From Phycisphaerae bacterium (GTDB lineage: Bacteria > Planctomycetota > Phycisphaerae > UBA1845 > UTPLA1), in NCBI GenBank assembly GCA_023150615.1, contig JAKLKO010000010.1:62001-126000 (forward strand): a stretch of DNA of 64,000 nt, read 5' to 3'. This document shows positions 1 to 64,000 of the stretch, piece after piece. Within the stretch, counting starts at the first letter, position 1, and each line of letters begins with the position of its first letter. The notes under the pieces are model-generated. The model was not told the origin of the DNA, did no database searches, and worked only from the letters and a program-made list of their open reading frames with translations. The position numbers and the translations under genes are program-made.

Positions 1-1
1 C

Positions 2-448
2 CCGCTGGATGACGGCTTCTTCATGTCGGTTCAGGTCAACGGCGACAACTTCGACCTGAACAGCGAACCGTTCGGCAATTACGACTTCGACGACTACCAG
101 GTCTGCATCGGCGGACCGACCCGACCGTACGCGTTCCTCGATTTCTCGAACGTCGATGACTTCGGAGCCCCGAGCCCCGGGGAGGGCGGCTTCATCTTCG
201 TGATGCGGGCCGGCGCCTTCCGGCCGGGTGGCGCGCTCGCCGGCGTCGTGGTCGATCCCAACGCGCCGTTCCCCATGCCGGTCAACGCGGGCAACCAGAT
301 CATCGCCCCGGTCTCCGGCTACAACGAGCCGCTCGTCCCGCCCATCGCCGGTCCGGACGAGGACAACTTCGCGACGCCGCCCGCGGCCGGTCAGCCGCAG
401 GGCGTCCACGAGTTCGGCATCTCGGTCTTCTTCGTGCACCAGAGCTAG
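2..448 (+). CDS. C-terminal part of an unrecognised protein
   Basis: The reading frame is open from the first bases of the window, so the true start lies upstream and only about 148 residues are visible. The fragment is rich in Asp, Gly, Pro and Phe, with no obvious membrane segment and no motif I can name. It ends in FFVHQS, without a PEP-CTERM or other anchor. The composition would suit an exported beta-rich protein, but that is inference. A strong rho-independent terminator follows within 35 bases of the stop, which supports this as the 3' end of a real transcription unit. Confidence 0.6.
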   Translation, partial: PLDDGFFMSVQVNGDNFDLNSEPFGNYDFDDYQVCIGGPTRPYAFLDFSNVDDFGAPSPGEGGFIFVMRAGAFRPGGALAGVVVDPNAPFPMPVNAGNQIIAPVSGYNEPLVPPIAGPDEDNFATPPAAGQPQGVHEFGISVFFVHQS

Positions 449-480
449 CCGAGGCTCGCATTCAATTGTGGTTCATCCCG

Positions 481-518
481 GCGGGTGCGTCCCCTGTGAC
501 GCACCCGCTTCTTTTTTG
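481..518 (+). terminator. Rho-independent terminator
   Basis: A perfect 10-bp stem (GCGGGTGCGT at 481-490, ACGCACCCGC at 499-508) with an 8-base loop is followed by a T-rich run at 509-517. It lies just downstream of the partial gene ending at 448 and upstream of the gene at 581. Confidence 0.85.
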
Positions 519-580
519 CCGCGCCGAACCCTGCCGGCGAATCGCGCGGGCCTTCCGCCTCGCGGATACGATACGCGCGC

Positions 581-2431
581 ATGACCGGCCACGACCGGCC
601 CGTGATGATCTACGACGGCGATTGCGACTTCTGCCGGAGCTGGATCGCGCGATGGCAGGCGCTGTCCGGTGATCGGATCGACTACGCGGCGTTCCAGCAC
701 GTCGCCGAACGATTTCCGCAGATCTCCGCCGATGAATTCCGCCGCGAGGTCAAGCTCGTCGAGCCGGATGGAACGGTCTACGGCGGCGCGGCCGCAGTCT
801 ACCGCGCCTTGCGCGATGTCCCCGGCCGCGGCTGGCTCGAACGCGCGTACCAGCGCGTCCCCGGCTTCGCACTCCTCAGCGATCTCGCCTATCGTTGGAT
901 CGCCGATCACCGCCCGCTCCTTTCTCGCGTCACGCTGCGGTTGTGGGGCGGCGCGCCGAACGACTCGACCTATCACCTCGCCCGCAGCTACTTCCTCCGC
1001 GGACTCGGCGTAGTCTACCTGTTCGCGTTTGTGTCGCTGCTCGTCCAGATGCCCGGACTGATCGGCCGACAGGGTATCCTCCCCGCGGCGGAGTTCATCG
1101 AAGCGGTCCGCGATCACCTCGGGCCGTCCGGTTTCTGGCGGCTGCCGACGCTCTGCTGGTGGGCATCGGGCGATGGGTTCCTTTCGGCCCTCGCATGGAT
1201 CGGCGTGGTCGCGGCCGCACTCCTGATCGCCGGCGTGCTGCCGCGGATGGTGCTCGCCGTCCTCTGGATCGCGTACCTGTCGCTCGTCAACGTCTCGCAG
1301 GACTTTCTCGGTTTTCAATGGGATGCACTGCTCCTGGAGGCGGGATTCCTCGCGATCCTCGTCGCGCCGCGCAGCGGGTTCATGCGCGCCGGCCTCGACC
1401 CCGCGCCGTCACGCATCACGTTCTGGCTGCTGCACTGGCTGCTCTTCCGATTGATGTTCCTGTCCGGCATCACGAAACTGACCTACAACGATCCGACCTG
1501 GCTCAACCTCTCCGCCCTGGAGTACCACTATCAGACCCAGCCGCTGCCAACCTGGATCGGCTGGTACGCCCATCAGCTTCCGGGCTGGTTTCAGCGCCTC
1601 TCCGTCGCCGTCATGTTCATCATCGAGCTGCTGCTCCCGTTCCACGTCTTCGGCCCGCGCCGCATGAAGCAGATCGCGTTCACCGGCTTCGTGCTGCTCC
1701 AGGCCCTCATCGCCGCCACAGGAAACTACGCCTTCTTCAACCTGCTCACCGTCGTCCTGTGCATCCCGCTTCTCGACGACCGCGCGCTTGGCCGACTGAC
1801 CGCCACATCAACGCAACAGCGGCTTGCCACCGCGCCCCCGATGGTGAGTTTCGCCGCGCGGTGGCGACGCATCACGCTTGGCCCCGTCTTTGCCGTCATC
1901 TTCATCGCAAGCACACTCGAGGGGATCGAGGAGATCTTCGGCCGCGGAAGCCTGCCCCGCGTCGCCGAGGCTGCGCTCGCGCCGTTGCGGCCGTTCCGCT
2001 CGATCAACGGCTACGGCCTGTTCCGTGTGATGACGACCGGTCGTCCGGAGATCGTCCTTCAGGGCAGTCGTGATGGGCTGCACTGGCAGGCGTACGAGTT
2101 CCGCTGGAAGCCGGGCGACGTCCGCCGCCGGCCGGGGTTCGTCGAGCCGCATCAGCCGCGGTTGGATTGGCAGATGTGGTTCGCGGCGCTGCGCGCCCCG
2201 AATCACCCGCCGTGGTTCGTCCGGTTCGTACGGCGCGTGCTCGACGGCTCGCCCGACGTCCTTCACCTGCTCGGCACGAATCCGTTCCCCGATTCGCCCC
2301 CGCAATACCTCCGCGCACAACTCTACCAGTATCGGTTCACAACGATCGAGGAGCGACGGAAGACCGGCGAGTGGTGGCATCGCGAGCGGATCGGCGATTA
2401 CCTGCCGGTGGTTTCGCTCCGCGGACGCTGA
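581..2431 (+). CDS. DCC-type thiol-disulfide oxidoreductase domain fused to lipase maturation factor-like membrane protein
   Basis: The 616-residue protein starts with a DCC/DUF393 domain (about residues 8-115), recognised by the DGDCDFC motif (D-G-x-C-x-x-C), a thioredoxin-like redox centre. From about residue 130 it becomes a polytopic membrane protein with many hydrophobic helices, and it resembles lipase maturation factor (LMF1-type) proteins. Shared features are the Trp/Phe-rich helices, the stretch SGITKLTYNDPTW and a soluble C-terminal region ending in RYRFTTIEERR-like sequence. In animals LMF1 supports folding of secreted lipases; the bacterial role is not established. A fused redox domain fits a function in folding or disulfide handling of an exported enzyme, which is inference. 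It lies alone, facing the convergent gene that ends at 2398, with a 34-base overlap. Confidence 0.75.
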   Translation: MTGHDRPVMIYDGDCDFCRSWIARWQALSGDRIDYAAFQHVAERFPQISADEFRREVKLVEPDGTVYGGAAAVYRALRDVPGRGWLERAYQRVPGFALLSDLAYRWIADHRPLLSRVTLRLWGGAPNDSTYHLARSYFLRGLGVVYLFAFVSLLVQMPGLIGRQGILPAAEFIEAVRDHLGPSGFWRLPTLCWWASGDGFLSALAWIGVVAAALLIAGVLPRMVLAVLWIAYLSLVNVSQDFLGFQWDALLLEAGFLAILVAPRSGFMRAGLDPAPSRITFWLLHWLLFRLMFLSGITKLTYNDPTWLNLSALEYHYQTQPLPTWIGWYAHQLPGWFQRLSVAVMFIIELLLPFHVFGPRRMKQIAFTGFVLLQALIAATGNYAFFNLLTVVLCIPLLDDRALGRLTATSTQQRLATAPPMVSFAARWRRITLGPVFAVIFIASTLEGIEEIFGRGSLPRVAEAALAPLRPFRSINGYGLFRVMTTGRPEIVLQGSRDGLHWQAYEFRWKPGDVRRRPGFVEPHQPRLDWQMWFAALRAPNHPPWFVRFVRRVLDGSPDVLHLLGTNPFPDSPPQYLRAQLYQYRFTTIEERRKTGEWWHRERIGDYLPVVSLRGR

Positions 2432-4425
2432 GACCGGCGATCCGCCGATCGCGCAAGCGCCGGGACGTTGACGGCGTGAACGCGCCGCGGATCGAGCAGC
2501 GATTGCAGCAGGATGCGCATGGTGTGAAAGGCCGTCATGTCGATGATGTGGCCGGTCACATCCTCCGGACCGAACGCGAACCAGCGCTCGATGGCGAAGT
2601 CCGGCTCTCGCAGGAACAGGCACACGGCGCCATCCTCGAAGCGATAGCCGCCCCACGCCTCGCGCACGAGGAGGAACTCGCGCCCCTTGATCCGGCCGAC
2701 GATCGAGGCGCCGCGCGTCGCGTCGCCGGCGTCAACTTGGAACCCGTCGCGCCGCGACCCGCGCCAGCCCGCCTGCGAGCCGTAGAATGCCGGCTTGCGG
2801 ATGAACGGGCCGCCGTACTCCGGACAAAACGTGTCGCAGTTGCCGCACTCGTTGCAGAAATCGGCGAAGTTGGCGATCTGCATGGTCCGCTCGACGCGGA
2901 TCTCGCGCGCCGCCGACCGAACGAGCTCCCGGTCGCGCACGACGTAGTCGCAGAACTCCAGCGTGTGCGCATCCGTCGGATAGGTGAAGTTCGCATCGTT
3001 CGGACAGACCGGAATGCACTTGTCGCAGGTGATGCAGTCGAACACGTCGAGCTGCGAGTCGATTCGCTTCGGCTCCGCTCGGTTCTGATTCGCGTGGTAT
3101 CGCGGATCGGCCGCGGCCTCGCGCGCGATCGAAGCGAGATTCGCCGCGGCCGCGCGTTGCGCGTCGTCGCCGGCCGTGCCGCGGGCCTTGCGGATGAACT
3201 CGTCGATCGTGCTCGCCCCGACGCGGCGCATCTGTGCCGCCAGTTCCGCCAGATACCCCGGCAGGCGCGCATACCCGCCCGGGCGCAGCAGATCGGTGCA
3301 CGTCGTGATCGGACAGAATCCGCACGCCACCATGTTCGCGCAATTCTGTCGGTCGACGCCGGCGCTGAACGTCAGCGGCAGCTCCGGCCCGACCGCGCGG
3401 CGGAACTCGTCCGCCAGCGCAAGAGTGATGACGTGCAGCGGCTGGCCGGACAGGTACATGATCTTCTGGTCGGACGGAAAGAACCGGCGGTGATTCAGCA
3501 CTTCGAGCGTGTTCGAGAACTTCGCCCCGAAGCCGCGCCCGCGCGACACCGCCAGCGCCGCGAGCCGTCGACAGAGCAATACGCCCTCGTCGAACGACAG
3601 ACCGCTCGTGTACGCCGCGGGATTGACGATCAGTTCCTGATAGCCGAGCACGTCGTGCAGCAGATGCTCCAGGCGCTCCCGCCCGAGCATCGGCGGGTTC
3701 ATCTTCACGACGACGTCGCAGTCCAACTGTGTGATCAGGAACTCGCAGATGCGCTCGATCTCGTCGGCCGGGCAGCCGTGAAACGTCGAGAGCGTGATGC
3801 CGGTCGACAGCCGCGTCGGATAGTCGAGGTCCCGCAGCGCGTGTTCGTGGCGAGGAATCTGTCCGCGCAACGCCTCCACCAGCGCCCGCGCATCGCGCAT
3901 CCGCTCGATGAACGATCGCACGGGCGACGATCGAATACCCGCCAGGTCGTACCCCACGCTCATGTCGAAAATCGTCTCGCCCGCGCGCGAAAACGTGCCC
4001 GATGCGACAAGGTCGCCTGTGCGGAGCATGTGGATCAGCATCGCCCCGGCCACGTATTCGCGCAGCGACTCGTCGATCCGCAACTCCTGCGACCATTCGA
4101 TGTTGTAGCCCACGTTCGTCGCGTCGATGCACGGCCGCGCGATCCGCAGCCGATCGTTGATCTGCACGGTCTTCAATTCGAGAATCCGCGACCCAGCCAG
4201 CCACGACAGCACAAGGTTTTGCGCCATTTGGGTCTGCGGACCGGCCGCCGGTCCGACCGGCGTTCCGGCCGGCTGGCCGTGGAACTTCACCGAGAAATCG
4301 GGCCCGTCCGTGGGCGGAATCCACCATTTCCGCCGCGGCAAGTCGAATATCGCGTCCTGCGCCGCGAGCTCGAGCCGCATCCGCGAAACAAGTTCTTCGA
4401 ACCGGGCTGGCACAAGTTCCGCCAT
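2398..4425 (-). CDS. YgfK-like Fe-S protein (dihydroorotate dehydrogenase-like barrel plus two 4Fe-4S clusters)
   Basis: The ATG at 4425 (MAELVPARFEELV) gives 675 residues; the frame stays open upstream but that extension is Arg-rich and unlike protein. Residues 1-400 match the N-terminal flavin-barrel part of YgfK, the putative selenate reductase subunit. Matching features are the GTPVGPAAGPQTQMAQN segment, ELKTVQINDR, STFHGCP and DLLRPGGYARL. The C-terminal part carries two 4Fe-4S motifs: C464, C467, C470, C474 and C524, C527, C530, C534. E. coli YgfK has about 1030 residues, with a GltD-like FAD/NAD(P)H module between these parts. Here that module is replaced by only about 60 residues. The electron partner is therefore probably another protein, and the substrate is unknown. 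It is transcribed divergently from the gene at 4473, across 47 bases. Confidence 0.75.
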   Translation of the reverse strand: MAELVPARFEELVSRMRLELAAQDAIFDLPRRKWWIPPTDGPDFSVKFHGQPAGTPVGPAAGPQTQMAQNLVLSWLAGSRILELKTVQINDRLRIARPCIDATNVGYNIEWSQELRIDESLREYVAGAMLIHMLRTGDLVASGTFSRAGETIFDMSVGYDLAGIRSSPVRSFIERMRDARALVEALRGQIPRHEHALRDLDYPTRLSTGITLSTFHGCPADEIERICEFLITQLDCDVVVKMNPPMLGRERLEHLLHDVLGYQELIVNPAAYTSGLSFDEGVLLCRRLAALAVSRGRGFGAKFSNTLEVLNHRRFFPSDQKIMYLSGQPLHVITLALADEFRRAVGPELPLTFSAGVDRQNCANMVACGFCPITTCTDLLRPGGYARLPGYLAELAAQMRRVGASTIDEFIRKARGTAGDDAQRAAAANLASIAREAAADPRYHANQNRAEPKRIDSQLDVFDCITCDKCIPVCPNDANFTYPTDAHTLEFCDYVVRDRELVRSAAREIRVERTMQIANFADFCNECGNCDTFCPEYGGPFIRKPAFYGSQAGWRGSRRDGFQVDAGDATRGASIVGRIKGREFLLVREAWGGYRFEDGAVCLFLREPDFAIERWFAFGPEDVTGHIIDMTAFHTMRILLQSLLDPRRVHAVNVPALARSADRRSQRPRSETTGR

Positions 4426-4472
4426 GGCCGCATTGTACCGGCCGCCCGCGCTCGGCGTCGGCGGAGTAGCCC

Positions 4473-6032
4473 GTGAGGCGTTTTCGGCGACACGCGATCC
4501 TCTGTTCCGCAACGGCGGCCGCCGCCGTATCGGCGCTCTGCGCGTTGCCGCGCGGGATCGGCCTTCATGATTCGGGCGATCTTCAGATGGCCGCCGCGCG
4601 CTTCGGCATCGCCCATCCGCCCGGATACGCACTGCTCACGCTCGCAGGCCACGCCGCGACGCGCATCATGCCGGTTGCCCCACCCGATGCGGTCACGCTG
4701 CTCAACTGGCTCGCCGGCACGGCGACCATCGCGTTGACGATCGCGTGGCTTCGATTGCTCCGCGTCCATTCGATAGTCGCGCTGCCCGCGGGCCTTGCGC
4801 TCGCAGCGATGCCGCGGTTCTGGGAGTTCTGGACGGTCGCCGAGGTCTACATCCCCGGCCTGCTTCTCTTGATTGTGGGCATCGTCGCCTTCGAGCGATA
4901 CGAGCAGTCCGCCCGCGCCGGTCGAATGGCAGCGGCCGCAGCGGCCCTCAGCGCGGCCGTCACGACGCGCATCTCGCTCGTACCCCTCCTGCCGATCTTC
5001 GTCGCCTGCGTGATGATCGCCGCCCGCCGCTCCTCCCGATCGGCCCGCATGCGCGCGCCGGCGCGTCACGGACCGCACGCCATCGCCGCGATCGCCGGCC
5101 TCCTCCTCCCAATCGCGCTTCACCTCGCGTATCTCTGGTGGCGCGACACGCCCGCAACCGAGTACAACTACATCTCGCAATACCTCGCGAGCGATCCCGT
5201 CATCGCGCCCGATCAATTCGATCCCGCGACGAAACTCCGGAGAATCGCGTGGCTCGCCTCCGGTCGTCAGTATTGGCACTTCGTCGATGTCTCGCCCCGC
5301 GCGATCTTGGGACGCGGCGCGGCCATGGTTCGCGTCGCCTCGCCGTGGGCCGTCGGTGCGACCATCCTCGCGATCCCGCTCGCCGTCACCGGCGCGATGG
5401 GCCTTGCGCGACGCCGACCCGCGACAACGACGCTGCTTGTCGGCGCCGCGATCGTCGAAGCGGCGTTCCTCGCCACCTTCGCCGTAACGGACATCGCCTC
5501 GATGACGATCCCTCTCTCGTGGATCGCGATCACGATCGCCGCCATCGGGCTCGACCGCGTTCGCCGCGAGGCGCGGCAGCACCCGAATCCGGCGCGCGCG
5601 CGGCCACTCCGCCCCGTCGGTACGGCAGCGGCGGCGTTCGCATCCGTGGTGTTCCTCGCAATCTGCGCCGCGCGCGGATGGGCAGGGACTCCGCCCGCGG
5701 ATGCGCTCATCCCGCGCGTGGAATGGCATTCGCTTCCGCCGAACGCGCTGGTCCTCACGGTGTGGGAGTACTACGCACCGTTGGTGTACGAACGGACCTA
5801 TGTCGCCCACCGCGACGATGTGCTCATCCTCGCCGCACAGGACGAACACCTCCCCGTGGCAGCGCGGAACCGCGCCCAGGTCTTCAGCGCCGACGGCCGC
5901 GCTGCGCCGGGCTGGAGCCTCGAACCCGCGTGCGGAATCTGGCGAGTGCGCACCGCGGCCGAAGTGAGACCTACCGACTCGCGGCGCCGAGCCGAATCCC
6001 GGCCCACAGCGCCAACGCCGCCGCGCCGATGA
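4473..6032 (+). CDS. DUF2723-type polytopic membrane protein (GT-C-like)
   Basis: Starts with GTG at 4473, preceded by GGAG at about 6 bases. The 519-residue protein has about ten hydrophobic helices. An early segment, HDSGDLQMAAARFGIAHPPGY, matches the signature of DUF2723 proteins, which are related to protein O-mannosyltransferase-type GT-C enzymes. The first loop with Asp residues is where such enzymes bind the lipid-linked sugar donor. Transfer of a sugar to an envelope protein or lipid is therefore possible but unproven. The last 62 bases overlap the 3' end of the convergent kinase gene. Confidence 0.65.
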   Translation: MRRFRRHAILCSATAAAAVSALCALPRGIGLHDSGDLQMAAARFGIAHPPGYALLTLAGHAATRIMPVAPPDAVTLLNWLAGTATIALTIAWLRLLRVHSIVALPAGLALAAMPRFWEFWTVAEVYIPGLLLLIVGIVAFERYEQSARAGRMAAAAAALSAAVTTRISLVPLLPIFVACVMIAARRSSRSARMRAPARHGPHAIAAIAGLLLPIALHLAYLWWRDTPATEYNYISQYLASDPVIAPDQFDPATKLRRIAWLASGRQYWHFVDVSPRAILGRGAAMVRVASPWAVGATILAIPLAVTGAMGLARRRPATTTLLVGAAIVEAAFLATFAVTDIASMTIPLSWIAITIAAIGLDRVRREARQHPNPARARPLRPVGTAAAAFASVVFLAICAARGWAGTPPADALIPRVEWHSLPPNALVLTVWEYYAPLVYERTYVAHRDDVLILAAQDEHLPVAARNRAQVFSADGRAAPGWSLEPACGIWRVRTAAEVRPTDSRRRAESRPTAPTPPRR

Positions 6033-7077
6033 GCATCAGCACGAACGTCGCGAGCCAGAACTCTGGCCGCGCGAGGAAGGCGGCGATGATGCGATTGCGA
6101 AGCGTCGGCGCGACGGCGCTGGCCTGTGCCGCGCGGATTTTCCGCCCGACGACGTTGATCGCATCCAGCGCCGCGACGAGCTGCGACAACCCGCCGCGGG
6201 CGTTCCGTGGCGCGCGCAGCGCCTGGCGAATCAGCGTCAGGTCCCAGATCACCTCGTCGGCCGCCTGGTAGCGATGCTCCGGCAGCTTCGCCATCGCCCG
6301 CGACACGAACGCCTCCAGCGCCGTGCTGATCTGTGTATTGATGGACCGGATCGGCACCGGGTCCATGCGCCGATGCTGATCGATGACCACGAATGGGTTG
6401 TCCCCCTGGAACGGTGGCCGGCCCGTCGCCATGTTGTACACGACGCAGCCGAGCGAGTAGATGTCCGCTCGTGCATCGACGTCGTCGGCGCCGAGCGCCT
6501 GCTCGGGACTGAGGAACGCCGGCGTGCCGAACACGCGCCCCACGGTCGTCTGGAACGACAGCGATGACGCCACGTACTTCGCCATGCCGAAGTCGGCGAG
6601 CTTCACGTCCCCGCCGCGCGTCACGAGGATGTTCCCCGGCTTGATGTCGCGGTGCAGCACGCCCTGACCGTGCGCGTGCTGCAGTGCCCGCGCCACCGCC
6701 AGCGCGATCTCGACGACTTGCGCTTCGGCCAGCCGCTCCTCCTGGCGGATGAGCCGGTCGAGCGACGGACCATCCACCAGCTCGAACGCAATGTAGTTCA
6801 GCTTCTCGAGGACGCCGTGGTCATAGACCGTCACGATGTTCGGGTGCTTCAGCTTTGATGCCGCCTGGGCCTCGCGCCGGAACCGCGACAGGTACGTGTC
6901 ATCGATGGCGAGCGACCGCGGCAGTATCTTCAGCGCCACATCGCGCTGCGCGACCGTGTCGCGGGCGCGATAGACGATGCCCATCCCGCCGCGGCCGATC
7001 GGCTCGATGATCTCGTAGGGTCCGAGCCGGGCCCGTCCCGGCCGGGCCGGTCGCGATTCGGTCGATTCATCCGGCAT
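5971..7077 (-). CDS. Membrane-anchored Ser/Thr protein kinase (Hanks/PASTA-less PknB type)
   Basis: Complete kinase domain at residues 21-285: glycine loop GRGGMGIVY (28-36), ATP-binding Lys50 in VALKIL, catalytic HRDIKPGN (142-149), DFG (162-164) and activation-segment GTPAFLSPEQ. All residues needed for activity are present. A single membrane helix near residues 335-360 lies almost at the C-terminus and leaves no real extracellular sensor domain. The protein would be a cytoplasmic kinase tethered by its tail. It is transcribed divergently from der across 113 bases and converges on the DUF2723 gene. Targets are unknown. Confidence 0.9.
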   Translation of the reverse strand: MPDESTESRPARPGRARLGPYEIIEPIGRGGMGIVYRARDTVAQRDVALKILPRSLAIDDTYLSRFRREAQAASKLKHPNIVTVYDHGVLEKLNYIAFELVDGPSLDRLIRQEERLAEAQVVEIALAVARALQHAHGQGVLHRDIKPGNILVTRGGDVKLADFGMAKYVASSLSFQTTVGRVFGTPAFLSPEQALGADDVDARADIYSLGCVVYNMATGRPPFQGDNPFVVIDQHRRMDPVPIRSINTQISTALEAFVSRAMAKLPEHRYQAADEVIWDLTLIRQALRAPRNARGGLSQLVAALDAINVVGRKIRAAQASAVAPTLRNRIIAAFLARPEFWLATFVLMLIGAAALALWAGIRLGAASR

Positions 7078-7190
7078 GAGTCACCCGGGCGCTGCTTCCC
7101 CGTAACCTATTCTCCCCAGCGCGCATCACGCCGACAAGCCGAAAACGCGGCGACGTGGCTGCATCCCCGCGCCGGCCGTAAGATGGAATA

Positions 7191-8543
7191 ATGGCCCTGC
7201 CCGTTATCGCGATCGTCGGCCGGCCGAACGTCGGCAAAAGCTCGCTGCTGAACGCCTTCGCCGGGCGGCGCATCAGCATCGTCGACCCAACGCCGGGCGT
7301 TACGCGCGACCGCGTCTCGGCCATCATCGACGTCAACGATGTGTACTTCGAGCTCGTCGACACCGGCGGCTACGGCATCGAAGATCGCGACCGGCTCACC
7401 GAGCACGTCGAACAGCAGATCCGGTACGCCGTGGAGTCCGCCTCGCTGGTCCTGTTCGTGGTCGACCTCCAGGCCGAACTGACGCGGCTCGATCAGCAGG
7501 TCGCCGAGTTCCTCCGGCCGCGCACCGACCACGTCCTGCTTGTCGCCAACAAGGCCGACACGCTTCAACACGAGCGCGAGGCCGGCCGGCTGATCCGGCT
7601 CGGATTCGGAGATCCGCGGTGCGTCTCCGCGCTGCACGGTCGCGAGACCCGCTCGCTGCTTGAGGAAATCGCCGCGCGCGTCGGCGTCCGCGGTGCGGCG
7701 CCGAATGATCCGGTCCTCAAGCTTGCGATCGTCGGCCGGCAGAACGTCGGCAAGAGCACGTTCATCAACGGACTGGCCCGCGCGCCGCGCGTGATCGTCA
7801 GCGAGACCCCGGGCACCACGCGCGACGCCATCGACGTGCGGATCGAACACCAGGGTCGCACGCTGCTCCTGATTGACACGGCCGGCATCCGCAAGCGCGC
7901 CGCGCGCGACAAGACCGGTATCGATTTTTACAGCGTCGTCCGCGCCGAGCAGTCCATCCGCCGTGCCGACGTCGTCCTGTTCATGATCGACGCCACGGCG
8001 AAGATCACCGACGTCGACAAGAAGCTCGCCGGCTCGCTCGTCGAGCAGTTCAAGCCCGTCGCGATCGTCGTCAACAAGTGGGACCTCGCCAAGGGCCGCG
8101 CATCGGCCGACGACTACGGCGACTACCTTGCGAAGACGCTGCCCGGCCTGTCGCACGCCCCGATCGCCTTCACGTCCGCGACCCAGGAGCGAAACCTCGC
8201 CTCCACGCTCGACCTGGCCCACACGCTCCACAAGCAGGCCGACACGCGCGTCACGACCGGCCAGCTCAACCGCGCCATCCAGCTCGCCGTCGAGCAGCGT
8301 CAGCCGACCTCCGACCGAAAGGGCCGTCAGCCGCGCATCTACTACGCCACGCAGGTCGCGACGTGCCCGCCGACGATCGTCGTCTTCGTCAATAACCCGA
8401 CGTTCATGCGCGAAGACTATCGACGCTTTCTGGTGAAGCGCTTCCGCGACGCGTTGCCATTCCCGGAAGTCCCGATACGATTACTCTGGAGGGCGCGACG
8501 CTCCGCCGCCGCGGCCGGTTCGCGGCCGACACGCCATCGCTAG
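7191..8543 (+). CDS. der: Ribosome-associated GTPase Der (EngA)
   Basis: A 450-residue protein with two tandem GTPase domains and a C-terminal KH-like domain, the Der-specific layout. P-loop 1 is GRPNVGKS (residues 10-17) and P-loop 2 is GRQNVGKS (182-189). NKAD (120-123) and NKWD (about 283-286) give guanine specificity, and TPGVTRD and TPGTTRD are the switch I regions. Der is essential for late assembly of the 50S ribosomal subunit. The C-terminal tail is short and basic. The start ATG at 7191 precedes the conserved MALPVIAIVG strand directly. The zinc-ribbon gene at 8553 follows after 9 bases and may be cotranscribed. Confidence 0.96.
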   Translation: MALPVIAIVGRPNVGKSSLLNAFAGRRISIVDPTPGVTRDRVSAIIDVNDVYFELVDTGGYGIEDRDRLTEHVEQQIRYAVESASLVLFVVDLQAELTRLDQQVAEFLRPRTDHVLLVANKADTLQHEREAGRLIRLGFGDPRCVSALHGRETRSLLEEIAARVGVRGAAPNDPVLKLAIVGRQNVGKSTFINGLARAPRVIVSETPGTTRDAIDVRIEHQGRTLLLIDTAGIRKRAARDKTGIDFYSVVRAEQSIRRADVVLFMIDATAKITDVDKKLAGSLVEQFKPVAIVVNKWDLAKGRASADDYGDYLAKTLPGLSHAPIAFTSATQERNLASTLDLAHTLHKQADTRVTTGQLNRAIQLAVEQRQPTSDRKGRQPRIYYATQVATCPPTIVVFVNNPTFMREDYRRFLVKRFRDALPFPEVPIRLLWRARRSAAAAGSRPTRHR

Positions 8544-8552
8544 GATCATTCG

Positions 8553-9065
8553 ATGCCGATCGAATTCCACTGTACGCACTGCGAGCAGCTCGTACGGGCG
8601 CCCAACGAAGCCGCCGGCCGAAAAGGGAAATGCCCCCATTGCCAGAACATCGTCTACATCCCGTTGCCTCCCGAAGACTCGGGAGAGATTCCGCTCGCGC
8701 CCGTCGATGATGATGCCGAGCGCCGCGCGAAGCGACTTGAGACCGAAGCGCGCGAGCTGGAGCGGAAGCTCCGCGGAGAGCGCAGCCTCCCGGGCGAACC
8801 CGCCGGATCGGCGCGGCGCAGCGCCGGTCGCGCTGGAGGCGCCCCCGACGATCCTCGCGCGCTCGTCAGAGACTTCGTCGCCGCGATGTCCGAAGGGCGG
8901 CTCCAGGATGCCGAGCGCTGCGCCTACGCGCTGACGCAGGCCAAGCCGCAGGCAATCAGCGTCATTGATTCGCTCAGCACGCAGGACAAGCCGCCCGCCG
9001 ACTTTCCTCCGCTGCCGCGACCGGTTCTGCTCGGCTTCCTCAAGCAACTGCGCGCCCGGCTCTGA
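8553..9065 (+). CDS. Small zinc-ribbon protein of unknown function
   Basis: A 170-residue protein. Residues 7-30 form a four-Cys zinc ribbon (C7, C10, C27, C30) similar to the domains at the N-terminus of many planctomycete kinases and regulators. A charged, probably helical segment (about 50-85) and a Pro/Arg-rich linker follow, and a conserved-looking C-terminal region of about 75 residues ends in LLGFLKQLRARL. There is no signal peptide or membrane helix, so it should be cytoplasmic. It follows der by 9 bases and precedes a kinase gene that also begins with a zinc ribbon. I do not recognise the C-terminal part. Confidence 0.7.
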   Translation: MPIEFHCTHCEQLVRAPNEAAGRKGKCPHCQNIVYIPLPPEDSGEIPLAPVDDDAERRAKRLETEARELERKLRGERSLPGEPAGSARRSAGRAGGAPDDPRALVRDFVAAMSEGRLQDAERCAYALTQAKPQAISVIDSLSTQDKPPADFPPLPRPVLLGFLKQLRARL

Positions 9066-9157
9066 TGGCCGAACGCCGCGCTGCGCGGCGGATAAAATGC
9101 CCCGTAACGTCTCGCAACCCGGCGGAATCTCCAATGGAAGGCGCTCCCGATTGGGCA

Positions 9158-9163
9158 TATAGT
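9158..9163 (+). promoter_or_regulatory. Candidate -10 element upstream of zinc-ribbon kinase
   Basis: TATAGT matches the TATAAT consensus in five of six positions and lies in a locally AT-rich patch just before the kinase gene. The -35 position (TGGAAG at 9135-9140, 17-base spacing) is a poor match. Transcription from here would begin about 30 bases before the first possible start at 9200. Confidence 0.35.
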
Positions 9164-9199
9164 TAAAGAATCGGGGGAGCCGTCCGACGCGGACCACGA

Positions 9200-10774
9200 A
9201 TGAACTCCCGGCCGCAGCAGTCCGAAAACGTGGAAGCGATGAGCCAGGTGGAGATCGCCTGTCCCCAGTGCCGCGCGGCGTATCGCGTCGCCGCACACCT
9301 CTCCGGCCGGCGCTTCCAGTGTCAGCGCTGCAAGCACGTCTGGCGCTGGGGAACCAAGTCCGACTCGACCGCGTCGGGTCGATCCGATTCCGGCGTCTCG
9401 CGCCAGCAGGACAGCACCGGACTTCCGGTCGCCGGCGCGACGAGTTCGCTGGTCATCGACACGCGCTGGGCCGGGCAGCGCCTCGGACGCTATCAGCTCA
9501 CCGCGCCTCTCGGCCGCGGCGGCATGGGCGTCGTGTGGCGCGCGCATGACCCAACGCTCAAGCGCGACGTCGCGATCAAGATCCTGACCCTGCCCACCAA
9601 CGGCGCATCGAAGTCGTCGCTCTCCAGTGAGCTTTTCCTGCAGGAGGCCCGCGCCGCGGCAAAACTCAATCACCCCGGCGCGATCACGGTCTTCGAGATC
9701 GCCGAGGACCGCGGCCATCAGTTCATCGCCATGGAACTGATGCACGAAGGCACCCTAAAGGACCGCGTCGACAAGTTCGGACCGCTGGAACCGAAGGAAC
9801 TCTTCCGGCTGATGATCCCGCCCGCGCGGGCCCTCGCCCTGGCGCACGAGCGCGGCATCGTTCACCGCGACGTCAAGCCCGGAAACCTGATGTTCGACGA
9901 CCAGGGCCTGCTCAAGCTCGGCGACTTCGGCCTGTCCGATGTCGCCGGCGACCCGACCAGCGCGCGGCTCCGCGGCCGCTCCGTCGGATCGCTCGGATGG
10001 ATCGCTCCCGAAACGGCCCGCGGCGAACCGACGACCGCCGCCAGCGACATCTACGCCTTCGGGCTAGTCCTTTACTACGCACTCACCGCCCGACAGTGGC
10101 TCTACGCCGAACGCCGCAGCGACCTGCTCTCGCTGCACCAGAATCCCCCCGAGCCGGAGCTCCACGACATTCCCGGCCTGTCCAGCGACGGCATGGCCCT
10201 GCTACGCCGCGCGCTCGCCAAGGACCCGGCCGACCGCTTCCAGTCCGCCGACGAACTGGCCACGTTCCTCGAACACTGCGCCTCCGAACCCGACGAAGCG
10301 CACATCCCGCGCGTCGTTGCCGAACGCAGCCAGCGCCGAATCGTCTTCGGCAGCATGGTCGGCGCGATTGCCGTAATCGCCGGCGTCCTCGGGATCATCT
10401 GGGTCTACCTCGGGCGCGATCTTCAGGAGCTGCGCAGCGCGACCGATCGGCTGCTGTCCACACCCGCGCGGACCATCCGCCCGCATGGAACGAAGCCTGC
10501 CGCCGCCGAGCCATCGCCCGCCTCCGTCCGACCCTGGCCCGAGATCATCGACGCGCGATCGCTGCACTTCATCGCCAGCTCCGACGGCACGACCTACCAC
10601 ACGCCGGCGTGCGACGATGCGCGGCGAATCCCGCTCGTGAAACTCGTGAATTACGCATCGCGCGCCGATGCCGAGGCCGCCGGAAAGACACCCTGCGCAA
10701 CTTGCCGCCCGGACAGCCTCCCGGCCGAACACGCCGAGAAGCCCTCGCCGCCCGACCCCGCGCGCCGCGACTGA
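9200..10774 (+). CDS. Ser/Thr protein kinase with N-terminal zinc ribbon and C-terminal Ada-like Cys domain
   Basis: The protein has 524 residues if it starts at 9200; an ATG at 9239 with GGAAG just upstream would give 511. Residues 21-44 form an MJ0042-type zinc ribbon (C21, C24, C41, C44). The kinase domain (about 98-360) has GRGGMGVVW, Lys127 in VAIKIL, HRDVKPGN (222-229), DFG (242-244) and an APET motif, so it should be active. One membrane helix lies at about 381-405. The tail, from about residue 455, has YHTPAC and CATC (H467, C471, C499, C502), resembling the metal-binding fold of Ada. By topology this tail should be outside the cytoplasm, so it may be a metal or redox sensor; this is inference. 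Confidence 0.88.
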   Translation: MNSRPQQSENVEAMSQVEIACPQCRAAYRVAAHLSGRRFQCQRCKHVWRWGTKSDSTASGRSDSGVSRQQDSTGLPVAGATSSLVIDTRWAGQRLGRYQLTAPLGRGGMGVVWRAHDPTLKRDVAIKILTLPTNGASKSSLSSELFLQEARAAAKLNHPGAITVFEIAEDRGHQFIAMELMHEGTLKDRVDKFGPLEPKELFRLMIPPARALALAHERGIVHRDVKPGNLMFDDQGLLKLGDFGLSDVAGDPTSARLRGRSVGSLGWIAPETARGEPTTAASDIYAFGLVLYYALTARQWLYAERRSDLLSLHQNPPEPELHDIPGLSSDGMALLRRALAKDPADRFQSADELATFLEHCASEPDEAHIPRVVAERSQRRIVFGSMVGAIAVIAGVLGIIWVYLGRDLQELRSATDRLLSTPARTIRPHGTKPAAAEPSPASVRPWPEIIDARSLHFIASSDGTTYHTPACDDARRIPLVKLVNYASRADAEAAGKTPCATCRPDSLPAEHAEKPSPPDPARRD

Positions 10775-10863
10775 GCCCCTCCCGGCAGGTGCAAACCCTG
10801 CCGCCCCCACCCGGAAACCAGGCCATGGGGACCAAGAGTGTCATATCTTGTCACTATTCAGCC

Positions 10864-10909
10864 AAAAAAAAAAAAGTGCTTGTTTTCCTTCATCTGACAG
10901 TTGTATTCT
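10864..10909 (+). promoter_or_regulatory. Candidate promoter with A12 tract
   Basis: An uninterrupted run of twelve A (10864-10875) sits just upstream of a weak -35 (TTGTTT, 10880-10885). After an 18-base spacer comes a -10-like TATTCT (10904-10909). An A-tract in that place can act as an UP element. This patch is strikingly AT-rich for the window. The gene at 10941 follows. Confidence 0.4.
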
Positions 10910-10940
10910 GACGCTTAGAGAGCTATAGGGAGGCACACCC

Positions 10941-12275
10941 ATGTGGCGTCAAGCACTGCCGTTTCGGTTCGTCGGGCATCATGACTGTATCACCGTCGGT
11001 GCAGTTCGCATCTGTGGAGCGATCCTCGTCGTCGTTTGGACTCTCTCTAGGGTCAATGCATCGACGCCGGATGACGACATTGCTTCCATCATCAGGAACG
11101 CGGAGGCAGCGATCCGCGCCGCTCCCGAACGATCACAGGAGCGTGTCGATCAGTACCGCACCTGGCGCGATCGGCTTCTCGCGGCCGTGGATGCCAGCCC
11201 GGACGATCCGGCCAGGGTCCGCGGCCTTGTTCGCGCAGCCGACTACGCGGAACTGGCCGGCGACATTCGCATTTCGATTCCCCTCTACCAGCGCGTGCTC
11301 GCCGATCCCGCAACAAACGACCACCAGCGGCTGTTCGCCGCAGGCCAGTTGACCGAGTTGGCGTACATGACGTTCGACCCGGACGTCGGCCTGCCCGCAT
11401 GGGAGCAATACCTCGGCGCGGTTGAACGGCTCCGCGCCTCCGAGCAGCTTCTCCCTTCCTACAACAGCCCCGCCAGCGGCGTCCGGTTCTATGTCGCGGC
11501 CGCCGGCAAGCGCATGGGCGACATGCTCTACATGCGCATGAAGGCCAACCGCATGAAATACGGCACGGGTCCGGCCGGCCGGGCGCACTGGGCGCCGCTC
11601 GCCGAGCAGGCCATCGCGAAATACGGCGAGTTCCTCGCCGCCCCGCGCAACGCGGAAACGACTGAAAGGATACGCGCGGCCTACGGCGCGAGCCCGGCCC
11701 GCGTCTGCGGGCGGATCGCGATGTGCTATGCCGCGCTGGGCGACGAGGCGCGCGCCGTCGAGTTCATCGCGAAGATGGCCGAAGATGCCGGCCGCGACCC
11801 GTCGATCGGCGATGACCGGATCGGGCAGATGCTGCGGCAGGTGGGCTACACGCTCTTCGACAGGGCAACCGATGGTCGCGGGGCGTCGCCGGATCAGGAA
11901 CGGCTCGTCCGGTTCCTGCGCAGGCACATCGCGATCGTCCCGGCAGATGACTGGGACTACCTCGGAATCCTGCTGACGCTCGCGCGGCATGACATCGGCC
12001 GTAACAACGTCGACCGCTGGATTCCGCGCCTGCGGTCAATCCTCTCGGACGAGCCGCCCCGATACGCGCTGCGGATGCAGCAAGTGCCGAGCCTGCGAGC
12101 CGAGGCAATGCTGTGCCTTGCGGATGCGGCCGAACGCGTAGGACTCCTCGGCGAAGCGCGACAGACGTACCAGCTCGTACAGTCTGAATTCCCCGGGACT
12201 CCATTCGCAGAAAGTGCGCGGGTCGGGCTTGAATGGGTGAACAAGCTTGAGAACGCAACGCCCTCGAACCCATAG
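10941..12275 (+). CDS. Exported TPR-like protein of unknown function
   Basis: A 444-residue protein with a strong ribosome binding site (AGGGAGG ending 7 bases before the ATG). The N-terminus has a hydrophobic stretch (about 20-38, AVRICGAILVVVWTL) and then ASTPDDD, consistent with a signal peptide or membrane anchor. The remainder is almost wholly helical, Arg/Ala-rich and arranged like degenerate tetratricopeptide repeats. The clearest unit is near the C-terminus (LRAEAMLCLADAAERVGLL to QLVQSEFPGTPFAESAR). It contains no catalytic motif. It probably acts in the periplasm as a scaffold, and is likely transcribed from the AT-rich promoter region before it. Confidence 0.65.
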   Translation: MWRQALPFRFVGHHDCITVGAVRICGAILVVVWTLSRVNASTPDDDIASIIRNAEAAIRAAPERSQERVDQYRTWRDRLLAAVDASPDDPARVRGLVRAADYAELAGDIRISIPLYQRVLADPATNDHQRLFAAGQLTELAYMTFDPDVGLPAWEQYLGAVERLRASEQLLPSYNSPASGVRFYVAAAGKRMGDMLYMRMKANRMKYGTGPAGRAHWAPLAEQAIAKYGEFLAAPRNAETTERIRAAYGASPARVCGRIAMCYAALGDEARAVEFIAKMAEDAGRDPSIGDDRIGQMLRQVGYTLFDRATDGRGASPDQERLVRFLRRHIAIVPADDWDYLGILLTLARHDIGRNNVDRWIPRLRSILSDEPPRYALRMQQVPSLRAEAMLCLADAAERVGLLGEARQTYQLVQSEFPGTPFAESARVGLEWVNKLENATPSNP

Positions 12276-12331
12276 ATTCGGGTCGCGTTGACGCGAGGCG
12301 CTGACCGGCACGCACGCAAAGGAGATACGGC

Positions 12332-12615
12332 GTGATAATTCAGATCATGTTCGCGTTGATGTCGGCTGGGCCGCTAGCGACTCCCTGTGGATGCGATCAT
12401 CGGGACCAAGCGTCACCGTGAGCACCGAATTCTCGCTGGGACTTACGAATTCCTCGACGATCGAGACGAGTATTCAGGCAACTTGTGGTACGACTGCGCT
12501 CCCCAAGTACACCGTCACGCTGAAACAGAATGTGGCAATGATCCCTGGAACAGCAACCGTACAATTCGGCGGAAGGTGGTTCTGGCGCGCGACCCAGCCG
12601 GAACCGCCACCATGA
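12332..12615 (+). pseudogene. Possible frameshifted small exported protein
   Basis: A GTG at 12332 with an excellent AGGAG 7 bases upstream begins MIIQIMFALMSAGPLATPC, which looks like a signal peptide. That frame stops at 12418-12420. A second frame, open until a stop at 12613-12615, reads like a real secreted beta domain rich in Ser/Thr (STEFSLGLTNSSTIETS, ALPKYTVTLKQNVAMIPG). Joining the two needs one frameshift near 12390. It could be a decayed gene, a sequencing error, or two unrelated stretches. Base composition is less GC-rich than the neighbours. Confidence 0.3.
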
Positions 12616-12796
12616 CCGCTCAGCGCAAGGTCGAAGCTGTGTGCGAGGCGACCTCATCTGCGTGCGGCAGGCCGCCATGTCTCGGCCAGATCAATGGTGG
12701 CGAAGATCCCAGTATCGGCCCCCTAACTCGCTCTCGGATTCGGGAAGTCGCGGACCGCCTCGGACAGGGCGTTGCGGATCTGCAACGCAAGGCCCC
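12616..12796. other. Gene-free remainder before hisH-like gene
   Basis: With the possible broken gene before it, this stretch fills the 520-base gap between the TPR-like gene and the hisH-like gene. An open frame runs through it on the plus strand into the hisH-like gene, but it is rich in Arg, Cys and Pro and shows no protein-like pattern. I see no terminator or RNA structure. Confidence 0.4.
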
Positions 12797-13420
12797 CTAC
12801 GCCGCCGCGAAGTTTGCCAAGACCTTCGCCCCGTTCTCCTGCGACCGATGCGGCAGAAACTGCGTCCCGTACAGGTTGCCCCGCCAGATCACCGCCGAAA
12901 AATCAAACCCGTACCCGCTCCGGCCGATCGTCACGCGCTCGTCCAGCGGCTGCGCGTGCGTCGAGTGATCGAAGTAGAACGAATCGCCGGACTTCAAACC
13001 GCTCAATAATGGACAGTCGTCATTCCAGTGCACGGGCGTCCATCCAACGTGCGGCACCTTGAACTGCCGCCGCACCGGATGGTTCGTGTCCACGTCAAAG
13101 GGAATGACCTTGCCCGGGATGACCCCCAGCCCGGTGTGCTGCCCGCCCTCGTAAATCACATCGAACAGCAGTTGCATGCCCAGGCCGACGCCGAGGTAGG
13201 GAACACCCTCGGCCATCGCCCGCAGAAGCGTCGAAACCAGGCTCCGATCCCGTATCTGCCGCGCGGCGGCCGAGTACGCACCGCTGCACGAGAGTACGAC
13301 CTTCGCCGCCCGCTTCAGCCGATCGGGCGACTGCACGACTTCGCCCTTCGCGCCGACGTCCGCCAGCGCGCGCTCCAGCGGCGGCACGTCCTCCTGTCCG
13401 AAGTCGACGATCGCGATCAT
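12797..13420 (-). CDS. HisH-like class I glutamine amidotransferase paralogue lacking the catalytic triad
   Basis: The 207-residue protein has the size and fold markers of HisH, the glutaminase subunit of imidazole glycerol phosphate synthase. Examples are MIAIVDFG at the start, GMQLLFDVIYEGG, PHVGWTPV and FYFDHSTHAQP. All three catalytic residues are replaced: nucleophile Cys is Gly79 (GVGLGMQ for GVCLGMQ), catalytic His is Leu189 and Glu is His191 (QFLPHRSQ for QFHPEKSQ). The oxyanion segment PGVGAF has become SCSGAY. The frame is intact and codon use is normal, so it is maintained as a protein, but it cannot hydrolyse glutamine by the known mechanism. No hisF lies nearby. It may be a regulatory or scaffolding paralogue; its function is unknown. 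Confidence 0.85.
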   Translation of the reverse strand: MIAIVDFGQEDVPPLERALADVGAKGEVVQSPDRLKRAAKVVLSCSGAYSAAARQIRDRSLVSTLLRAMAEGVPYLGVGLGMQLLFDVIYEGGQHTGLGVIPGKVIPFDVDTNHPVRRQFKVPHVGWTPVHWNDDCPLLSGLKSGDSFYFDHSTHAQPLDERVTIGRSGYGFDFSAVIWRGNLYGTQFLPHRSQENGAKVLANFAAA

Positions 13421-13460
13421 GAAGGTCCGGGGCTCCGGCCGCGCCGGGAGGCCCGCATCC

Positions 13461-14171
13461 CTACGGAGCTCCCGTCGACGACATCTCGTCGCCGCCCGAC
13501 GGCAGCGACGTGTCGTGCTTGATCACGGCGTAGAACTCGACGCGTCGGTTCTGGCGCCGGCTGTCGGCCGACGTGTTCGGCGTCCGCGGACGATAATAGC
13601 TGCAACTGGCCTGCACAATCTTCGACGGCGGGATGCCCGCCCCGATCAGATACCGCGCCGCCGTCAGCGAGCGCTCCGCACCGAGCTGCCAGTTGTCCTT
13701 CCAGCCGCTCTTGCGGATCGGTTCATCGTCCGTGTGGCCGACAACGTAGATGTCCCGGTCGGCGTACCGCGCGCGGATGTCCGACGCGATGCGGTCAAGC
13801 GTGGTCCGACCGGCCGGCTTCAGCGTCGCCTTGCCCGAGTCGAAAAGCACCTCGCCGGGAATGCTGATCATGTCGAAGCCGGGCATGCCGATCCATTTGC
13901 CGTCTTCCGGACCCTGCCCAGCCTTCGCCACCTTCGCCCGCAGGTCGCCGAGTTCCTTGTTGAGGTTCCGGATCGCGGCCTGCGAGTCTTCCTCTCGCTG
14001 CGTCAGATCGTTGATCTGCTGATCCCGGTTGTTGAGGTCCGCGCGGGCCTGATCGAGCTGCTGGGTGAGTTCGTTGATTCGCTTGTCCTTCGCATCCGGC
14101 CCGCAGCCCGGCGCACCAAGCGCCACTGCCGCCAGGCCGAGCGCGAGCATCGCCATCCGCTTGCCTGCCAT
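13461..14171 (-). CDS. OmpA-family lipoprotein with coiled coil (Pal/MotB-like)
   Basis: The start at 14171 is set by GGAGG 8 bases upstream; an ATG at 14186 overlaps that site. Residues 1-23 form a lipoprotein signal with Cys23 (LGAPGC). A coiled coil of about 50 residues follows (INELTQQLDQARADL, IRNLNKELGDLRAKV), and then an OmpA C-like peptidoglycan-binding domain (about 105-220). The domain carries LFDSGKATLKPAG, VVGHTDDEP and RRQNRRVEFYAV, where Asp and Arg bind diaminopimelate. It should be anchored in a membrane and grip the cell wall. The hisH-like gene begins 40 bases after its stop, so the two may be cotranscribed. Confidence 0.85.
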   Translation of the reverse strand: MAGKRMAMLALGLAAVALGAPGCGPDAKDKRINELTQQLDQARADLNNRDQQINDLTQREEDSQAAIRNLNKELGDLRAKVAKAGQGPEDGKWIGMPGFDMISIPGEVLFDSGKATLKPAGRTTLDRIASDIRARYADRDIYVVGHTDDEPIRKSGWKDNWQLGAERSLTAARYLIGAGIPPSKIVQASCSYYRPRTPNTSADSRRQNRRVEFYAVIKHDTSLPSGGDEMSSTGAP

Positions 14172-14458
14172 TGTGAAATCCTCCATCGCTTGAGACTGAC
14201 CGCGCCCCGCGTGATCGGGCTGACGCGCTGGAAATGGTGTAACAAATCAAATCCGACAAGTCAACGAACGCCGAGCATAAACTTCGAATCTGAATGATGA
14301 TTTCGCTGTCGGGCGAGCGAGCCGCCGCGCCACGACCGTGCTTCGCGCACGGAAAGGGTCGCGTGATGGAGGAAAATACTGCTGCGCCCGAGTGTTCGAT
14401 CGTTTCAAGAGTTGCGTTCGTGCGCGACCGAGATATGCACCACATGCGAACATTTTCG
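14172..14458. other. Divergent intergenic region upstream of dnaA
   Basis: With the promoter and leader that follow, about 440 bases separate the OmpA-type gene and dnaA, which diverge. I found no clear cluster of DnaA boxes (TTATCCACA-like) and no gene. A moderately AT-rich patch lies around 14230-14300. It could hold promoters for both genes. Confidence 0.4.
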
Positions 14459-14487
14459 TTGTGATGCGCGACCCGAAACGGTAGAAT
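14459..14487 (+). promoter_or_regulatory. Candidate sigma-70 promoter for dnaA
   Basis: TTGTGA (14459-14464) and TAGAAT (14482-14487) are separated by exactly 17 bases and match four of six and five of six consensus positions. The leader to the ATG at 14613 would be about 120 bases. It contains a small hairpin (GTGC/GCAC) and a TTAG/CTAA pair followed by TTTTGTTTTT near 14510-14537, which might attenuate transcription. Confidence 0.55.
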
Positions 14488-14612
14488 GAACGGTGCGAAG
14501 GCACGGTTAGGCTCTAGCGTCTAAGCTTTTGTTTTTCATAAAATTAGGCAACAGACCGGCGGCGCGGTCCCGTGACTGCACTTCGCCCGCGCACTGCCTG
14601 CGGCTCGACCAG

Positions 14613-15938
14613 ATGCAGTCCCCGACCGACCACCCCTGCGATGTCTGGAAGCAGATGGAGCACTACCTCGCCACGCGCCACGCCGGCGTCACCCGCGCGT
14701 GGTTCGCCGACCTCCGCGCCTCCGGCCTCGACCGCGGAGAAATGGTCATCCAGGCCGCGGAAGCCGGCCAGCTCCGATACCTCTGGGAGCACTGCATCCC
14801 CCCATTCATTGAAGCGGCCCAGACCGTCACCGGCCGTCTCGTTACAGTCCGCTTCGTCGGCCCCGACGGCGAGTCCGATGCCCGGATCCGCGGAACCGCA
14901 TCGCACCCGACGGAACCGCTGGGCCTGAACGCGGCGCATACCTTTGAGAACTTCGTCACCGGGCCGTGCAACCGCCTCGCCCACGCCGCGGCCATCGCCG
15001 TCAGCGATACCCCCGGACGCACGTACAACCCGCTCTTCATCCACGGAAGCGCCGGCCTCGGCAAGACGCACCTGCTCCACGCCGTCTGCCACCGCGTGCT
15101 CGACCGCGCGCCGATGCTCCGCACGCTTTACTTGACCTGCGAGATGTTCACCAATCACTTCATCGCCGCCGTCGAGCACGGCACATTGCCCGACTTCCGC
15201 AATCACTACCGACGCACCGACCTGCTCGTCATCGACGACATCCAGTTCCTCTCCATGGCCGAACGCGGCCAGGAGGAGTTCTTCCACACGTTCAACACGC
15301 TCTATCAGGATCAGAAGCAGATCATCCTCTCGGCCGACTGCCAGCCGTCGGAAATCCCCACCCTCGAGGCCCGGCTCACGAGCCGATTCAACTGGGGACT
15401 CGTCGCCGGCATCGATCCACCCTGCATCGAAACGCGCATCGCGATCACGCGCAAGAAGGCCAAGCTCCTGAACCTCGACCTGTCTGACGAGGTGGTCAAG
15501 CTGATCGCCGGCCAGTTCCGCACGAACCTGCGCGAGCTGGAAGGGGCCCTCGTCCGCCTGCACGGCCTGGCCAAGCTCGAAGGGGCCGTCATCGACATCG
15601 ATACGGCCCGACGCGTGCTCGGCGAACTGGTGCCGTCCGCTCCGACGCGCGTCCGCGTCGATGAGATCATCGCGGCCGTCACCCGACGCTTCGGCGTCAA
15701 AACATCCGATCTCCAGGGCCGCCGTCGCAGCCGCTCGATCGCCCTGCCACGGCAGATCTGCATGCACCTGGCCCGGCGCATGACCGCCCACAGCCTTGAG
15801 GAGATCGGCGGGTTCTTCGGCGGCCGCGATCACACCACCGTCCTGCATGCCGACCGCCTCATCGCCGAGCGCAGCACCACCGACGGCGAATTGCGACGGA
15901 CCCTGGAACTGCTTGAATCCGAGCTGCGCCGCGCATGA
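14613..15938 (+). CDS. dnaA: Chromosomal replication initiator DnaA
   Basis: The ATG at 14613 gives 441 residues; the frame also opens at a TTG at 14529, but that extension is unlike DnaA. Domain III has Walker A (HGSAGLGKTHLL), Walker B (DLLVIDDIQFL) and the arginine-rich sensor region. Domain IV carries the DNA-binding signature GGRDHTTVLHADRL. The N-terminal domain I (WKQMEHYLATRH) is short and joined to the ATPase domain by a linker containing NPTEPLGLN-like sequence. DnaA binds DnaA boxes and opens the origin. It is followed by dnaN after 284 bases, the usual order near oriC. Confidence 0.95.
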   Translation: MQSPTDHPCDVWKQMEHYLATRHAGVTRAWFADLRASGLDRGEMVIQAAEAGQLRYLWEHCIPPFIEAAQTVTGRLVTVRFVGPDGESDARIRGTASHPTEPLGLNAAHTFENFVTGPCNRLAHAAAIAVSDTPGRTYNPLFIHGSAGLGKTHLLHAVCHRVLDRAPMLRTLYLTCEMFTNHFIAAVEHGTLPDFRNHYRRTDLLVIDDIQFLSMAERGQEEFFHTFNTLYQDQKQIILSADCQPSEIPTLEARLTSRFNWGLVAGIDPPCIETRIAITRKKAKLLNLDLSDEVVKLIAGQFRTNLRELEGALVRLHGLAKLEGAVIDIDTARRVLGELVPSAPTRVRVDEIIAAVTRRFGVKTSDLQGRRRSRSIALPRQICMHLARRMTAHSLEEIGGFFGGRDHTTVLHADRLIAERSTTDGELRRTLELLESELRRA

Positions 15939-16222
15939 CCGTGCCCGGCCTCGCACAGCCGCGTGGGGAAAACCTGTGCGATCCGCACCAGCTCTCACAG
16001 GCGACCACGACCGCGACCGCGCGCCGGCAGGCATCGGCCCACCGCGTTCCGGAAAACGCACACCCCGGCTGCGCGGCTTGCCGACACGAACGTTTTGCCC
16101 GAGAATGGATTGGCTCCGGCGATCGTCGCAAGACACGGATAACACAGGCCATACGATGACGAATATCTTCAAGAGTATACCTTAATGGGTTTTCCGACGA
16201 CCGTCCGACAGTGAGAACTGCC
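15939..16222. other. dnaA–dnaN spacer, possible part of the replication origin
   Basis: The spacer contains GTGGGGAAAAC at about 15963-15973 (complement TTTTCCCCA, seven of nine against TTATCCACA) and ACGGATAACAC near 16135, a weaker DnaA-box-like site. An AT-richer segment lies at 16150-16200, in a very GC-rich background. These are compatible with an origin or DNA unwinding element, but the boxes are too few and too poor to be sure. I see no gene. Confidence 0.35.
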
Positions 16223-20390
<4,168 letters not shown>

Positions 20391-20392
20391 TC

Positions 20393-22183
20393 ATGGCGTC
20401 CGACGCGCCGCCCCATCCGGCCGCCGGCCGGCGACGATTCCTCCGCTATCTCGATCCCTCGCAGCACCCGCGGATTGCGCTCGCGGTGATCCTCCTCGGC
20501 GTGTATGGCGCATCACTGCGACAGCCGTTCATGGTGGATGACTACCGCAACTTGCGGATGTTCCGCGCGTACGACGCGGGCCGATCCGCGCAGCTCGATC
20601 TGTACGAATTCGCCTACGATCGGTCGACGATCGCCGCCGAGCGACGCGCCGGATTCCTGCCGTGGTGGGTCCGCGACGAATTGCGATTCCGCTTCTTCCG
20701 ACCGCTGGCGGAATGGAGCCTGTGGCTCGACTGGAAGCTGTTCGGAGACCACCCGCTCGGCTTTCGATTCGTCAACCTGGCGTTGTACTATATCGCCGTC
20801 TGCCTTCTGCCCGGGTTCTACGGACGATTCGCCGAGCCTCCGGTCGCCCGCTGGGCCGCGTTCCTGTTCGGCGTCGCCGGCAGCCACGCCGCGACCGTCA
20901 TCTTCCCCGCGGCGCGCTGCGACCTGCTCGCACTCATCGCCGGAATCCTCGCCGCGCACGCCATGGCGGCATTCCTCGCGCGCGGCCGGCCCCTGTGGCT
21001 GATCGGCGCGCTGGCATGTCTCGCGGCCGGCGTCTGCTCCAAGGAATCGGCCGTCCCACTCGCGCTCATGCCGATCCCGATCTTTGTCGCGCTGCGGACT
21101 GCGGCCGCTGCGACCGTGCCGCGCGCGGGGCGTCGCGCGATCGTTGCGAGCGTTTGCTGCATCGCGTTGATCCTCGGGTTTGTCGGCTGGTACGTCACGA
21201 ACGGTTACGGCAGCAATAGCTCGATGATGCTCGATCCGGCCGGTGCGACCGCCGATTACCTGCTCCGCGCGCCGTTCCGCGCGCTGCTTCTGCTTTCGAG
21301 CTGGCTGCTCCTCATGAACCCGATCATCCTCTACTTCCGCGAGACGTTTCAGCCGCTTCTGATTGTCTACGGAGTCATCGGCGCGGCGGCGCTGCTGCTT
21401 GTCGTGCGGAAGTTCCGGCGGCAACACCGCGGCGATCGTTCGGTCGCCGGCATGGCGCTGTGGGTACTCATGTTCCTTCCGCTCTTCGGCTGCAATCCGG
21501 CCGACAGCCGCATCCTCATGCTGCCATCCGTTGGTCTGTCGTTCCTCGCGGCGCGGTGGATTGCCGGCAACTTCATCGCCGGGCGCAACGTCGCGCTGCC
21601 TGTGCTGCTCTTTCTCGTCGGGAGCTTCGCCGGAACGGGCGTGACGATCGGATCGATCGAGATGCTCGAGCGCGTCACGCGCTCGCAGTACGACGCGGCC
21701 GTCGCGGCATTTGGTCGGCCGGTCGAGCGCGGCGATTACGTCTTCGTCGTCAACATCCCGGTCGCGATGTGGGCCCTCTGGGCGCAGGACCGGCTCAACG
21801 AGCATCGCGGCAATGGCGACCTTCGCATCGCGGCGCTGACCGACGTCGCCGGCCCGCACATTCGCCGCGTCGGGCCGAGCATGCTCCGCATCTCTGCGGG
21901 CGACGAGGCCATTCTGAGCAGCTTCGTCGGGCGCATGGGCTCGGTCCGCGGCGCGGTGCCCGACGAGAACTGGGTCGCCGATTCGGACGAGTACACTGTC
22001 CGGCCGGTTCGCGTCGAGAATGGTCGCATCCGTGAGATCGAGGTCCGCTTCCGCCGCCCGATCGACAGCGAACACTATCGCTTCATCGAGCTGAGCTTCA
22101 GCGGCGAGGCGCGGGTCGTGCCCGTGTCGGAGTTTCGTGTGGAGCCGGCGAGCACTACGTCAACTCATCAAGCGAGCAAATGA
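20393..22183 (+). CDS. Large polytopic membrane protein, GT-C glycosyltransferase-like
   Basis: 596 residues starting 2 bases after the gyrB stop, so probably in the same operon. About ten membrane helices occupy residues 25-440. An early loop after the first helix has MVDDYRNLRMF, placed like the catalytic acidic pair of GT-C enzymes (ArnT, PMT and relatives), and FRPLAEWSLWLDWKLFGDHPLGFR fits family members of that type. A soluble region of about 150 residues, probably periplasmic and beta-rich, ends the protein. Donor and acceptor are unknown. The last 29 bases overlap the convergent HAD gene. Confidence 0.6.
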   Translation: MASDAPPHPAAGRRRFLRYLDPSQHPRIALAVILLGVYGASLRQPFMVDDYRNLRMFRAYDAGRSAQLDLYEFAYDRSTIAAERRAGFLPWWVRDELRFRFFRPLAEWSLWLDWKLFGDHPLGFRFVNLALYYIAVCLLPGFYGRFAEPPVARWAAFLFGVAGSHAATVIFPAARCDLLALIAGILAAHAMAAFLARGRPLWLIGALACLAAGVCSKESAVPLALMPIPIFVALRTAAAATVPRAGRRAIVASVCCIALILGFVGWYVTNGYGSNSSMMLDPAGATADYLLRAPFRALLLLSSWLLLMNPIILYFRETFQPLLIVYGVIGAAALLLVVRKFRRQHRGDRSVAGMALWVLMFLPLFGCNPADSRILMLPSVGLSFLAARWIAGNFIAGRNVALPVLLFLVGSFAGTGVTIGSIEMLERVTRSQYDAAVAAFGRPVERGDYVFVVNIPVAMWALWAQDRLNEHRGNGDLRIAALTDVAGPHIRRVGPSMLRISAGDEAILSSFVGRMGSVRGAVPDENWVADSDEYTVRPVRVENGRIREIEVRFRRPIDSEHYRFIELSFSGEARVVPVSEFRVEPASTTSTHQASK

Positions 22184-22823
22184 CCGACTCCGGCCGGCCG
22201 TCGAGCGGCGCGGGCGCATCGACGTAGAGCGCCCCGGGACGCCGAATCTGGATGGAACGCCAGCCGAGCCGGTTCGGCGCAACGAAGTCCTTGGCGGGGT
22301 TGTCGGCCACGTACGTGCAATCGCGCGGCGCTGCCCCGAGCACGTGCGACATTCGGACGAATGCCGCCGTATCGGGCTTCCAGTGCGCCGCGCCAAGTTC
22401 GTCGGTGAGCACGATCGCGTGTACGCGCGATTCCAGTCCCAGCGCGCGGACCTTGGCTCGCTGCGCCGCGGCGCGTCCATCAGACAGAACGCCCAGCCGC
22501 GCGGTAGCCGCCAGGCGTCGCAGCGCCCGGTCCGCGTCTTCGCAGAGCGAGATCGTCGGCCCGTGTTCGCGATAGCACGTGATCATCCGCGCGAGCAATG
22601 TTGCATCGCCCGACCGGCCGAGTTGCTCCAACAACGCGTTGAAAGTCGTCAGACGATTGCCGCGGTCGAACTCGGCGACGAGCCGCTCGCGGATCAGGTC
22701 CGCCGGCCCCAGGTCGTCAGCCAGCGCGGCGGCCACCGCGCGAAACCCGCTGAAGACATAATCGCGTTCGAGGTAGAGCGTGTCGTCGAGATCAAAGACG
22801 ATGGCGCGGGCCGTACCGCTCAT
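22155..22823 (-). CDS. HAD-superfamily hydrolase
   Basis: 222 residues with all four HAD motifs: DLDDT with nucleophile Asp11 and Asp13, LSDG (motif II), KPD (motif III Lys) and YVADNPAKDF (motif IV acidic residues). The helical cap between motifs I and II is of the C1 type, so a small phosphorylated metabolite is the likely substrate. Its ATG overlaps the stop of the ATP-grasp gene (22820-22823), showing translational coupling. HAD/ATP-grasp pairs recur in surface-polysaccharide clusters, so a role in making a modified sugar or amide precursor is plausible but not shown. Confidence 0.85.
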   Translation of the reverse strand: MSGTARAIVFDLDDTLYLERDYVFSGFRAVAAALADDLGPADLIRERLVAEFDRGNRLTTFNALLEQLGRSGDATLLARMITCYREHGPTISLCEDADRALRRLAATARLGVLSDGRAAAQRAKVRALGLESRVHAIVLTDELGAAHWKPDTAAFVRMSHVLGAAPRDCTYVADNPAKDFVAPNRLGWRSIQIRRPGALYVDAPAPLDGRPESVICSLDELT

Positions 22824-23950
22824 CGCCGTCTCCGCTTCGCGCGCGAACGCGTCGCGCGGCGCGCGCCGCCCGCGGTCCGCGACAACGGCACCGTCGGCAG
22901 GCGCCTGACGAAGACCGAACGGTCATAGCGCAGCATGTACATGCCGTTGCGGACCGCGCTCTCGCCGATCGGCGCGCTGCGGCCGGACAGCTCCCGCAGG
23001 ATCCAGTACGGAAAATCGGCGCCCGCCTCAATTGCCAGCGGGATGCCGCCACCGACTCGCGGGTTGATCTCGATAACGCGAATACGGCCATCCTTCGATC
23101 GAATGCACTGAATCGTGATGACGCCGACGCACTCGCGAAGCGACTCGACGACGCGCCGCCCGACGGCGCGGATCGCGCGGTCCATCACGACGACGCCTTT
23201 GCTCACCTCGCCCGAACGGACCTCGAGCCGCAAACGCGGGACGACGCATCGCGGACGCCCGTCGAAGCCCGCGTACGCATCGAGTGTGAACTCCTCGCCG
23301 CGCACCACTTCCTGCACGATCGGATCCGTAATCGTCCGCGCCATGACCCGGACGGCCTCGGCATCGCGACAGATGAAGTGCCCGCGCGCCGCGCTGCCCG
23401 CGCGCGGCTTCATGTACAGCGGGTACTTCAGCCGCCGGCCCCGGAGTACGTCTGGGGCGCCCCACGTCGCCGGGGAATCGATGGCCGACAGCAGTAAATG
23501 ATGGTATGCCAACAACTTATCGCGACAGATCGCGACGACGCGCGGACTGGAAATTAGTGCGGTGCACCCCGCTTCGGCGAAGCGCTGCCGGGCCATTGCC
23601 AATTGCAGCAGCTCCGAATCGATCAGCGGCACGAGCACATGAATCCCGTACCGTCGCGTCAGTCCCACCAGCGTGTCGATGTAGCCAGGATCGTTGATGT
23701 CCGGAGTCAGGCGGGCGCGATCCACCAGGTGCATTCCCGGCGCGATCCAGCTCCGGTCCGTTCCCCATGCCTCGACGGTCCGGCCGAGCCGCTGGCCCGC
23801 GCGGCGGAACGCCTCGATCAGTTCCACGCGTCGCCCCACGCAGCTAAACAGGACTCGGATCGGTCCGCGCGGCGGGAGTTTCACGGGGAATGGAGCGGTC
23901 TCAGGACGCATCGACGGCTTCGCTCGTGAGGTCGCGTGAGATTGTCCCAA
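22820..23950 (-). CDS. ATP-grasp ligase (carbamoyl-phosphate synthase-like)
   Basis: 376 residues from 23950; an ATG at 23911 (MRPETAPF) would give 363 and is equally possible. The N-terminal Rossmann-like preATP-grasp part (FSCVGRRVELIEAFRRAG) is followed by the ATP-grasp core. Key segments are YPLYMKPRAGSAARGHF, EVVRGEEFTLDAYAG and VIEINPRVGGGIPLAIEAG, where Glu and Asn bind magnesium-ATP. Such enzymes join a carboxylate to an amine or thiol through an acyl phosphate. The C-terminus is very Arg-rich. It is coupled to the HAD hydrolase downstream. Confidence 0.85.
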   Translation of the reverse strand: MGQSHATSRAKPSMRPETAPFPVKLPPRGPIRVLFSCVGRRVELIEAFRRAGQRLGRTVEAWGTDRSWIAPGMHLVDRARLTPDINDPGYIDTLVGLTRRYGIHVLVPLIDSELLQLAMARQRFAEAGCTALISSPRVVAICRDKLLAYHHLLLSAIDSPATWGAPDVLRGRRLKYPLYMKPRAGSAARGHFICRDAEAVRVMARTITDPIVQEVVRGEEFTLDAYAGFDGRPRCVVPRLRLEVRSGEVSKGVVVMDRAIRAVGRRVVESLRECVGVITIQCIRSKDGRIRVIEINPRVGGGIPLAIEAGADFPYWILRELSGRSAPIGESAVRNGMYMLRYDRSVFVRRLPTVPLSRTAGGARRATRSRAKRRRR

Positions 23951-23973
23951 ACGAATCGACGCGTCAAGGCGGC

Positions 23974-24687
23974 CTAACGCGTGCCCGCCGGCTGGTACAT
24001 CGGGTCGCGCGGATCATCGTGCGTCATCAGCAGCGTTTCGAATTCGCTCGCGGACGGTGCCGCTTTCGACTCGCGGGCCGGTACTCCGACCACCGTACTC
24101 ATCGGGTGCACGTCGCGGATCACGACCGCTCCCGCGCCCACCACCGCGTCGAAGCCGATTCGGACGCCCTGGATGACCGTCGCGCCGATGCCGACGAACG
24201 CCCCCGATTCGACCGTCACGTGACCGGCGAGCCTCACGCCGGGACAGATGTGCACCGCCGTGCCGATCATCGACTCGTGGTCGATGATGCAGCCCGTGTT
24301 CAGAATGACCGAGTCGCCGATCTGCACGTGCGCGCAGACGACCGCGCCCGCCGCGACGACCGCGTTGCGGCCCAGCCGCGCCGTGCGAGCGATCTGTGCC
24401 GATGGATGCACGGCCGATGCCAGCTCCAGACCGGCCGTCTCGACGATCGTCGAATACGCGCGTCGCACGCCGTTGTCGCCGATGGCGACGACGGCTCCGC
24501 TCACACCCTTGGTCTTCAGCTCGTTCAGCAGATGGTGGTCGCCGAGGACCGCGACGCCGTCGACCCGCCGGCCGTGCAGCGTGGCGTTCGCATCCAGGAA
24601 CCCGACGACGTGGTGCTCGCCGGCAGCATGGAGGATGTCGAGGACGACGCGTCCGTGTCCGCCGGCTCCGATAATGACGATGTTCAT
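23974..24687 (-). CDS. PglD/NeuD-type sugar N-acetyltransferase
   Basis: 237 residues from the ATG at 24687 (MNIVIIGAGGHGRVVLDIL). The N-terminal 75 residues form the Rossmann-like UDP-sugar binding part, and residues 95-215 form a left-handed hexapeptide beta helix (ICPGVRLAGHVTVESGAFVGIGATVIQGVRIG). The catalytic His is in IDHESMIG, and GVPARE near the C-terminus contacts acetyl-CoA. Family members acetylate the 4-amino group of UDP-amino sugars used in surface glycans. It lies just upstream of the ATP-grasp/HAD pair on the same strand and may belong with it. Confidence 0.85.
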   Translation of the reverse strand: MNIVIIGAGGHGRVVLDILHAAGEHHVVGFLDANATLHGRRVDGVAVLGDHHLLNELKTKGVSGAVVAIGDNGVRRAYSTIVETAGLELASAVHPSAQIARTARLGRNAVVAAGAVVCAHVQIGDSVILNTGCIIDHESMIGTAVHICPGVRLAGHVTVESGAFVGIGATVIQGVRIGFDAVVGAGAVVIRDVHPMSTVVGVPARESKAAPSASEFETLLMTHDDPRDPMYQPAGTR

Positions 24688-25092
24688 GGGCGGGATCCTG
24701 TTGCGGCGCCGCTGGCGCGCGGCCGAGAGGAAGTATCGGTTCACTTGGAATGGCCGCTGAACTCTCCCGGACGCGAATCCCGGTACGACGATGCAACGTG
24801 CACGACTTTGCGCGATCCGCGTCGCGCCGCCGTGCGTACCAGCATTGGCAGCGGCGGCGCGAAATTGCGACGCGCGAGTCCTGCGCGATCCGCGCCCGGA
24901 CGACGCGCAAATCACGCCGATCCATGCCGCAGGGAGCGAACGTGGCGCGCGGCGCAACACCCCGCTGCGACGACCACTTAGCGATCCCGTTTTCTTGCAA
25001 GACCTCGAACGCGCTGCCGATATTACCGGCACGATTCGCCGGGCCTGCCGCCAGACGGCTGGGCCGCGCGAACCGGTGAGGGTTGGACTCCG
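24688..25092. other. Divergent intergenic region between acetyltransferase and exosortase operon
   Basis: 405 bases separate divergent genes. Open frames across it are Arg-rich and not protein-like. It should contain the promoter of the exopolysaccharide operon starting at 25093, but I find no convincing -35/-10 pair, operator or RNA structure. Confidence 0.4.
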
Positions 25093-26904
25093 GTGGCTCA
25101 TCGCAGTTCGAACGATCGACGAGACCGCGCCTCCCGCGTCGCTGCCTGTCTTGCGCTGGCCGCGCTCGGAACGCTGCCGGCCGGATGTGAACGCGCCTGG
25201 CGCAACGGACTGATTGACCCGACGCAGGTCGGCCGGTTTGATCCCAAGCCCGTTCGGAACGAGATTCGAAGGACTCTCGGCCCACTCGACGAGCCCTCTG
25301 GAATCCCGGGTGCGGTCGAGCCGACGCGCGAGGACCTCATCGCCACATATGAAGAGCCGCCGCTCCAGCGCGGCGACGTCATCGATCTGTCGGTTTTCGA
25401 GCTGCTCCAGCCCGGCCTGGCGACCGACATCCGCCGGCAAGTCAACGAGGTCGGCTATATCACCCTTCCCGTGCTCGGCGCGATCAAGGTCACCGGCCTG
25501 ACGCCGCGGCAGCTCGAACTGGAGCTGATCAACCAGTTGCAATCGCAGGATATCCTGCGCAACCCCGAGGTCTCCGTCACGGTCGTTGTCTCGCAGGCCA
25601 AACGCTTCTCTGTCGTTGGAAACGTCAATCGCCCCGGCGAGTATCCGATCCCGCGAGCGGACTACCGCCTGCTCGAAGTGATCGGCGCGATCGGCCCGCT
25701 CTCCGCGCTGCAAGAAAACGTCTACGTCATGCGCGGCGGACTTCCCGCGGGGCAGACCCCGCCCGGCGTCGAAGAGACGTTCCGACGACCGGCGGCTGCG
25801 CCAACGGGCGAATCAGCGCCGCCGGAGTCGCAGCCGCCGCCCGCCGCGCCGGATGATCCGTTCGCGCCCGAGGACGCACCCATCGCGCCATCGCTCGGAG
25901 ACATCACGTCGCGCGGACCGGCTCCCAGTTCGGACGGCATGGCGCTGCTCCAAGCGGATGATCGCGCCCCCCCCGCGTCGGGCGGAGCCCCTGCGCCGTC
26001 AAGTGACACACAGCCCTCACCCCCCGTGACCACCGGCGCGTCGATGCTCGATCCGGTGGAGGACCTGAATGCCGCATCCGGCGCGCCGCCCTCGGAGTCG
26101 CGCCCCGGTGCCCCTCCGACGAATCTGCCGTCGCACACCGACTTCCTCGAGGTCCTCGAGCAGCCGCCGACCAAGATCCCGGAGCTCGAATCTCTCACGA
26201 GCCGAAAGGCCCCCGCCAGCAAGTTCATCTTTCTGAACGGCGACTGGGTCGAAGTCACCGAGACCGCGCCAGCCGCCACCGCCGAAGGCGCGCCAGCTCC
26301 GGCTGGACCGGGCGATACGACGACCGCCAGCAAGCCGCAATCCATCGACTGGGAGGCCCTCGGCGAAGCGGAAACGCCGCTGCGGGTCATCGAAATCCCG
26401 GTCGAGAAGCTCATGAACGGCGAGATGCGATACAATATCGTCGTCCGCTCCAACGACATCATCAACGTGCCGGCGGGCGTGACCGGCGAGTACTACATCA
26501 CCGGCCATGTGTCGCGCCCCGGCGCCTATGCCTTGGGCGGGCGTGAGGTTACAGTGAAGGAGGCGATCGCCTCCGCGGGCGGCTTCAGCCTTCTGGCCTG
26601 GCCGTCGCGATGCGAGATCGTCCGCCGGATTGCCGGCGATCAGGAGGAGATTCGCTCGATCAATCTGGATAAAATCTTCTCCGGCGAAGAACCTGACTTC
26701 TTCGTTCGGGCAAACGACATCATTAATGTCGGAACGACCGCCGTGGCGCCGTTCTTGGCGACCGTTCGAAACGCCTTTCGCATGAGCTACGGCTTCGGAT
26801 TCGTTTACGACCGGAACTATGCGGACGAGGACACGTTCTTTGCGGAAGAAGCCCTGCGATCACGTCGGCGCGCAGAACGAATCCAGCGGGGCTTCCCGCC
26901 TTGA
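25093..26904 (+). CDS. Wza-like polysaccharide export lipoprotein with split SLBB domain
   Basis: 603 residues from a GTG. The lipoprotein signal ends at Cys32 (LPAGC). Residues 89-168 are the polysaccharide export domain (GDVIDLSVFELLQPG, VNEVGYITLPVLGAIKVTGLT). The first SLBB domain begins at 171 (VVGNVNRPGEYPI) and breaks at 213. A Pro/Ala-rich insertion of about 215 residues follows, after which the SLBB pattern resumes at 430 (VIEIPVEKLMNGE, NDIINVPAG). A second SLBB covers 466-547. The protein should form the outer-membrane exit channel for a polysaccharide, working with the Wzc-like kinase at 33304. It heads the exosortase operon. Confidence 0.88.
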   Translation: MAHRSSNDRRDRASRVAACLALAALGTLPAGCERAWRNGLIDPTQVGRFDPKPVRNEIRRTLGPLDEPSGIPGAVEPTREDLIATYEEPPLQRGDVIDLSVFELLQPGLATDIRRQVNEVGYITLPVLGAIKVTGLTPRQLELELINQLQSQDILRNPEVSVTVVVSQAKRFSVVGNVNRPGEYPIPRADYRLLEVIGAIGPLSALQENVYVMRGGLPAGQTPPGVEETFRRPAAAPTGESAPPESQPPPAAPDDPFAPEDAPIAPSLGDITSRGPAPSSDGMALLQADDRAPPASGGAPAPSSDTQPSPPVTTGASMLDPVEDLNAASGAPPSESRPGAPPTNLPSHTDFLEVLEQPPTKIPELESLTSRKAPASKFIFLNGDWVEVTETAPAATAEGAPAPAGPGDTTTASKPQSIDWEALGEAETPLRVIEIPVEKLMNGEMRYNIVVRSNDIINVPAGVTGEYYITGHVSRPGAYALGGREVTVKEAIASAGGFSLLAWPSRCEIVRRIAGDQEEIRSINLDKIFSGEEPDFFVRANDIINVGTTAVAPFLATVRNAFRMSYGFGFVYDRNYADEDTFFAEEALRSRRRAERIQRGFPP

Positions 26905-26958
26905 TGGCCGCGTCCGCCGCTGCGGGCGGCTGGCCCGGGTGCGACAGGATTTGATCGC

Positions 26959-27963
26959 ATGACGCCGCCCCACGCCCAACCCGCTCAAGCTCTTTCCACC
27001 GAACCGCAACCGCCGCGCGGCAGTGATGCGCCCGCGGGCGTGCCGCGCTCGCGACGCGCGGCGCCGGTGACTGTTTCGGAGCTCTTCGGCCGGTTCGGGC
27101 TGACCAAGGCCGCTGCCCTCATTGCGGCCATGCTCTGGTTCTACTGGGACCACTGTCTGCGCCTGGTCCGCTTCTGGAGCGAAGACCCGGACTGGTCGCA
27201 CGGCTTCCTCATCCCCGTCTTCAGCGCCTACTTCGTCTGGTCCAAGCGCGACGCACTTGCGCGGGAACCGATGCGCACGAACTGGCTCGGCCTGCCGCTG
27301 CTCATCTTCGCGATTGCAGCGTACTTCTGGTCCGTTCGCGCAAAGTTTGGCTACCCGCAGGCCCTGACCATCGTCATCGCCGTCGCCGGCATCGTGCTGC
27401 TGATGTGCGGCTGGCGCGTTCTGAAGATCACCGGCTTCGCGATCGCCTTCCTCGTGCTGGCGCTGCCGCCGCCGGTGCGGATGTACCGCGACTTCACCCA
27501 GCCGCTGCAGCAGTTCGCCGCCGCCGTCGCCGAACTCGTGCTCAATTTCCTGCCCGGCGTCATCGTCGAGCGCAGCGGGATCAACCTCGCGTACGAACGC
27601 GTGACGGGCGAGTTCGGCTCGTTCACGGTCGCCGGCGCATGCAGCGGCATGCGCTCGCTCATGGCCTTCGTCGCGCTCGGGCTGGCGATGGCCTACTTCG
27701 CGCCGCGGCCGGTCTGGCATCGCGTCATCATCGCCCTCGTCGTCGTCCCGGTGGCCGTCTTCTGCAACATCATTCGCGTCGTCGTAACAGGGACATTCCA
27801 GATATACGAATACGGGAACCTCGCCGCCGGAACGCCGCACACCGTCCTCGGCCTCGCGACCTTCGCCCTGGGCTTTGCGATCTACTTTGGAATCCTGTAC
27901 GTTTTAGACCATCTCTACGAGGATGCCGGGGACGAGACGCTTCCGGCAGGTGCGAACCCATGA
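26959..27963 (+). CDS. Exosortase (XrtA/EpsH family)
   Basis: 334 residues with about eight membrane helices. The conserved active-site elements are all visible: Cys228 in GACSGMRS, Arg273 in NIIRV and His294 in GTPHT. DWSHGFLIP (78-86) is also typical of the family. Exosortases are thought to recognise PEP-CTERM tails and cleave or transfer the proteins to the envelope, in step with exopolysaccharide production. The 40 residues before the first helix are Pro/Ala-rich and not part of the domain. Its stop overlaps the next start (ATGA), and three PEP-CTERM proteins are encoded in this window. Confidence 0.93.
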   Translation: MTPPHAQPAQALSTEPQPPRGSDAPAGVPRSRRAAPVTVSELFGRFGLTKAAALIAAMLWFYWDHCLRLVRFWSEDPDWSHGFLIPVFSAYFVWSKRDALAREPMRTNWLGLPLLIFAIAAYFWSVRAKFGYPQALTIVIAVAGIVLLMCGWRVLKITGFAIAFLVLALPPPVRMYRDFTQPLQQFAAAVAELVLNFLPGVIVERSGINLAYERVTGEFGSFTVAGACSGMRSLMAFVALGLAMAYFAPRPVWHRVIIALVVVPVAVFCNIIRVVVTGTFQIYEYGNLAAGTPHTVLGLATFALGFAIYFGILYVLDHLYEDAGDETLPAGANP

Positions 27964-28733
27964 CGCCCAACCCATCCGAGTTGCGGCCGGCGACGGGCCG
28001 TCCATTGCTCGAACCAGCCTTCATCGCCGCCCTGCTGGTCATCCTGGCCGCCGGGGCGGGCCTTCGGTACGCGAAAGCGACCGGGTCATTACAGATTCTG
28101 AAGCGTCCAGCCCCCCTCTTGAAGCAGTTATCGGACCTTTCACCGGACGTCCTTGCCCCCTACATCCTGCGCGATTCCGCCCGCCTCCCGGAGGAAACCG
28201 AACAGGAACTCGGCACCAAGGCGTATATCCAATGGACGCTGGAGAACCCGCAGGCACCTGAAGAGTCGTGGGAGCGCCGGCTCAACGTCTTCGCGACGTA
28301 CTACACCGGCAACCCGGACCAGGTTCCCCACGTCCCGGAGGAGTGCTATCAACAAGGCGCGTTCGGAATCCTCACCGACGACTACATGGAGTTCAAGCTC
28401 GGCGCGATCCGCGGTGACGTGCCGATCCGCCGGCTGGCATTCCGGCCGCCGTCCACGCGCGCTGCGGGCGTCTGCGTCTACTACACATTCGCCGTCAATG
28501 GCGACTTCTACGCGCACCGAAACGCCGTCCGGCTCCGCATGGCCGATCCGCGCGAACGCTACTTGTACTACTGCAAGATTGAATTGGCATTCTTCCGCCA
28601 GAAGGGCGCCGGGACCACGCCCGAGATGGACCGCGCCGCGGAACGCATCATGGGACAGCTTCTGCCGGAGCTGATCCGGAACCATTTGCCTGACACGGCC
28701 GCGCTGGAGAAGGCGGCCGCCAACGCATCCTGA
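27960..28733 (+). CDS. EpsI-like exosortase-associated protein
   Basis: 257 residues, start ATG overlapping the exosortase stop. One N-terminal membrane helix (about 18-36) anchors a soluble domain outside the cytoplasm. The segment VPHVPEEC (H124, C129) matches the His/Cys signature of EpsI/DUF3485 domains, which occur fused to or directly after exosortases and are thought to assist sorting. The immediate coupling to the exosortase gene supports this. The second half has a Tyr-rich strand (ERYLYYCKIELAFF). Confidence 0.8.
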   Translation: MTPNPSELRPATGRPLLEPAFIAALLVILAAGAGLRYAKATGSLQILKRPAPLLKQLSDLSPDVLAPYILRDSARLPEETEQELGTKAYIQWTLENPQAPEESWERRLNVFATYYTGNPDQVPHVPEECYQQGAFGILTDDYMEFKLGAIRGDVPIRRLAFRPPSTRAAGVCVYYTFAVNGDFYAHRNAVRLRMADPRERYLYYCKIELAFFRQKGAGTTPEMDRAAERIMGQLLPELIRNHLPDTAALEKAAANAS

Positions 28734-28773
28734 CATGGACCTTCAACCCGTCGCTCGACGCTGAGGTGCCGGC

Positions 28774-31700
28774 ATGGCAAAGAAACTGAACAAGACGCTG
28801 GTCGGAATCCTGACGATGGCCGCGATGCTCCTGATGGGAGTCGTCGCCGTCGCGCTGATCTACAAGCTCCCCGGCGCGGACCCGCAACACTTCGCCGACG
28901 AGGCCGTCAAGCAGGAGGCCAAGGGCGAGTGGCGACTTGCCATGCAGAATTACATGCGTGCCTTCCGGTTCGACAAGCGCGGCGGACAGAATCCGGAATG
29001 GCTCGCCAAGGCCGCCAAGTGCATGTATGAGCTCGGCGAGGTCGGCGCGGTGCGGGAACTTGTCCGACAGGCCCGCGTGCTTGATCCGAAGCTCAAGCCC
29101 GCTCAGGAACTGGCCACTCGCGCCGAATTCGAGCTGGCACGCGCCGTTCCCCACTCGCCGCAGTGGAAGCGGACGCTCGACGAGGCCGAGCGGCTTCTCG
29201 GCATCGATGCCACGATGGTGCTCGCGCAGGAAGCCGCAGGCTCGGCCTGGCTCGCCCTGTCGGGGGAGGATTCAACATACGAGACGAAAGGCGAAAACGC
29301 CCTGCGCGAGGTCCTGAAGCTCGATCCGGTCAACGCCAACGCGGCGATGACGCTGGCCGAGTTCTACTACAACAAGAACCGCAACAACGCCGCCACCGAA
29401 CTCATCAACGAGACGATCGCGAAGGCCGATTCGGCCGGCGCGAAGGAGGCCCTTGCCGAACTCTACAACTTCGTTGGGCGGCGCTGCTTGTTCGAGGGCA
29501 AGCTCGACGACGCCGTCGCGGCATTCGAAAAGGCCCAGAAGGCCAACCCCTCTTTCGCCGAGTCTCACCTCGCCCTGGCCGCCTACTGGCAGTCCAAGGG
29601 CAAGGACAGCTACGACAAGGCCGAGGCCGAGCTTCAGAAGGCACTCAAGGTCGACCCCAAGCTGCCGGACACATACTTCCGGCTGGCCGCGCTCTACCAG
29701 GCGCAGCAGAAACTCAACGAGGCCGTCGCGATCCTCGAGCAGGGCCTGACGTCCGTGACGCGAGGCGTCGGGTTCCGCTTCGTACGCGGGAACTTCGCCC
29801 GCAATCAGATGCTCAAGCAGATCTGCATGGCCCACCTCGCCAGGCCGGCGAAGACCGAGGAGGAGCGGAAGAAGGCGATCGCGGATGCCGAGGCGGTCTA
29901 TCAGCGCGCCCGCGATGAGGTGGGTCCGGACGAGATCGTCGTCCGCATCATGAAGGCGCACCTGCTGCGCGAGAAGGGCGACTTGGTCGAGGCGACGCGC
30001 GAGGTCGAGCAGGTCGACAAGGCGCTGGCCCGCGCGCGGGACTTCGAGATCAAGGCGATGCTCGCCGATCTGTACGCCAAGCAGGAGCAGTTTGGCGCGG
30101 CGACGGAAGCGCTGCGCGAGGCGATCGCGATCGAGCCGCGAGCCATCGGGGCGCACATCCTGCTGGCCAAGCTGCTGCTGCGCCAGCGCGAGTACGACGC
30201 GGCGCTGGCGGCGCTGGAGTCGCCGCCCCACCCGGGAATCTACGAGGCGCTCCGTCGCAACCCGGAGGCCGCGAAGGTCCGCGCCGAGTGCTACCGCCGC
30301 CTGAACCGCATGGACAAGGTCGAGGCGGAACGCGAGCTGATCCGCGAGGTCGGCGGCAGCACGCCGATCCAGGAAGCGAGATTCCTGGCGCTCACGAACC
30401 GGCTCGACGAGGCCGAGCAGCTCCTGCGGAACGAGGTGAAATCCGACCCGAAGAACGCCGACGCGGTCGTCCTGCTGGCCCGCGTGCTGGTGCAGAAGAA
30501 AGACGAGGAAGGCGCCCGAGACGTCGTGGAGGATGCCCGCAAGCAACTGCCCGACAATCGCGTGCTGGAGGCGTTCGCGATCAGCCTCGATCCGGTGCAG
30601 GACCCGAAGGTCCGCAAGCAGAAGATGCTCGAGTTCCTCGATCGCGAGCCCGATCCCATGACCCGCGCCATCCAGAAGTTCACCTTCCACATCAATCGGG
30701 ACGAACTGGATGAAGCCCGCACGGCGCTCGATGAAGCCGAGAAGGTGGATCCGAATTCCCCCGTCGTCATCGAGCAGCAGTTCAACTTTGCCATGCGTCG
30801 CAAGGACTGGGCCACCGCCGAAAAATACTGCGACCGGGAGGCCAAGCTCAACACCGACGGGACCGGCGGCAAACTCATGCGCGGACGCCTCGCCGTCGCC
30901 AAGGGCGAATTCTCCCCCGCCATCGACCTCTACAAGCAGGCGCTCGACGCCTACCCGACGAACTCGATCGGCTGGACGCTCCTGGCGGAGGCCTATCTCT
31001 CGGCCGGCCGGCGCGGCGAAGCGCGCGACACGCTGGAGCGCGCCATCAAGTTGAACCCGGCCAACGGCTTCGCCAACCGCATGCTCGGCGGCCTGGCGCT
31101 CGAGGACGGCGACAAGGCGCGGGCCAAGGCGCTTTTCGAGGATGCGCTGGCGCAGATGCCGAATGATCCGTTCTGCCAGGCGCAGCTCCAGTTGATCCGC
31201 GAGGAGGAAGACCCCAAGTCGGGCATCACCGCGCGCGAGGAGGCCGCGAAGAAGAACCCGGAGGACTACCGGAACCTGATGGCGCTCGCGAAGCTGTATG
31301 CCAAGACGGGCGAACCCGCCAAGGCCGAGGACTGCCTGAAACGCGTCCTTTCGGCCAACCGCGACGACCTGCGTTTCGCGTTCCGTTCCGCCGAGATATT
31401 CGCGAAAGACCTCGACCGCCCGGCCGAGGGCGAGGCGATCCTGCTGGAGCTGCTGCGATCCACCGACGACAAGGAGAAGAAGTCCCGCATCGCGACGCTC
31501 ACTGCGAAGTTCTATCAGGACCTCGAGATCATGCAGAACGCGGAGCGGTACTTCCTGCTCGCCGCCAGCCTCAGTCCCGGCGCGATGACCACACAAAACG
31601 TCGGGGAGTTCTACGTTCAGACGAACCGACCGCGCGATGCCCTCGACTGGTACGAAAAGGCCCGCGACCTCGCCCGCGACCTGCCGTCCGAGCTCATCGG

Positions 31701-33216
31701 CATCGAGCGCCGCATCATCCAGAGCCTGATCCTGCTGCGCGACAAGAAGCGCTGCGAGGGGGAGCTCGAGAAGTACATCGCCAAGTACCCGAACGACGAG
31801 CAGGGCCTTCAACTCAAGGGCCTGTTCTATCTCCAGATGGGCGACATGCAGCAAGCCGAAAAGGCGTTCATGCAGCAACTCGAAAAGCAGCCCGATTCGG
31901 CCCTCGCCCTCTGGCAGCTCGGGGCGCTGCACATGATGCGCAACCGATGGGAGCTGGCCATCGAGGAATTGTCCAAGTCAAAGGCCTTCCGGCCCAACGA
32001 CTTCAATTACGACCATCGCATCGCGCTGGCGCGGGCCCTGATCGGGACCGGCCGCGTGGACGAGGGGTTGAACGAGCTGCAGACCATCCTCCGCGACAAG
32101 CCCGACGCGCAGAACGTCGCCGCCGTGCTCGTGGATGAATACCTGCAACTCAAGCCGCCGCGCTACTCCGACGCCGAGAGCCTCATCGTCACCTACATGC
32201 GGCGCTATCCCGACGACTACAAATGGCCCATGCTGCTCGGCAAGGTTGGCGTCAGCAGCGGCGATCTGAACAAGGCGGCGACCGCATACCGGCGCGCCAC
32301 AGAGATCAGCAAGTTCGCCGCCGTGCCTACCATGAGCTACCTCTCGGCCCTGGAAGGCGGCAAGCAGCACGACCAGATCATCGAGTTCGTGACCAAGGCG
32401 CTCCCTGCCGCGCGGCGGCGACGCCTGCCGATGGCCGTCGCCGCGCTCGGAAAGGCCTATGCCGCGAAGGGCGACGAGCAGGCCGCGATCGAGCAGTTCG
32501 GCGCCGCGATGGAGCTCGCGCGCGACGACTTCGAGGCCTATCGTTTTATCGCGCTGACCATGTCGACGTCACTCGGAGCCGACAAGGCGCTCGCCTACGC
32601 GCAGAAGCAGTCCGACGCCGACAAGAACAATGTCGAGCGCCTCAAGATCCTCATGCACCTGCTGTTCAGCAACAACAAGAACGAAGAGGCGCTCGCGATC
32701 GGAGACCGCATCGTCCAGCTCTCCGACCGCGACGACGACCTGCTGTTCGGCATGATCGGGCAGGCCATCATCCTCGGCCGCCTCGAACGCAATGACGAGG
32801 CCCGCAAGAAATACGAGGGCGTGCTTGAACTCGATCCGAGCAACACCATCGCCCTCAACAACCTGGCCTATATCCTGGCCGACGTCCTCAAGCGGCCCCA
32901 GGAGGCCCTCCCCTACGCCGAGAAGGCGGAAAATCTTGCGCCTCGTGACGCAAACACGCTGGATACCTACGGTTGGGTGCTTGCCGAGAACAACCGGCTG
33001 GCCGACGCCGAGGGCACGCTCCTGCGCGCCCTGGACGTCAATGCCCAGAGCGTGGCCGCTAACTATCATCTGGGGATCGTATACAAGCGCATGAACAACG
33101 TGACCGACGCCCGCCAGCGGCTCGAGGCGGCCCGCAAGCATGCCGAAGCCCAGGGAGAGGAAAACTTCGTCAAGCTGGCCGACCAGGCTCTGAAGGAACT
33201 CGGAACCGGCCAATAA
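28774..33216 (+). CDS. Giant TPR protein of the exosortase locus (PrsT-like)
   Basis: A 1480-residue protein with one N-terminal membrane helix (about 9-31) and then continuous helical repeats. Many fit the 34-residue TPR pattern, with A/G at positions 8 and 20 and Pro at 32 (for example ALNNLAYILADVLKRPQEALPYAEKAENLAP). PEP-CTERM/EPS loci often encode TPR proteins of the PrsT type (roughly 900 residues), so this one is long for that role. It would be a periplasmic scaffold binding export, polymerisation or sorting partners. No catalytic motif is present. It lies 40 bases after the EpsI-like gene and 87 before the Wzc-like gene, all on one strand. Confidence 0.85.
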   Translation: MAKKLNKTLVGILTMAAMLLMGVVAVALIYKLPGADPQHFADEAVKQEAKGEWRLAMQNYMRAFRFDKRGGQNPEWLAKAAKCMYELGEVGAVRELVRQARVLDPKLKPAQELATRAEFELARAVPHSPQWKRTLDEAERLLGIDATMVLAQEAAGSAWLALSGEDSTYETKGENALREVLKLDPVNANAAMTLAEFYYNKNRNNAATELINETIAKADSAGAKEALAELYNFVGRRCLFEGKLDDAVAAFEKAQKANPSFAESHLALAAYWQSKGKDSYDKAEAELQKALKVDPKLPDTYFRLAALYQAQQKLNEAVAILEQGLTSVTRGVGFRFVRGNFARNQMLKQICMAHLARPAKTEEERKKAIADAEAVYQRARDEVGPDEIVVRIMKAHLLREKGDLVEATREVEQVDKALARARDFEIKAMLADLYAKQEQFGAATEALREAIAIEPRAIGAHILLAKLLLRQREYDAALAALESPPHPGIYEALRRNPEAAKVRAECYRRLNRMDKVEAERELIREVGGSTPIQEARFLALTNRLDEAEQLLRNEVKSDPKNADAVVLLARVLVQKKDEEGARDVVEDARKQLPDNRVLEAFAISLDPVQDPKVRKQKMLEFLDREPDPMTRAIQKFTFHINRDELDEARTALDEAEKVDPNSPVVIEQQFNFAMRRKDWATAEKYCDREAKLNTDGTGGKLMRGRLAVAKGEFSPAIDLYKQALDAYPTNSIGWTLLAEAYLSAGRRGEARDTLERAIKLNPANGFANRMLGGLALEDGDKARAKALFEDALAQMPNDPFCQAQLQLIREEEDPKSGITAREEAAKKNPEDYRNLMALAKLYAKTGEPAKAEDCLKRVLSANRDDLRFAFRSAEIFAKDLDRPAEGEAILLELLRSTDDKEKKSRIATLTAKFYQDLEIMQNAERYFLLAASLSPGAMTTQNVGEFYVQTNRPRDALDWYEKARDLARDLPSELIGIERRIIQSLILLRDKKRCEGELEKYIAKYPNDEQGLQLKGLFYLQMGDMQQAEKAFMQQLEKQPDSALALWQLGALHMMRNRWELAIEELSKSKAFRPNDFNYDHRIALARALIGTGRVDEGLNELQTILRDKPDAQNVAAVLVDEYLQLKPPRYSDAESLIVTYMRRYPDDYKWPMLLGKVGVSSGDLNKAATAYRRATEISKFAAVPTMSYLSALEGGKQHDQIIEFVTKALPAARRRRLPMAVAALGKAYAAKGDEQAAIEQFGAAMELARDDFEAYRFIALTMSTSLGADKALAYAQKQSDADKNNVERLKILMHLLFSNNKNEEALAIGDRIVQLSDRDDDLLFGMIGQAIILGRLERNDEARKKYEGVLELDPSNTIALNNLAYILADVLKRPQEALPYAEKAENLAPRDANTLDTYGWVLAENNRLADAEGTLLRALDVNAQSVAANYHLGIVYKRMNNVTDARQRLEAARKHAEAQGEENFVKLADQALKELGTGQ

Positions 33217-33260
33217 AGTGCCGATGATAGGACTGACCAAGGCCGCGCGCGGGTTCTCGG

Positions 33261-33295
33261 CACCCCCGGGGGTGTCTATCCCGCTGCGCGGGAGG
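33261..33295 (+). promoter_or_regulatory. Two hairpins, the second covering the ribosome binding site of the Wzc-like gene
   Basis: A perfect palindrome CACCCCCGGGGGTG (33261-33274) is followed by a 6-bp hairpin, TCCCGC (33279-33284) with GCGGGA (33288-33293). The Shine-Dalgarno GGGAGG (33290-33295), 8 bases before the ATG, lies mostly in the right arm of the second hairpin. In RNA this could hide the site and lower translation. There is no T-run, so it is not a standard terminator. Confidence 0.5.
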
Positions 33296-33303
33296 CCCGG
33301 CTC

Positions 33304-35682
33304 ATGACCACGCTGACGGCGGCAACCGCGAGTGCGCCAGGACTGACGCGCCCGGCGGCCGCGCGCCCGCAGCCCGGCGGCGCCCTCGGATTCACCGCCG
33401 GCGACCTGCTGCGGATCGTCCGCCAGCGCCTCGTCATGGTGCTCTTTCTCTGGCTCTTCCTCGTCGGCGCGACGATCGGCGGAACGGCCTACTGGGCCGC
33501 TTATTACCCCGAGTTCCGTACCGAGGGCTACATCAAGGTCGAGTCGACGCGCCCCGAAGACCCGATGGAGCAAAAGCCGGACCGCGTCGACGTCCAGGCG
33601 ATGGAGATGCTCGTCAAGGACCAGGCGATCTTCGTCACCAGCCCGGACGTGTTGAGCAAGGCGCTCGAGGATCCCGAAGTCAAGCGCACGTCGTGGTACA
33701 CCAACCTGATCGCTCGAAACGATCCGACGATCTCGATGATCGACGAGCTTGCCGACATCATCGATGCCGCGCCCTATCCGGCGACCAGCTTCCTCGTCGT
33801 CTCCGTCCGCGGCCGCGTCCCGAACGAGCTGCCGACGATCGTCAACACCGTCATGAACAAGTACGAACTCCACGTGAACGAGCTGTCCAGGACCCGATAT
33901 CGCGAGGAGTTCGATCGGCTCCAAAAGGAGGCCGAGCGCGCCAAGAAGTTGCTCGAGGACAAGAACGCCGCGATCGACGAATTCCGCCAGACCGCGCCCG
34001 CCTCGGTCTTCACCACCGGCGGCGCCAACGTCATCGGTGATGAGCTGATGACACTGACCTCGCTCAAGACCGAGCTGGAAATGGTCAAGCTCGGCCGGCA
34101 GCAGATCTGGGAATCCCTCCGCGCTGTCCGGCCCGAGGACGCCCCGGTAACCGCCGAAATGCTCGCGGCGCTCAACAACGACCCGGGCATCTTCAACATG
34201 CGGACGGAGCTCGAACGCATGGAGGCGGAATTGGCGATCTCCGAGGCCAACTACGGGCCGAAGCACCGCGCGGTCGACGCCCTGCGCGTCCGCGTCGAGG
34301 GAACGCGCAAGCGCCTGATGGCGGCCGAGATCGAGAAGCTCAACCAGTACAAGGCGCAGCAGCTCCAGCTCGCCGAGCAGGACTACCTCCAGGCGCAGGA
34401 GCAGGAACTGGCGATCGCCGAGCGGCTCGAAGGCGTCATCGCCAAGCAGCGCGACCTCGACCAGAAATTCGCACAATACCTGCGGCACCTCGAGGAGCGC
34501 GACGTCCTCAAGGCCGGCTACGACAGCCTGCTCGCGCAGCGCGAAGCGCTCAACCTGATGCTCCGCCGCGACAAGACAGTCCGCATCACGGTCGCCTCGT
34601 ATGCCATCCCCCCCAAGCGACGCGCCAGTCCGAGCTGGCTCATCAACGTGCCCGTCGGCATCGTCGTCGGTCTCATGCTCTCCATCGGCCTGGCCGTCCT
34701 GCTGGAGCTGGCCGATTCCTCCGTGCGGACGCCGCGCGACGTCCTGCGCCACGCCGCCATGCCCGTCATCGGCACGATCCCGGCCCTCGACGACGAGGAA
34801 GTCGAGATCGAACGCATCGAGCTGGCGTGCATCGAAGCGCCGCGCTCCGTCATCGCCGAAGCCTTCCGGCAGCTACGCACCAACCTCTTCTTCGCCGCGC
34901 CCGTCGAGCACCAGGCCGTGCTGCTCGTCACCAGCCCCGGCGCTGAGGATGGAAAGACCACCGTCGCCGTCAATCTCGCAACCTCGGTCGCCATCAGCGG
35001 TCGGCGCGTGTTGCTCATCGACGCCAATTTCCGCCGCCCCGCTCTGCGGAACATCTTCGCCGAGATGCGCGCCGAAGGCCTCAGTAACGTCCTGATTGGG
35101 CAATCCAAACTTGCCGACCTCGTCACGCCGTCCGGCGTTCCGGGCCTCGACCTGCTCAGCACCGGTCCGACACCGCCCAACCCGGCCGAGCTGCTCGGCG
35201 GAACCTACCTTCGCGAGATGCTCGCCGAGGCCCGCTCGCGCTACGACCAGATCATCTTCGACGGGCCGCCGGTCCTGCTGATGTCCGACCCGATGGTCCT
35301 CGCCGGCATCATCGACGGCGTGCTGCTCGTCTGCCGCTTCCGCAGCACGTCGCGCGGCGCTCTGCTCCGTGCCCGGACGCAGCTCGAGGCGATCAACGCC
35401 CGCCTGCTCGGCGCGGTCCTCAATGCCGTGCAGTCCACCCGCGGCGGATACTTCCGAAAGCAGTATCGCGCGTTCTATGACTACCAGGCCGAGGAAGAAG
35501 AGACCCGCAAGCCATCCAAGCGTCTCTCCGGCAAGAAGCGCGAAATCGAGGACAAGGTCCCGTCCGAGGACGCCGCCGCCATCGGCGAGCAGCTCGCCGC
35601 CATCGACTCCAGCGACGCCGAGATCGAAACGCCGCCCGAAGGCGAACGACCGGACCCGTCGCGGCCGCCCGAAGAATCCTGA
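33304..35682 (+). CDS. Wzc-like polysaccharide co-polymerase and BY-type tyrosine kinase
   Basis: 792 residues. Residues 30-70 contain the first membrane helix of a Wzz domain, a long coiled coil spans about 200-400 (YREEFDRLQKEAERAKKLLEDK, LQLAEQDYLQAQEQELAIAERL), and a second helix lies near 450-475. The cytoplasmic kinase has Walker A SPGAEDGKTT (about 545-554), Walker A' LLIDANFRRP (about 571) and Walker B IIFDGPP (about 650). A Tyr-containing tail (YFRKQYRAFYDY) may be the autophosphorylation cluster. Such proteins set chain length and gate export with Wza. The last 60 residues are acidic and low in complexity. Confidence 0.92.
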   Translation: MTTLTAATASAPGLTRPAAARPQPGGALGFTAGDLLRIVRQRLVMVLFLWLFLVGATIGGTAYWAAYYPEFRTEGYIKVESTRPEDPMEQKPDRVDVQAMEMLVKDQAIFVTSPDVLSKALEDPEVKRTSWYTNLIARNDPTISMIDELADIIDAAPYPATSFLVVSVRGRVPNELPTIVNTVMNKYELHVNELSRTRYREEFDRLQKEAERAKKLLEDKNAAIDEFRQTAPASVFTTGGANVIGDELMTLTSLKTELEMVKLGRQQIWESLRAVRPEDAPVTAEMLAALNNDPGIFNMRTELERMEAELAISEANYGPKHRAVDALRVRVEGTRKRLMAAEIEKLNQYKAQQLQLAEQDYLQAQEQELAIAERLEGVIAKQRDLDQKFAQYLRHLEERDVLKAGYDSLLAQREALNLMLRRDKTVRITVASYAIPPKRRASPSWLINVPVGIVVGLMLSIGLAVLLELADSSVRTPRDVLRHAAMPVIGTIPALDDEEVEIERIELACIEAPRSVIAEAFRQLRTNLFFAAPVEHQAVLLVTSPGAEDGKTTVAVNLATSVAISGRRVLLIDANFRRPALRNIFAEMRAEGLSNVLIGQSKLADLVTPSGVPGLDLLSTGPTPPNPAELLGGTYLREMLAEARSRYDQIIFDGPPVLLMSDPMVLAGIIDGVLLVCRFRSTSRGALLRARTQLEAINARLLGAVLNAVQSTRGGYFRKQYRAFYDYQAEEEETRKPSKRLSGKKREIEDKVPSEDAAAIGEQLAAIDSSDAEIETPPEGERPDPSRPPEES

Positions 35683-35708
35683 ACCCGGCGCAAACCGATC
35701 CTGTTCGG

Positions 35709-35714
35709 TATAAT
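35709..35714 (+). promoter_or_regulatory. Perfect -10 hexamer before the KpsF-like gene
   Basis: TATAAT lies 29 bases before the GTG at 35743, in a 60-base gap after the Wzc-like gene. The expected -35 position reads CGGCGC, which does not match, so any promoter here would be weak or activator-dependent. It may give the isomerase gene its own transcript. Confidence 0.35.
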
Positions 35715-35742
35715 CCGCCTCCGTTCCGCGGAGCCGGGCATC

Positions 35743-36738
35743 GTGTCTGATCTTCTGCGAATAGGCCGCGACGTCGTCTCCGACGAGGCCGCCGCGCTCG
35801 GCGCGCTGGCCGCCGCACTCGATTCATCCTTCGAACAGGCCGTGCGCCGCATGCTGGCCGCGCGCGGACCGCTCGTCGTCACCGGCCTCGGCAAGAGCGG
35901 CCTCATCGCGCGCAAGATCGCCGCGACGCTGTCGAGCACCGGATCGCCGGCCATGTACTTGCACCCCGTCGAGGGACTGCACGGCGACCTCGGCATCGTC
36001 TCCGCCGGCGACGTCCTGCTCGCCCTCTCCAAGAGCGGCGCGACCGACGAAATAATCCGCTTCTGCGGCCACTTCAAGCGGCTTGGCGGATCGCTCATCA
36101 CCGTCTGCGAATCCGCCGAATCGCCGCTGGCCGAACTCGCCGAGATTACGATCCGGATCCCCGTCCGCACTGAGGCCGGGCCGCTCGCGCTCGCGCCGAC
36201 GACCAGCACGACCATGATGCTTGCCCTCGGCGACGCCCTGGCCATGGCGCTGCTCGACGCCCGCGGATTCGCCGCCGACGACTTCGCGAGGTTTCATCCC
36301 GAAGGCGCGCTCGGGAAGCGATTGCTCCTGCGCGTCCGCGATCTGATGCACACGGGAGACGACCTGCCGCGCGTCCGCGTCGACGCGCCCTTTCGCGACG
36401 TGCTCCTCGAAATGACCGGCAAGCACATCGGCATGACCTGCATTATCCACCCCGACGGCCGCCTTTTCGGCGTCTTCACCGACGGAGACCTCCGCCGATT
36501 GCTCGAACGCGCCGAGCGACCGACGACCCTCGCCGCGCAGGAGGCCTGGCGGCTCAGTCGTCGCGATCCGAGCGAACCGCCCGTGCCCGTATCGACCGTC
36601 TCGCCCAACCTGCTCGTCGTCGACTGCCTCGAGATCATGCGCAAGAGCCAGATCACGTCTCTCGTCGCGGCCGAGGCGGACCAGCGTCCCATCGGGATCA
36701 TTCGGCTTCACGACATCGTGAAAGCGGGCCTGGCATAG
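35743..36738 (+). CDS. KpsF/GutQ-type arabinose-5-phosphate isomerase
   Basis: 331 residues from a GTG. The SIS domain (about 25-190) contains the family's GLGKSGLIARKIAATLSSTG, the HPVEGLHGDLG loop with its His, and LSKSGATDEI. Two CBS domains follow (about 205-330; FTDGDLRRLL lies in the first). The enzyme converts ribulose 5-phosphate to arabinose 5-phosphate for Kdo synthesis. At the end of an exopolysaccharide operon it could supply Kdo for lipid A or for the exported polymer. The CBS pair suggests control by a nucleotide. Confidence 0.9.
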   Translation: MSDLLRIGRDVVSDEAAALGALAAALDSSFEQAVRRMLAARGPLVVTGLGKSGLIARKIAATLSSTGSPAMYLHPVEGLHGDLGIVSAGDVLLALSKSGATDEIIRFCGHFKRLGGSLITVCESAESPLAELAEITIRIPVRTEAGPLALAPTTSTTMMLALGDALAMALLDARGFAADDFARFHPEGALGKRLLLRVRDLMHTGDDLPRVRVDAPFRDVLLEMTGKHIGMTCIIHPDGRLFGVFTDGDLRRLLERAERPTTLAAQEAWRLSRRDPSEPPVPVSTVSPNLLVVDCLEIMRKSQITSLVAAEADQRPIGIIRLHDIVKAGLA

Positions 36739-36943
36739 CCCGAGACGTTCGCCAGGTTCTCCATAATCTCCCCGACCGCAGGGCCAGAACATCGACCAGC
36801 GCGGGTGCAGATTCGGACTTTCTCGGAACCGGAATCGGCCAGGATTGGGCGAAATTGAGCAATAAAACCCAATCCTGTTGCAGCAAACGGCTCGCCGTAT
36901 TGCCTTTACGAACAACTATTTACGGATTTTCAACAAGAACGCT
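36739..36943. other. Non-coding stretch with a long inverted repeat
   Basis: No gene seen. A perfect 9-bp inverted repeat (AGGATTGGG at 36841-36849, CCCAATCCT at 36868-36876) with an 18-base AT-rich loop is present but is not followed by a T-run on either strand. It is therefore more likely a protein-binding or RNA hairpin element than a terminator. The 36880-36950 region is unusually AT-rich for the window and leads into the candidate promoter. Confidence 0.4.
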
Positions 36944-37275
36944 TGCTTTCATCGGGCGGCGTGATACGATATGGGTGTGTAACCTGTGAATTCCTATAAG
37001 TTCGCCCGAATCAATATGGGTAGCTTTGGGAATCTGGGTGGAGTAATCACGCCTCGGATCGAGCTTTGGTCGGTCCGGTGACGCTCGGCATCTTGGGGGC
37101 GTCCTTTTGGTGTGATCCGCGGGGCTTCGCCGCCTCGTGTCGCGAAACAAACGTCGATCAAGCGCTGCACATCGCCGCAAGGCGCTGATGCGGTGCCCGG
37201 AAAATCGAGAGTCTTCCACTCGCTGCGGCACCCTTTGACCGCGCCAACTACAACGGGGTGCCGCACGCCTTTTTT
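36944..37275 (+). ncRNA. Candidate structured non-coding RNA unit with own promoter and terminator
   Basis: A promoter-like pair (TTGCTT at 36944-36949, TACGAT at 36966-36971, 16-base spacing) opens the unit. A rho-independent terminator closes it: GCGGCACCC (37225-37233), GGGTGCCGC (37256-37264) and six T (37270-37275). The transcript would be about 300 bases. Inside, ATCACGCC (37046-37053) can pair with GGTGTGAT (37109-37116), enclosing GACGC/GCGTC, and a GCC-GCAA-GGC stem with a GNRA-type loop lies near 37170-37180. No frame within it looks like protein. I cannot match it to 6S, RNase P, SRP or tmRNA signatures. It might instead be a long leader ending before the next gene. Confidence 0.45.
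37225..37275 (+). terminator. Rho-independent terminator
   Basis: A 9-bp GC-rich stem (37225-37233 with 37256-37264) and a short spacer are followed by six T. It ends about 94 bases before the peptidase start, so it terminates whatever transcript precedes that gene. Confidence 0.7.
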
Positions 37276-37368
37276 ACGCATCTTCATCGCCCCGTGAGCG
37301 GCACTCCCGCGCCGCGTATTTCGCACATCGATCGTTCCCGATACATTCCGCCGCGCGCGAGGTTGCCG

Positions 37369-39084
37369 ATGACGAACCGATTTCGACCGCCCGGCCGCTG
37401 TTTCGTTCCGACGGGCGTCGATTGCGGCGCATGGTCCGGCATCGAGCCGCTCTTTCATGAACTCGAACATCGCCCAAGCAAGAGCGTCGATGCGCTCGAA
37501 CGCTGGCTGATCGACCTCTCCGAGCTTTCAGCGTGCATCGAGGAGGTCCGTGCTGCGCGCGAAGTCGCCGCCGCCGCGCAGACCGATGACCCCGAATGCG
37601 AACGACGCTACCTCGACTTCATCGAAAACGTTGTGCCGCACGTCCGCCGCGCGCAGGACCGCCTCGATCGACGACTGCTCGCCGACCCGTTCCTCCCCGA
37701 CCTCGATCCGAATCGCTACGGCATCCTTCTGCGCCGCGTCCGCAACCATGTCGAGCTCTTCCGCGATGAGAACGTCCCGCTGCAGACGCGCGATGAGACG
37801 CTGCGCCAGGAATACCAGAAGATCGCCGGTGCGATGACCGTCACGCTCGACGGCCGCGAATTGACGCTTGAAGAGGCCGGCCGATACCTCGAACGTCCGG
37901 AACGCGGCGTGCGTCAGCAGGCGTGGGAGGCGATCTGGCAGCGCCGCCTTCGTGACGCGGCGGCGCTCGACGCGCTGTTCGATGAGATGGTCCAGCTCCG
38001 CGACCGGATCGCGCGCAACGCCGGCTGCCGCGATTACCGCGAATACGCGTTCCGTGAACTAGAGCGATTCGACTACGCCCCCGACGATTGCCTGCGATTC
38101 CATGCGACCATCGAGCGGCTGGGCGTGTCGCAGGTCCGATCCCTGCACGAACGCCGCAGGCACCGCCTCGGCGTCTCGACGCTTCGCCCGTGGGACCTCT
38201 CGGTCGATCCGGCCGGGCGCGATCCGCTGCAACCGTTCCGCACCACCGGCGAGCTGGTCGAGGGCTGCCGGAAGATCTTTGCGCGCATCGACTTCGACCT
38301 CGCGGAGCAATTCTCTGAACTGCACCGGCTCGGGCTGCTCGACCTCGTCAGCCGCAAGGGCAAGGCGCCTGGCGGATTCATGACGGTGTTCGAGGAGCGG
38401 CGCCTGCCCTTTATCTTCATGAACGCCGTCGGCGTTCACCGCGACGTCGAGACGCTCCTTCACGAGTCGGGCCACGCGTTTCATGCGCTCGCGACGCGCG
38501 ATGAGCCGCTCCTCGCGTACCGCTCCGCGCCGATCGAGTTCGCCGAGGTCGCGTCAATGGGCATGGAGTTGCTCGCCGCCGGCGGGCTCGACGAGTTCTA
38601 CGCGCCGCCCGAGGCGCGCCGCGCCGTCCGAGATCAGCTCGAGGACATCGTCGAGTTCTTCCCCTGGATGGCGTCGGTCGACGCGTATCAGCACTGGGTC
38701 TACACGAACCCGCAGCGCAGCGCGGCCGAGCGTCGCGCGGCCTGGTGCGCGATTCGACGCCGTTTCGGCGGGCTGGAGAGCTACGAGGGTTACGAGGACG
38801 CCCTTGCGTGGGGCTGGCAGCGGCAACTCCACCTCTACACGGTACCGTTCTACTACGTCGAATACGGTATTGCGCAGCTCGGCGCACTTCAGATATGGCA
38901 GCGCGCGCAGCACGATTTTCCAGTCGCCGTCCGTGACTACCGGCGCGCCCTCGCCCTCGGCGGGACGCAGCCGCTCGACGCGCTCTTCGCTGCCGCCGGC
39001 GCGAAGTTCGATTTCTCTGAAGCGATTTTCCGTGGAGTGGCGGACTCGGTCACCGCCGCCCTCGGCGAACTGTCCGATGCGTGA
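37369..39084 (+). CDS. M3-family oligoendopeptidase (PepF-like)
   Basis: 571 residues from the ATG at 37369 with GAGG about 6 bases upstream; the frame is open 111 bases further but crosses the terminator. The zinc site is HESGH (365-369), with the third ligand Glu393 in FAEVASM, and the surrounding pattern (LLHESGHAFHAL, EFAEVASMGMELL) is typical of the family. There is no signal peptide, so it is a cytosolic enzyme that degrades short peptides. It stands between the candidate RNA and the oppositely oriented GT-C genes, 16 bases from the end of the next. Confidence 0.9.
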   Translation: MTNRFRPPGRCFVPTGVDCGAWSGIEPLFHELEHRPSKSVDALERWLIDLSELSACIEEVRAAREVAAAAQTDDPECERRYLDFIENVVPHVRRAQDRLDRRLLADPFLPDLDPNRYGILLRRVRNHVELFRDENVPLQTRDETLRQEYQKIAGAMTVTLDGRELTLEEAGRYLERPERGVRQQAWEAIWQRRLRDAAALDALFDEMVQLRDRIARNAGCRDYREYAFRELERFDYAPDDCLRFHATIERLGVSQVRSLHERRRHRLGVSTLRPWDLSVDPAGRDPLQPFRTTGELVEGCRKIFARIDFDLAEQFSELHRLGLLDLVSRKGKAPGGFMTVFEERRLPFIFMNAVGVHRDVETLLHESGHAFHALATRDEPLLAYRSAPIEFAEVASMGMELLAAGGLDEFYAPPEARRAVRDQLEDIVEFFPWMASVDAYQHWVYTNPQRSAAERRAAWCAIRRRFGGLESYEGYEDALAWGWQRQLHLYTVPFYYVEYGIAQLGALQIWQRAQHDFPVAVRDYRRALALGGTQPLDALFAAAGAKFDFSEAIFRGVADSVTAALGELSDA

Positions 39085-39100
39085 ATCGCGCTGATTGGCG

Positions 39101-41227
39101 TCAACCGCCCGCCGGAGCGCTTGCGGGCCACCCCTCGCGCCAGGGCCTCCCGGCCCGGTAGGCGTCGATCCGCTTCCCGATCTCGGCGGCCAGCGCATCC
39201 TCGCCGTCTGCCGCCGCCGATTGCCGCGCCCGATCCGCCTGCCGGATCGCCTCGGTCCACTCGCCGCGTTCGGCCAATGCGGCCGCCAGGGTATCGACGA
39301 AGACGGGATTATCCGGATCCGCCGCGACCGCGTCCCGCGCCAACTCGACGGCCCGCGCCCCGTTTCGAACGCCGTCTTTCGGACACGTTGCGAGCACCCA
39401 CGCCAGGCTGTTCTGGATGAGCGGGCCGCCCGCGCCCGCTGCGAGCGCCTCCTCGAGATTCTGAACCGCCTCCGCGTATCGCGCCTGCTGCACGAGCAAT
39501 CGATGTCGATAGAGCCGCGGCGCAATACCCTGCGGATCGATGATCGAAAGCCGTTCGAGCACGCGCAGCGCCTCGTCCGTCTCGCCCCGCGCCATCTGCA
39601 ACCGCGCCAGCGGACCGAGCGCGTGCACGTTGTCCGGCGAAAGTCGAACCGCCTCCCGCAGCGGGGCCACGGCTTCGTCAAGCCGTCCCAGACGGATCAG
39701 GCTCTCGCCCAGATGGACGCGAAAACCCCAGAAGTCCGGATTCGCCTCAACCGCGCGCTGATAATACGCCAGCGCGTCGGTCTCGCGATCCGCGCGCGTC
39801 AGCGCCCAGCCCGCCATGTTGTAGAAGAACGGCCGCTCCGCCGCTGGCTGGTCGAATCGCAGAACGCGGTTGAGCGGTCCGCTCAGCAGTGCCAGCGCGA
39901 GAGCGCCGGCCGCGATGAATCGTCGCGGCTGGTATGCCGCAGTCGAAAGCGCCTGGACAAGCGAGATCGCGCACAGGCCCGTCGCGATCGGGACGATCGG
40001 CATGCGATAGCGCGGCGAATAGTGAAACCCGACATTCGCGATGAACACGGCGACGAAGATGGCAAGCTCCGGCAGGTTCCGGACCGGCCGGCGGCACATC
40101 GCCGCGAATCCGAGCATGGCCGGGATGAGGACCCACGGCGTCGGGACCGGCGCAAGTCGAAGGGACCGCGCAAAACCCGACTCGATTTCGAAATGGAACG
40201 GCAGCACTTCGTCGCGGATTCGTCCCGTGAAGAACCAGTACGTCTTCAGCAACCAGAGCCGTGCCGCAGCAAACGGGTCGCGCGACAGGTTTCGCCAGCC
40301 CTCGGATCGAAAGTATGCATCGACTTCGCTCCAGGTCGGCGTTCGGCCGGTCCGCGCGGCGTACAACCGCCATGCATCGGCGTACATTGTTGGCCGGCTG
40401 CCGAAGAACCCGGGCGGGGCCTGGTAACTTCCATCGCCGCCGATTTGATTCCCGTTGAGAAACGTCAGCCCCGACACGATGGTCGGAATGAACTCGCGGA
40501 CCGCCCTCGCATTGTGAACCGTGATCAGACCGAACAGCGCGAACACGGGCGCCGCGTACGCGATCATACCGCGCCATCGCGCAGCCGTCCGGCCGTGGAC
40601 GATCGTCCACGGAACGATCGCCAGCGCCGGGAGCAGCATTGCCGGAGTCGCGAGGCAGTTCAGCCCCAACGCGGCGCCCAGGGCGGCGAATCCGGCCGTC
40701 GTCGCGCGAGTTCGCAGCCGCTCGATCATGTACCACGCGGCCGAGACAAGCATGAGCTGAAGACCGCTGTTCATGATCCGGAACTGGTAGGCCGCCGGCT
40801 CCGCGAGCAGGACGAAGACGGCCGCCGCGAGTACGGCCGAGCCCTCGCCGGCGCGTCGCCGAACGGCCGCCGCAAGCAGCCACGTCGCAAGCAACGTGAG
40901 CAAGCCGTTGACGATGTATGCCGCGGTGAAGCCGCCGCCGAGGAACCGGATCCCCGCGAGCAGATACGGATAGAGCGGCGCGGAGAAGAACGGGACACGG
41001 TCGATGAACTGCCCGGCCGCGATCCGCCCCGCCCAGTCCCAATAGACCTCCGCATCGTTGAGCGGCTGAGGATAGAAGAGGTTGTTGGTGCGCTGATCGA
41101 ACAGCATGGCGCTGCGCGTCACGATGAAGTACGCGAACACCGCCGCCAACGCGAACGCGTACCGGCGCGACGCCCCGGCGGGATCGCTGCGTTCGGGAGG
41201 CGTCGGCGTGCGAGGATTCGATCGCAT
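39101..41227 (-). CDS. GT-C membrane glycosyltransferase-like protein with C-terminal TPRs
   Basis: 708 residues. About eleven membrane helices cover residues 22-470, and TPR-like repeats cover 480-690 (RETDALAYYQRAVEANPDFWGFR, RLGRLDEAVAPLREAVRLSPDN). The loop after the first helix has FYPQPLNDAEVYWDWA, where acidic residues take the place of the GT-C catalytic loop, as in ArnT/PMT-type enzymes. It probably moves a sugar from a lipid carrier to an acceptor outside the cytoplasm, with the TPRs as a partner-binding tail. It is paralogous to the next gene on the same strand, 37 bases away. Confidence 0.7.
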   Translation of the reverse strand: MRSNPRTPTPPERSDPAGASRRYAFALAAVFAYFIVTRSAMLFDQRTNNLFYPQPLNDAEVYWDWAGRIAAGQFIDRVPFFSAPLYPYLLAGIRFLGGGFTAAYIVNGLLTLLATWLLAAAVRRRAGEGSAVLAAAVFVLLAEPAAYQFRIMNSGLQLMLVSAAWYMIERLRTRATTAGFAALGAALGLNCLATPAMLLPALAIVPWTIVHGRTAARWRGMIAYAAPVFALFGLITVHNARAVREFIPTIVSGLTFLNGNQIGGDGSYQAPPGFFGSRPTMYADAWRLYAARTGRTPTWSEVDAYFRSEGWRNLSRDPFAAARLWLLKTYWFFTGRIRDEVLPFHFEIESGFARSLRLAPVPTPWVLIPAMLGFAAMCRRPVRNLPELAIFVAVFIANVGFHYSPRYRMPIVPIATGLCAISLVQALSTAAYQPRRFIAAGALALALLSGPLNRVLRFDQPAAERPFFYNMAGWALTRADRETDALAYYQRAVEANPDFWGFRVHLGESLIRLGRLDEAVAPLREAVRLSPDNVHALGPLARLQMARGETDEALRVLERLSIIDPQGIAPRLYRHRLLVQQARYAEAVQNLEEALAAGAGGPLIQNSLAWVLATCPKDGVRNGARAVELARDAVAADPDNPVFVDTLAAALAERGEWTEAIRQADRARQSAAADGEDALAAEIGKRIDAYRAGRPWREGWPASAPAGG

Positions 41228-41264
41228 GGAGTGTCCGAGTTGCTCCGGCCTTCGCCGCGTGTCG

Positions 41265-43442
41265 CTACGACGCGTTGGACGCGGGCGCGGAAGTCGTTGT
41301 GGCGGGCGACGTCGTCGCCGTACGGCCGAAGCGGAGCGGCTGACCCGATTCGTACAACTTCAGCCGGTTCGTCATCAGCGTCGTCAACGGTTCATCCTTC
41401 GCAGCGCGGGCCGCGTCCAGCGCCTGTTGTGCGAGCCGCGCTGCTTCGTCGAATTGCCCGAGTTCGGCGTAGGCGGCCGCGAGCGAATCGAGCGCCCACG
41501 GCTCGGGAGTCTGTCCGTCCGGCGACAACCCGCGCGCGAGCTCGAGCGCCCGGCGGCCATCGCGAACGGAATTGTCCGGGCACGCGGCCAGCAGCAGCAC
41601 GAACGCCCCGCGCAGTTGCGGACCGGCGATCTGGCGTTGCAGCGCTTCGTCGAGGTTGTCCCGCGCCTCGGCATATCGCTGCGTCGCCATCAGCACCTGG
41701 TGCAGCCATGCCCGCGACCCCTCGTCGTTCGGCCAAAGCTCCACCGTCCGCCGAAGCAGCGGCAACGCCTTCTCCAGCTCCCGCGTCAGCACCAGGTGCC
41801 GCGCGTACGACCGCAATGCCTGCGGCTCATTCGGCGCAAGTTCCGCCGCGGCCGCCAGTTCGCGGCGGGCATCGGCCAGTCGACCCGCGCGCTCGTACGA
41901 CTCCCCCAGAGTCGAATGAAACAGCCACACGGTCGGATTGGCGGCGACGGCGCGCTCGAGGTACTGGATCGTCTCCGCCTCGCGGCCGTTCTTGCCGTAC
42001 GTGACCGCGACCGTGTAGTACCAGAACGCCTCCGAGGTCTTGCTGGCGTCGAACCCCATTCCGGAGTTGACGATGCCGATACAGACGCCCGCCAGCAGCG
42101 CGATCCGGACGGCCCACAGGGCGAGCGGAGCGAGCGTCCGCTGCGCCGCGCCGACCAGCATGCATGCCGCGACGCCCGCGAACACCGGCATGGCCGGCAG
42201 GCGATAGCGCGGCGTGTAGTAGCTCACCATGACGGTCGCGAGCGGCACGAGCACGAGCATCCACTCCGGGAAATAGTGCCGCGGCCGCCGCACCATCCCG
42301 ACGAATCCGACCAGCGCGGGCACGATCACCCACGGCGCGGGCAGCGGCGCGAATTGCAGCGAACGCGCGAACTCCGACTTCGATTCGTGGTATGACGGCG
42401 ACGTGTCGTCGTAGTACTGGCCCGTCAGGAACCAGTGCAGCTTCCGCAGGTAGAGCTTGCACGCCGTACCGACGTTGCTCCGAAGGTGGGCGATCGTCTT
42501 GTCGTAAAAATGGCGGTCCATCTCGCGCCAGCGGATGCGAGTCCGGCCGGTCTCCTGCTGATAGACCCGCGCCGCCTGCTCGTACATCGTGGACCGGCTG
42601 CTTCCGAGGCCCAGCCCCAGGAGCGAGGAATACGTGCCGTTCGCCCCCGGCCCGTTGCCGATCGCGAACGCCACGCCCGACACCCGGATCGGGATGAACT
42701 CGCCGCAGACCCGCCAGTTGTGCCAGGTTGCCGGGCTGATTACGGCAATCGAAGCCACAATCGCCGCGACCGCCGAAGCGACACCCCGCCGGCGCGGCCG
42801 GCAGGACAGGAGCATCCACGGTCCGATCAGCGCCATCACAAGCAGGAACGCCGGGCCGGCGAGGCAGTTCAATCCCAGTAATGCCCCGGCTGCGACCGCG
42901 AGCCCGGTCGTCCGGCGCTCCTGCCAATCGACCAGCAATCGCCAGAGGCCGCATGCGAGGAAGATCTGGAGCGTCGCCGCCAGCACGCGGAACTCGTACG
43001 CCGCGGCTTCGGTGAGGAGCAGGAAGATCGCCGCGGCGACGATCGCGGCCGTCGCCCCGAAGCGGCGACGCACGATCGTGGAGATCAGGTACGCCGAGGC
43101 GAGGTCGAGCAGGACCTGGATTGCATAGACGACCGTATGCCCGGCCCCGAGGCGCCGCAGCACACCGAGGAAGTACGGATAGAGCGGGGCCGACAGAAAC
43201 GGTGTCCGGTCGAACCACTCCCCCGAGGCGATCTGCCCGGCCCATTCCCAGTAGACCGCGCCATCGAGGATCGGCGAGTAGTAGAACGGGTTATGTGCCC
43301 GCTGATCGAGCAGCATCACAAGCCGCGTCGCGGCGGCGATGCCCAGGATGACGAGGATCGCGAGCGACGTCCGCGCCGCGGTCGGTGGCGCGGACGGGGG
43401 CTCCGCGATCGGTGACGATGTCGGCGCTGCGGGATCACCCAT
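41265..43442 (-). CDS. Paralogous GT-C membrane protein with C-terminal TPRs
   Basis: 725 residues, with the same architecture as the neighbour at 39101: about eleven helices, then TPR-like repeats from about 480. Shared segments include LDQR.HNPFYYSPILDGAVYWEWAGQIA, SAPLYPYFLGVLR and SPRYR/TPRYRLPAMPV. The pair arose by tandem duplication and has diverged widely. Neither has an obvious soluble partner gene. This copy is upstream and would be translated first from a shared transcript. Function is inferred only from the GT-C-like topology. Confidence 0.7.
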   Translation of the reverse strand: MGDPAAPTSSPIAEPPSAPPTAARTSLAILVILGIAAATRLVMLLDQRAHNPFYYSPILDGAVYWEWAGQIASGEWFDRTPFLSAPLYPYFLGVLRRLGAGHTVVYAIQVLLDLASAYLISTIVRRRFGATAAIVAAAIFLLLTEAAAYEFRVLAATLQIFLACGLWRLLVDWQERRTTGLAVAAGALLGLNCLAGPAFLLVMALIGPWMLLSCRPRRRGVASAVAAIVASIAVISPATWHNWRVCGEFIPIRVSGVAFAIGNGPGANGTYSSLLGLGLGSSRSTMYEQAARVYQQETGRTRIRWREMDRHFYDKTIAHLRSNVGTACKLYLRKLHWFLTGQYYDDTSPSYHESKSEFARSLQFAPLPAPWVIVPALVGFVGMVRRPRHYFPEWMLVLVPLATVMVSYYTPRYRLPAMPVFAGVAACMLVGAAQRTLAPLALWAVRIALLAGVCIGIVNSGMGFDASKTSEAFWYYTVAVTYGKNGREAETIQYLERAVAANPTVWLFHSTLGESYERAGRLADARRELAAAAELAPNEPQALRSYARHLVLTRELEKALPLLRRTVELWPNDEGSRAWLHQVLMATQRYAEARDNLDEALQRQIAGPQLRGAFVLLLAACPDNSVRDGRRALELARGLSPDGQTPEPWALDSLAAAYAELGQFDEAARLAQQALDAARAAKDEPLTTLMTNRLKLYESGQPLRFGRTATTSPATTTSAPASNAS

Positions 43443-43540
43443 CGAAATCGGAGTCTATCGCCGCCGGCGCGTGCGACAAGGCGGGGGGGGCCGCAGCGGC
43501 TCGGCCGCTGACCCGGCAGCACGCGCCATTGGGGAAGCGT

Positions 43541-43580
43541 AAAAAGAAAGCGACCCTCGTCGCTCGGACGAAGGTCGCTT
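43541..43580 (-). terminator. Rho-independent terminator of the PEP-CTERM gene
   Basis: On the minus strand, a 13-bp stem with one mismatch (43568-43580 with 43548-43560) is followed by TTTCTTTTT (complement of 43541-43549). It lies 33 bases past the stop of the PEP-CTERM gene. Confidence 0.85.
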
Positions 43581-43612
43581 GGATTACGAAACCGATCTAG
43601 TCGGCGAACCGA

Positions 43613-44404
43613 CTAGCGGCGGCGGCGAAGCAGGGCCACCGCACCGCCGGCGAGCAGGGCCATCGAGGCCGGCTCCGGCGTGTTGATGAAGGTCCAGGTG
43701 ACATATGAGTCGTTCGTGCCACCCAGGCTGTAGTTATCGAGGAACGTCTGCTTGTTCCCGTCGAAGCTGATGGCGAAGTTGCCATCCGAGAAACCCGGAT
43801 TCGGCGCGCCGCTGGCGAACCGCGAGAACACAACCGACGTGTTCGCGTTGCCGCCGATCGTCTGGATCGACGCCCACATGATGTCCGGCTTCACGAAGCC
43901 GGGATCATCGAACACGATCTCGATCAACTGGATGTAGCTCGGGTTCGGAGGCAGCGGGGCCGTCGTGAACGTGAAGATCGGGGCATTCGCGCCGCCCGGC
44001 AGATAGATACCGCCGCCCGAATCATAGAAGTCGATCTTCAACTGCGTCGGAGCGCTGGCAGTATACCAGTACGCGAAGAAGCGCTGGATATTCTGCTTGT
44101 CGGCGCCCGGCAGCTTCTCGAAGCCGATGTCATCGGCAAATGCCCGCTGCGGCAGCGTGGCCGTTCCACCCGACAGGATGTAGAACGGGCCGTTGTTGCC
44201 CGGCAGGTAGATGTTGTCATACGAATAGTGCTTCTGTGTTCGGGTCGTATGACCGATCACCTGGCCCGTCTCGGCGCTGTACGACGTGTACGTCGGCGAG
44301 AGCGGCAGGTCGAGCAGCTGGAGCGAGCCTGCGTCGGCTGCCCAAGCGGAGGCGCCAAACACAAGCGCCACCAGCCCGGCAATCATCGAAACCTTTCGCA
44401 TCAT
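43613..44404 (-). CDS. PEP-CTERM exported protein
   Basis: 263 residues from the ATG at 44404, with GGGAGG just upstream (an ATG at 44401 is equally good). The signal peptide is at residues 1-22 (MIAGLVALVFGASAWA). A beta-rich extracellular domain follows. The C-terminus has PEPASMALLAGGAVALLRRRR: the PEP motif, a hydrophobic helix and an Arg run, which together form the sorting signal read by exosortase. The domain is Gly/Phe/Tyr-rich and I do not recognise it. It should be a substrate of the exosortase at 26959. Confidence 0.88.
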   Translation of the reverse strand: MMRKVSMIAGLVALVFGASAWAADAGSLQLLDLPLSPTYTSYSAETGQVIGHTTRTQKHYSYDNIYLPGNNGPFYILSGGTATLPQRAFADDIGFEKLPGADKQNIQRFFAYWYTASAPTQLKIDFYDSGGGIYLPGGANAPIFTFTTAPLPPNPSYIQLIEIVFDDPGFVKPDIMWASIQTIGGNANTSVVFSRFASGAPNPGFSDGNFAISFDGNKQTFLDNYSLGGTNDSYVTWTFINTPEPASMALLAGGAVALLRRRR

Positions 44405-44573
44405 TCTTCCTCCCGGTCGAGGCGTCCCCCGACCAAAAAACCCGTGACTCTTGTCTTTCGTGCTCCGGGCAGGGAGCAGAATACATTCCCCGCCGTACCG
44501 GCCCGGATGCTTCCATCTACACAAGAAGGGTTGAGCTTGAGTTGCTCCCTCCTGGCCCTTCTACTCCCCAGCA
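44405..44573. other. Leader of the PEP-CTERM gene
   Basis: If the candidate promoter at 44574-44602 is used, this is a 5' untranslated leader of about 160 bases. I see no gene and no clear hairpin near the ribosome binding site. Confidence 0.4.
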
Positions 44574-44602
44574 GATTAACGCAACGAAGTGCCTGTTGTC
44601 AA
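44574..44602 (-). promoter_or_regulatory. Candidate promoter for the PEP-CTERM gene
   Basis: On the minus strand a perfect -35 TTGACA (complement of 44597-44602) is followed after 16-17 bases by GTTAAT/TTAATC (44574-44580), a weak -10. Confidence 0.45.
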
Positions 44603-44900
44603 GGGTATTTTGAACCGCGGCCGCACCGGCGTTTCGTTCGCAAGAAACCGGCGGCCCTCCAGGCGGCTTTGTACCTGCTTTTGCCATAACAACAGATAAA
44701 TAAACACTTTACGACAGTTTTTTCGGAGCGTGAGCCTGGGCCGACGAGAATCGCAGCCGTTGGACGCCCAGAATCTGCCTCGCCTCGCGGGGAATTGTGA
44801 TTTTCTTGCGAACGAACTTCCCTGACGCATCGTCCCGCCATCGCAACGACCTCCGTCCGATAGCGGGGTCGGTCCGTGGAGGGCTGCGCCAGGCACGGGA
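44603..44900. other. Intergenic region with an AT-rich core
   Basis: Lies between the PEP-CTERM promoter and the end of the SGNH hydrolase gene. The segment around 44680-44725 is strongly AT-rich (ATAACAACAGATAAATAAACAC is broken by few G/C) against a GC-rich background. No frame looks coding, and no terminator for the upstream gene is evident. Confidence 0.4.
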
Positions 44901-45908
44901 TCACGGCTGCCGAAGGCACTCCGCCACCGCCTCGGCAACCACCCGGCAGCCCTCCGGGCCCACATGCGCAATATCCAGATAGAGGGACTCGCCTCCGCGT
45001 TCCGGGAACTCGCGGAGCAGGTCGACGACGCACACCCCCGGCGCGCCCGCCTGATCCCGAAGCACCTTCTGGTGCAGAAACTGGTTCCGCCCCTGTAGCT
45101 GGTACCGTGCCGGCCAGACGACCAGCACGACCCGCGCCCCCCGTTCCCGGCACCAGCCGATCGTCTTCGAGAGCTCGTCCGCGAACTCGTCGGCCGTCAG
45201 CCGCGGCCGGATGGATTCGCCGGGGAGCGGTGCCCTCGGCGTAGAATCCGGCGTCATCGCCCACCGCGCGAACTGCACCAGCCGCGACCGGTCCCACGGC
45301 CGCTGGGGCGATGCGCTCATCCGCTGCGCGTGCTCGAGGTCGCTGATGTTGTCCCAGCCCGACGCATCATTGAGCGCGAACTCGACGACGACGGCATCCG
45401 GCTTCCAATCATCGCCGTGGGCCTCGAGCCAGCGCCGCCCCTGGAACAGCGAGTACGCGGGCACGCCGGCGTTGATGCATCGTGCATCCGGCAGCGCCTG
45501 CTGCAACTGCGCCGGAAACGTCTGTGCATCGTCGACGCCGACTCCGAACGTGCACGAGTCGCCGAGGCAGACGATCGTTCGCCTCCATTCCGTCGTCGGC
45601 GGCGTAAAACGCAGACCCTTCGCCGTCGTCGAGACGGTGAATCTCAGCATGTGCTCGCGTCCGATCCGACCCTCGAGTCGCGTCGGCGGCATCGACCGCC
45701 GCAGCGACCAGAACAGTCGCTCGTCCGGCACGAGCACCTGATTAAGCGCGGGGAACCCGAGTTGCACGACGAGATTCGTGTGGAACCGCAGGCGGGCGTT
45801 GGGCTGCGTCAGGACGACGAGATGCAGCGCGGCCTCGACCAGGACGAAGAACGCGACCACCGTAATCGCTGAGAAGATCGCCTTTTTCCGTCCTGACAGC
45901 CGCGACAT
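44901..45908 (-). CDS. SGNH/GDSL-family hydrolase with N-terminal membrane anchor
   Basis: 335 residues from the ATG at 45908 (MSRLSGRKKAIF). One membrane helix (about 10-32) anchors it, with the catalytic domain outside. Block I is LGDSCTFG with the nucleophile Ser, block III has ND (FALNDASGW), and the C-terminal DxxH is DIAHVG. These are the residues of SGNH esterases, and relatives include envelope O-acetyl esterases and AlgX/AlgJ-type acetyltransferases. A role in trimming or acetylating surface glycans would fit the neighbourhood but is not shown. It lies downstream of the metalloprotease-like gene on the same strand. Confidence 0.82.
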   Translation of the reverse strand: MSRLSGRKKAIFSAITVVAFFVLVEAALHLVVLTQPNARLRFHTNLVVQLGFPALNQVLVPDERLFWSLRRSMPPTRLEGRIGREHMLRFTVSTTAKGLRFTPPTTEWRRTIVCLGDSCTFGVGVDDAQTFPAQLQQALPDARCINAGVPAYSLFQGRRWLEAHGDDWKPDAVVVEFALNDASGWDNISDLEHAQRMSASPQRPWDRSRLVQFARWAMTPDSTPRAPLPGESIRPRLTADEFADELSKTIGWCRERGARVVLVVWPARYQLQGRNQFLHQKVLRDQAGAPGVCVVDLLREFPERGGESLYLDIAHVGPEGCRVVAEAVAECLRQP

Positions 45909-46056
45909 CGCCGCGAGTATAGCACCCGCCGAATCGTCCGCCGGTGCCGGCGAAAGAACAGCCCCCGCCGGACGACTCGGCTCGCGGCGGGGGCTTCGGT
46001 TCGCGCGAACACCTCCGGCGGCGCGACGCATCGCGCGCCGCCGGCGCTGCTTCTGA

Positions 46057-47547
46057 CTACGCCGACGCCGGCACCATTCGCTGCGCGAGCAATCGCAGCG
46101 CATCGTCGTCCGGCGCGACCTCTCGATCCTCCTTCTCCCGTAGCGGGACCGCATCCAGCGTCAGCCGCTGCATCAGGCACCAGAACGCGATCCACAACCG
46201 GCGCGATGCATCCAGGTCCTCCGTCGCGTCGAATGCCAGTCGCAGACCGGCCAGCACCAGGTGCGCCGGGACGTCGGCGATCGGATCGGCCCAGCGGACC
46301 GCCTCGTCGCCGGCGCAGCGCTCGTCGCTCGCCAGCAACAGGTCCTTGACGCGCTGCGCCTGCTCCGTCTCGCTCGACAGCAGCGGCGGGACGACGTCGA
46401 TCACCCGTGCGCCGTTCAGCTTCTGCCACGGCGTGTACGCGATCAGCCCGGCGACCGCCCGCGCCTCACCGATGAGCTGCAACCACACCGGTCCGAAGAC
46501 CTGCGCCAGCTGCGTCGGGTCGCCGCACACGGAGTGAATCCGTCCGAACAGCGTCCGAGCCTCGTCGGGCAAGCCGAGCAACTGCACCGTCTGAAGCATG
46601 ACGTGCCACCGCAGGTAGGCCGGCGGCACCGGGCCGTCCGGCCAGCCGGCGACCGCGAGCCGCGGATCGGCGCCCATCAGCTCGATCATGCCGCTGACGT
46701 ACGCGGAGCCCATCCGCAGCGTGCCGAAAACGTCGCCGAACAGCGTCTCGTGCCAGCGGGACCAGATGGCGGCCGTCGCGGGCGAGATGTTCGCCTGGAT
46801 CGACTCGCGCAGGAGCTTGTGCGACAGCTCGAAGCCGAGCGCGAGATCGTCGTACAGCTCCAGTCCCACCTCGTGCGCGATCGGGATGAGGTTCCACGGA
46901 TCGGAGATCTCCTGCCGCGGAACGCCCAGCAGCGAGATTGGCAGGAACCGTCCGGACGCCGCGGCCAGCCGCCGATGCGCCCGCCACGCGTGCAGTTCCT
47001 CAGGCGATTCCACGAGGAACGCGATCGGCGTGCGGATCAGGGCCGGCTTCGGCAGGATGCCGCGCTCCACCGCCGCTTTGGCCGACGGCAGGTAGAGGTC
47101 GCGGATCAACGTGTCGAGCGCGACGATCTTCTGGAAGTAGTCGTGACCGCAGCGCTGCTGGAGGCAGCGATTGAAGACCGAGACCGGCGCGGCATTCGGC
47201 AGCAGCAACCGCTGCTCGATGTCGTTCAGGATGGCCAGGCACTCCGCCGCCCGACCCTGGTCGATCAATCGTCGCGCGTCATCAAAGCGGTCGTTGACGT
47301 TGTCCATGACGAAATCGAGCCAGCGTCGGAACGTATCGACGTGCACGGCCACCGGCCGCAGTCGTTCGCGCATCACCTCCGTGCTGCGGTCGAGCTGCGC
47401 GCGCTCGACCGGTGTCATTCGCGTCAGGAGCCCCTCGCGCAGCTCGGGGGACGCCTGATCCGCATACAACGCCCAGCGACGAAGCGCGGTCTGAAGCGCC
47501 CGCGCCCGCGTCTTGAGCGTGATGAGTCGTTGTCGCATCAGGTTCAT
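46057..47547 (-). CDS. Metalloprotease-like protein with a damaged HExxH motif
   Basis: 496 residues from the ATG at 47547, with AAAGGA about 9 bases upstream. The protein is mostly helical, without signal peptide or membrane helix. Around residues 221-295 it reads IPIAHEVGLELYDDL, then WSRWHETLFGDVFGTLRMGSAYV. This resembles helical zinc peptidases in which HEVGH is followed by WxEEIFADxxGxxxxGPAY. Here the second His of HExxH is Leu229 and the downstream acidic ligand is shifted (W265, H266, E267, D272). If the resemblance is right, it is an inactivated or altered enzyme. Otherwise it is simply an unrecognised helical protein. It shares a strand with the Pro-rich gene upstream. Confidence 0.6.
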   Translation of the reverse strand: MNLMRQRLITLKTRARALQTALRRWALYADQASPELREGLLTRMTPVERAQLDRSTEVMRERLRPVAVHVDTFRRWLDFVMDNVNDRFDDARRLIDQGRAAECLAILNDIEQRLLLPNAAPVSVFNRCLQQRCGHDYFQKIVALDTLIRDLYLPSAKAAVERGILPKPALIRTPIAFLVESPEELHAWRAHRRLAAASGRFLPISLLGVPRQEISDPWNLIPIAHEVGLELYDDLALGFELSHKLLRESIQANISPATAAIWSRWHETLFGDVFGTLRMGSAYVSGMIELMGADPRLAVAGWPDGPVPPAYLRWHVMLQTVQLLGLPDEARTLFGRIHSVCGDPTQLAQVFGPVWLQLIGEARAVAGLIAYTPWQKLNGARVIDVVPPLLSSETEQAQRVKDLLLASDERCAGDEAVRWADPIADVPAHLVLAGLRLAFDATEDLDASRRLWIAFWCLMQRLTLDAVPLREKEDREVAPDDDALRLLAQRMVPASA

Positions 47548-47686
47548 GACGGACGTCCTTTCATTCCACCGGACCCGTCCGTGTTCGATTGCGCCCTTCG
47601 TCACCCGCCAGGCCGCTCCGGCCGACGGATCCTTTCGAGCGGAGCGGCCGCCCCCAAAGCGGGAACTTCGAAAACACCGCCCGGGC

Positions 47687-48949
47687 CTAGTTGCAGAAGA
47701 ACTTGGCCGCGAACGGATCAAACGCCGCCGTCGGCGTCGGGATCGCCTCCCGCAGCCACGGGTTCATGAACGGCAGCCCCGCAAACGGCGTCACCGGGAC
47801 GTTCGCCGCGAACGGCGTCGGGAAGACGCCCGGGGCGGCGAAGTGCGGGAACTGGGCGCCGAAGAAGGGCGGGGCGAATCGGAACTCGGGCTGGAAGACG
47901 CGGAACTCGGGTCGGACGAACGGAAAGGGCTGGATCGGAACCTGCCCGTAGGGCAGCAGTTCATACGGCGCTCGGAACGTCTGCGGCGTCAGCACCGGCG
48001 GAATCCAGCTCGGCTGGAACGCCTTCAGGGGATCGAACGCCTTGAACGGATCATACCCCGTCACATACGCCCGATACGGATCGATCCACTTGTACGGATC
48101 GAACACCGGCAGCATCGCCCGCAGCGGGTCAATGAACTTGAACGGATCCGCCAGCGGCGGGATCGGATAGTTCAGCCCGAACTGCGGGCCGTACAGGTGC
48201 GGCGGAAACAGCGGTGTCTGCAACGGGTGCAGCGCCGGGTTCAGCATCGCCGGGAACGGGAATTCGAATCCCGGCAACCGCGCCTGCGGCGGAATCATCG
48301 AGTGGATTGCCGGCGGCGTCAGCATCGGCCACTGCGCCGGGAACGGAGTCCACGGAATCGAGAGGCTCCGCAGCAGCGCATCACCGTAGAAGCCCGTCGG
48401 GATCCACGGCTGCGTCAGGAACGGCTGCGCGAACGGTGTGCGGATGTCCGCCACCGTCGGGAGCGTGGCCGTCGTCAAGGGCTGAATCTGCGGCGGAACG
48501 AAGCCCGTCGGCGGGATGGCCGTCGCGGGCGTCGAGATCCCCGCCGGATACTGCGGCATGCCGATCGGCGGGATGAAGCTCCCCAGCACCGGATCAAACG
48601 GCCGGAGGTTCATCAGCGGGTTCTGCACCGGCGAGAAGAACGGCGTCAGAAGCGGGTTGATGAACGGGGTTGCCGCCTGCGCAAAGTTCACCGGAAACTG
48701 CGGCTGAGCGAACGGGATGTTCGGAATCAGCGGCTGCACAGGCAGAAACGCCTGCGGGATGTTCGGGATGGGAAATGTGCCCGGCACATACCCCATCGGG
48801 ATCATCCCCGCCTGAATCCCGGCGAAGAGTTCCGCGAGTCGGTTCTGTCCGTCGAGCGCAGGGTTGATCACGCCCGGCTGGGCCGTCGGTGTGGGTGTCA
48901 TGGGGGGTGTCGTGGATACGGGATTGGTGGGGATTCCTGTGGGAATCAT
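47687..48949 (-). CDS. Proline- and phenylalanine-rich low-complexity protein
   Basis: 420 residues from the ATG at 48949, set by GGAGGG about 7 bases upstream. By hand count about 93 residues are Pro (some 22 per cent), with frequent Phe, Ile, Leu and Tyr, few charges, and short loosely repeated units such as DPFKF, DPYKW, DPYRA, DPFKA and DPLKA near residues 280-330. There is no signal peptide, membrane helix or known domain. It ends in KFFCN with a single Cys. The composition suggests an extended or phase-separating structural protein. Codon use is normal and the frame is long and clean, so I believe it is real. The metalloprotease-like gene follows after 139 bases. Confidence 0.7.
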   Translation of the reverse strand: MIPTGIPTNPVSTTPPMTPTPTAQPGVINPALDGQNRLAELFAGIQAGMIPMGYVPGTFPIPNIPQAFLPVQPLIPNIPFAQPQFPVNFAQAATPFINPLLTPFFSPVQNPLMNLRPFDPVLGSFIPPIGMPQYPAGISTPATAIPPTGFVPPQIQPLTTATLPTVADIRTPFAQPFLTQPWIPTGFYGDALLRSLSIPWTPFPAQWPMLTPPAIHSMIPPQARLPGFEFPFPAMLNPALHPLQTPLFPPHLYGPQFGLNYPIPPLADPFKFIDPLRAMLPVFDPYKWIDPYRAYVTGYDPFKAFDPLKAFQPSWIPPVLTPQTFRAPYELLPYGQVPIQPFPFVRPEFRVFQPEFRFAPPFFGAQFPHFAAPGVFPTPFAANVPVTPFAGLPFMNPWLREAIPTPTAAFDPFAAKFFCN

Positions 48950-49219
48950 AGTCGACCCTCCGGTCGAGATGGGACCAGTCCCGGCCCGCGTCTGCCTGCG
49001 AATCCGATCGCACACCTGGGCCGCGGGCCGTCGCGGTGTTGGATGGCCGAGCCGCCTCCTTTCCTGAGATTGACCGCTCTGGACGCGCCGATTCGTGGAT
49101 ATGTTCTTCGCGTCGCGCGTACGCATCGCGCGGCGCGCGTGAGATTCAACAAGCAATCATCGTGCCGGTCCGAAAACCGCGATGCCGATGCTGGCAGTCG
49201 GGCCGGCCGCGCGCCGCGG
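48950..49219. other. Intergenic region upstream of the Pro-rich gene
   Basis: First part of a 754-base gap between divergent genes. No frame looks coding. It is likely to hold the promoter of the Pro-rich gene, but no clear -35/-10 pair is visible. Confidence 0.4.
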
Positions 49220-49261
49220 GTGTGAAATTCCACGCGCGGCGTGGGAAAATCCACGTGCGGC
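49220..49261. repeat. Two tandem 21-bp repeats with palindromic core
   Basis: Two adjacent copies (49220-49240 and 49241-49261) agree at 18 of 21 positions. Each has a GTG...CCAC core; in the second, GTGG and CCAC flank GAAAAT as an inverted repeat. The 21-base period equals two helical turns, placing both on the same face of the DNA. This is what one expects of an operator for a dimeric regulator between divergent genes. Confidence 0.55.
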
Positions 49262-49703
49262 GAGCCGTCGTGCGCATGGCTGCGGGCGACGCGGTCGACA
49301 CGGTGGCGAATGGGGTCGAGCGGGAGGGCCGGTCCATCCGACCGGGTTCTCCCGGCACGACACTTGCGGGGCCGTCACAATGAGATTGGCGCGGGGGCGG
49401 ACACTCGGCCTACGAAAAATCTCCGTGCGATGTCCCGCTGGCCTAACGCGATGAGGACCCGCGCCGGACATTCCGTCGGAAAACGTCGCGCAGACTCAAC
49501 TCGGCCGTCCGCACGTACCGAGTTTCGGAGGACCTCATCGGCCGGGGTTGTCTCGCCCCGCGTGCGTTCGGTCGCGAACCCCCCGGCGGCACCGGCGTGC
49601 CGACGATCGCCGCGCGGGCTCGGCCGTTCCGCGCGCAGGCGCTCGCCCGATACAATCCGCGCCCGGCCGTCGAAGAGCCCGACATCCGATTCGAGGATCG
49701 ATC
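49262..49703. other. Intergenic region upstream of the exported iminopeptidase
   Basis: Second part of the gap. Open frames across it are Arg-rich and unlike protein. No RNA structure or terminator is evident. Confidence 0.4.
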
Positions 49704-50783
49704 ATGCGTCGCTGGAGACTTCCGTTCCCTGTCGTTGTGCTGCTGCTGTCCGCGATGAGCGCCCTCGCCGCCGGCCCGACCAGCCGCCCGCATCGCATCG
49801 AAGACCCGCCGCCCGTGCCGCTGCTCGACTACTACCCGGAGATCGAACCGTTCAAGACCGGCTACCTCCGCGTGTCCGATCTGCACGAGATCTACTACGA
49901 ACTGTGCGGGAACCCGAGCGGCCGGCCGGTCATGCTTCTGCACGGCGGGCCGGGCGGCGGCAGCTACCCGGACCTGCGGCGTTTTCACGATCCGACAAAG
50001 TACCTGCTCGTTCTGCATGACCAGCGCGGCGCGGGCAAGAGCCGGCCGCACGCCGAACTGCGCGAGAACACGACGCCGAACCTCGTTTCGGACATCGAGC
50101 GCCTGCGGACGCATCTGAAGCTCGGCAAGGTCCAGGTTTTCGGCGGATCGTGGGGCTCGACGCTCGCGCTGGCCTACGCCGAAGCGTATCCGCAGCACAT
50201 CGACTCGCTCGTCCTCCGCGGCATCTTCACCGCGACGAAGGACGAGATCGACCACTTCTATCACGGGCCGGTCGCCACGTATTTTCCGGAGGCCCACGAG
50301 CGGCTGCGCCAGGTCATTCCCAACCCGAGCGCGACCGACTATCCGCGGCAGCTCTACGAACAGATCCGCCACCGAGGCACGCCGCGCGCAAAGCATGTCG
50401 CCGACGAGTGGGCCCGCTACGAGACCCGCGTCTCGCGCGTCGGCATGACCGACGCGATGGCCGAGAAGTTCCTCGCTGACTGGGACTCGTACGACTTCTC
50501 GCTCATTGAGAACTACTACATGGCGAACCGCTGCTTTCTGGAGGAGGAGCAGTTGCTGCGCGATGCCCCGCGCCTGACGGGCATCTCCACGATCATCGTC
50601 AACGGCCGTTACGACGTGATCTGTCCGCCGATCAACGCCTTTCGCGTGCACCGCGCCATTCCAGGCTCGAAGCTCGTGATCGTCGAGGACGCCGGCCACG
50701 GCGGCGGCGCGCCGCCGATGCGCTCGGCGCTGATTCAGGCCGTGAGGGACATCGAGTCGATGCGCCGCGCCGGCGGGAAGTGA
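49704..50783 (+). CDS. Exported proline iminopeptidase-like alpha/beta hydrolase
   Basis: 359 residues from the ATG at 49704, which begins a clear signal peptide (residues 1-23, VVVLLLSAMSALAAG). The fold is that of prolyl aminopeptidase: HGGPGGGS oxyanion loop (80-87), nucleophile Ser149 in GGSWGS, Asp in NGRYDVICPP and His in DAGHGG. It would remove N-terminal proline from peptides in the periplasm or outside the cell. Most relatives are cytosolic, so the signal peptide is notable. The gene is monocistronic; its 3' end faces the phosphohexomutase gene 18 bases away. Confidence 0.88.
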   Translation: MRRWRLPFPVVVLLLSAMSALAAGPTSRPHRIEDPPPVPLLDYYPEIEPFKTGYLRVSDLHEIYYELCGNPSGRPVMLLHGGPGGGSYPDLRRFHDPTKYLLVLHDQRGAGKSRPHAELRENTTPNLVSDIERLRTHLKLGKVQVFGGSWGSTLALAYAEAYPQHIDSLVLRGIFTATKDEIDHFYHGPVATYFPEAHERLRQVIPNPSATDYPRQLYEQIRHRGTPRAKHVADEWARYETRVSRVGMTDAMAEKFLADWDSYDFSLIENYYMANRCFLEEEQLLRDAPRLTGISTIIVNGRYDVICPPINAFRVHRAIPGSKLVIVEDAGHGGGAPPMRSALIQAVRDIESMRRAGGK

Positions 50784-50801
50784 GCGGGCGCGTCGCCGGG
50801 G

Positions 50802-52400
50802 TCAGTGCTCGACGCGCTTTCCCAGCAGCGGCGTCAGTTCCTCGACCTTTTCTTCCAGCAGCTTCTTCGATCGCGCCTCGAGGTTCAGCCGCAGCAGCGG
50901 CTCGGTGTTGCTCTTGCGGACGTTGAACCACCACGAGGGATACTGCACCGTCACGCCGTCGAGCTGGTCCGTCTCACCGTCGGCATAGCGCTTCAGCAGC
51001 GCCTGCATCGCCGCGTCCGCGTCGGAGTTCTCGAAGTTGATCTCGCCCGAGCCGGCCAGCCGCTTGAACGGCCGAACCAGCTCACTCAGCTTCCGCCGCG
51101 TCTCGACCATGAGGTTGACCATGTGCGCGAACGCCAGCATGCCCGAGTCGCAGAACCAGTTGTCGCGGAAATAGAAATGCCCGGAGAGTTCACCGCCGAA
51201 GACGGCGTTGTGGTCCGCCATCGCCTTCTTCATGAACGCGTGGCCGACGCGCTCGCGCACCGGGATGCCGCCGGCGCGTTCAATCTCCTCGCGCACCACG
51301 CGGCTGGATCGCAGGTCGAAGACGATCGCCGATCCCGGGTGCTTCTCGAGGAACATCCGCGCCAGCAGCGCCGTGACGTGGTCCGAGCGGATCGTGCTCG
51401 CCTTCTCATCGACGAACACGCAGCGGTCCGCGTCGCCGTCGAAGCACGCGCCGAAGTCTGCCGAGTTCAGCCGGATCGCGTCGCGAAGTTGCGAGAGGTT
51501 CGACTCAACGATCGGGTTCGGTTCGTGCACGAACGAGCCATCGTGCTCGAAGTTCAGCCGGATCACCGTCAGCCCCGCCACGTCGCCGAACAGGATGTCG
51601 AACCACCGGCCCGCCATGCCGTTCGATGCATCGACGACAACCCGCAGCGGCCGCGCAAGCGCGGGCGTGTCGCGCAGGAACCCGCGGACGAACCGCTTGT
51701 ACGGGTCGGAGAGGTCCTCCTCCGTCAGTCGCGCGGTGAGGCCCGTCTGGTGCTTCGGGACTCGCTGCGCGATGTCCCGGATGCTCTCCAGTCCCGTGCC
51801 CGCGCCGATCGGCTTGCCGCCGGCGCCGCAGATCTTGAAGCCGTTGTACGGGGCGGGATTGTGGCTGGCCGTCGTCTGCACGCCGCCGCACGTCGCGAGG
51901 TGATTCACCGCGAAGTAGAGCTGCGACGTGTCGATCATGCCGATGTCGATCACGTCCATGCCGGTCGAACGCACGCCGTCGATGAACGCCCCCGCCAGCA
52001 GCGGACTGTGCGTCCGCATGTCCCGGCCGACGATCAGCGACTTCGCGTTCGGCAAGAGGTGCTCGACGCCGGTGAGCTTGGTCTTCAGGAACGATGCCGT
52101 CGCGTGGCCGATCCGCCAGGCGACTTCTTCCGAGAGCGGGTTCGGGAACACGCCGCGGATGTCGTACGCCTTGAAGATGCTGCCCATCCCGTCCGCGCCG
52201 CCGGCCGCCGCCGCCCCCTCGGCCGTGCCGGCGCCCGCGCCGGCCATGGCGCCGCGCTCCTCATCGTTGAACTGGCATCCCTTGCACTTGGGGAAATTCA
52301 CCCGGCGACGCCCCTTGCAGATGGCGTTGGAGATCTTGATGTGCTCTTCGCCCGGGCAGTACCGGTAGTAGTCGCGAGTCTCTTCGATCGGCGGCGTCAT
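50802..52400 (-). CDS. Phosphomannomutase/phosphoglucomutase with N-terminal Cys cluster
   Basis: 532 residues. Residues 73-532 are a complete alpha-D-phosphohexomutase: phosphoserine loop TASHNP (Ser179), metal loop DGDADR (321-326), sugar loop GGELSGH and phosphate loop RKSNTEP. It interconverts hexose 1- and 6-phosphates, feeding GDP-mannose or UDP-glucose for surface glycans. The first 45 residues carry four Cys (C15, C28, C39, C42), which could bind zinc or an Fe-S cluster. An Ala/Gly-rich linker (51-71) joins this to the enzyme. Such an extension is unusual and may be regulatory. Confidence 0.93.
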   Translation of the reverse strand: MTPPIEETRDYYRYCPGEEHIKISNAICKGRRRVNFPKCKGCQFNDEERGAMAGAGAGTAEGAAAAGGADGMGSIFKAYDIRGVFPNPLSEEVAWRIGHATASFLKTKLTGVEHLLPNAKSLIVGRDMRTHSPLLAGAFIDGVRSTGMDVIDIGMIDTSQLYFAVNHLATCGGVQTTASHNPAPYNGFKICGAGGKPIGAGTGLESIRDIAQRVPKHQTGLTARLTEEDLSDPYKRFVRGFLRDTPALARPLRVVVDASNGMAGRWFDILFGDVAGLTVIRLNFEHDGSFVHEPNPIVESNLSQLRDAIRLNSADFGACFDGDADRCVFVDEKASTIRSDHVTALLARMFLEKHPGSAIVFDLRSSRVVREEIERAGGIPVRERVGHAFMKKAMADHNAVFGGELSGHFYFRDNWFCDSGMLAFAHMVNLMVETRRKLSELVRPFKRLAGSGEINFENSDADAAMQALLKRYADGETDQLDGVTVQYPSWWFNVRKSNTEPLLRLNLEARSKKLLEEKVEELTPLLGKRVEH

Positions 52401-52655
52401 GCGGACGGGATGCTATCGCGCTGGTCGCGGCGCGACCACTCGCACCCGCGAACGACCGCGATGTCGTGTCGGGTGGGAATCGCCGCGGCGGGAGCGCACA
52501 GCGCCCTTGGGCAATAGTGCTCGCGGATTCCCACACGAACCCGGCCGCGGCGGCCGAAACAGCGGCCCGACCGCTGGCACGGCGGTTGCCATAGTAGCCG
52601 ACGGGAGCGCTTCCCGAAGTTCGTCCTCGCCTGTAGGACAGGAAATCTATCGATC

Positions 52656-52862
52656 ATGAAACCCAGTCTGTTTCGAAGGACGAGTCTTCTCGTCCGGTTT
52701 GCCATGCTGTCGCTGCTCGCCACCGTGCTGCTGGTGAAGCCCAGCCTTCTGCTCGCTGGCACCGGCGATGGAACCGGAGAAGGTGACAACGTCTGTTGTG
52801 TCGAGCGGATCCTCGATTGGTTCAACCCTGGCGATGGAGGTGATCCCCCGGCCGAGCCGTAA
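52656..52862 (+). CDS. Small exported peptide with CC motif
   Basis: 68 residues. The first 34 are a signal peptide (long hydrophobic stretch ending LLLAG). The mature part of about 33 residues is Gly/Asp/Pro-rich with a Cys pair (NVCCVERILDWF). AGGAAA-like sequence precedes the start. A strong terminator follows 19 bases after the stop, so this is an independent small transcript. I do not know its function. Confidence 0.65.
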   Translation: MKPSLFRRTSLLVRFAMLSLLATVLLVKPSLLLAGTGDGTGEGDNVCCVERILDWFNPGDGGDPPAEP

Positions 52863-52880
52863 CGGAAACTCGGCGAGCGT

Positions 52881-52929
52881 GGGAGTGCCGCGCGGTCGTG
52901 CCCGCGATCCCGCGGCGCTCCCTTTTTTC
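52881..52929 (+). terminator. Rho-independent terminator
   Basis: A 12-bp stem with one mismatch (52881-52892 with 52911-52922) is followed directly by six T (52923-52928). It ends the small exported peptide gene. Confidence 0.9.
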
Positions 52930-53121
52930 ATGCGCGTCGCCCGCCGATCGCCGACCGGGCCGGCCGCGTTCCGCCCCGATACCCACCCGAGCGCGCATTC
53001 ATTAGAATCCGCGTCCCCGCCGCGGGGACGTGCTCGCCGGTTCGCTTGAAACGCTCGCGAGTCGCATGGATTCGCGCCGTCCGCACGCCCCGCTACGCCG
53101 GGTGGATGGAGCTGGATTGGG

Positions 53122-54492
53122 ATGCAACTGGCCGAGAAGCTCTCGAACTGGACCGCGAAACTCAAGTACGCAGATCTCACGCCCGAAGCGGTGCACGAGG
53201 TCAAGCGACGCCTGATCGACTCCACCGCGACCGCGCTCGGCGCCTATTCCAGCAAGGCCGCGCAGATCGTCCGCGATCTCGCCCGCGCGATGCCCGCCGT
53301 CCGCGACGGCGCGGCGATCATCGGCACGAACCACCGCACCCGGCCCGACACCGCCGCCTTCTGCAATGGCGCGCACGTCCGCTACCTCGACTATAACGAC
53401 ACGTACCTCAGCCTTGAGCCGGCCCACCCCTCCGACAACATCCCCGCGACGCTCGCCGTCGCGCAGGCCACTGGCGCGTCCGGCCGCGACTTCATCCTCG
53501 CCACCGTCATCGCCTACGAGATCCAGTGCCGGCTGTGCGACGCCGCCTCGCTGCGGAAGAACGGCTGGGACCATGTCTTCTACGTTGCGCTCGGTTCGGC
53601 CCTCGGCGCGGCCAGGCTCTGGCGCTGCAAGCCCGCGCAGATGGTCCACGCCCTCGGACTGGCCGGCGTCTGCAACATCGCCACGCGCCAGACCCGCACT
53701 GGCCAGATCAGCATGTGGAAGGCCTGCGCCGCGTCGAACGCCGCGCGGAACGCGATTCACGCCGTCGAGCTGGCGCGGCGCGGCTTCACCGGTCCGCACG
53801 AGATCTTCGAAGGCCCCAAGGGCGTCTTCAAGATGTTGACCGGCGGTCCCTTCGACGTCGTCCTCGGCGACCGCCGCACGGGCTACATGATCAACCAGAC
53901 CTACATCAAGTTCTGGCCGGCCGAGTATCACGCGCAGTCGGCCATCGACGCAGCCTTGCAGCTTCGCAAGGAGATTCACGCTGCCGGAAAGACCGCCGAC
54001 GACATCGACTCGATCCTGATTGAGAGCTTCGAGGCGGCCGTGAGCATCATCGGCAGCGAGCCGGAAAAGTGGCGACCGACGAGCCGGGAGACGGCGGATC
54101 ACTCGATGGGCTACATGGTCTGCGCGGCGCTCTACGACGGCGACGTGACCCGCAGGACGTTCGAGCCGAAGCGCTTCACCGATCCGAAGGTGCTGGCGCT
54201 GCTGGACCGCACGAAGATCCGCGAGTCGGCGGAGCTGAACGCGGGCTACCCGAAGGGCATACCCAACCGGCTGATCATCACGATGAAGGATGGCCGGCGG
54301 CTGGAGATGCGCGTCGATTTCCCGCGCGGCCACGCAGGGAACCCGATGAGCGACGAGGAAGTGGAGCGGAAGCTCCGCACTCTGGCTCGCGGCGTGATCA
54401 GCGAGAAGACGCAGACCGCGATCCTCAAACAGTGCTGGGGCTTGGACAAAGCGCGGACGGTGGGGGAGATCTGGGCGTTCAAGACGGCGTGA
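53122..54492 (+). CDS. MmgE/PrpD-family protein
   Basis: 456 residues covering the whole family length. N-terminal all-helical part with RRLIDSTATALGAY, FCNGAHVRYLDYNDTY and HPSDNIPATLAVAQ, then a C-terminal alpha/beta part with GVFKMLTGG and YIKFWPAEYHAQS. The family includes 2-methylcitrate dehydratase (propionate breakdown) and cis-aconitate decarboxylase. No prp partner genes lie nearby, so the substrate is open. The start at 53122 has GGAG about 10 bases upstream. It stands alone on the plus strand. Confidence 0.88.
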   Translation: MQLAEKLSNWTAKLKYADLTPEAVHEVKRRLIDSTATALGAYSSKAAQIVRDLARAMPAVRDGAAIIGTNHRTRPDTAAFCNGAHVRYLDYNDTYLSLEPAHPSDNIPATLAVAQATGASGRDFILATVIAYEIQCRLCDAASLRKNGWDHVFYVALGSALGAARLWRCKPAQMVHALGLAGVCNIATRQTRTGQISMWKACAASNAARNAIHAVELARRGFTGPHEIFEGPKGVFKMLTGGPFDVVLGDRRTGYMINQTYIKFWPAEYHAQSAIDAALQLRKEIHAAGKTADDIDSILIESFEAAVSIIGSEPEKWRPTSRETADHSMGYMVCAALYDGDVTRRTFEPKRFTDPKVLALLDRTKIRESAELNAGYPKGIPNRLIITMKDGRRLEMRVDFPRGHAGNPMSDEEVERKLRTLARGVISEKTQTAILKQCWGLDKARTVGEIWAFKTA

Positions 54493-54882
54493 TGCCCGCG
54501 AAGTTATCGCGCGCTGGCTACGATTCTCGTCGGCTGCGCCGGGCCGCGCGGTTGCGTCAGTCCGCGGCCGGTGGAGCTTGATTTGGTCGCGAACCGTCGG
54601 ACGGCAGGGTTGTTTCGCTCCGCGTGTCCGGCGAGGCGGTCCCATGGGCCAACCTCTACGTCCTGGATCGCGCTGATGATCCGGATCGCTGGGCCGATCG
54701 GATCGGACTGGAGCTTCGTCCGGCCGCCACCACGTCCCCCTCTGCGCCCGGGTCGCGACGTCGGTAGTTTCGGACGGTTTCTCAGGCCGCGACGCACGAG
54801 TGTTCCCAAACACAAGTTCGAGACATTCGCACAGCCCTGATTCAACCACAATCTCCCCGCATCGCCCATACAATCCGTCAAG
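54493..54882. other. Intergenic region before aroDE
   Basis: 390 bases without a gene. A short open frame (54571-54840) is Arg/Pro-rich and I reject it. TACAAT at 54869-54874 could be a -10 element just before aroDE, but no -35 matches. Confidence 0.4.
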
Positions 54883-56451
54883 ATGACCCTGCTCGTCGCT
54901 TCCGTCGTCGCCAGCAATCCGCACGACGCCGCCGCCGACATCGCGGCCGCCGTCGCCGCCGGCGCCGACGCCGTTGAACTCCGCGTCGACCACCTCGCCG
55001 ACGCCGAAGACGTCGTCATCCGCAGCATCGCCGCCGAGCGACCGCCCGGCGTCCCGCTCATCCTCACGATCCGCCCCGCCGATGAGGGCGGCGCCTGGGA
55101 CGCCGACGAGATGCAGCGGATTGCGCGGCTCATCGCGCTCGGGCCGGCCGCCGACTGGATCGACGTCGAGTTCGCCGCCTGGCAACGCTCCGCCAACATC
55201 CGCCAGAAGATCGGTCTCGCGCGGCGCGACGGCGGCCGCGAGCAACCCGCGCGGATGATCCTCTCGGCCCACGACTTCCGCGGCCGGCCGGTCCGACTGC
55301 TTTCGCAGCTCGCGGCGATGTGCGACGAGAACGAGGCCGATTCCGTCAAGATCGCCTGGATGGCCCGCACCGTCCGTGACAACTTCGAGGCGTTCGATCT
55401 GATGCGCTCCGCGCCGAAGCCGCTGACGGCCATCTGCATGGGCCCGGCGGGTCAACTCTCGCGCATCCTCGGCAGGAAGTTCGGCGCGCATCTGGCCTTT
55501 GCCGCGGCGAACGGCGATCGCCCGGCCGCGCCGGGACAGCTTTCCGTCGAAGAGCTGCTCCGCGATTACCGCTGGTGCGAGATCAGCGCCGACACCGAGC
55601 TGTACGGCGTGATCGGCGATCCGCTCGAGCACTCGCTCAGTCCCGCGGTGCACAACGCCGCGTTCGCCGCGCTCGGACTCAACGCCGTGTACGTGCCCAT
55701 CCCTGTGCCGGCCGGCTACGAATCGCTCAAGGCGCTGCTGGTCGAGATCCGCGGATCGCCCTGGCTCGGATTCCGCGGGTTCAGCGTCACGATCCCGCAC
55801 AAGGAAGATGCGCTGCGATGTCTGCACGACGCGGGCGGGGAGGCCGAGCCGCTCTGCGGCGAGATCGGCGCAGTCAACACGCTTTGCGTGCGCGACGACG
55901 GCCGCCTCTTCGGCGCGAACACGGACGCCCCTGCCGCGATGGACGTGATCGACGAGCTGCTCGGCCGGCCGGGCGGACCGCTCTCGGGATTGCGGTGTCT
56001 GGTCCTCGGCGCGGGCGGCGTCGCGCGGGCCATCGTCGCCGGACTTCGCGCCCGCGCGGCGGAGGTCTGCATCGCGAATCGAACCGGGGCGCGGGCCGGC
56101 GAGCTTGCGTCGGAGTTCGCGGCCCGTGCCGTGGCCTGGGACGATCGCCTCGCCGAGTCATACGACCTGCTCGTCAACTGCACGAGCGTCGGCCTCTGGC
56201 CGCAGTCCGATCAGTCGCCAATGCCGGCCGAGGCGCTCCGCGCCGGGGCGGCCGTCTTCGACACGATCTACCGCCCGGCCGAGACGCGGCTGGTCGCCGA
56301 TGCCCGCGGGCGGGGGCTGCGGGCCGAGGGTGGCCTGTCGATGTTCCTGCGGCAGGCCGCGCGGCAGTTCGAGCTGTGGACGGGGCGGGCGGCGCCGCTT
56401 GACCGGATGTCGTCCACGGCCGCGGCCAGGCTGGGCGGCGATGCGTCCTGA
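54883..56451 (+). CDS. Bifunctional 3-dehydroquinate dehydratase (type I)/shikimate dehydrogenase
   Basis: 522 residues. Residues 1-225 are type I AroD: ELRVDHL, the catalytic His in SAHDF, the Schiff-base Lys in VKIAWMA. From about 235 follows AroE: GVIGDPLEHSLSPAVHN, VTIPHKE with the catalytic Lys, NTLCVRDDGRLFGANTDAPAAM and the NADP loop LGAGGVARAI. The order AroD-AroE matches the fused enzymes of plants and some bacteria. It carries out two consecutive shikimate-pathway steps. aroK lies two genes downstream, so this may be a small shikimate operon interrupted by a phosphoesterase. Confidence 0.93.
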   Translation: MTLLVASVVASNPHDAAADIAAAVAAGADAVELRVDHLADAEDVVIRSIAAERPPGVPLILTIRPADEGGAWDADEMQRIARLIALGPAADWIDVEFAAWQRSANIRQKIGLARRDGGREQPARMILSAHDFRGRPVRLLSQLAAMCDENEADSVKIAWMARTVRDNFEAFDLMRSAPKPLTAICMGPAGQLSRILGRKFGAHLAFAAANGDRPAAPGQLSVEELLRDYRWCEISADTELYGVIGDPLEHSLSPAVHNAAFAALGLNAVYVPIPVPAGYESLKALLVEIRGSPWLGFRGFSVTIPHKEDALRCLHDAGGEAEPLCGEIGAVNTLCVRDDGRLFGANTDAPAAMDVIDELLGRPGGPLSGLRCLVLGAGGVARAIVAGLRARAAEVCIANRTGARAGELASEFAARAVAWDDRLAESYDLLVNCTSVGLWPQSDQSPMPAEALRAGAAVFDTIYRPAETRLVADARGRGLRAEGGLSMFLRQAARQFELWTGRAAPLDRMSSTAAARLGGDAS

Positions 56452-56653
56452 TGGGACGCGCCGCCCGTGTCGCTCGGGTGTTCTGCGGGTTGTCGTGTGG
56501 ATCGGGTCATGGTACGACACGGTTCCATCAGATAGCATGGCGGATCGGCGCGGTCATGATTGAGGATACCGCCGCACAGGGCTCGTGGCGGCGAGCGGGC
56601 GCAGACGCGTCGGGCCACGCGATTTTGGGAATGGGCCGAGGACCGGGCGGCAG

Positions 56654-57511
56654 ATGATTCTGTTGTTCAGTTCCGATTTTCACGGCAGCGCGCGACATTA
56701 CGACGCGCTCAGCGAGTCCATCCAGTCCATCCGGCCAGCCCTCGTCATCCTCGGCGGCGATCTGTTCCCGGATGACCCGTCCGAGAAGCCCGACGAGATG
56801 GGCAAGCACCAGCCCCTCTTCGTCCTCGAGCACTTTCGCACCTGGCTCACCGGCGTCCTGAAGGCGTCGCCCGCGATTCAGGTTCTTGCGATCTTCGGCA
56901 ACCACGACTGGATGAGCACCGCCGCGGCCATGGAGGAACTCGCTCGTCAGCAGCCGCGACTGATCCTCCTCCAGCACCAGCACGCCGTCGGGTTCGGGGG
57001 CGTTGCCTTCGTCGGTTACTCGCGGACGCCGCCGACACCTTGGTACGTCAAGGATTTTGAACGGCTCGACATGCCGCACGATCCGCCGCCTTTCATGGGC
57101 GGCGCGCGTTGGGACGCGCGCTATAACCGCGCGTCACAGGCCCCGGCGAAGAAGCTCTACGCCGCCTATCCGAGCATCGCCGAGGAACTGGAGAAGATGA
57201 TCCAGCCGCAGCCGCCCTGGGTCTTCGTCGCGCACGCGCCGCCGCACGACACGGCGCTCGACCGCAGCTATCGCCGCGAGTCCCTCGGCAGCCGGGGCGT
57301 CCGCGCCGCCATCGAAAAGCGACAACCGATGCTTTCCCTCCACGGGCACATCCATGAATCGCCCGAGGTCACCGGCCAGTACCGCCAGACGCTCGGGCAG
57401 ACCGTGGCCGTCAACGTCGGACAACAGACGCGCGTCGTGTGCCAGGCCGTCATCGAGATTGACCCGGCGGCGGGGCGCGTCGTACGGGTGGAACGCAGGC
57501 AGTCCCAGTGA
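56654..57511 (+). CDS. Metallophosphoesterase (calcineurin-like)
   Basis: 285 residues from the ATG at 56654 (MILLFSSDFHG). The five metal-binding motifs are present: DFH, GGDLFPD, GNHD, AHAPP and HGHIHE. They bind two metal ions for hydrolysis of a phosphoester. There is no signal peptide, so it is cytoplasmic, and the substrate is unknown. Its stop overlaps the GTG of aroK (GTGA at 57508-57511), indicating coupled translation between two otherwise unrelated functions. Confidence 0.88.
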   Translation: MILLFSSDFHGSARHYDALSESIQSIRPALVILGGDLFPDDPSEKPDEMGKHQPLFVLEHFRTWLTGVLKASPAIQVLAIFGNHDWMSTAAAMEELARQQPRLILLQHQHAVGFGGVAFVGYSRTPPTPWYVKDFERLDMPHDPPPFMGGARWDARYNRASQAPAKKLYAAYPSIAEELEKMIQPQPPWVFVAHAPPHDTALDRSYRRESLGSRGVRAAIEKRQPMLSLHGHIHESPEVTGQYRQTLGQTVAVNVGQQTRVVCQAVIEIDPAAGRVVRVERRQSQ

Positions 57512-58044
57512 ATCTCGTGCTCGTCGGTCCGCGCGGAAGCGGGAAGACGACGATCGGCCGACTCCTCGCCGATCGACTCGGCCGGGCGTTTTTCGACACC
57601 GACGACCTTGTCGCCGCGACCGCCGGCGCGACGCTTCGCGAGATCTTCGCGCGTTTCGGCGAGGCGCGGTTTCGTGATCTGGAATCGGAGGTGATCCGGT
57701 CGCTGGCGGAGCGTGATTGCTGCGTGATCGCGCTCGGCGGCGGTGCGCTGCTGCGGCCGGCGAACAGCGAAGTGCTTCGTCCGCGGGCGACGTTTGTATG
57801 GCTTCGCGCACCGATTGGGACGCTCGTGCGACGCGTGATGGAGGATCCCCAGAGCGCCGCACAGCGGCCGCCGCTGACGTCGCATGGGCCGCACGAGGAG
57901 ATGGCGCGGATCGTCGCGGACCGGGAGCCGCTGTATCTGGCCGTGGCCGATCGGATCGTCGAGACGGGCGATCGATCCCCCGCGGAGATCGCCGGCGAGA
58001 TCGAGGGTTGGTGGCTTCAATCGGAGGCCGGCGGGCGTGGGTGA
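57508..58044 (+). CDS. aroK: Shikimate kinase
   Basis: 178 residues from GTG. P-loop GPRGSGKTT (7-15), substrate-binding Asp in FFDTDD (30-33), RFRDLE with its Arg and ALGGGAL (75-81) are all standard. The lid region contains RPPL. It phosphorylates shikimate with ATP, the step after AroE. The start overlaps the phosphoesterase stop, and its end overlaps the prepilin peptidase start by about 8 bases. Confidence 0.93.
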   Translation: MNLVLVGPRGSGKTTIGRLLADRLGRAFFDTDDLVAATAGATLREIFARFGEARFRDLESEVIRSLAERDCCVIALGGGALLRPANSEVLRPRATFVWLRAPIGTLVRRVMEDPQSAAQRPPLTSHGPHEEMARIVADREPLYLAVADRIVETGDRSPAEIAGEIEGWWLQSEAGGRG

Positions 58045-59464
58045 TGAGGTGTCGCTGTCGCCGGGCCTGCTGGTGCTTCCGGTCGCGCTGCTCGGGGCGA
58101 TCGTCGGGAGCTTCCTGAACGTCGTCATCCATCGACTGCCGCGCGGTCTGTCGATCCGCGCGCCGCGCTGGTCGTACTGTCCGTACTGCAAACACGGCGT
58201 GCGCCCGATCGACAACGTCCCGGTCGCGAGCTGGCTGCGGCTCGGCGGGCGCTGCCGCGATTGCGGCGCGCCGATCTCGATCATCTATCCCGTTGTTGAG
58301 CTTCTCTCGGCGCTCGCGTTCGTACTGGTCTGGGACGCGCTGTTCATCGGCCGCGTGCTGGCCGGGATCGGCGATGTGGCGACCGACTGGCCGATCGCCC
58401 TCGCGTATCTCGCGCTCTTCGCGGGTTTGCTCGCGTGTTCCGCGATGGACATCGAGGAGTACCTGATCGACGTCCGGGTCACAAACGCGGTATTCCTCGC
58501 CGGCGTCGTGCTGCACGCGCTGGCCGGGTCGCTCGATGCCGGCGTGGCGGTCGGGGGCCTCGGACCGATCGCAACGATGGCGGGGATCCTCCTGCTGGTC
58601 GGTTGGTGGGTGTCGCCGTGGCGGGATCGTGGCGGAGACTCGGAAGCAGTCGACGAGTCGGCCGGCGCCGAGGCTGCATTATCGACACCGCATGGGCTGT
58701 CGGCCGCGCAGGCCATGCCAACCACCGTCGCGCCAGGATCGCCCGTCTGGATCGTGTTGCTGACGCTGCTCGTCATCGGCATCGGCGGGTTCGCGGCGTC
58801 GGGGTCATGGGCCGATCGCTGGACGCTTTCGGCCTCGCAGCAGCGGGCGCTGGCGGGTCTGTTCGTCTTTCTCGTCGTGCTGATCCTGTCGGGCATGCAC
58901 CATCGCGCGAGCGACGTCGTCATGGAGGCGACGATCCAGCGCGAGCAGCCGCGGGCGCGACGCGTCGCGTTGCGCGAGGCGGTCCAGATGCTGCCGGCCA
59001 TTGCGCTCGCCGCGGCGGCGCTGGGCTGGGTCGCCTACACGAATCGCAGCGCGTGGGCCTGGTCGGATGTGCCGGACGTGCTCGGGCCGCGCGCCGACGG
59101 CGCGCTGATCGGCGGCGCAACGGCGTTGGCCTGCGGCGCGCTGGCGGCGGCGATCGGCTGGTTCGTGCGGATTTTCTTTACGCTGCTGTTCGGCAAGGAG
59201 GCATACGGCGTCGGCGACATTCACATCATGGCGGCGATCGGCGCGGTAGCGGGAATCGGACTCGTACTGATCTCGTTCTTCCTCGGCGCGGTGCTGGCGC
59301 TGGTTGGCGTGGTTGCGTGCGCGGTGCGAAAATCGAACCGGACGCTGCCGTTCGGCCCGTGGCTGGCGCTCGGCGCGCTCGCCGGGTTGTGGATCCACGA
59401 TCCGGTCGTGCGGCACGTCGAGCGCAGCATCGAGGGATTGCGATTGCTCTGGTCGGGCGGATAG
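58037..59464 (+). CDS. pilD: Type IV prepilin peptidase (A24) with long central insertion
   Basis: 475 residues from GTG at 58037 (58049 is possible). The N-terminal zinc region has two CxxC pairs (C48, C51, C73, C76), and the loop reads YCPYCKHGVRPIDNVP. The two catalytic Asp are D138 (MDIEEYLID) and D394 (GVGDIHIM). They lie about 256 residues apart instead of about 65. The roughly 190 added residues hold a Ser/Ala-rich loop (about 195-235) and extra membrane helices. The enzyme removes leaders from prepilins of type IV pili or type II secretion and methylates them. No pilin gene is in the window. Confidence 0.88.
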   Translation: MGDEVSLSPGLLVLPVALLGAIVGSFLNVVIHRLPRGLSIRAPRWSYCPYCKHGVRPIDNVPVASWLRLGGRCRDCGAPISIIYPVVELLSALAFVLVWDALFIGRVLAGIGDVATDWPIALAYLALFAGLLACSAMDIEEYLIDVRVTNAVFLAGVVLHALAGSLDAGVAVGGLGPIATMAGILLLVGWWVSPWRDRGGDSEAVDESAGAEAALSTPHGLSAAQAMPTTVAPGSPVWIVLLTLLVIGIGGFAASGSWADRWTLSASQQRALAGLFVFLVVLILSGMHHRASDVVMEATIQREQPRARRVALREAVQMLPAIALAAAALGWVAYTNRSAWAWSDVPDVLGPRADGALIGGATALACGALAAAIGWFVRIFFTLLFGKEAYGVGDIHIMAAIGAVAGIGLVLISFFLGAVLALVGVVACAVRKSNRTLPFGPWLALGALAGLWIHDPVVRHVERSIEGLRLLWSGG

Positions 59465-59486
59465 TCCATCCGCGGAGGTTCGTGAC

Positions 59487-59867
59487 ATGCTGGGTACCGT
59501 GCGCCGCTACTGGGTTCACACCAAGCTCACGCTCGTCGCCGCGCTCGCGCTGGCGATCCTGATCGTGATCATTGCCAACCGCGGCCACCGGACCGACGTC
59601 TGGCTCTTCCACCGCTTCGAGCAGGTCCCCGTCCTCTGGCTCATGGCCGTCACCGCCGCTGCGTCGATCGCCATGTTCTGGGCGCTGACGCGCCTCCGGG
59701 GGTTGCTGGCCGAGGCGCGGCGCATCCGCACCGCCGACGAGGAGGCCCGCCGCGCGGCGGAGCATCGCGCCATGTCCGAGGAGCTGAAGGAGCGCGAGAA
59801 GCGGATCGACGAGAAGCTCCGGCAGGCGCTCCACGCCCCGGAGCCTTCGGACGGGAAGAACCCCTAG
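59487..59867 (+). CDS. Small LapA/DUF1049-like membrane protein
   Basis: 126 residues from the ATG at 59487. Two membrane helices (about 15-30 and 49-68) are separated by a short loop (NRGHRTDVWLFHRFEQVP), followed by a basic coiled coil (about 70-110, EARRIRTADEEARRAAEHR). This layout matches DUF1049/LapA proteins, which in E. coli help control lipopolysaccharide assembly. The match is by shape, so it is tentative. It follows the prepilin peptidase by 22 bases. Confidence 0.6.
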   Translation: MLGTVRRYWVHTKLTLVAALALAILIVIIANRGHRTDVWLFHRFEQVPVLWLMAVTAAASIAMFWALTRLRGLLAEARRIRTADEEARRAAEHRAMSEELKEREKRIDEKLRQALHAPEPSDGKNP

Positions 59868-60013
59868 CGAATCGTCCTATCCGAAGAGCATCCGCTCCGC
59901 TGTGCCGGTTCGGTTCATATCGACTTCACCGAATCTGTCGACGGCGCGGTCGTTTCTCAAGCGGGTCGCGAATCCACTCCTGGCACATCTCCGGAAGTCT
60001 CTCGGACGCGGCC

Positions 60014-60043
60014 TTGATTTGCGGCGCGCAGCATTCCTAGAGT
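60014..60043 (+). promoter_or_regulatory. Candidate promoter for the first choice-of-anchor PEP-CTERM gene
   Basis: TTGATT (60014-60019) and TAGAGT (60038-60043), with an 18-base spacer, each match four of six consensus positions. The start at 60130 would follow a leader of about 80 bases. Confidence 0.35.
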
Positions 60044-60129
60044 CCCAGAGAAAGGGGATTGTCCGTCTGTCCGGCGCGACATTCTGGGTCGAGTTTCGGG
60101 GATCGACGCGCCGATTCATGGGGATGGAA

Positions 60130-60789
60130 ATGATGTTGATTCGCCGTGTCGTGTTTACGATCGGGTTCTGCGTCTGCGCGGCAGCCGCGGAGGCCGCCCA
60201 GATCAATTACTCGAGTTTTCTGGATTACGCGCCCACCAACTCGAGTCGCGTCGCATCACTGCCGAAGTTCGATCCAGCGCTCGGCGACCTGGAATCAATC
60301 AGCCTCTACATGAACGGCAGCGTGCTGGGCACGGCCCGCTACGAGAGCTTCAACGCGACGCCGCGGACCGTGACGCTGAACCTCGGCGCGGAAATCGAGC
60401 TGCAACAGCCCGACATGGACACGCTCGCCGTGTCACTGCCCCTCATTTCATTCAGCGACAACGCGTCGGCGTATGATGGCGTGTTCGACTACGACGGGGC
60501 CTCGGGCGGGACGTTCGCGAACCTGTCGGCCTCGGCAAGCGTGCCGCTGATGGAAATTCCTCTGACGCCGGAGAATCTCGCCTACTTCGTGGGGATGGGA
60601 ACGGTGGATTTTCCGGTCATCGCGCGCGGCGCTTCGTCCGGCAGCGGCGGCGGGAACATCATCTTCCGTTTCGAAACACTGGCGGCGGCCGAGGTCGGCG
60701 TGCAGTACAAGTTCCGGGAGATTCCGGAGCCGGCGACCGCCGCGCTCGTCGGTATCGCGGTCGCGCTGGCAAGGCGGCGCCGCCGCTGA
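60130..60789 (+). CDS. PEP-CTERM protein with choice-of-anchor E-like domain, copy 1
   Basis: About 219 residues from an ATG cluster (60118, 60124, 60130, 60133 all in frame; GGGGA precedes 60130). Signal peptide (VFTIGFCVCAAAAEAA), then a beta-rich domain with LPKFDPALGDLESISLYMNGSV, the pattern of choice-of-anchor E proteins. The C-terminus is IPEPATAALVGIAVALARRRRR, a PEP-CTERM signal. It is a likely exosortase substrate exposed at the cell surface, and it is paralogous to the next gene. Confidence 0.85.
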   Translation: MMLIRRVVFTIGFCVCAAAAEAAQINYSSFLDYAPTNSSRVASLPKFDPALGDLESISLYMNGSVLGTARYESFNATPRTVTLNLGAEIELQQPDMDTLAVSLPLISFSDNASAYDGVFDYDGASGGTFANLSASASVPLMEIPLTPENLAYFVGMGTVDFPVIARGASSGSGGGNIIFRFETLAAAEVGVQYKFREIPEPATAALVGIAVALARRRRR

Positions 60790-61064
60790 ACCGGAAGACC
60801 GGATTTCAAGACCACGCACTCCTGACATCAAACGATGCACCGCGGATTCGAGGACCCGCGCACGGAGCGTGCTCGACCTTGGCGATTTTGCCGGACGTTG
60901 GTGTTGTCCGGCCCCCGCGGTGCGGTCATCCGTTGATTCCGCGGCGACAAATTCCATAACATGACGCAGGCGAGCGATCGTCGGCAAATCGAGCGTTCGT
61001 CGGCGCGCGTTGCCTGTTGCGGCTTTTCGGTTGCATCGGGGGTGGGCCGCCGAGGGGAAAGCGT

Positions 61065-61736
61065 ATGCGTACGATCTGTGCAGCAACGGTACTGACCGTA
61101 TTGATACTGTTCGGAGCCGCGCCCACTGTGCAGGCTGCGACACTCAGCTACTCCGATTCCATTCCGGTCGGTCTCACCGACTGGTCGGACACGGTGACGA
61201 TTCCGCAGTTCGACCCGGCGCTCGGCACGCTCGACAGCATCGAGTTCAAGCTGACGGGCGTGGTCGAGGGACTGGCGTTCTACGAGAGTCTGGAGCCGGA
61301 GCCGAAGGCGGTCGAGATGACGCTGTCGGCGCATCTCTCGCTGATGCGGCCGGACCTGTCGCTGATTGTCGATGTGTCGCCGTCGAATACGGTCATGGAA
61401 CTCGCGGCCGGTTATGACGGAACGGAAGACTTCGACGGCCCTTCGGGAAGCACGTTCGTCATGTTCTCTGCGCCGACGATGGCGACCACCGTCAGTCCTC
61501 CGCCGGCGAGCGATCTGACGCTGTTCACCGGCGTCGGCACCGTCGATCTGCCGGTCACGGCGTTCGCGTCGTCGTTCGGGTCGGGACCGGGCAACTGGGT
61601 CTTCGGCTTCATCACGTCGGCCGGGGCGGACGTGATGGTCACGTACACCTACACGCCGATTCCGGAGCCGGCGACGCTGCTGGTCGTCGCGGCGGGCCTG
61701 ATCGGACTCCGGACGCGCCGCGGACCGCGGCGGTAA
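61065..61736 (+). CDS. PEP-CTERM protein with choice-of-anchor E-like domain, copy 2
   Basis: 223 residues from the ATG at 61065, with GAGGGGAAAGCGT upstream. Signal peptide (TVLTVLILFGAAPTVQA), then IPQFDPALGTLDSIEFKLTGVV, close to the matching part of copy 1 at 60130, and a shared GVGTVDLPV/GMGTVDFPV strand. The tail PIPEPATLLVVAAGLIGLRTRRGPRR is a PEP-CTERM signal with a weaker Arg run. The two genes are a tandem duplication in the same direction, 275 bases apart. Confidence 0.87.
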   Translation: MRTICAATVLTVLILFGAAPTVQAATLSYSDSIPVGLTDWSDTVTIPQFDPALGTLDSIEFKLTGVVEGLAFYESLEPEPKAVEMTLSAHLSLMRPDLSLIVDVSPSNTVMELAAGYDGTEDFDGPSGSTFVMFSAPTMATTVSPPPASDLTLFTGVGTVDLPVTAFASSFGSGPGNWVFGFITSAGADVMVTYTYTPIPEPATLLVVAAGLIGLRTRRGPRR

Positions 61737-61835
61737 ACCGACCGGGAACCTTCGCGGGCAAGGGAAAGCGCCGCGCGGGCATGCTGCACGGCAGCGGTTG
61801 CGGTTTGCGCGGCACTCTCCCCCGCAGCAGCGCGC

Positions 61836-62072
61836 CTAGACGCTGCCGTCGTCTTCCGCGTCGTGGTCCATTTCGTCGTGATCCGACCCGTGGCCGCTGA
61901 AGTGGAAGCCGCCCGCGAAATTAAATTCATCCGCATGCTGCGCGAGCCAGTCGGCGGCGAACTGGAGCAACTGCTGATCGACCGTGAACGAGCATCCGGC
62001 GGGCTGGAACGCCGCACCGAACAACCCGACCGACGCTGCGAGGACGAGGACCTTTCGCTTCAACCCCTTCAT
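61836..62072 (-). CDS. Small exported Cys-containing, His/Asp-rich peptide
   Basis: 78 residues. AAAGGGGT lies just before the start. Residues 1-27 form a lipoprotein-like signal (GLFGAAFQPAGC). The mature part begins with SFTVDQQLLQFAADWLA, and the tail of about 25 residues alternates His and Asp/Glu (HFSGHGSDHDEMDHDAEDD), suggesting metal binding. The pattern GAAFQPAGC resembles GTAFQLSNC in the small peptide at 63579. Function is unknown. Confidence 0.65.
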   Translation of the reverse strand: MKGLKRKVLVLAASVGLFGAAFQPAGCSFTVDQQLLQFAADWLAQHADEFNFAGGFHFSGHGSDHDEMDHDAEDDGSV

Positions 62073-62377
62073 TGCATACCCCTTTAAGAAACCGCGAGGA
62101 CTTCCGTGCGAGGCGACGGGAGGTCTCGCTCACACCTCCGCCTGCAAACGTACGATTCGCTTTCGAGACGGGCAAACCGGTTTCGGGGCGCGAGAGGTTG
62201 CGTCGCCGTCGCGGGCGGGGCTGGAATAGAGGACGTGAGCGCGGACGCGTGTGAGGACAAACCGGAGCCTTGCGCTGCCGATCTGTTAGCGCGCGGGGTG
62301 TCGCGTCTATCGTGACCCGGCGTGCGGTGGGGCAATTGAGTGAGGGACACGCGCGTTTGCGCCGGGCCGAAGTGCGT
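62073..62377. other. Region between threonine aldolase and the small His/Asp-rich peptide
   Basis: 305 bases between two minus-strand genes. I see nothing that looks coding, no clear terminator for the aldolase gene and no convincing promoter. Confidence 0.4.
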
Positions 62378-63424
62378 CTATCTCGCGCCAACGACTGCGC
62401 GGACGGCGGCAAGGGCGCGGTCGATGCCTTCGGCCGGGATGTCGAGGTGGGTCACGGCCCGGACGATGGTCGGGCCCCAGCCGCCGCTCATCCGCACGCC
62501 GTGCGATTCGAGGCGCTTGAGGAAGTCGGGCTTGCTCAGACCCGTGTCGGCGATGTCGAACATGACGATGTTCGTCTCGACGCGTGCGGCATCGCAACGG
62601 ATCTTCGGAATCTCGGCCAGGCCGCCGGCGAGCCGTTTCGCGTTGGCGTGATCGACGGCGAGGCGCTCGACGTGATGCTGCAACGCATAGACGCCTGCGG
62701 CCGCGATGATCCCCGCCTGGCGCATCGCGCCGCCGAACAGGTGTTTGAAGCGGCGGGCCTCCTCGATGAACGCCCGCGGTCCGGCCAGCACCGCGCCGAC
62801 CGGGCAGCCGAGACCCTTCGTCAGGTCGATCCAAACCGAGTCGAAGTGCGCGCAAATCTCCTTCGCCGGAACGCCGCATGCGACAACGGCGTTCATCAGC
62901 CGCGCGCCATCGAGGTGCAGCTTCAGGCCGTGCTTTCGCGCGATGGTCGCGACTTCATGCAGCGCCGACATCGGCCAGACCGTCCCGCCGCCCATGTTGT
63001 GCGTGTTCTCGATGCAGACGAGTCGCGAGCGCGGGAAGTGCGGATCGGGCGGGCGGATGGCCGCCTCGACCTGCGCCGCGTTGAAGATGCCGCGCTCGGT
63101 CGGCAATCCGCGGATGGCGACGCGGCTGTGCACGGCCGGGCCGCCGCCTTCGAAGTGCACGGGGTGCGAGTTCTGCTCGATGATGATCTCGTCGCCAGGC
63201 CGGCAATGGACGGCGTGGGCGATGAGGTTGCACATGGTTCCGGTGGGCAGGAAGATCGCGGCCTCGTGGCCGGTCAGCTCGGCGGTCATGTCCTGGAGCC
63301 GGTTGACGGTGGGGTCTTCGCGTTTCTGTTCATCGCCGACTTCGGCGCGGGCGATGGCCTCGCGCATGGCGGGTGTGGGCTTGGTGAGGGTGTCGCTGTA
63401 CAGGTCGATGGCGAACTGCGGCAT
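62378..63424 (-). CDS. ltaE: Low-specificity L-threonine aldolase
   Basis: 348 residues of the fold type I PLP family. Landmarks are DLYSDTLTKPTP, VGDEQKREDPTVNRL, LPTGTMCN, LHLDGARLMNA and the PLP-binding Lys203 in LTKGLGCPVG. It cleaves L-threonine or allo-threonine to glycine and acetaldehyde. There is no signal peptide. It stands upstream of the small His/Asp-rich peptide on the same strand. Confidence 0.93.
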   Translation of the reverse strand: MPQFAIDLYSDTLTKPTPAMREAIARAEVGDEQKREDPTVNRLQDMTAELTGHEAAIFLPTGTMCNLIAHAVHCRPGDEIIIEQNSHPVHFEGGGPAVHSRVAIRGLPTERGIFNAAQVEAAIRPPDPHFPRSRLVCIENTHNMGGGTVWPMSALHEVATIARKHGLKLHLDGARLMNAVVACGVPAKEICAHFDSVWIDLTKGLGCPVGAVLAGPRAFIEEARRFKHLFGGAMRQAGIIAAAGVYALQHHVERLAVDHANAKRLAGGLAEIPKIRCDAARVETNIVMFDIADTGLSKPDFLKRLESHGVRMSGGWGPTIVRAVTHLDIPAEGIDRALAAVRAVVGAR

Positions 63425-63578
63425 GGCGATTCCCGGCGTCGAGTGCGGACACTATAGCGACGGGCGACGCGATTGCCCACGTGCGGCGCGGCGGCTCACG
63501 ATCTGGCACGGCGCCGGCCGATGAGATAGAGTGCCTGCGTCTTCCGAAGTCCTCGCAGGCGTACGGTGGAGGCGTCGG

Positions 63579-63788
63579 ATGCGTCTGATCTCGGCCCGCA
63601 AATGGATGATGCTGGCGGCGATGCTGTCCGGCACGGCGTTCCAGCTTTCGAATTGTCGCACCGAGGCGGGGTTCTTCGCTGTTCGCACGGCGTTTTCTAC
63701 GATCTTCCTGCCGATCAACGAGCTGATCGTGACGCTCTTCAGCCTGATCGTCAGCTCGATTCCCAACTTGGGCATGCCGATCATCTGA
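63579..63788 (+). CDS. Small exported or membrane peptide
   Basis: 69 residues from the ATG at 63579, set by GGAGG at 63568-63572. The N-terminal part (MMLAAMLSGTAFQLSNC) looks like a lipoprotein or Sec signal with Cys. A second hydrophobic stretch follows (FLPINELIVTLFSLIVSSIPNLGM). The GTAFQLSNC part recalls GAAFQPAGC in the peptide at 61836. Its end overlaps the minus-strand gene by 8 bases. Function is unknown. Confidence 0.6.
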   Translation: MRLISARKWMMLAAMLSGTAFQLSNCRTEAGFFAVRTAFSTIFLPINELIVTLFSLIVSSIPNLGMPII

Positions 63789-64000
63789 CGCCGTCGCGCG
63801 GGTCGGGATCGCGCGCCGTCGATCCCGCGCGGATCTGCACCGCTTCGCGCTGTCGCCGCTCCCAGATCTCCTCGGCTTCCGGCCGGCGCAGGTAGAGCGG
63901 AACGAGCTCGCGCGCCGGCGTGAAGCGGCCGGCCAGCGCGAGCTTCCAACCGAGGCGATGGACCGATTCAGCCCGCGGCAGCGCGTGGTCGTCGTCGAGG
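63781..64000 (-). CDS. C-terminal part of a TsaB-like protein (partial)
   Basis: Only the last 72 residues are in the window; the start lies beyond the edge. The segment LVPLYLRRPEAEEIWERR fits the C-terminus of TsaB, where a Pro-Leu-Tyr-Leu-Arg motif is followed by an acidic helix. TsaB partners TsaD in making threonylcarbamoyladenosine in tRNA. The preceding HRLGWKLALAGRFTPAREL also suits the family. The part seen is short, so the identification is moderate. Confidence 0.5.
   Translation of the reverse strand, partial: LDDDHALPRAESVHRLGWKLALAGRFTPARELVPLYLRRPEAEEIWERRQREAVQIRAGSTARDPDPRDGVR

Follow-up and report, generated by a model that had tools for sequence, protein, structure and literature searches.

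A predicted HisH-derived pseudoenzyme maintained in a family of Planctomycetota in which most genomes lack a detectable histidine pathway

The window, a 64,000-nucleotide stretch of DNA from a member of the Planctomycetota, carries on its minus strand at 12797..13420 an open reading frame for a putative HisH-derived pseudoenzyme of 207 amino acids, with an ATG start and zero internal stops. Its translation reaches 149.6 bits with the HisH equivalog model TIGR01855, above the cut-off of 105.4, and matches the Pfam GATase model of class I amidotransferases. An AlphaFold model predicted from its alignment has a mean pLDDT of 92.6 and a pTM of 0.90, and the closest solved fold is that of Vibrio cholerae HisH (4gud; TM-score 0.89, 31% identity), with further HisH proteins next in rank. 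With the landmarks GMQLL, PHVGW and FYFDHS all kept, the original prediction of an intact frame of normal length and a preserved HisH fold is borne out, and this frame appears to be held by selection.

On the same strand and 40 bp upstream lies a gene for an OmpA-type lipoprotein (13461..14186, minus), whose product has a lipobox (...GAPGC), a coiled coil and an OmpA domain that scores 60.6 bits with the Pfam OmpA model, so the lipoprotein neighbour noticed earlier is real. Next to this pair is dnaA (14529..15938, plus strand), followed by dnaN and gyrB, all recognized as open reading frames. A cluster of aroDE, a metallophosphoesterase gene, aroK and pilD lies at 54883..59464 on the plus strand, where it was located by tblastn from a relative (G001) and from its open reading frames. 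Two serine/threonine-kinase-like regions are found near each other at 6250-7029 and 9200-10774, and the second of these follows the HisH-derived gene, on the opposite strand, in several relatives.

Alignment with intact relatives places Gly79 (13184..13186) at the position of the catalytic Cys, in a segment that reads LGVGLGMQ versus LGICLG[LM]Q in active HisH. The family alignment places Leu189 (12854..12856) and His191 (12848..12850) at the positions of the catalytic His and Glu, turning the QFHPE motif into QFLPH. Residues 44-47 (13280..13291) read SCSG at the site of the oxyanion motif PGVG, which is near-invariant in active relatives; all four of these features are on the minus strand. 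The window protein thus has no member of the Cys-His-Glu triad of HisH, and the changes that had been read from its sequence, at the nucleophile, in QFHPE and in the oxyanion loop, are all confirmed. Since established class I amidotransferase chemistry needs the missing residues, we infer that the protein would be unable to free ammonia from glutamine. HisH carrying C84S or C84A has been used as an inactive or strongly reduced form, and such forms still bind glutamine (PMC8115485).

The taxonomic family of the window comprises 17 genomes, several of which are deposited as Phycisphaerae, and 13 of these contain a version of the gene without the catalytic Cys and His, hereafter a dead copy. The Cys position is occupied by Gly in 10 copies, Ser in 2 and Ala in 1, the His position by Leu in 12 and Asp in 1, and PGVG is gone from 13/13. 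Because every one of these family members has lost both Cys and His, the changes are not sequencing errors of one genome. Conservation of the substitutions among relatives, proposed earlier as a check, holds for Cys and His, but not for Glu, which is kept in 9 of the 13 copies. Likewise, the joint loss of His and Glu that had been pointed out is present in the window copy and in three others (L004, L009, L024), while the remaining nine keep the Glu.

The assembly that contains the window is 4.10 Mb in size, 99.62% complete and 2.04% contaminated. A search of it with the HisH profile found no second HisH; the next matches reach at most 18.5 bits, one of them the GMP synthase GuaA, whose triad is intact, and another a distinct amidotransferase-like protein. 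A 10.8-bit match (L035) was rejected as HisH, there being no recognizable amidotransferase at that place. Profile searches of the same genome also gave no match to HisA/HisF (PF00977), and with it no encoded HisF partner for a HisH, and none to HisD, HisG or HisB/IGP dehydratase. These absences come from profile searches and recur with four models and in many genomes, most of which are metagenome assemblies, and the his-gene models were positive in 13-14 of 14 control genomes. Matches to HisD, HisG and IGP dehydratase were missing from one control genome, which bears the name Bacillus subtilis; the species has all three, and the assembly used may lack the operon. Since the his genes are absent, the host cell would be expected to need external histidine. 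The original prediction had described a HisH paralogue and had proposed looking for a second, active HisH and for HisF. As neither is found and the rest of the pathway is missing as well, the gene is an orphan, the vertically inherited hisH, and not a paralogue.

Phylogenetic analysis places the 13 dead copies in a single clade with a support of 100/100. They span eight genera, all have open frames, and they share 36-57% amino-acid identity with the window protein. In 11 of the 13 genomes with a dead copy, there is no detectable histidine pathway, and profile searches for HisA/HisF, HisD, HisG and IGP dehydratase were negative in 14 of the 17 family genomes, that of the window included; HisG was also not found in G006. 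Weak PF00977 matches in relatives were considered as a hidden HisF, and the two inspected are IMP dehydrogenase. G006 and G014 contain a dead copy together with a separate his cluster, the intact HisH of which is 28% identical to the window protein, and G007 contains an intact his cluster and no dead copy. The intact HisH sequences of these three genomes (L059, L060, L061) fall outside the dead clade and group with distant HisH, which suggests that the histidine pathway was regained by transfer after its loss. A horizontal origin of the dead copy itself was rejected: the copies form one clade next to an ancestral ompA neighbor, and the intact copies of G006, G014 and G007 branch elsewhere. The assemblies of G004 and G011 are too incomplete to inform on the dead copy.

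An initial scan limited to the proteins of named genomes was negative. In a class-wide search of 298 genomes, dead copies scored 248-334 bits and all other sequences at most 235 bits, and the Cys, His and Glu are kept in 18/18 of the best class-wide loci from outside the family. This score gap and these intact triads suggest that, as far as the search extended, the dead type is confined to the window's family. Of 101 genomes sampled from the order, just 33 have HisD. Loss of histidine synthesis thus appears common in the order, and outside the window's family HisH is mostly undetectable too.

The gene order of relatives bears on where the dead copy came from. In 12/12 contiguous family loci, the dead hisH is immediately preceded by an ompA gene with the same orientation, and in the 13th (G003) a contig break splits the pair with matching ends, consistent with the same order. 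Most of the family has the arrangement aroDE - metallophosphoesterase - aroK - pilD - ompA - dead hisH, and relatives with an active HisH have pilD-ompA-hisH-hisA (G018, G042, G021, L080, L087) or ompA-hisH-hisA (L082); in several other genomes with an active HisH, ompA is elsewhere. By gene order, the dead copy is thus shown to occupy the position of the active hisH of relatives. In the window and in G010 the pair stands beside dnaA, while the remaining family members have other neighbors there. The presence of the aroDE-pilD cluster without the pair at 54883-59464 marks a rearrangement between that cluster and the dnaA region. Since the cluster lies without the pair and the pair lies beside dnaA, the two genes evidently left the pilD cluster as a unit, and the pair has been kept while its surroundings changed. 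By the same comparison, the association with ompA is old, and the view that the gene had been relocated away from his genes to a lipoprotein gene does not hold, since the ompA link is already present in active relatives.

The adjacency pattern favors a shared transcript of ompA and hisH. However, as this order is ancestral, adjacency is no proof of shared function, and the link to ompA may be one of operon carriage only. The two genes are also not co-dependent: in G007 and G009 ompA is kept at its locus and the dead copy is missing from it, which indicates that some species can do without the dead copy and that ompA works in its absence.

We consider it likely, with good but not complete confidence, that an ancestral hisH lost its glutaminase function, outlived its pathway and has since been constrained for a new noncatalytic job. 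The loss of catalysis, the orphaning and the constraint are each well supported by sequence comparison. That the role is new and noncatalytic, as had been proposed, is likely given the combination of missing catalytic residues, a frame maintained by selection, conserved Cys and His losses and a lipoprotein neighbor.

We compared residues between the 13 dead sequences and 16 active ones. The former HisF-contact loop, residues 7-17 (13370..13402, minus strand), is nearly invariant in active proteins as YGMGNLRSVQK, with residues 9-17 identical in all 16 active relatives. In the dead clade these residues are scattered, and GMGN is gone from 13/13 copies. In T. maritima HisH, Asn12 of this loop contacts Asp98 of HisF and the triad Glu (PMC8115485). 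Dead copies have also lost the residues equivalent to T. maritima Leu85, Thr142/Tyr143 and Lys181, in an approximate numbering that serves as a guide only. Core positions are kept (GLG 97-99, F150, P158, F188, P190, S193 and G197). Two active HisH proteins from one genus, L027 and L028 (G039 and G054), have insertions rich in proline and serine; those of L027 are in the loop preceding GLG, and those of L028 lie further along, ahead of the PHMGW motif.

The dead HisH could be a structural or regulatory subunit docked to a different synthase without producing ammonia. In favor of this, HisH is by nature the partner of another protein, and the S2 domain of human CPS1 is an inactive, glutaminase-like domain that was kept after loss of its catalytic Cys (PMC4655335). 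CPS1 thus resembles our case in retaining a class I amidotransferase-type domain without the catalytic Cys. However, it is fused to a working synthase, whereas the window protein has been left with neither a synthase partner nor any of the pathway. No conserved synthase gene adjoins the dead copies, ompA being the sole constant neighbor, and the docking loop is scattered rather than switched to a new conserved sequence. We therefore regard a subunit role as rather improbable, although it fares best among the alternatives.

The former glutamine pocket shows consistent switches across the dead clade: Cys to Gly, Gln83 to His in most copies, Val151 to Asp, Glu or Gln, His189 to Leu and Ala185 to Gly. 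R57, D58, L159 and G185 are invariant in the clade, while in active HisH the positions of D58 and L159 are variable and position 185 is Ala. A re-lined pocket of this kind might have acquired a new catalytic activity, involving His83, Asp151, His95 and the PLD motif at 158-160. In agreement with this, Gln83 is replaced by His in 11 of the 13 copies, an Asp, Glu or Gln is found at 151 in all of them, and H95 is invariant alongside R57, D58 and L159. No complete new catalytic set is invariant, however, since the window protein retains Gln83, G010 has Gln151, and L025 and L026 lack His152 and the PHxGW segment. QHTGLG is not a gain of the dead clade, since some active relatives (L080, L082, L086, L087) carry it, and its presence there also speaks against a new activity. 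New catalysis is accordingly an unlikely outcome, well behind a subunit role.

A third possibility is that the function was lost with the pathway and that the gene is a slowly decaying relic, persisting by chance as it trails ompA in a transcript. The dead clade is on longer branches than active HisH in the tree, indicating faster evolution, the copy has been lost outright in G007 and G009, and most catalytic and HisF-contact positions have drifted, all of which would fit decay. Against this stand the substitution rates, for which we used two unsaturated within-genus pairs of the dead clade. In G006/G014, dN is 0.03, dS is 0.43-0.55 and dN/dS is 0.06-0.08, and in G002/G013 dN/dS is 0.06-0.10. 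Nonsynonymous changes per site are fewer than synonymous ones with Fisher p of about 7e-27 and 4e-30 for the two pairs, both below 1e-25, and dN/dS of the adjoining ompA gene in the same pairs is 0.02-0.05. Simulated drift left a stop-free frame in a fraction of 0.16 at 10% change and 0.016 at 25%, while all 13 real frames are open at the divergence given above. The invariance of R57, D58, L159 and G185 also argues against decay, as does the order at large, where other lineages without hisD are mostly without detectable HisH too. Judged from these comparisons, the dead HisH is evidently under purifying selection, which the faster evolution of the clade suggests is weaker than that on the active enzyme. 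Catalytic loss across a whole clade followed by purifying selection, here seen in two pairs, is what would be expected of a pseudoenzyme, and a relic is slightly less probable again than new catalysis.

A dead HisH might still serve as a working subunit alongside a HisF missed by our searches, given that in known IGP synthases HisF can run on free ammonia by itself and the inactivity of HisH would then be tolerable. We consider this very remote, since the HisA/HisF, HisG, HisB and HisD models stayed blank in a 99.6%-complete genome and the HisF contact loop is lost.

The pattern of lost, kept and switched positions is what would be expected if the demands of hydrolysis and HisF docking had been released and another use of the scaffold imposed. 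Under the reading we prefer, an ancestral single-copy hisH lost its pathway, its HisF partner and its catalytic residues; the sequences show that residues for glutamine hydrolysis and HisF docking have decayed while the fold core is retained. The dead HisH may now be a binding or regulatory protein that uses its re-lined pocket or a surface of the HisH fold. The consistent re-lining of the former glutamine pocket makes it probable that a small ligand or a stretch of protein binds there. If, as seems probable, the gene shares a transcript with the OmpA-type lipoprotein gene, the product could be a cytosolic sensor or adaptor tied to a cell envelope programme. We propose this link to the envelope only tentatively, and the fuller scenario, in which a pseudo-glutaminase family left after pathway loss senses a small molecule in the re-lined pocket and acts with the lipoprotein in an envelope programme, is a shade more speculative still.

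Compared with known HisH proteins (4gud, 1gpw, 7ac8), the window protein is alike in fold, length, the three landmark motifs (GMQLL, PHVGW and FYF.HS), a TIGR01855 score above the cut-off and its ancestral place after ompA. It differs from them in having no catalytic Cys or His, no PGVG, no HisF-contact loop and no HisF in its genome; in four dead copies including this one, the Glu is lost as well. HisH2/HisF2-type paralogues, which are associated with lipopolysaccharide sugar genes, are similar in being HisH-type proteins outside histidine synthesis. Those are glutaminase-synthase pairs, however, whereas the window protein is a lone ortholog without the triad, and membership of that group was rejected on two grounds, the lack of a paired HisF and the gene's ancestral hisH position. 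Actinomycetaceae that lost histidine and tryptophan genes have retained PriA/HisA proteins (PMC5404923). These too are histidine-pathway proteins kept and modified after gene loss, but they stay enzymes with altered specificity under relaxed selection, whereas the window protein has lost its catalytic residues and is still constrained.

A nonexhaustive search of the open literature found no description of a HisH pseudoenzyme. All 13 dead copies match TIGR01855, which means that automatic annotation can report a working HisH from a dead copy even where the pathway is missing. Since the window protein exceeds the cut-off, the standard model would label it a functional HisH, an annotation trap that would mask the loss of histidine synthesis. 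Pseudoenzymes usually arise by duplication, with an active copy remaining, or inside a multidomain enzyme. A single-copy biosynthetic gene that appears to remain under selection without its pathway, its partner or its catalytic residues would offer a natural setting in which to test the reuse of a glutaminase scaffold.
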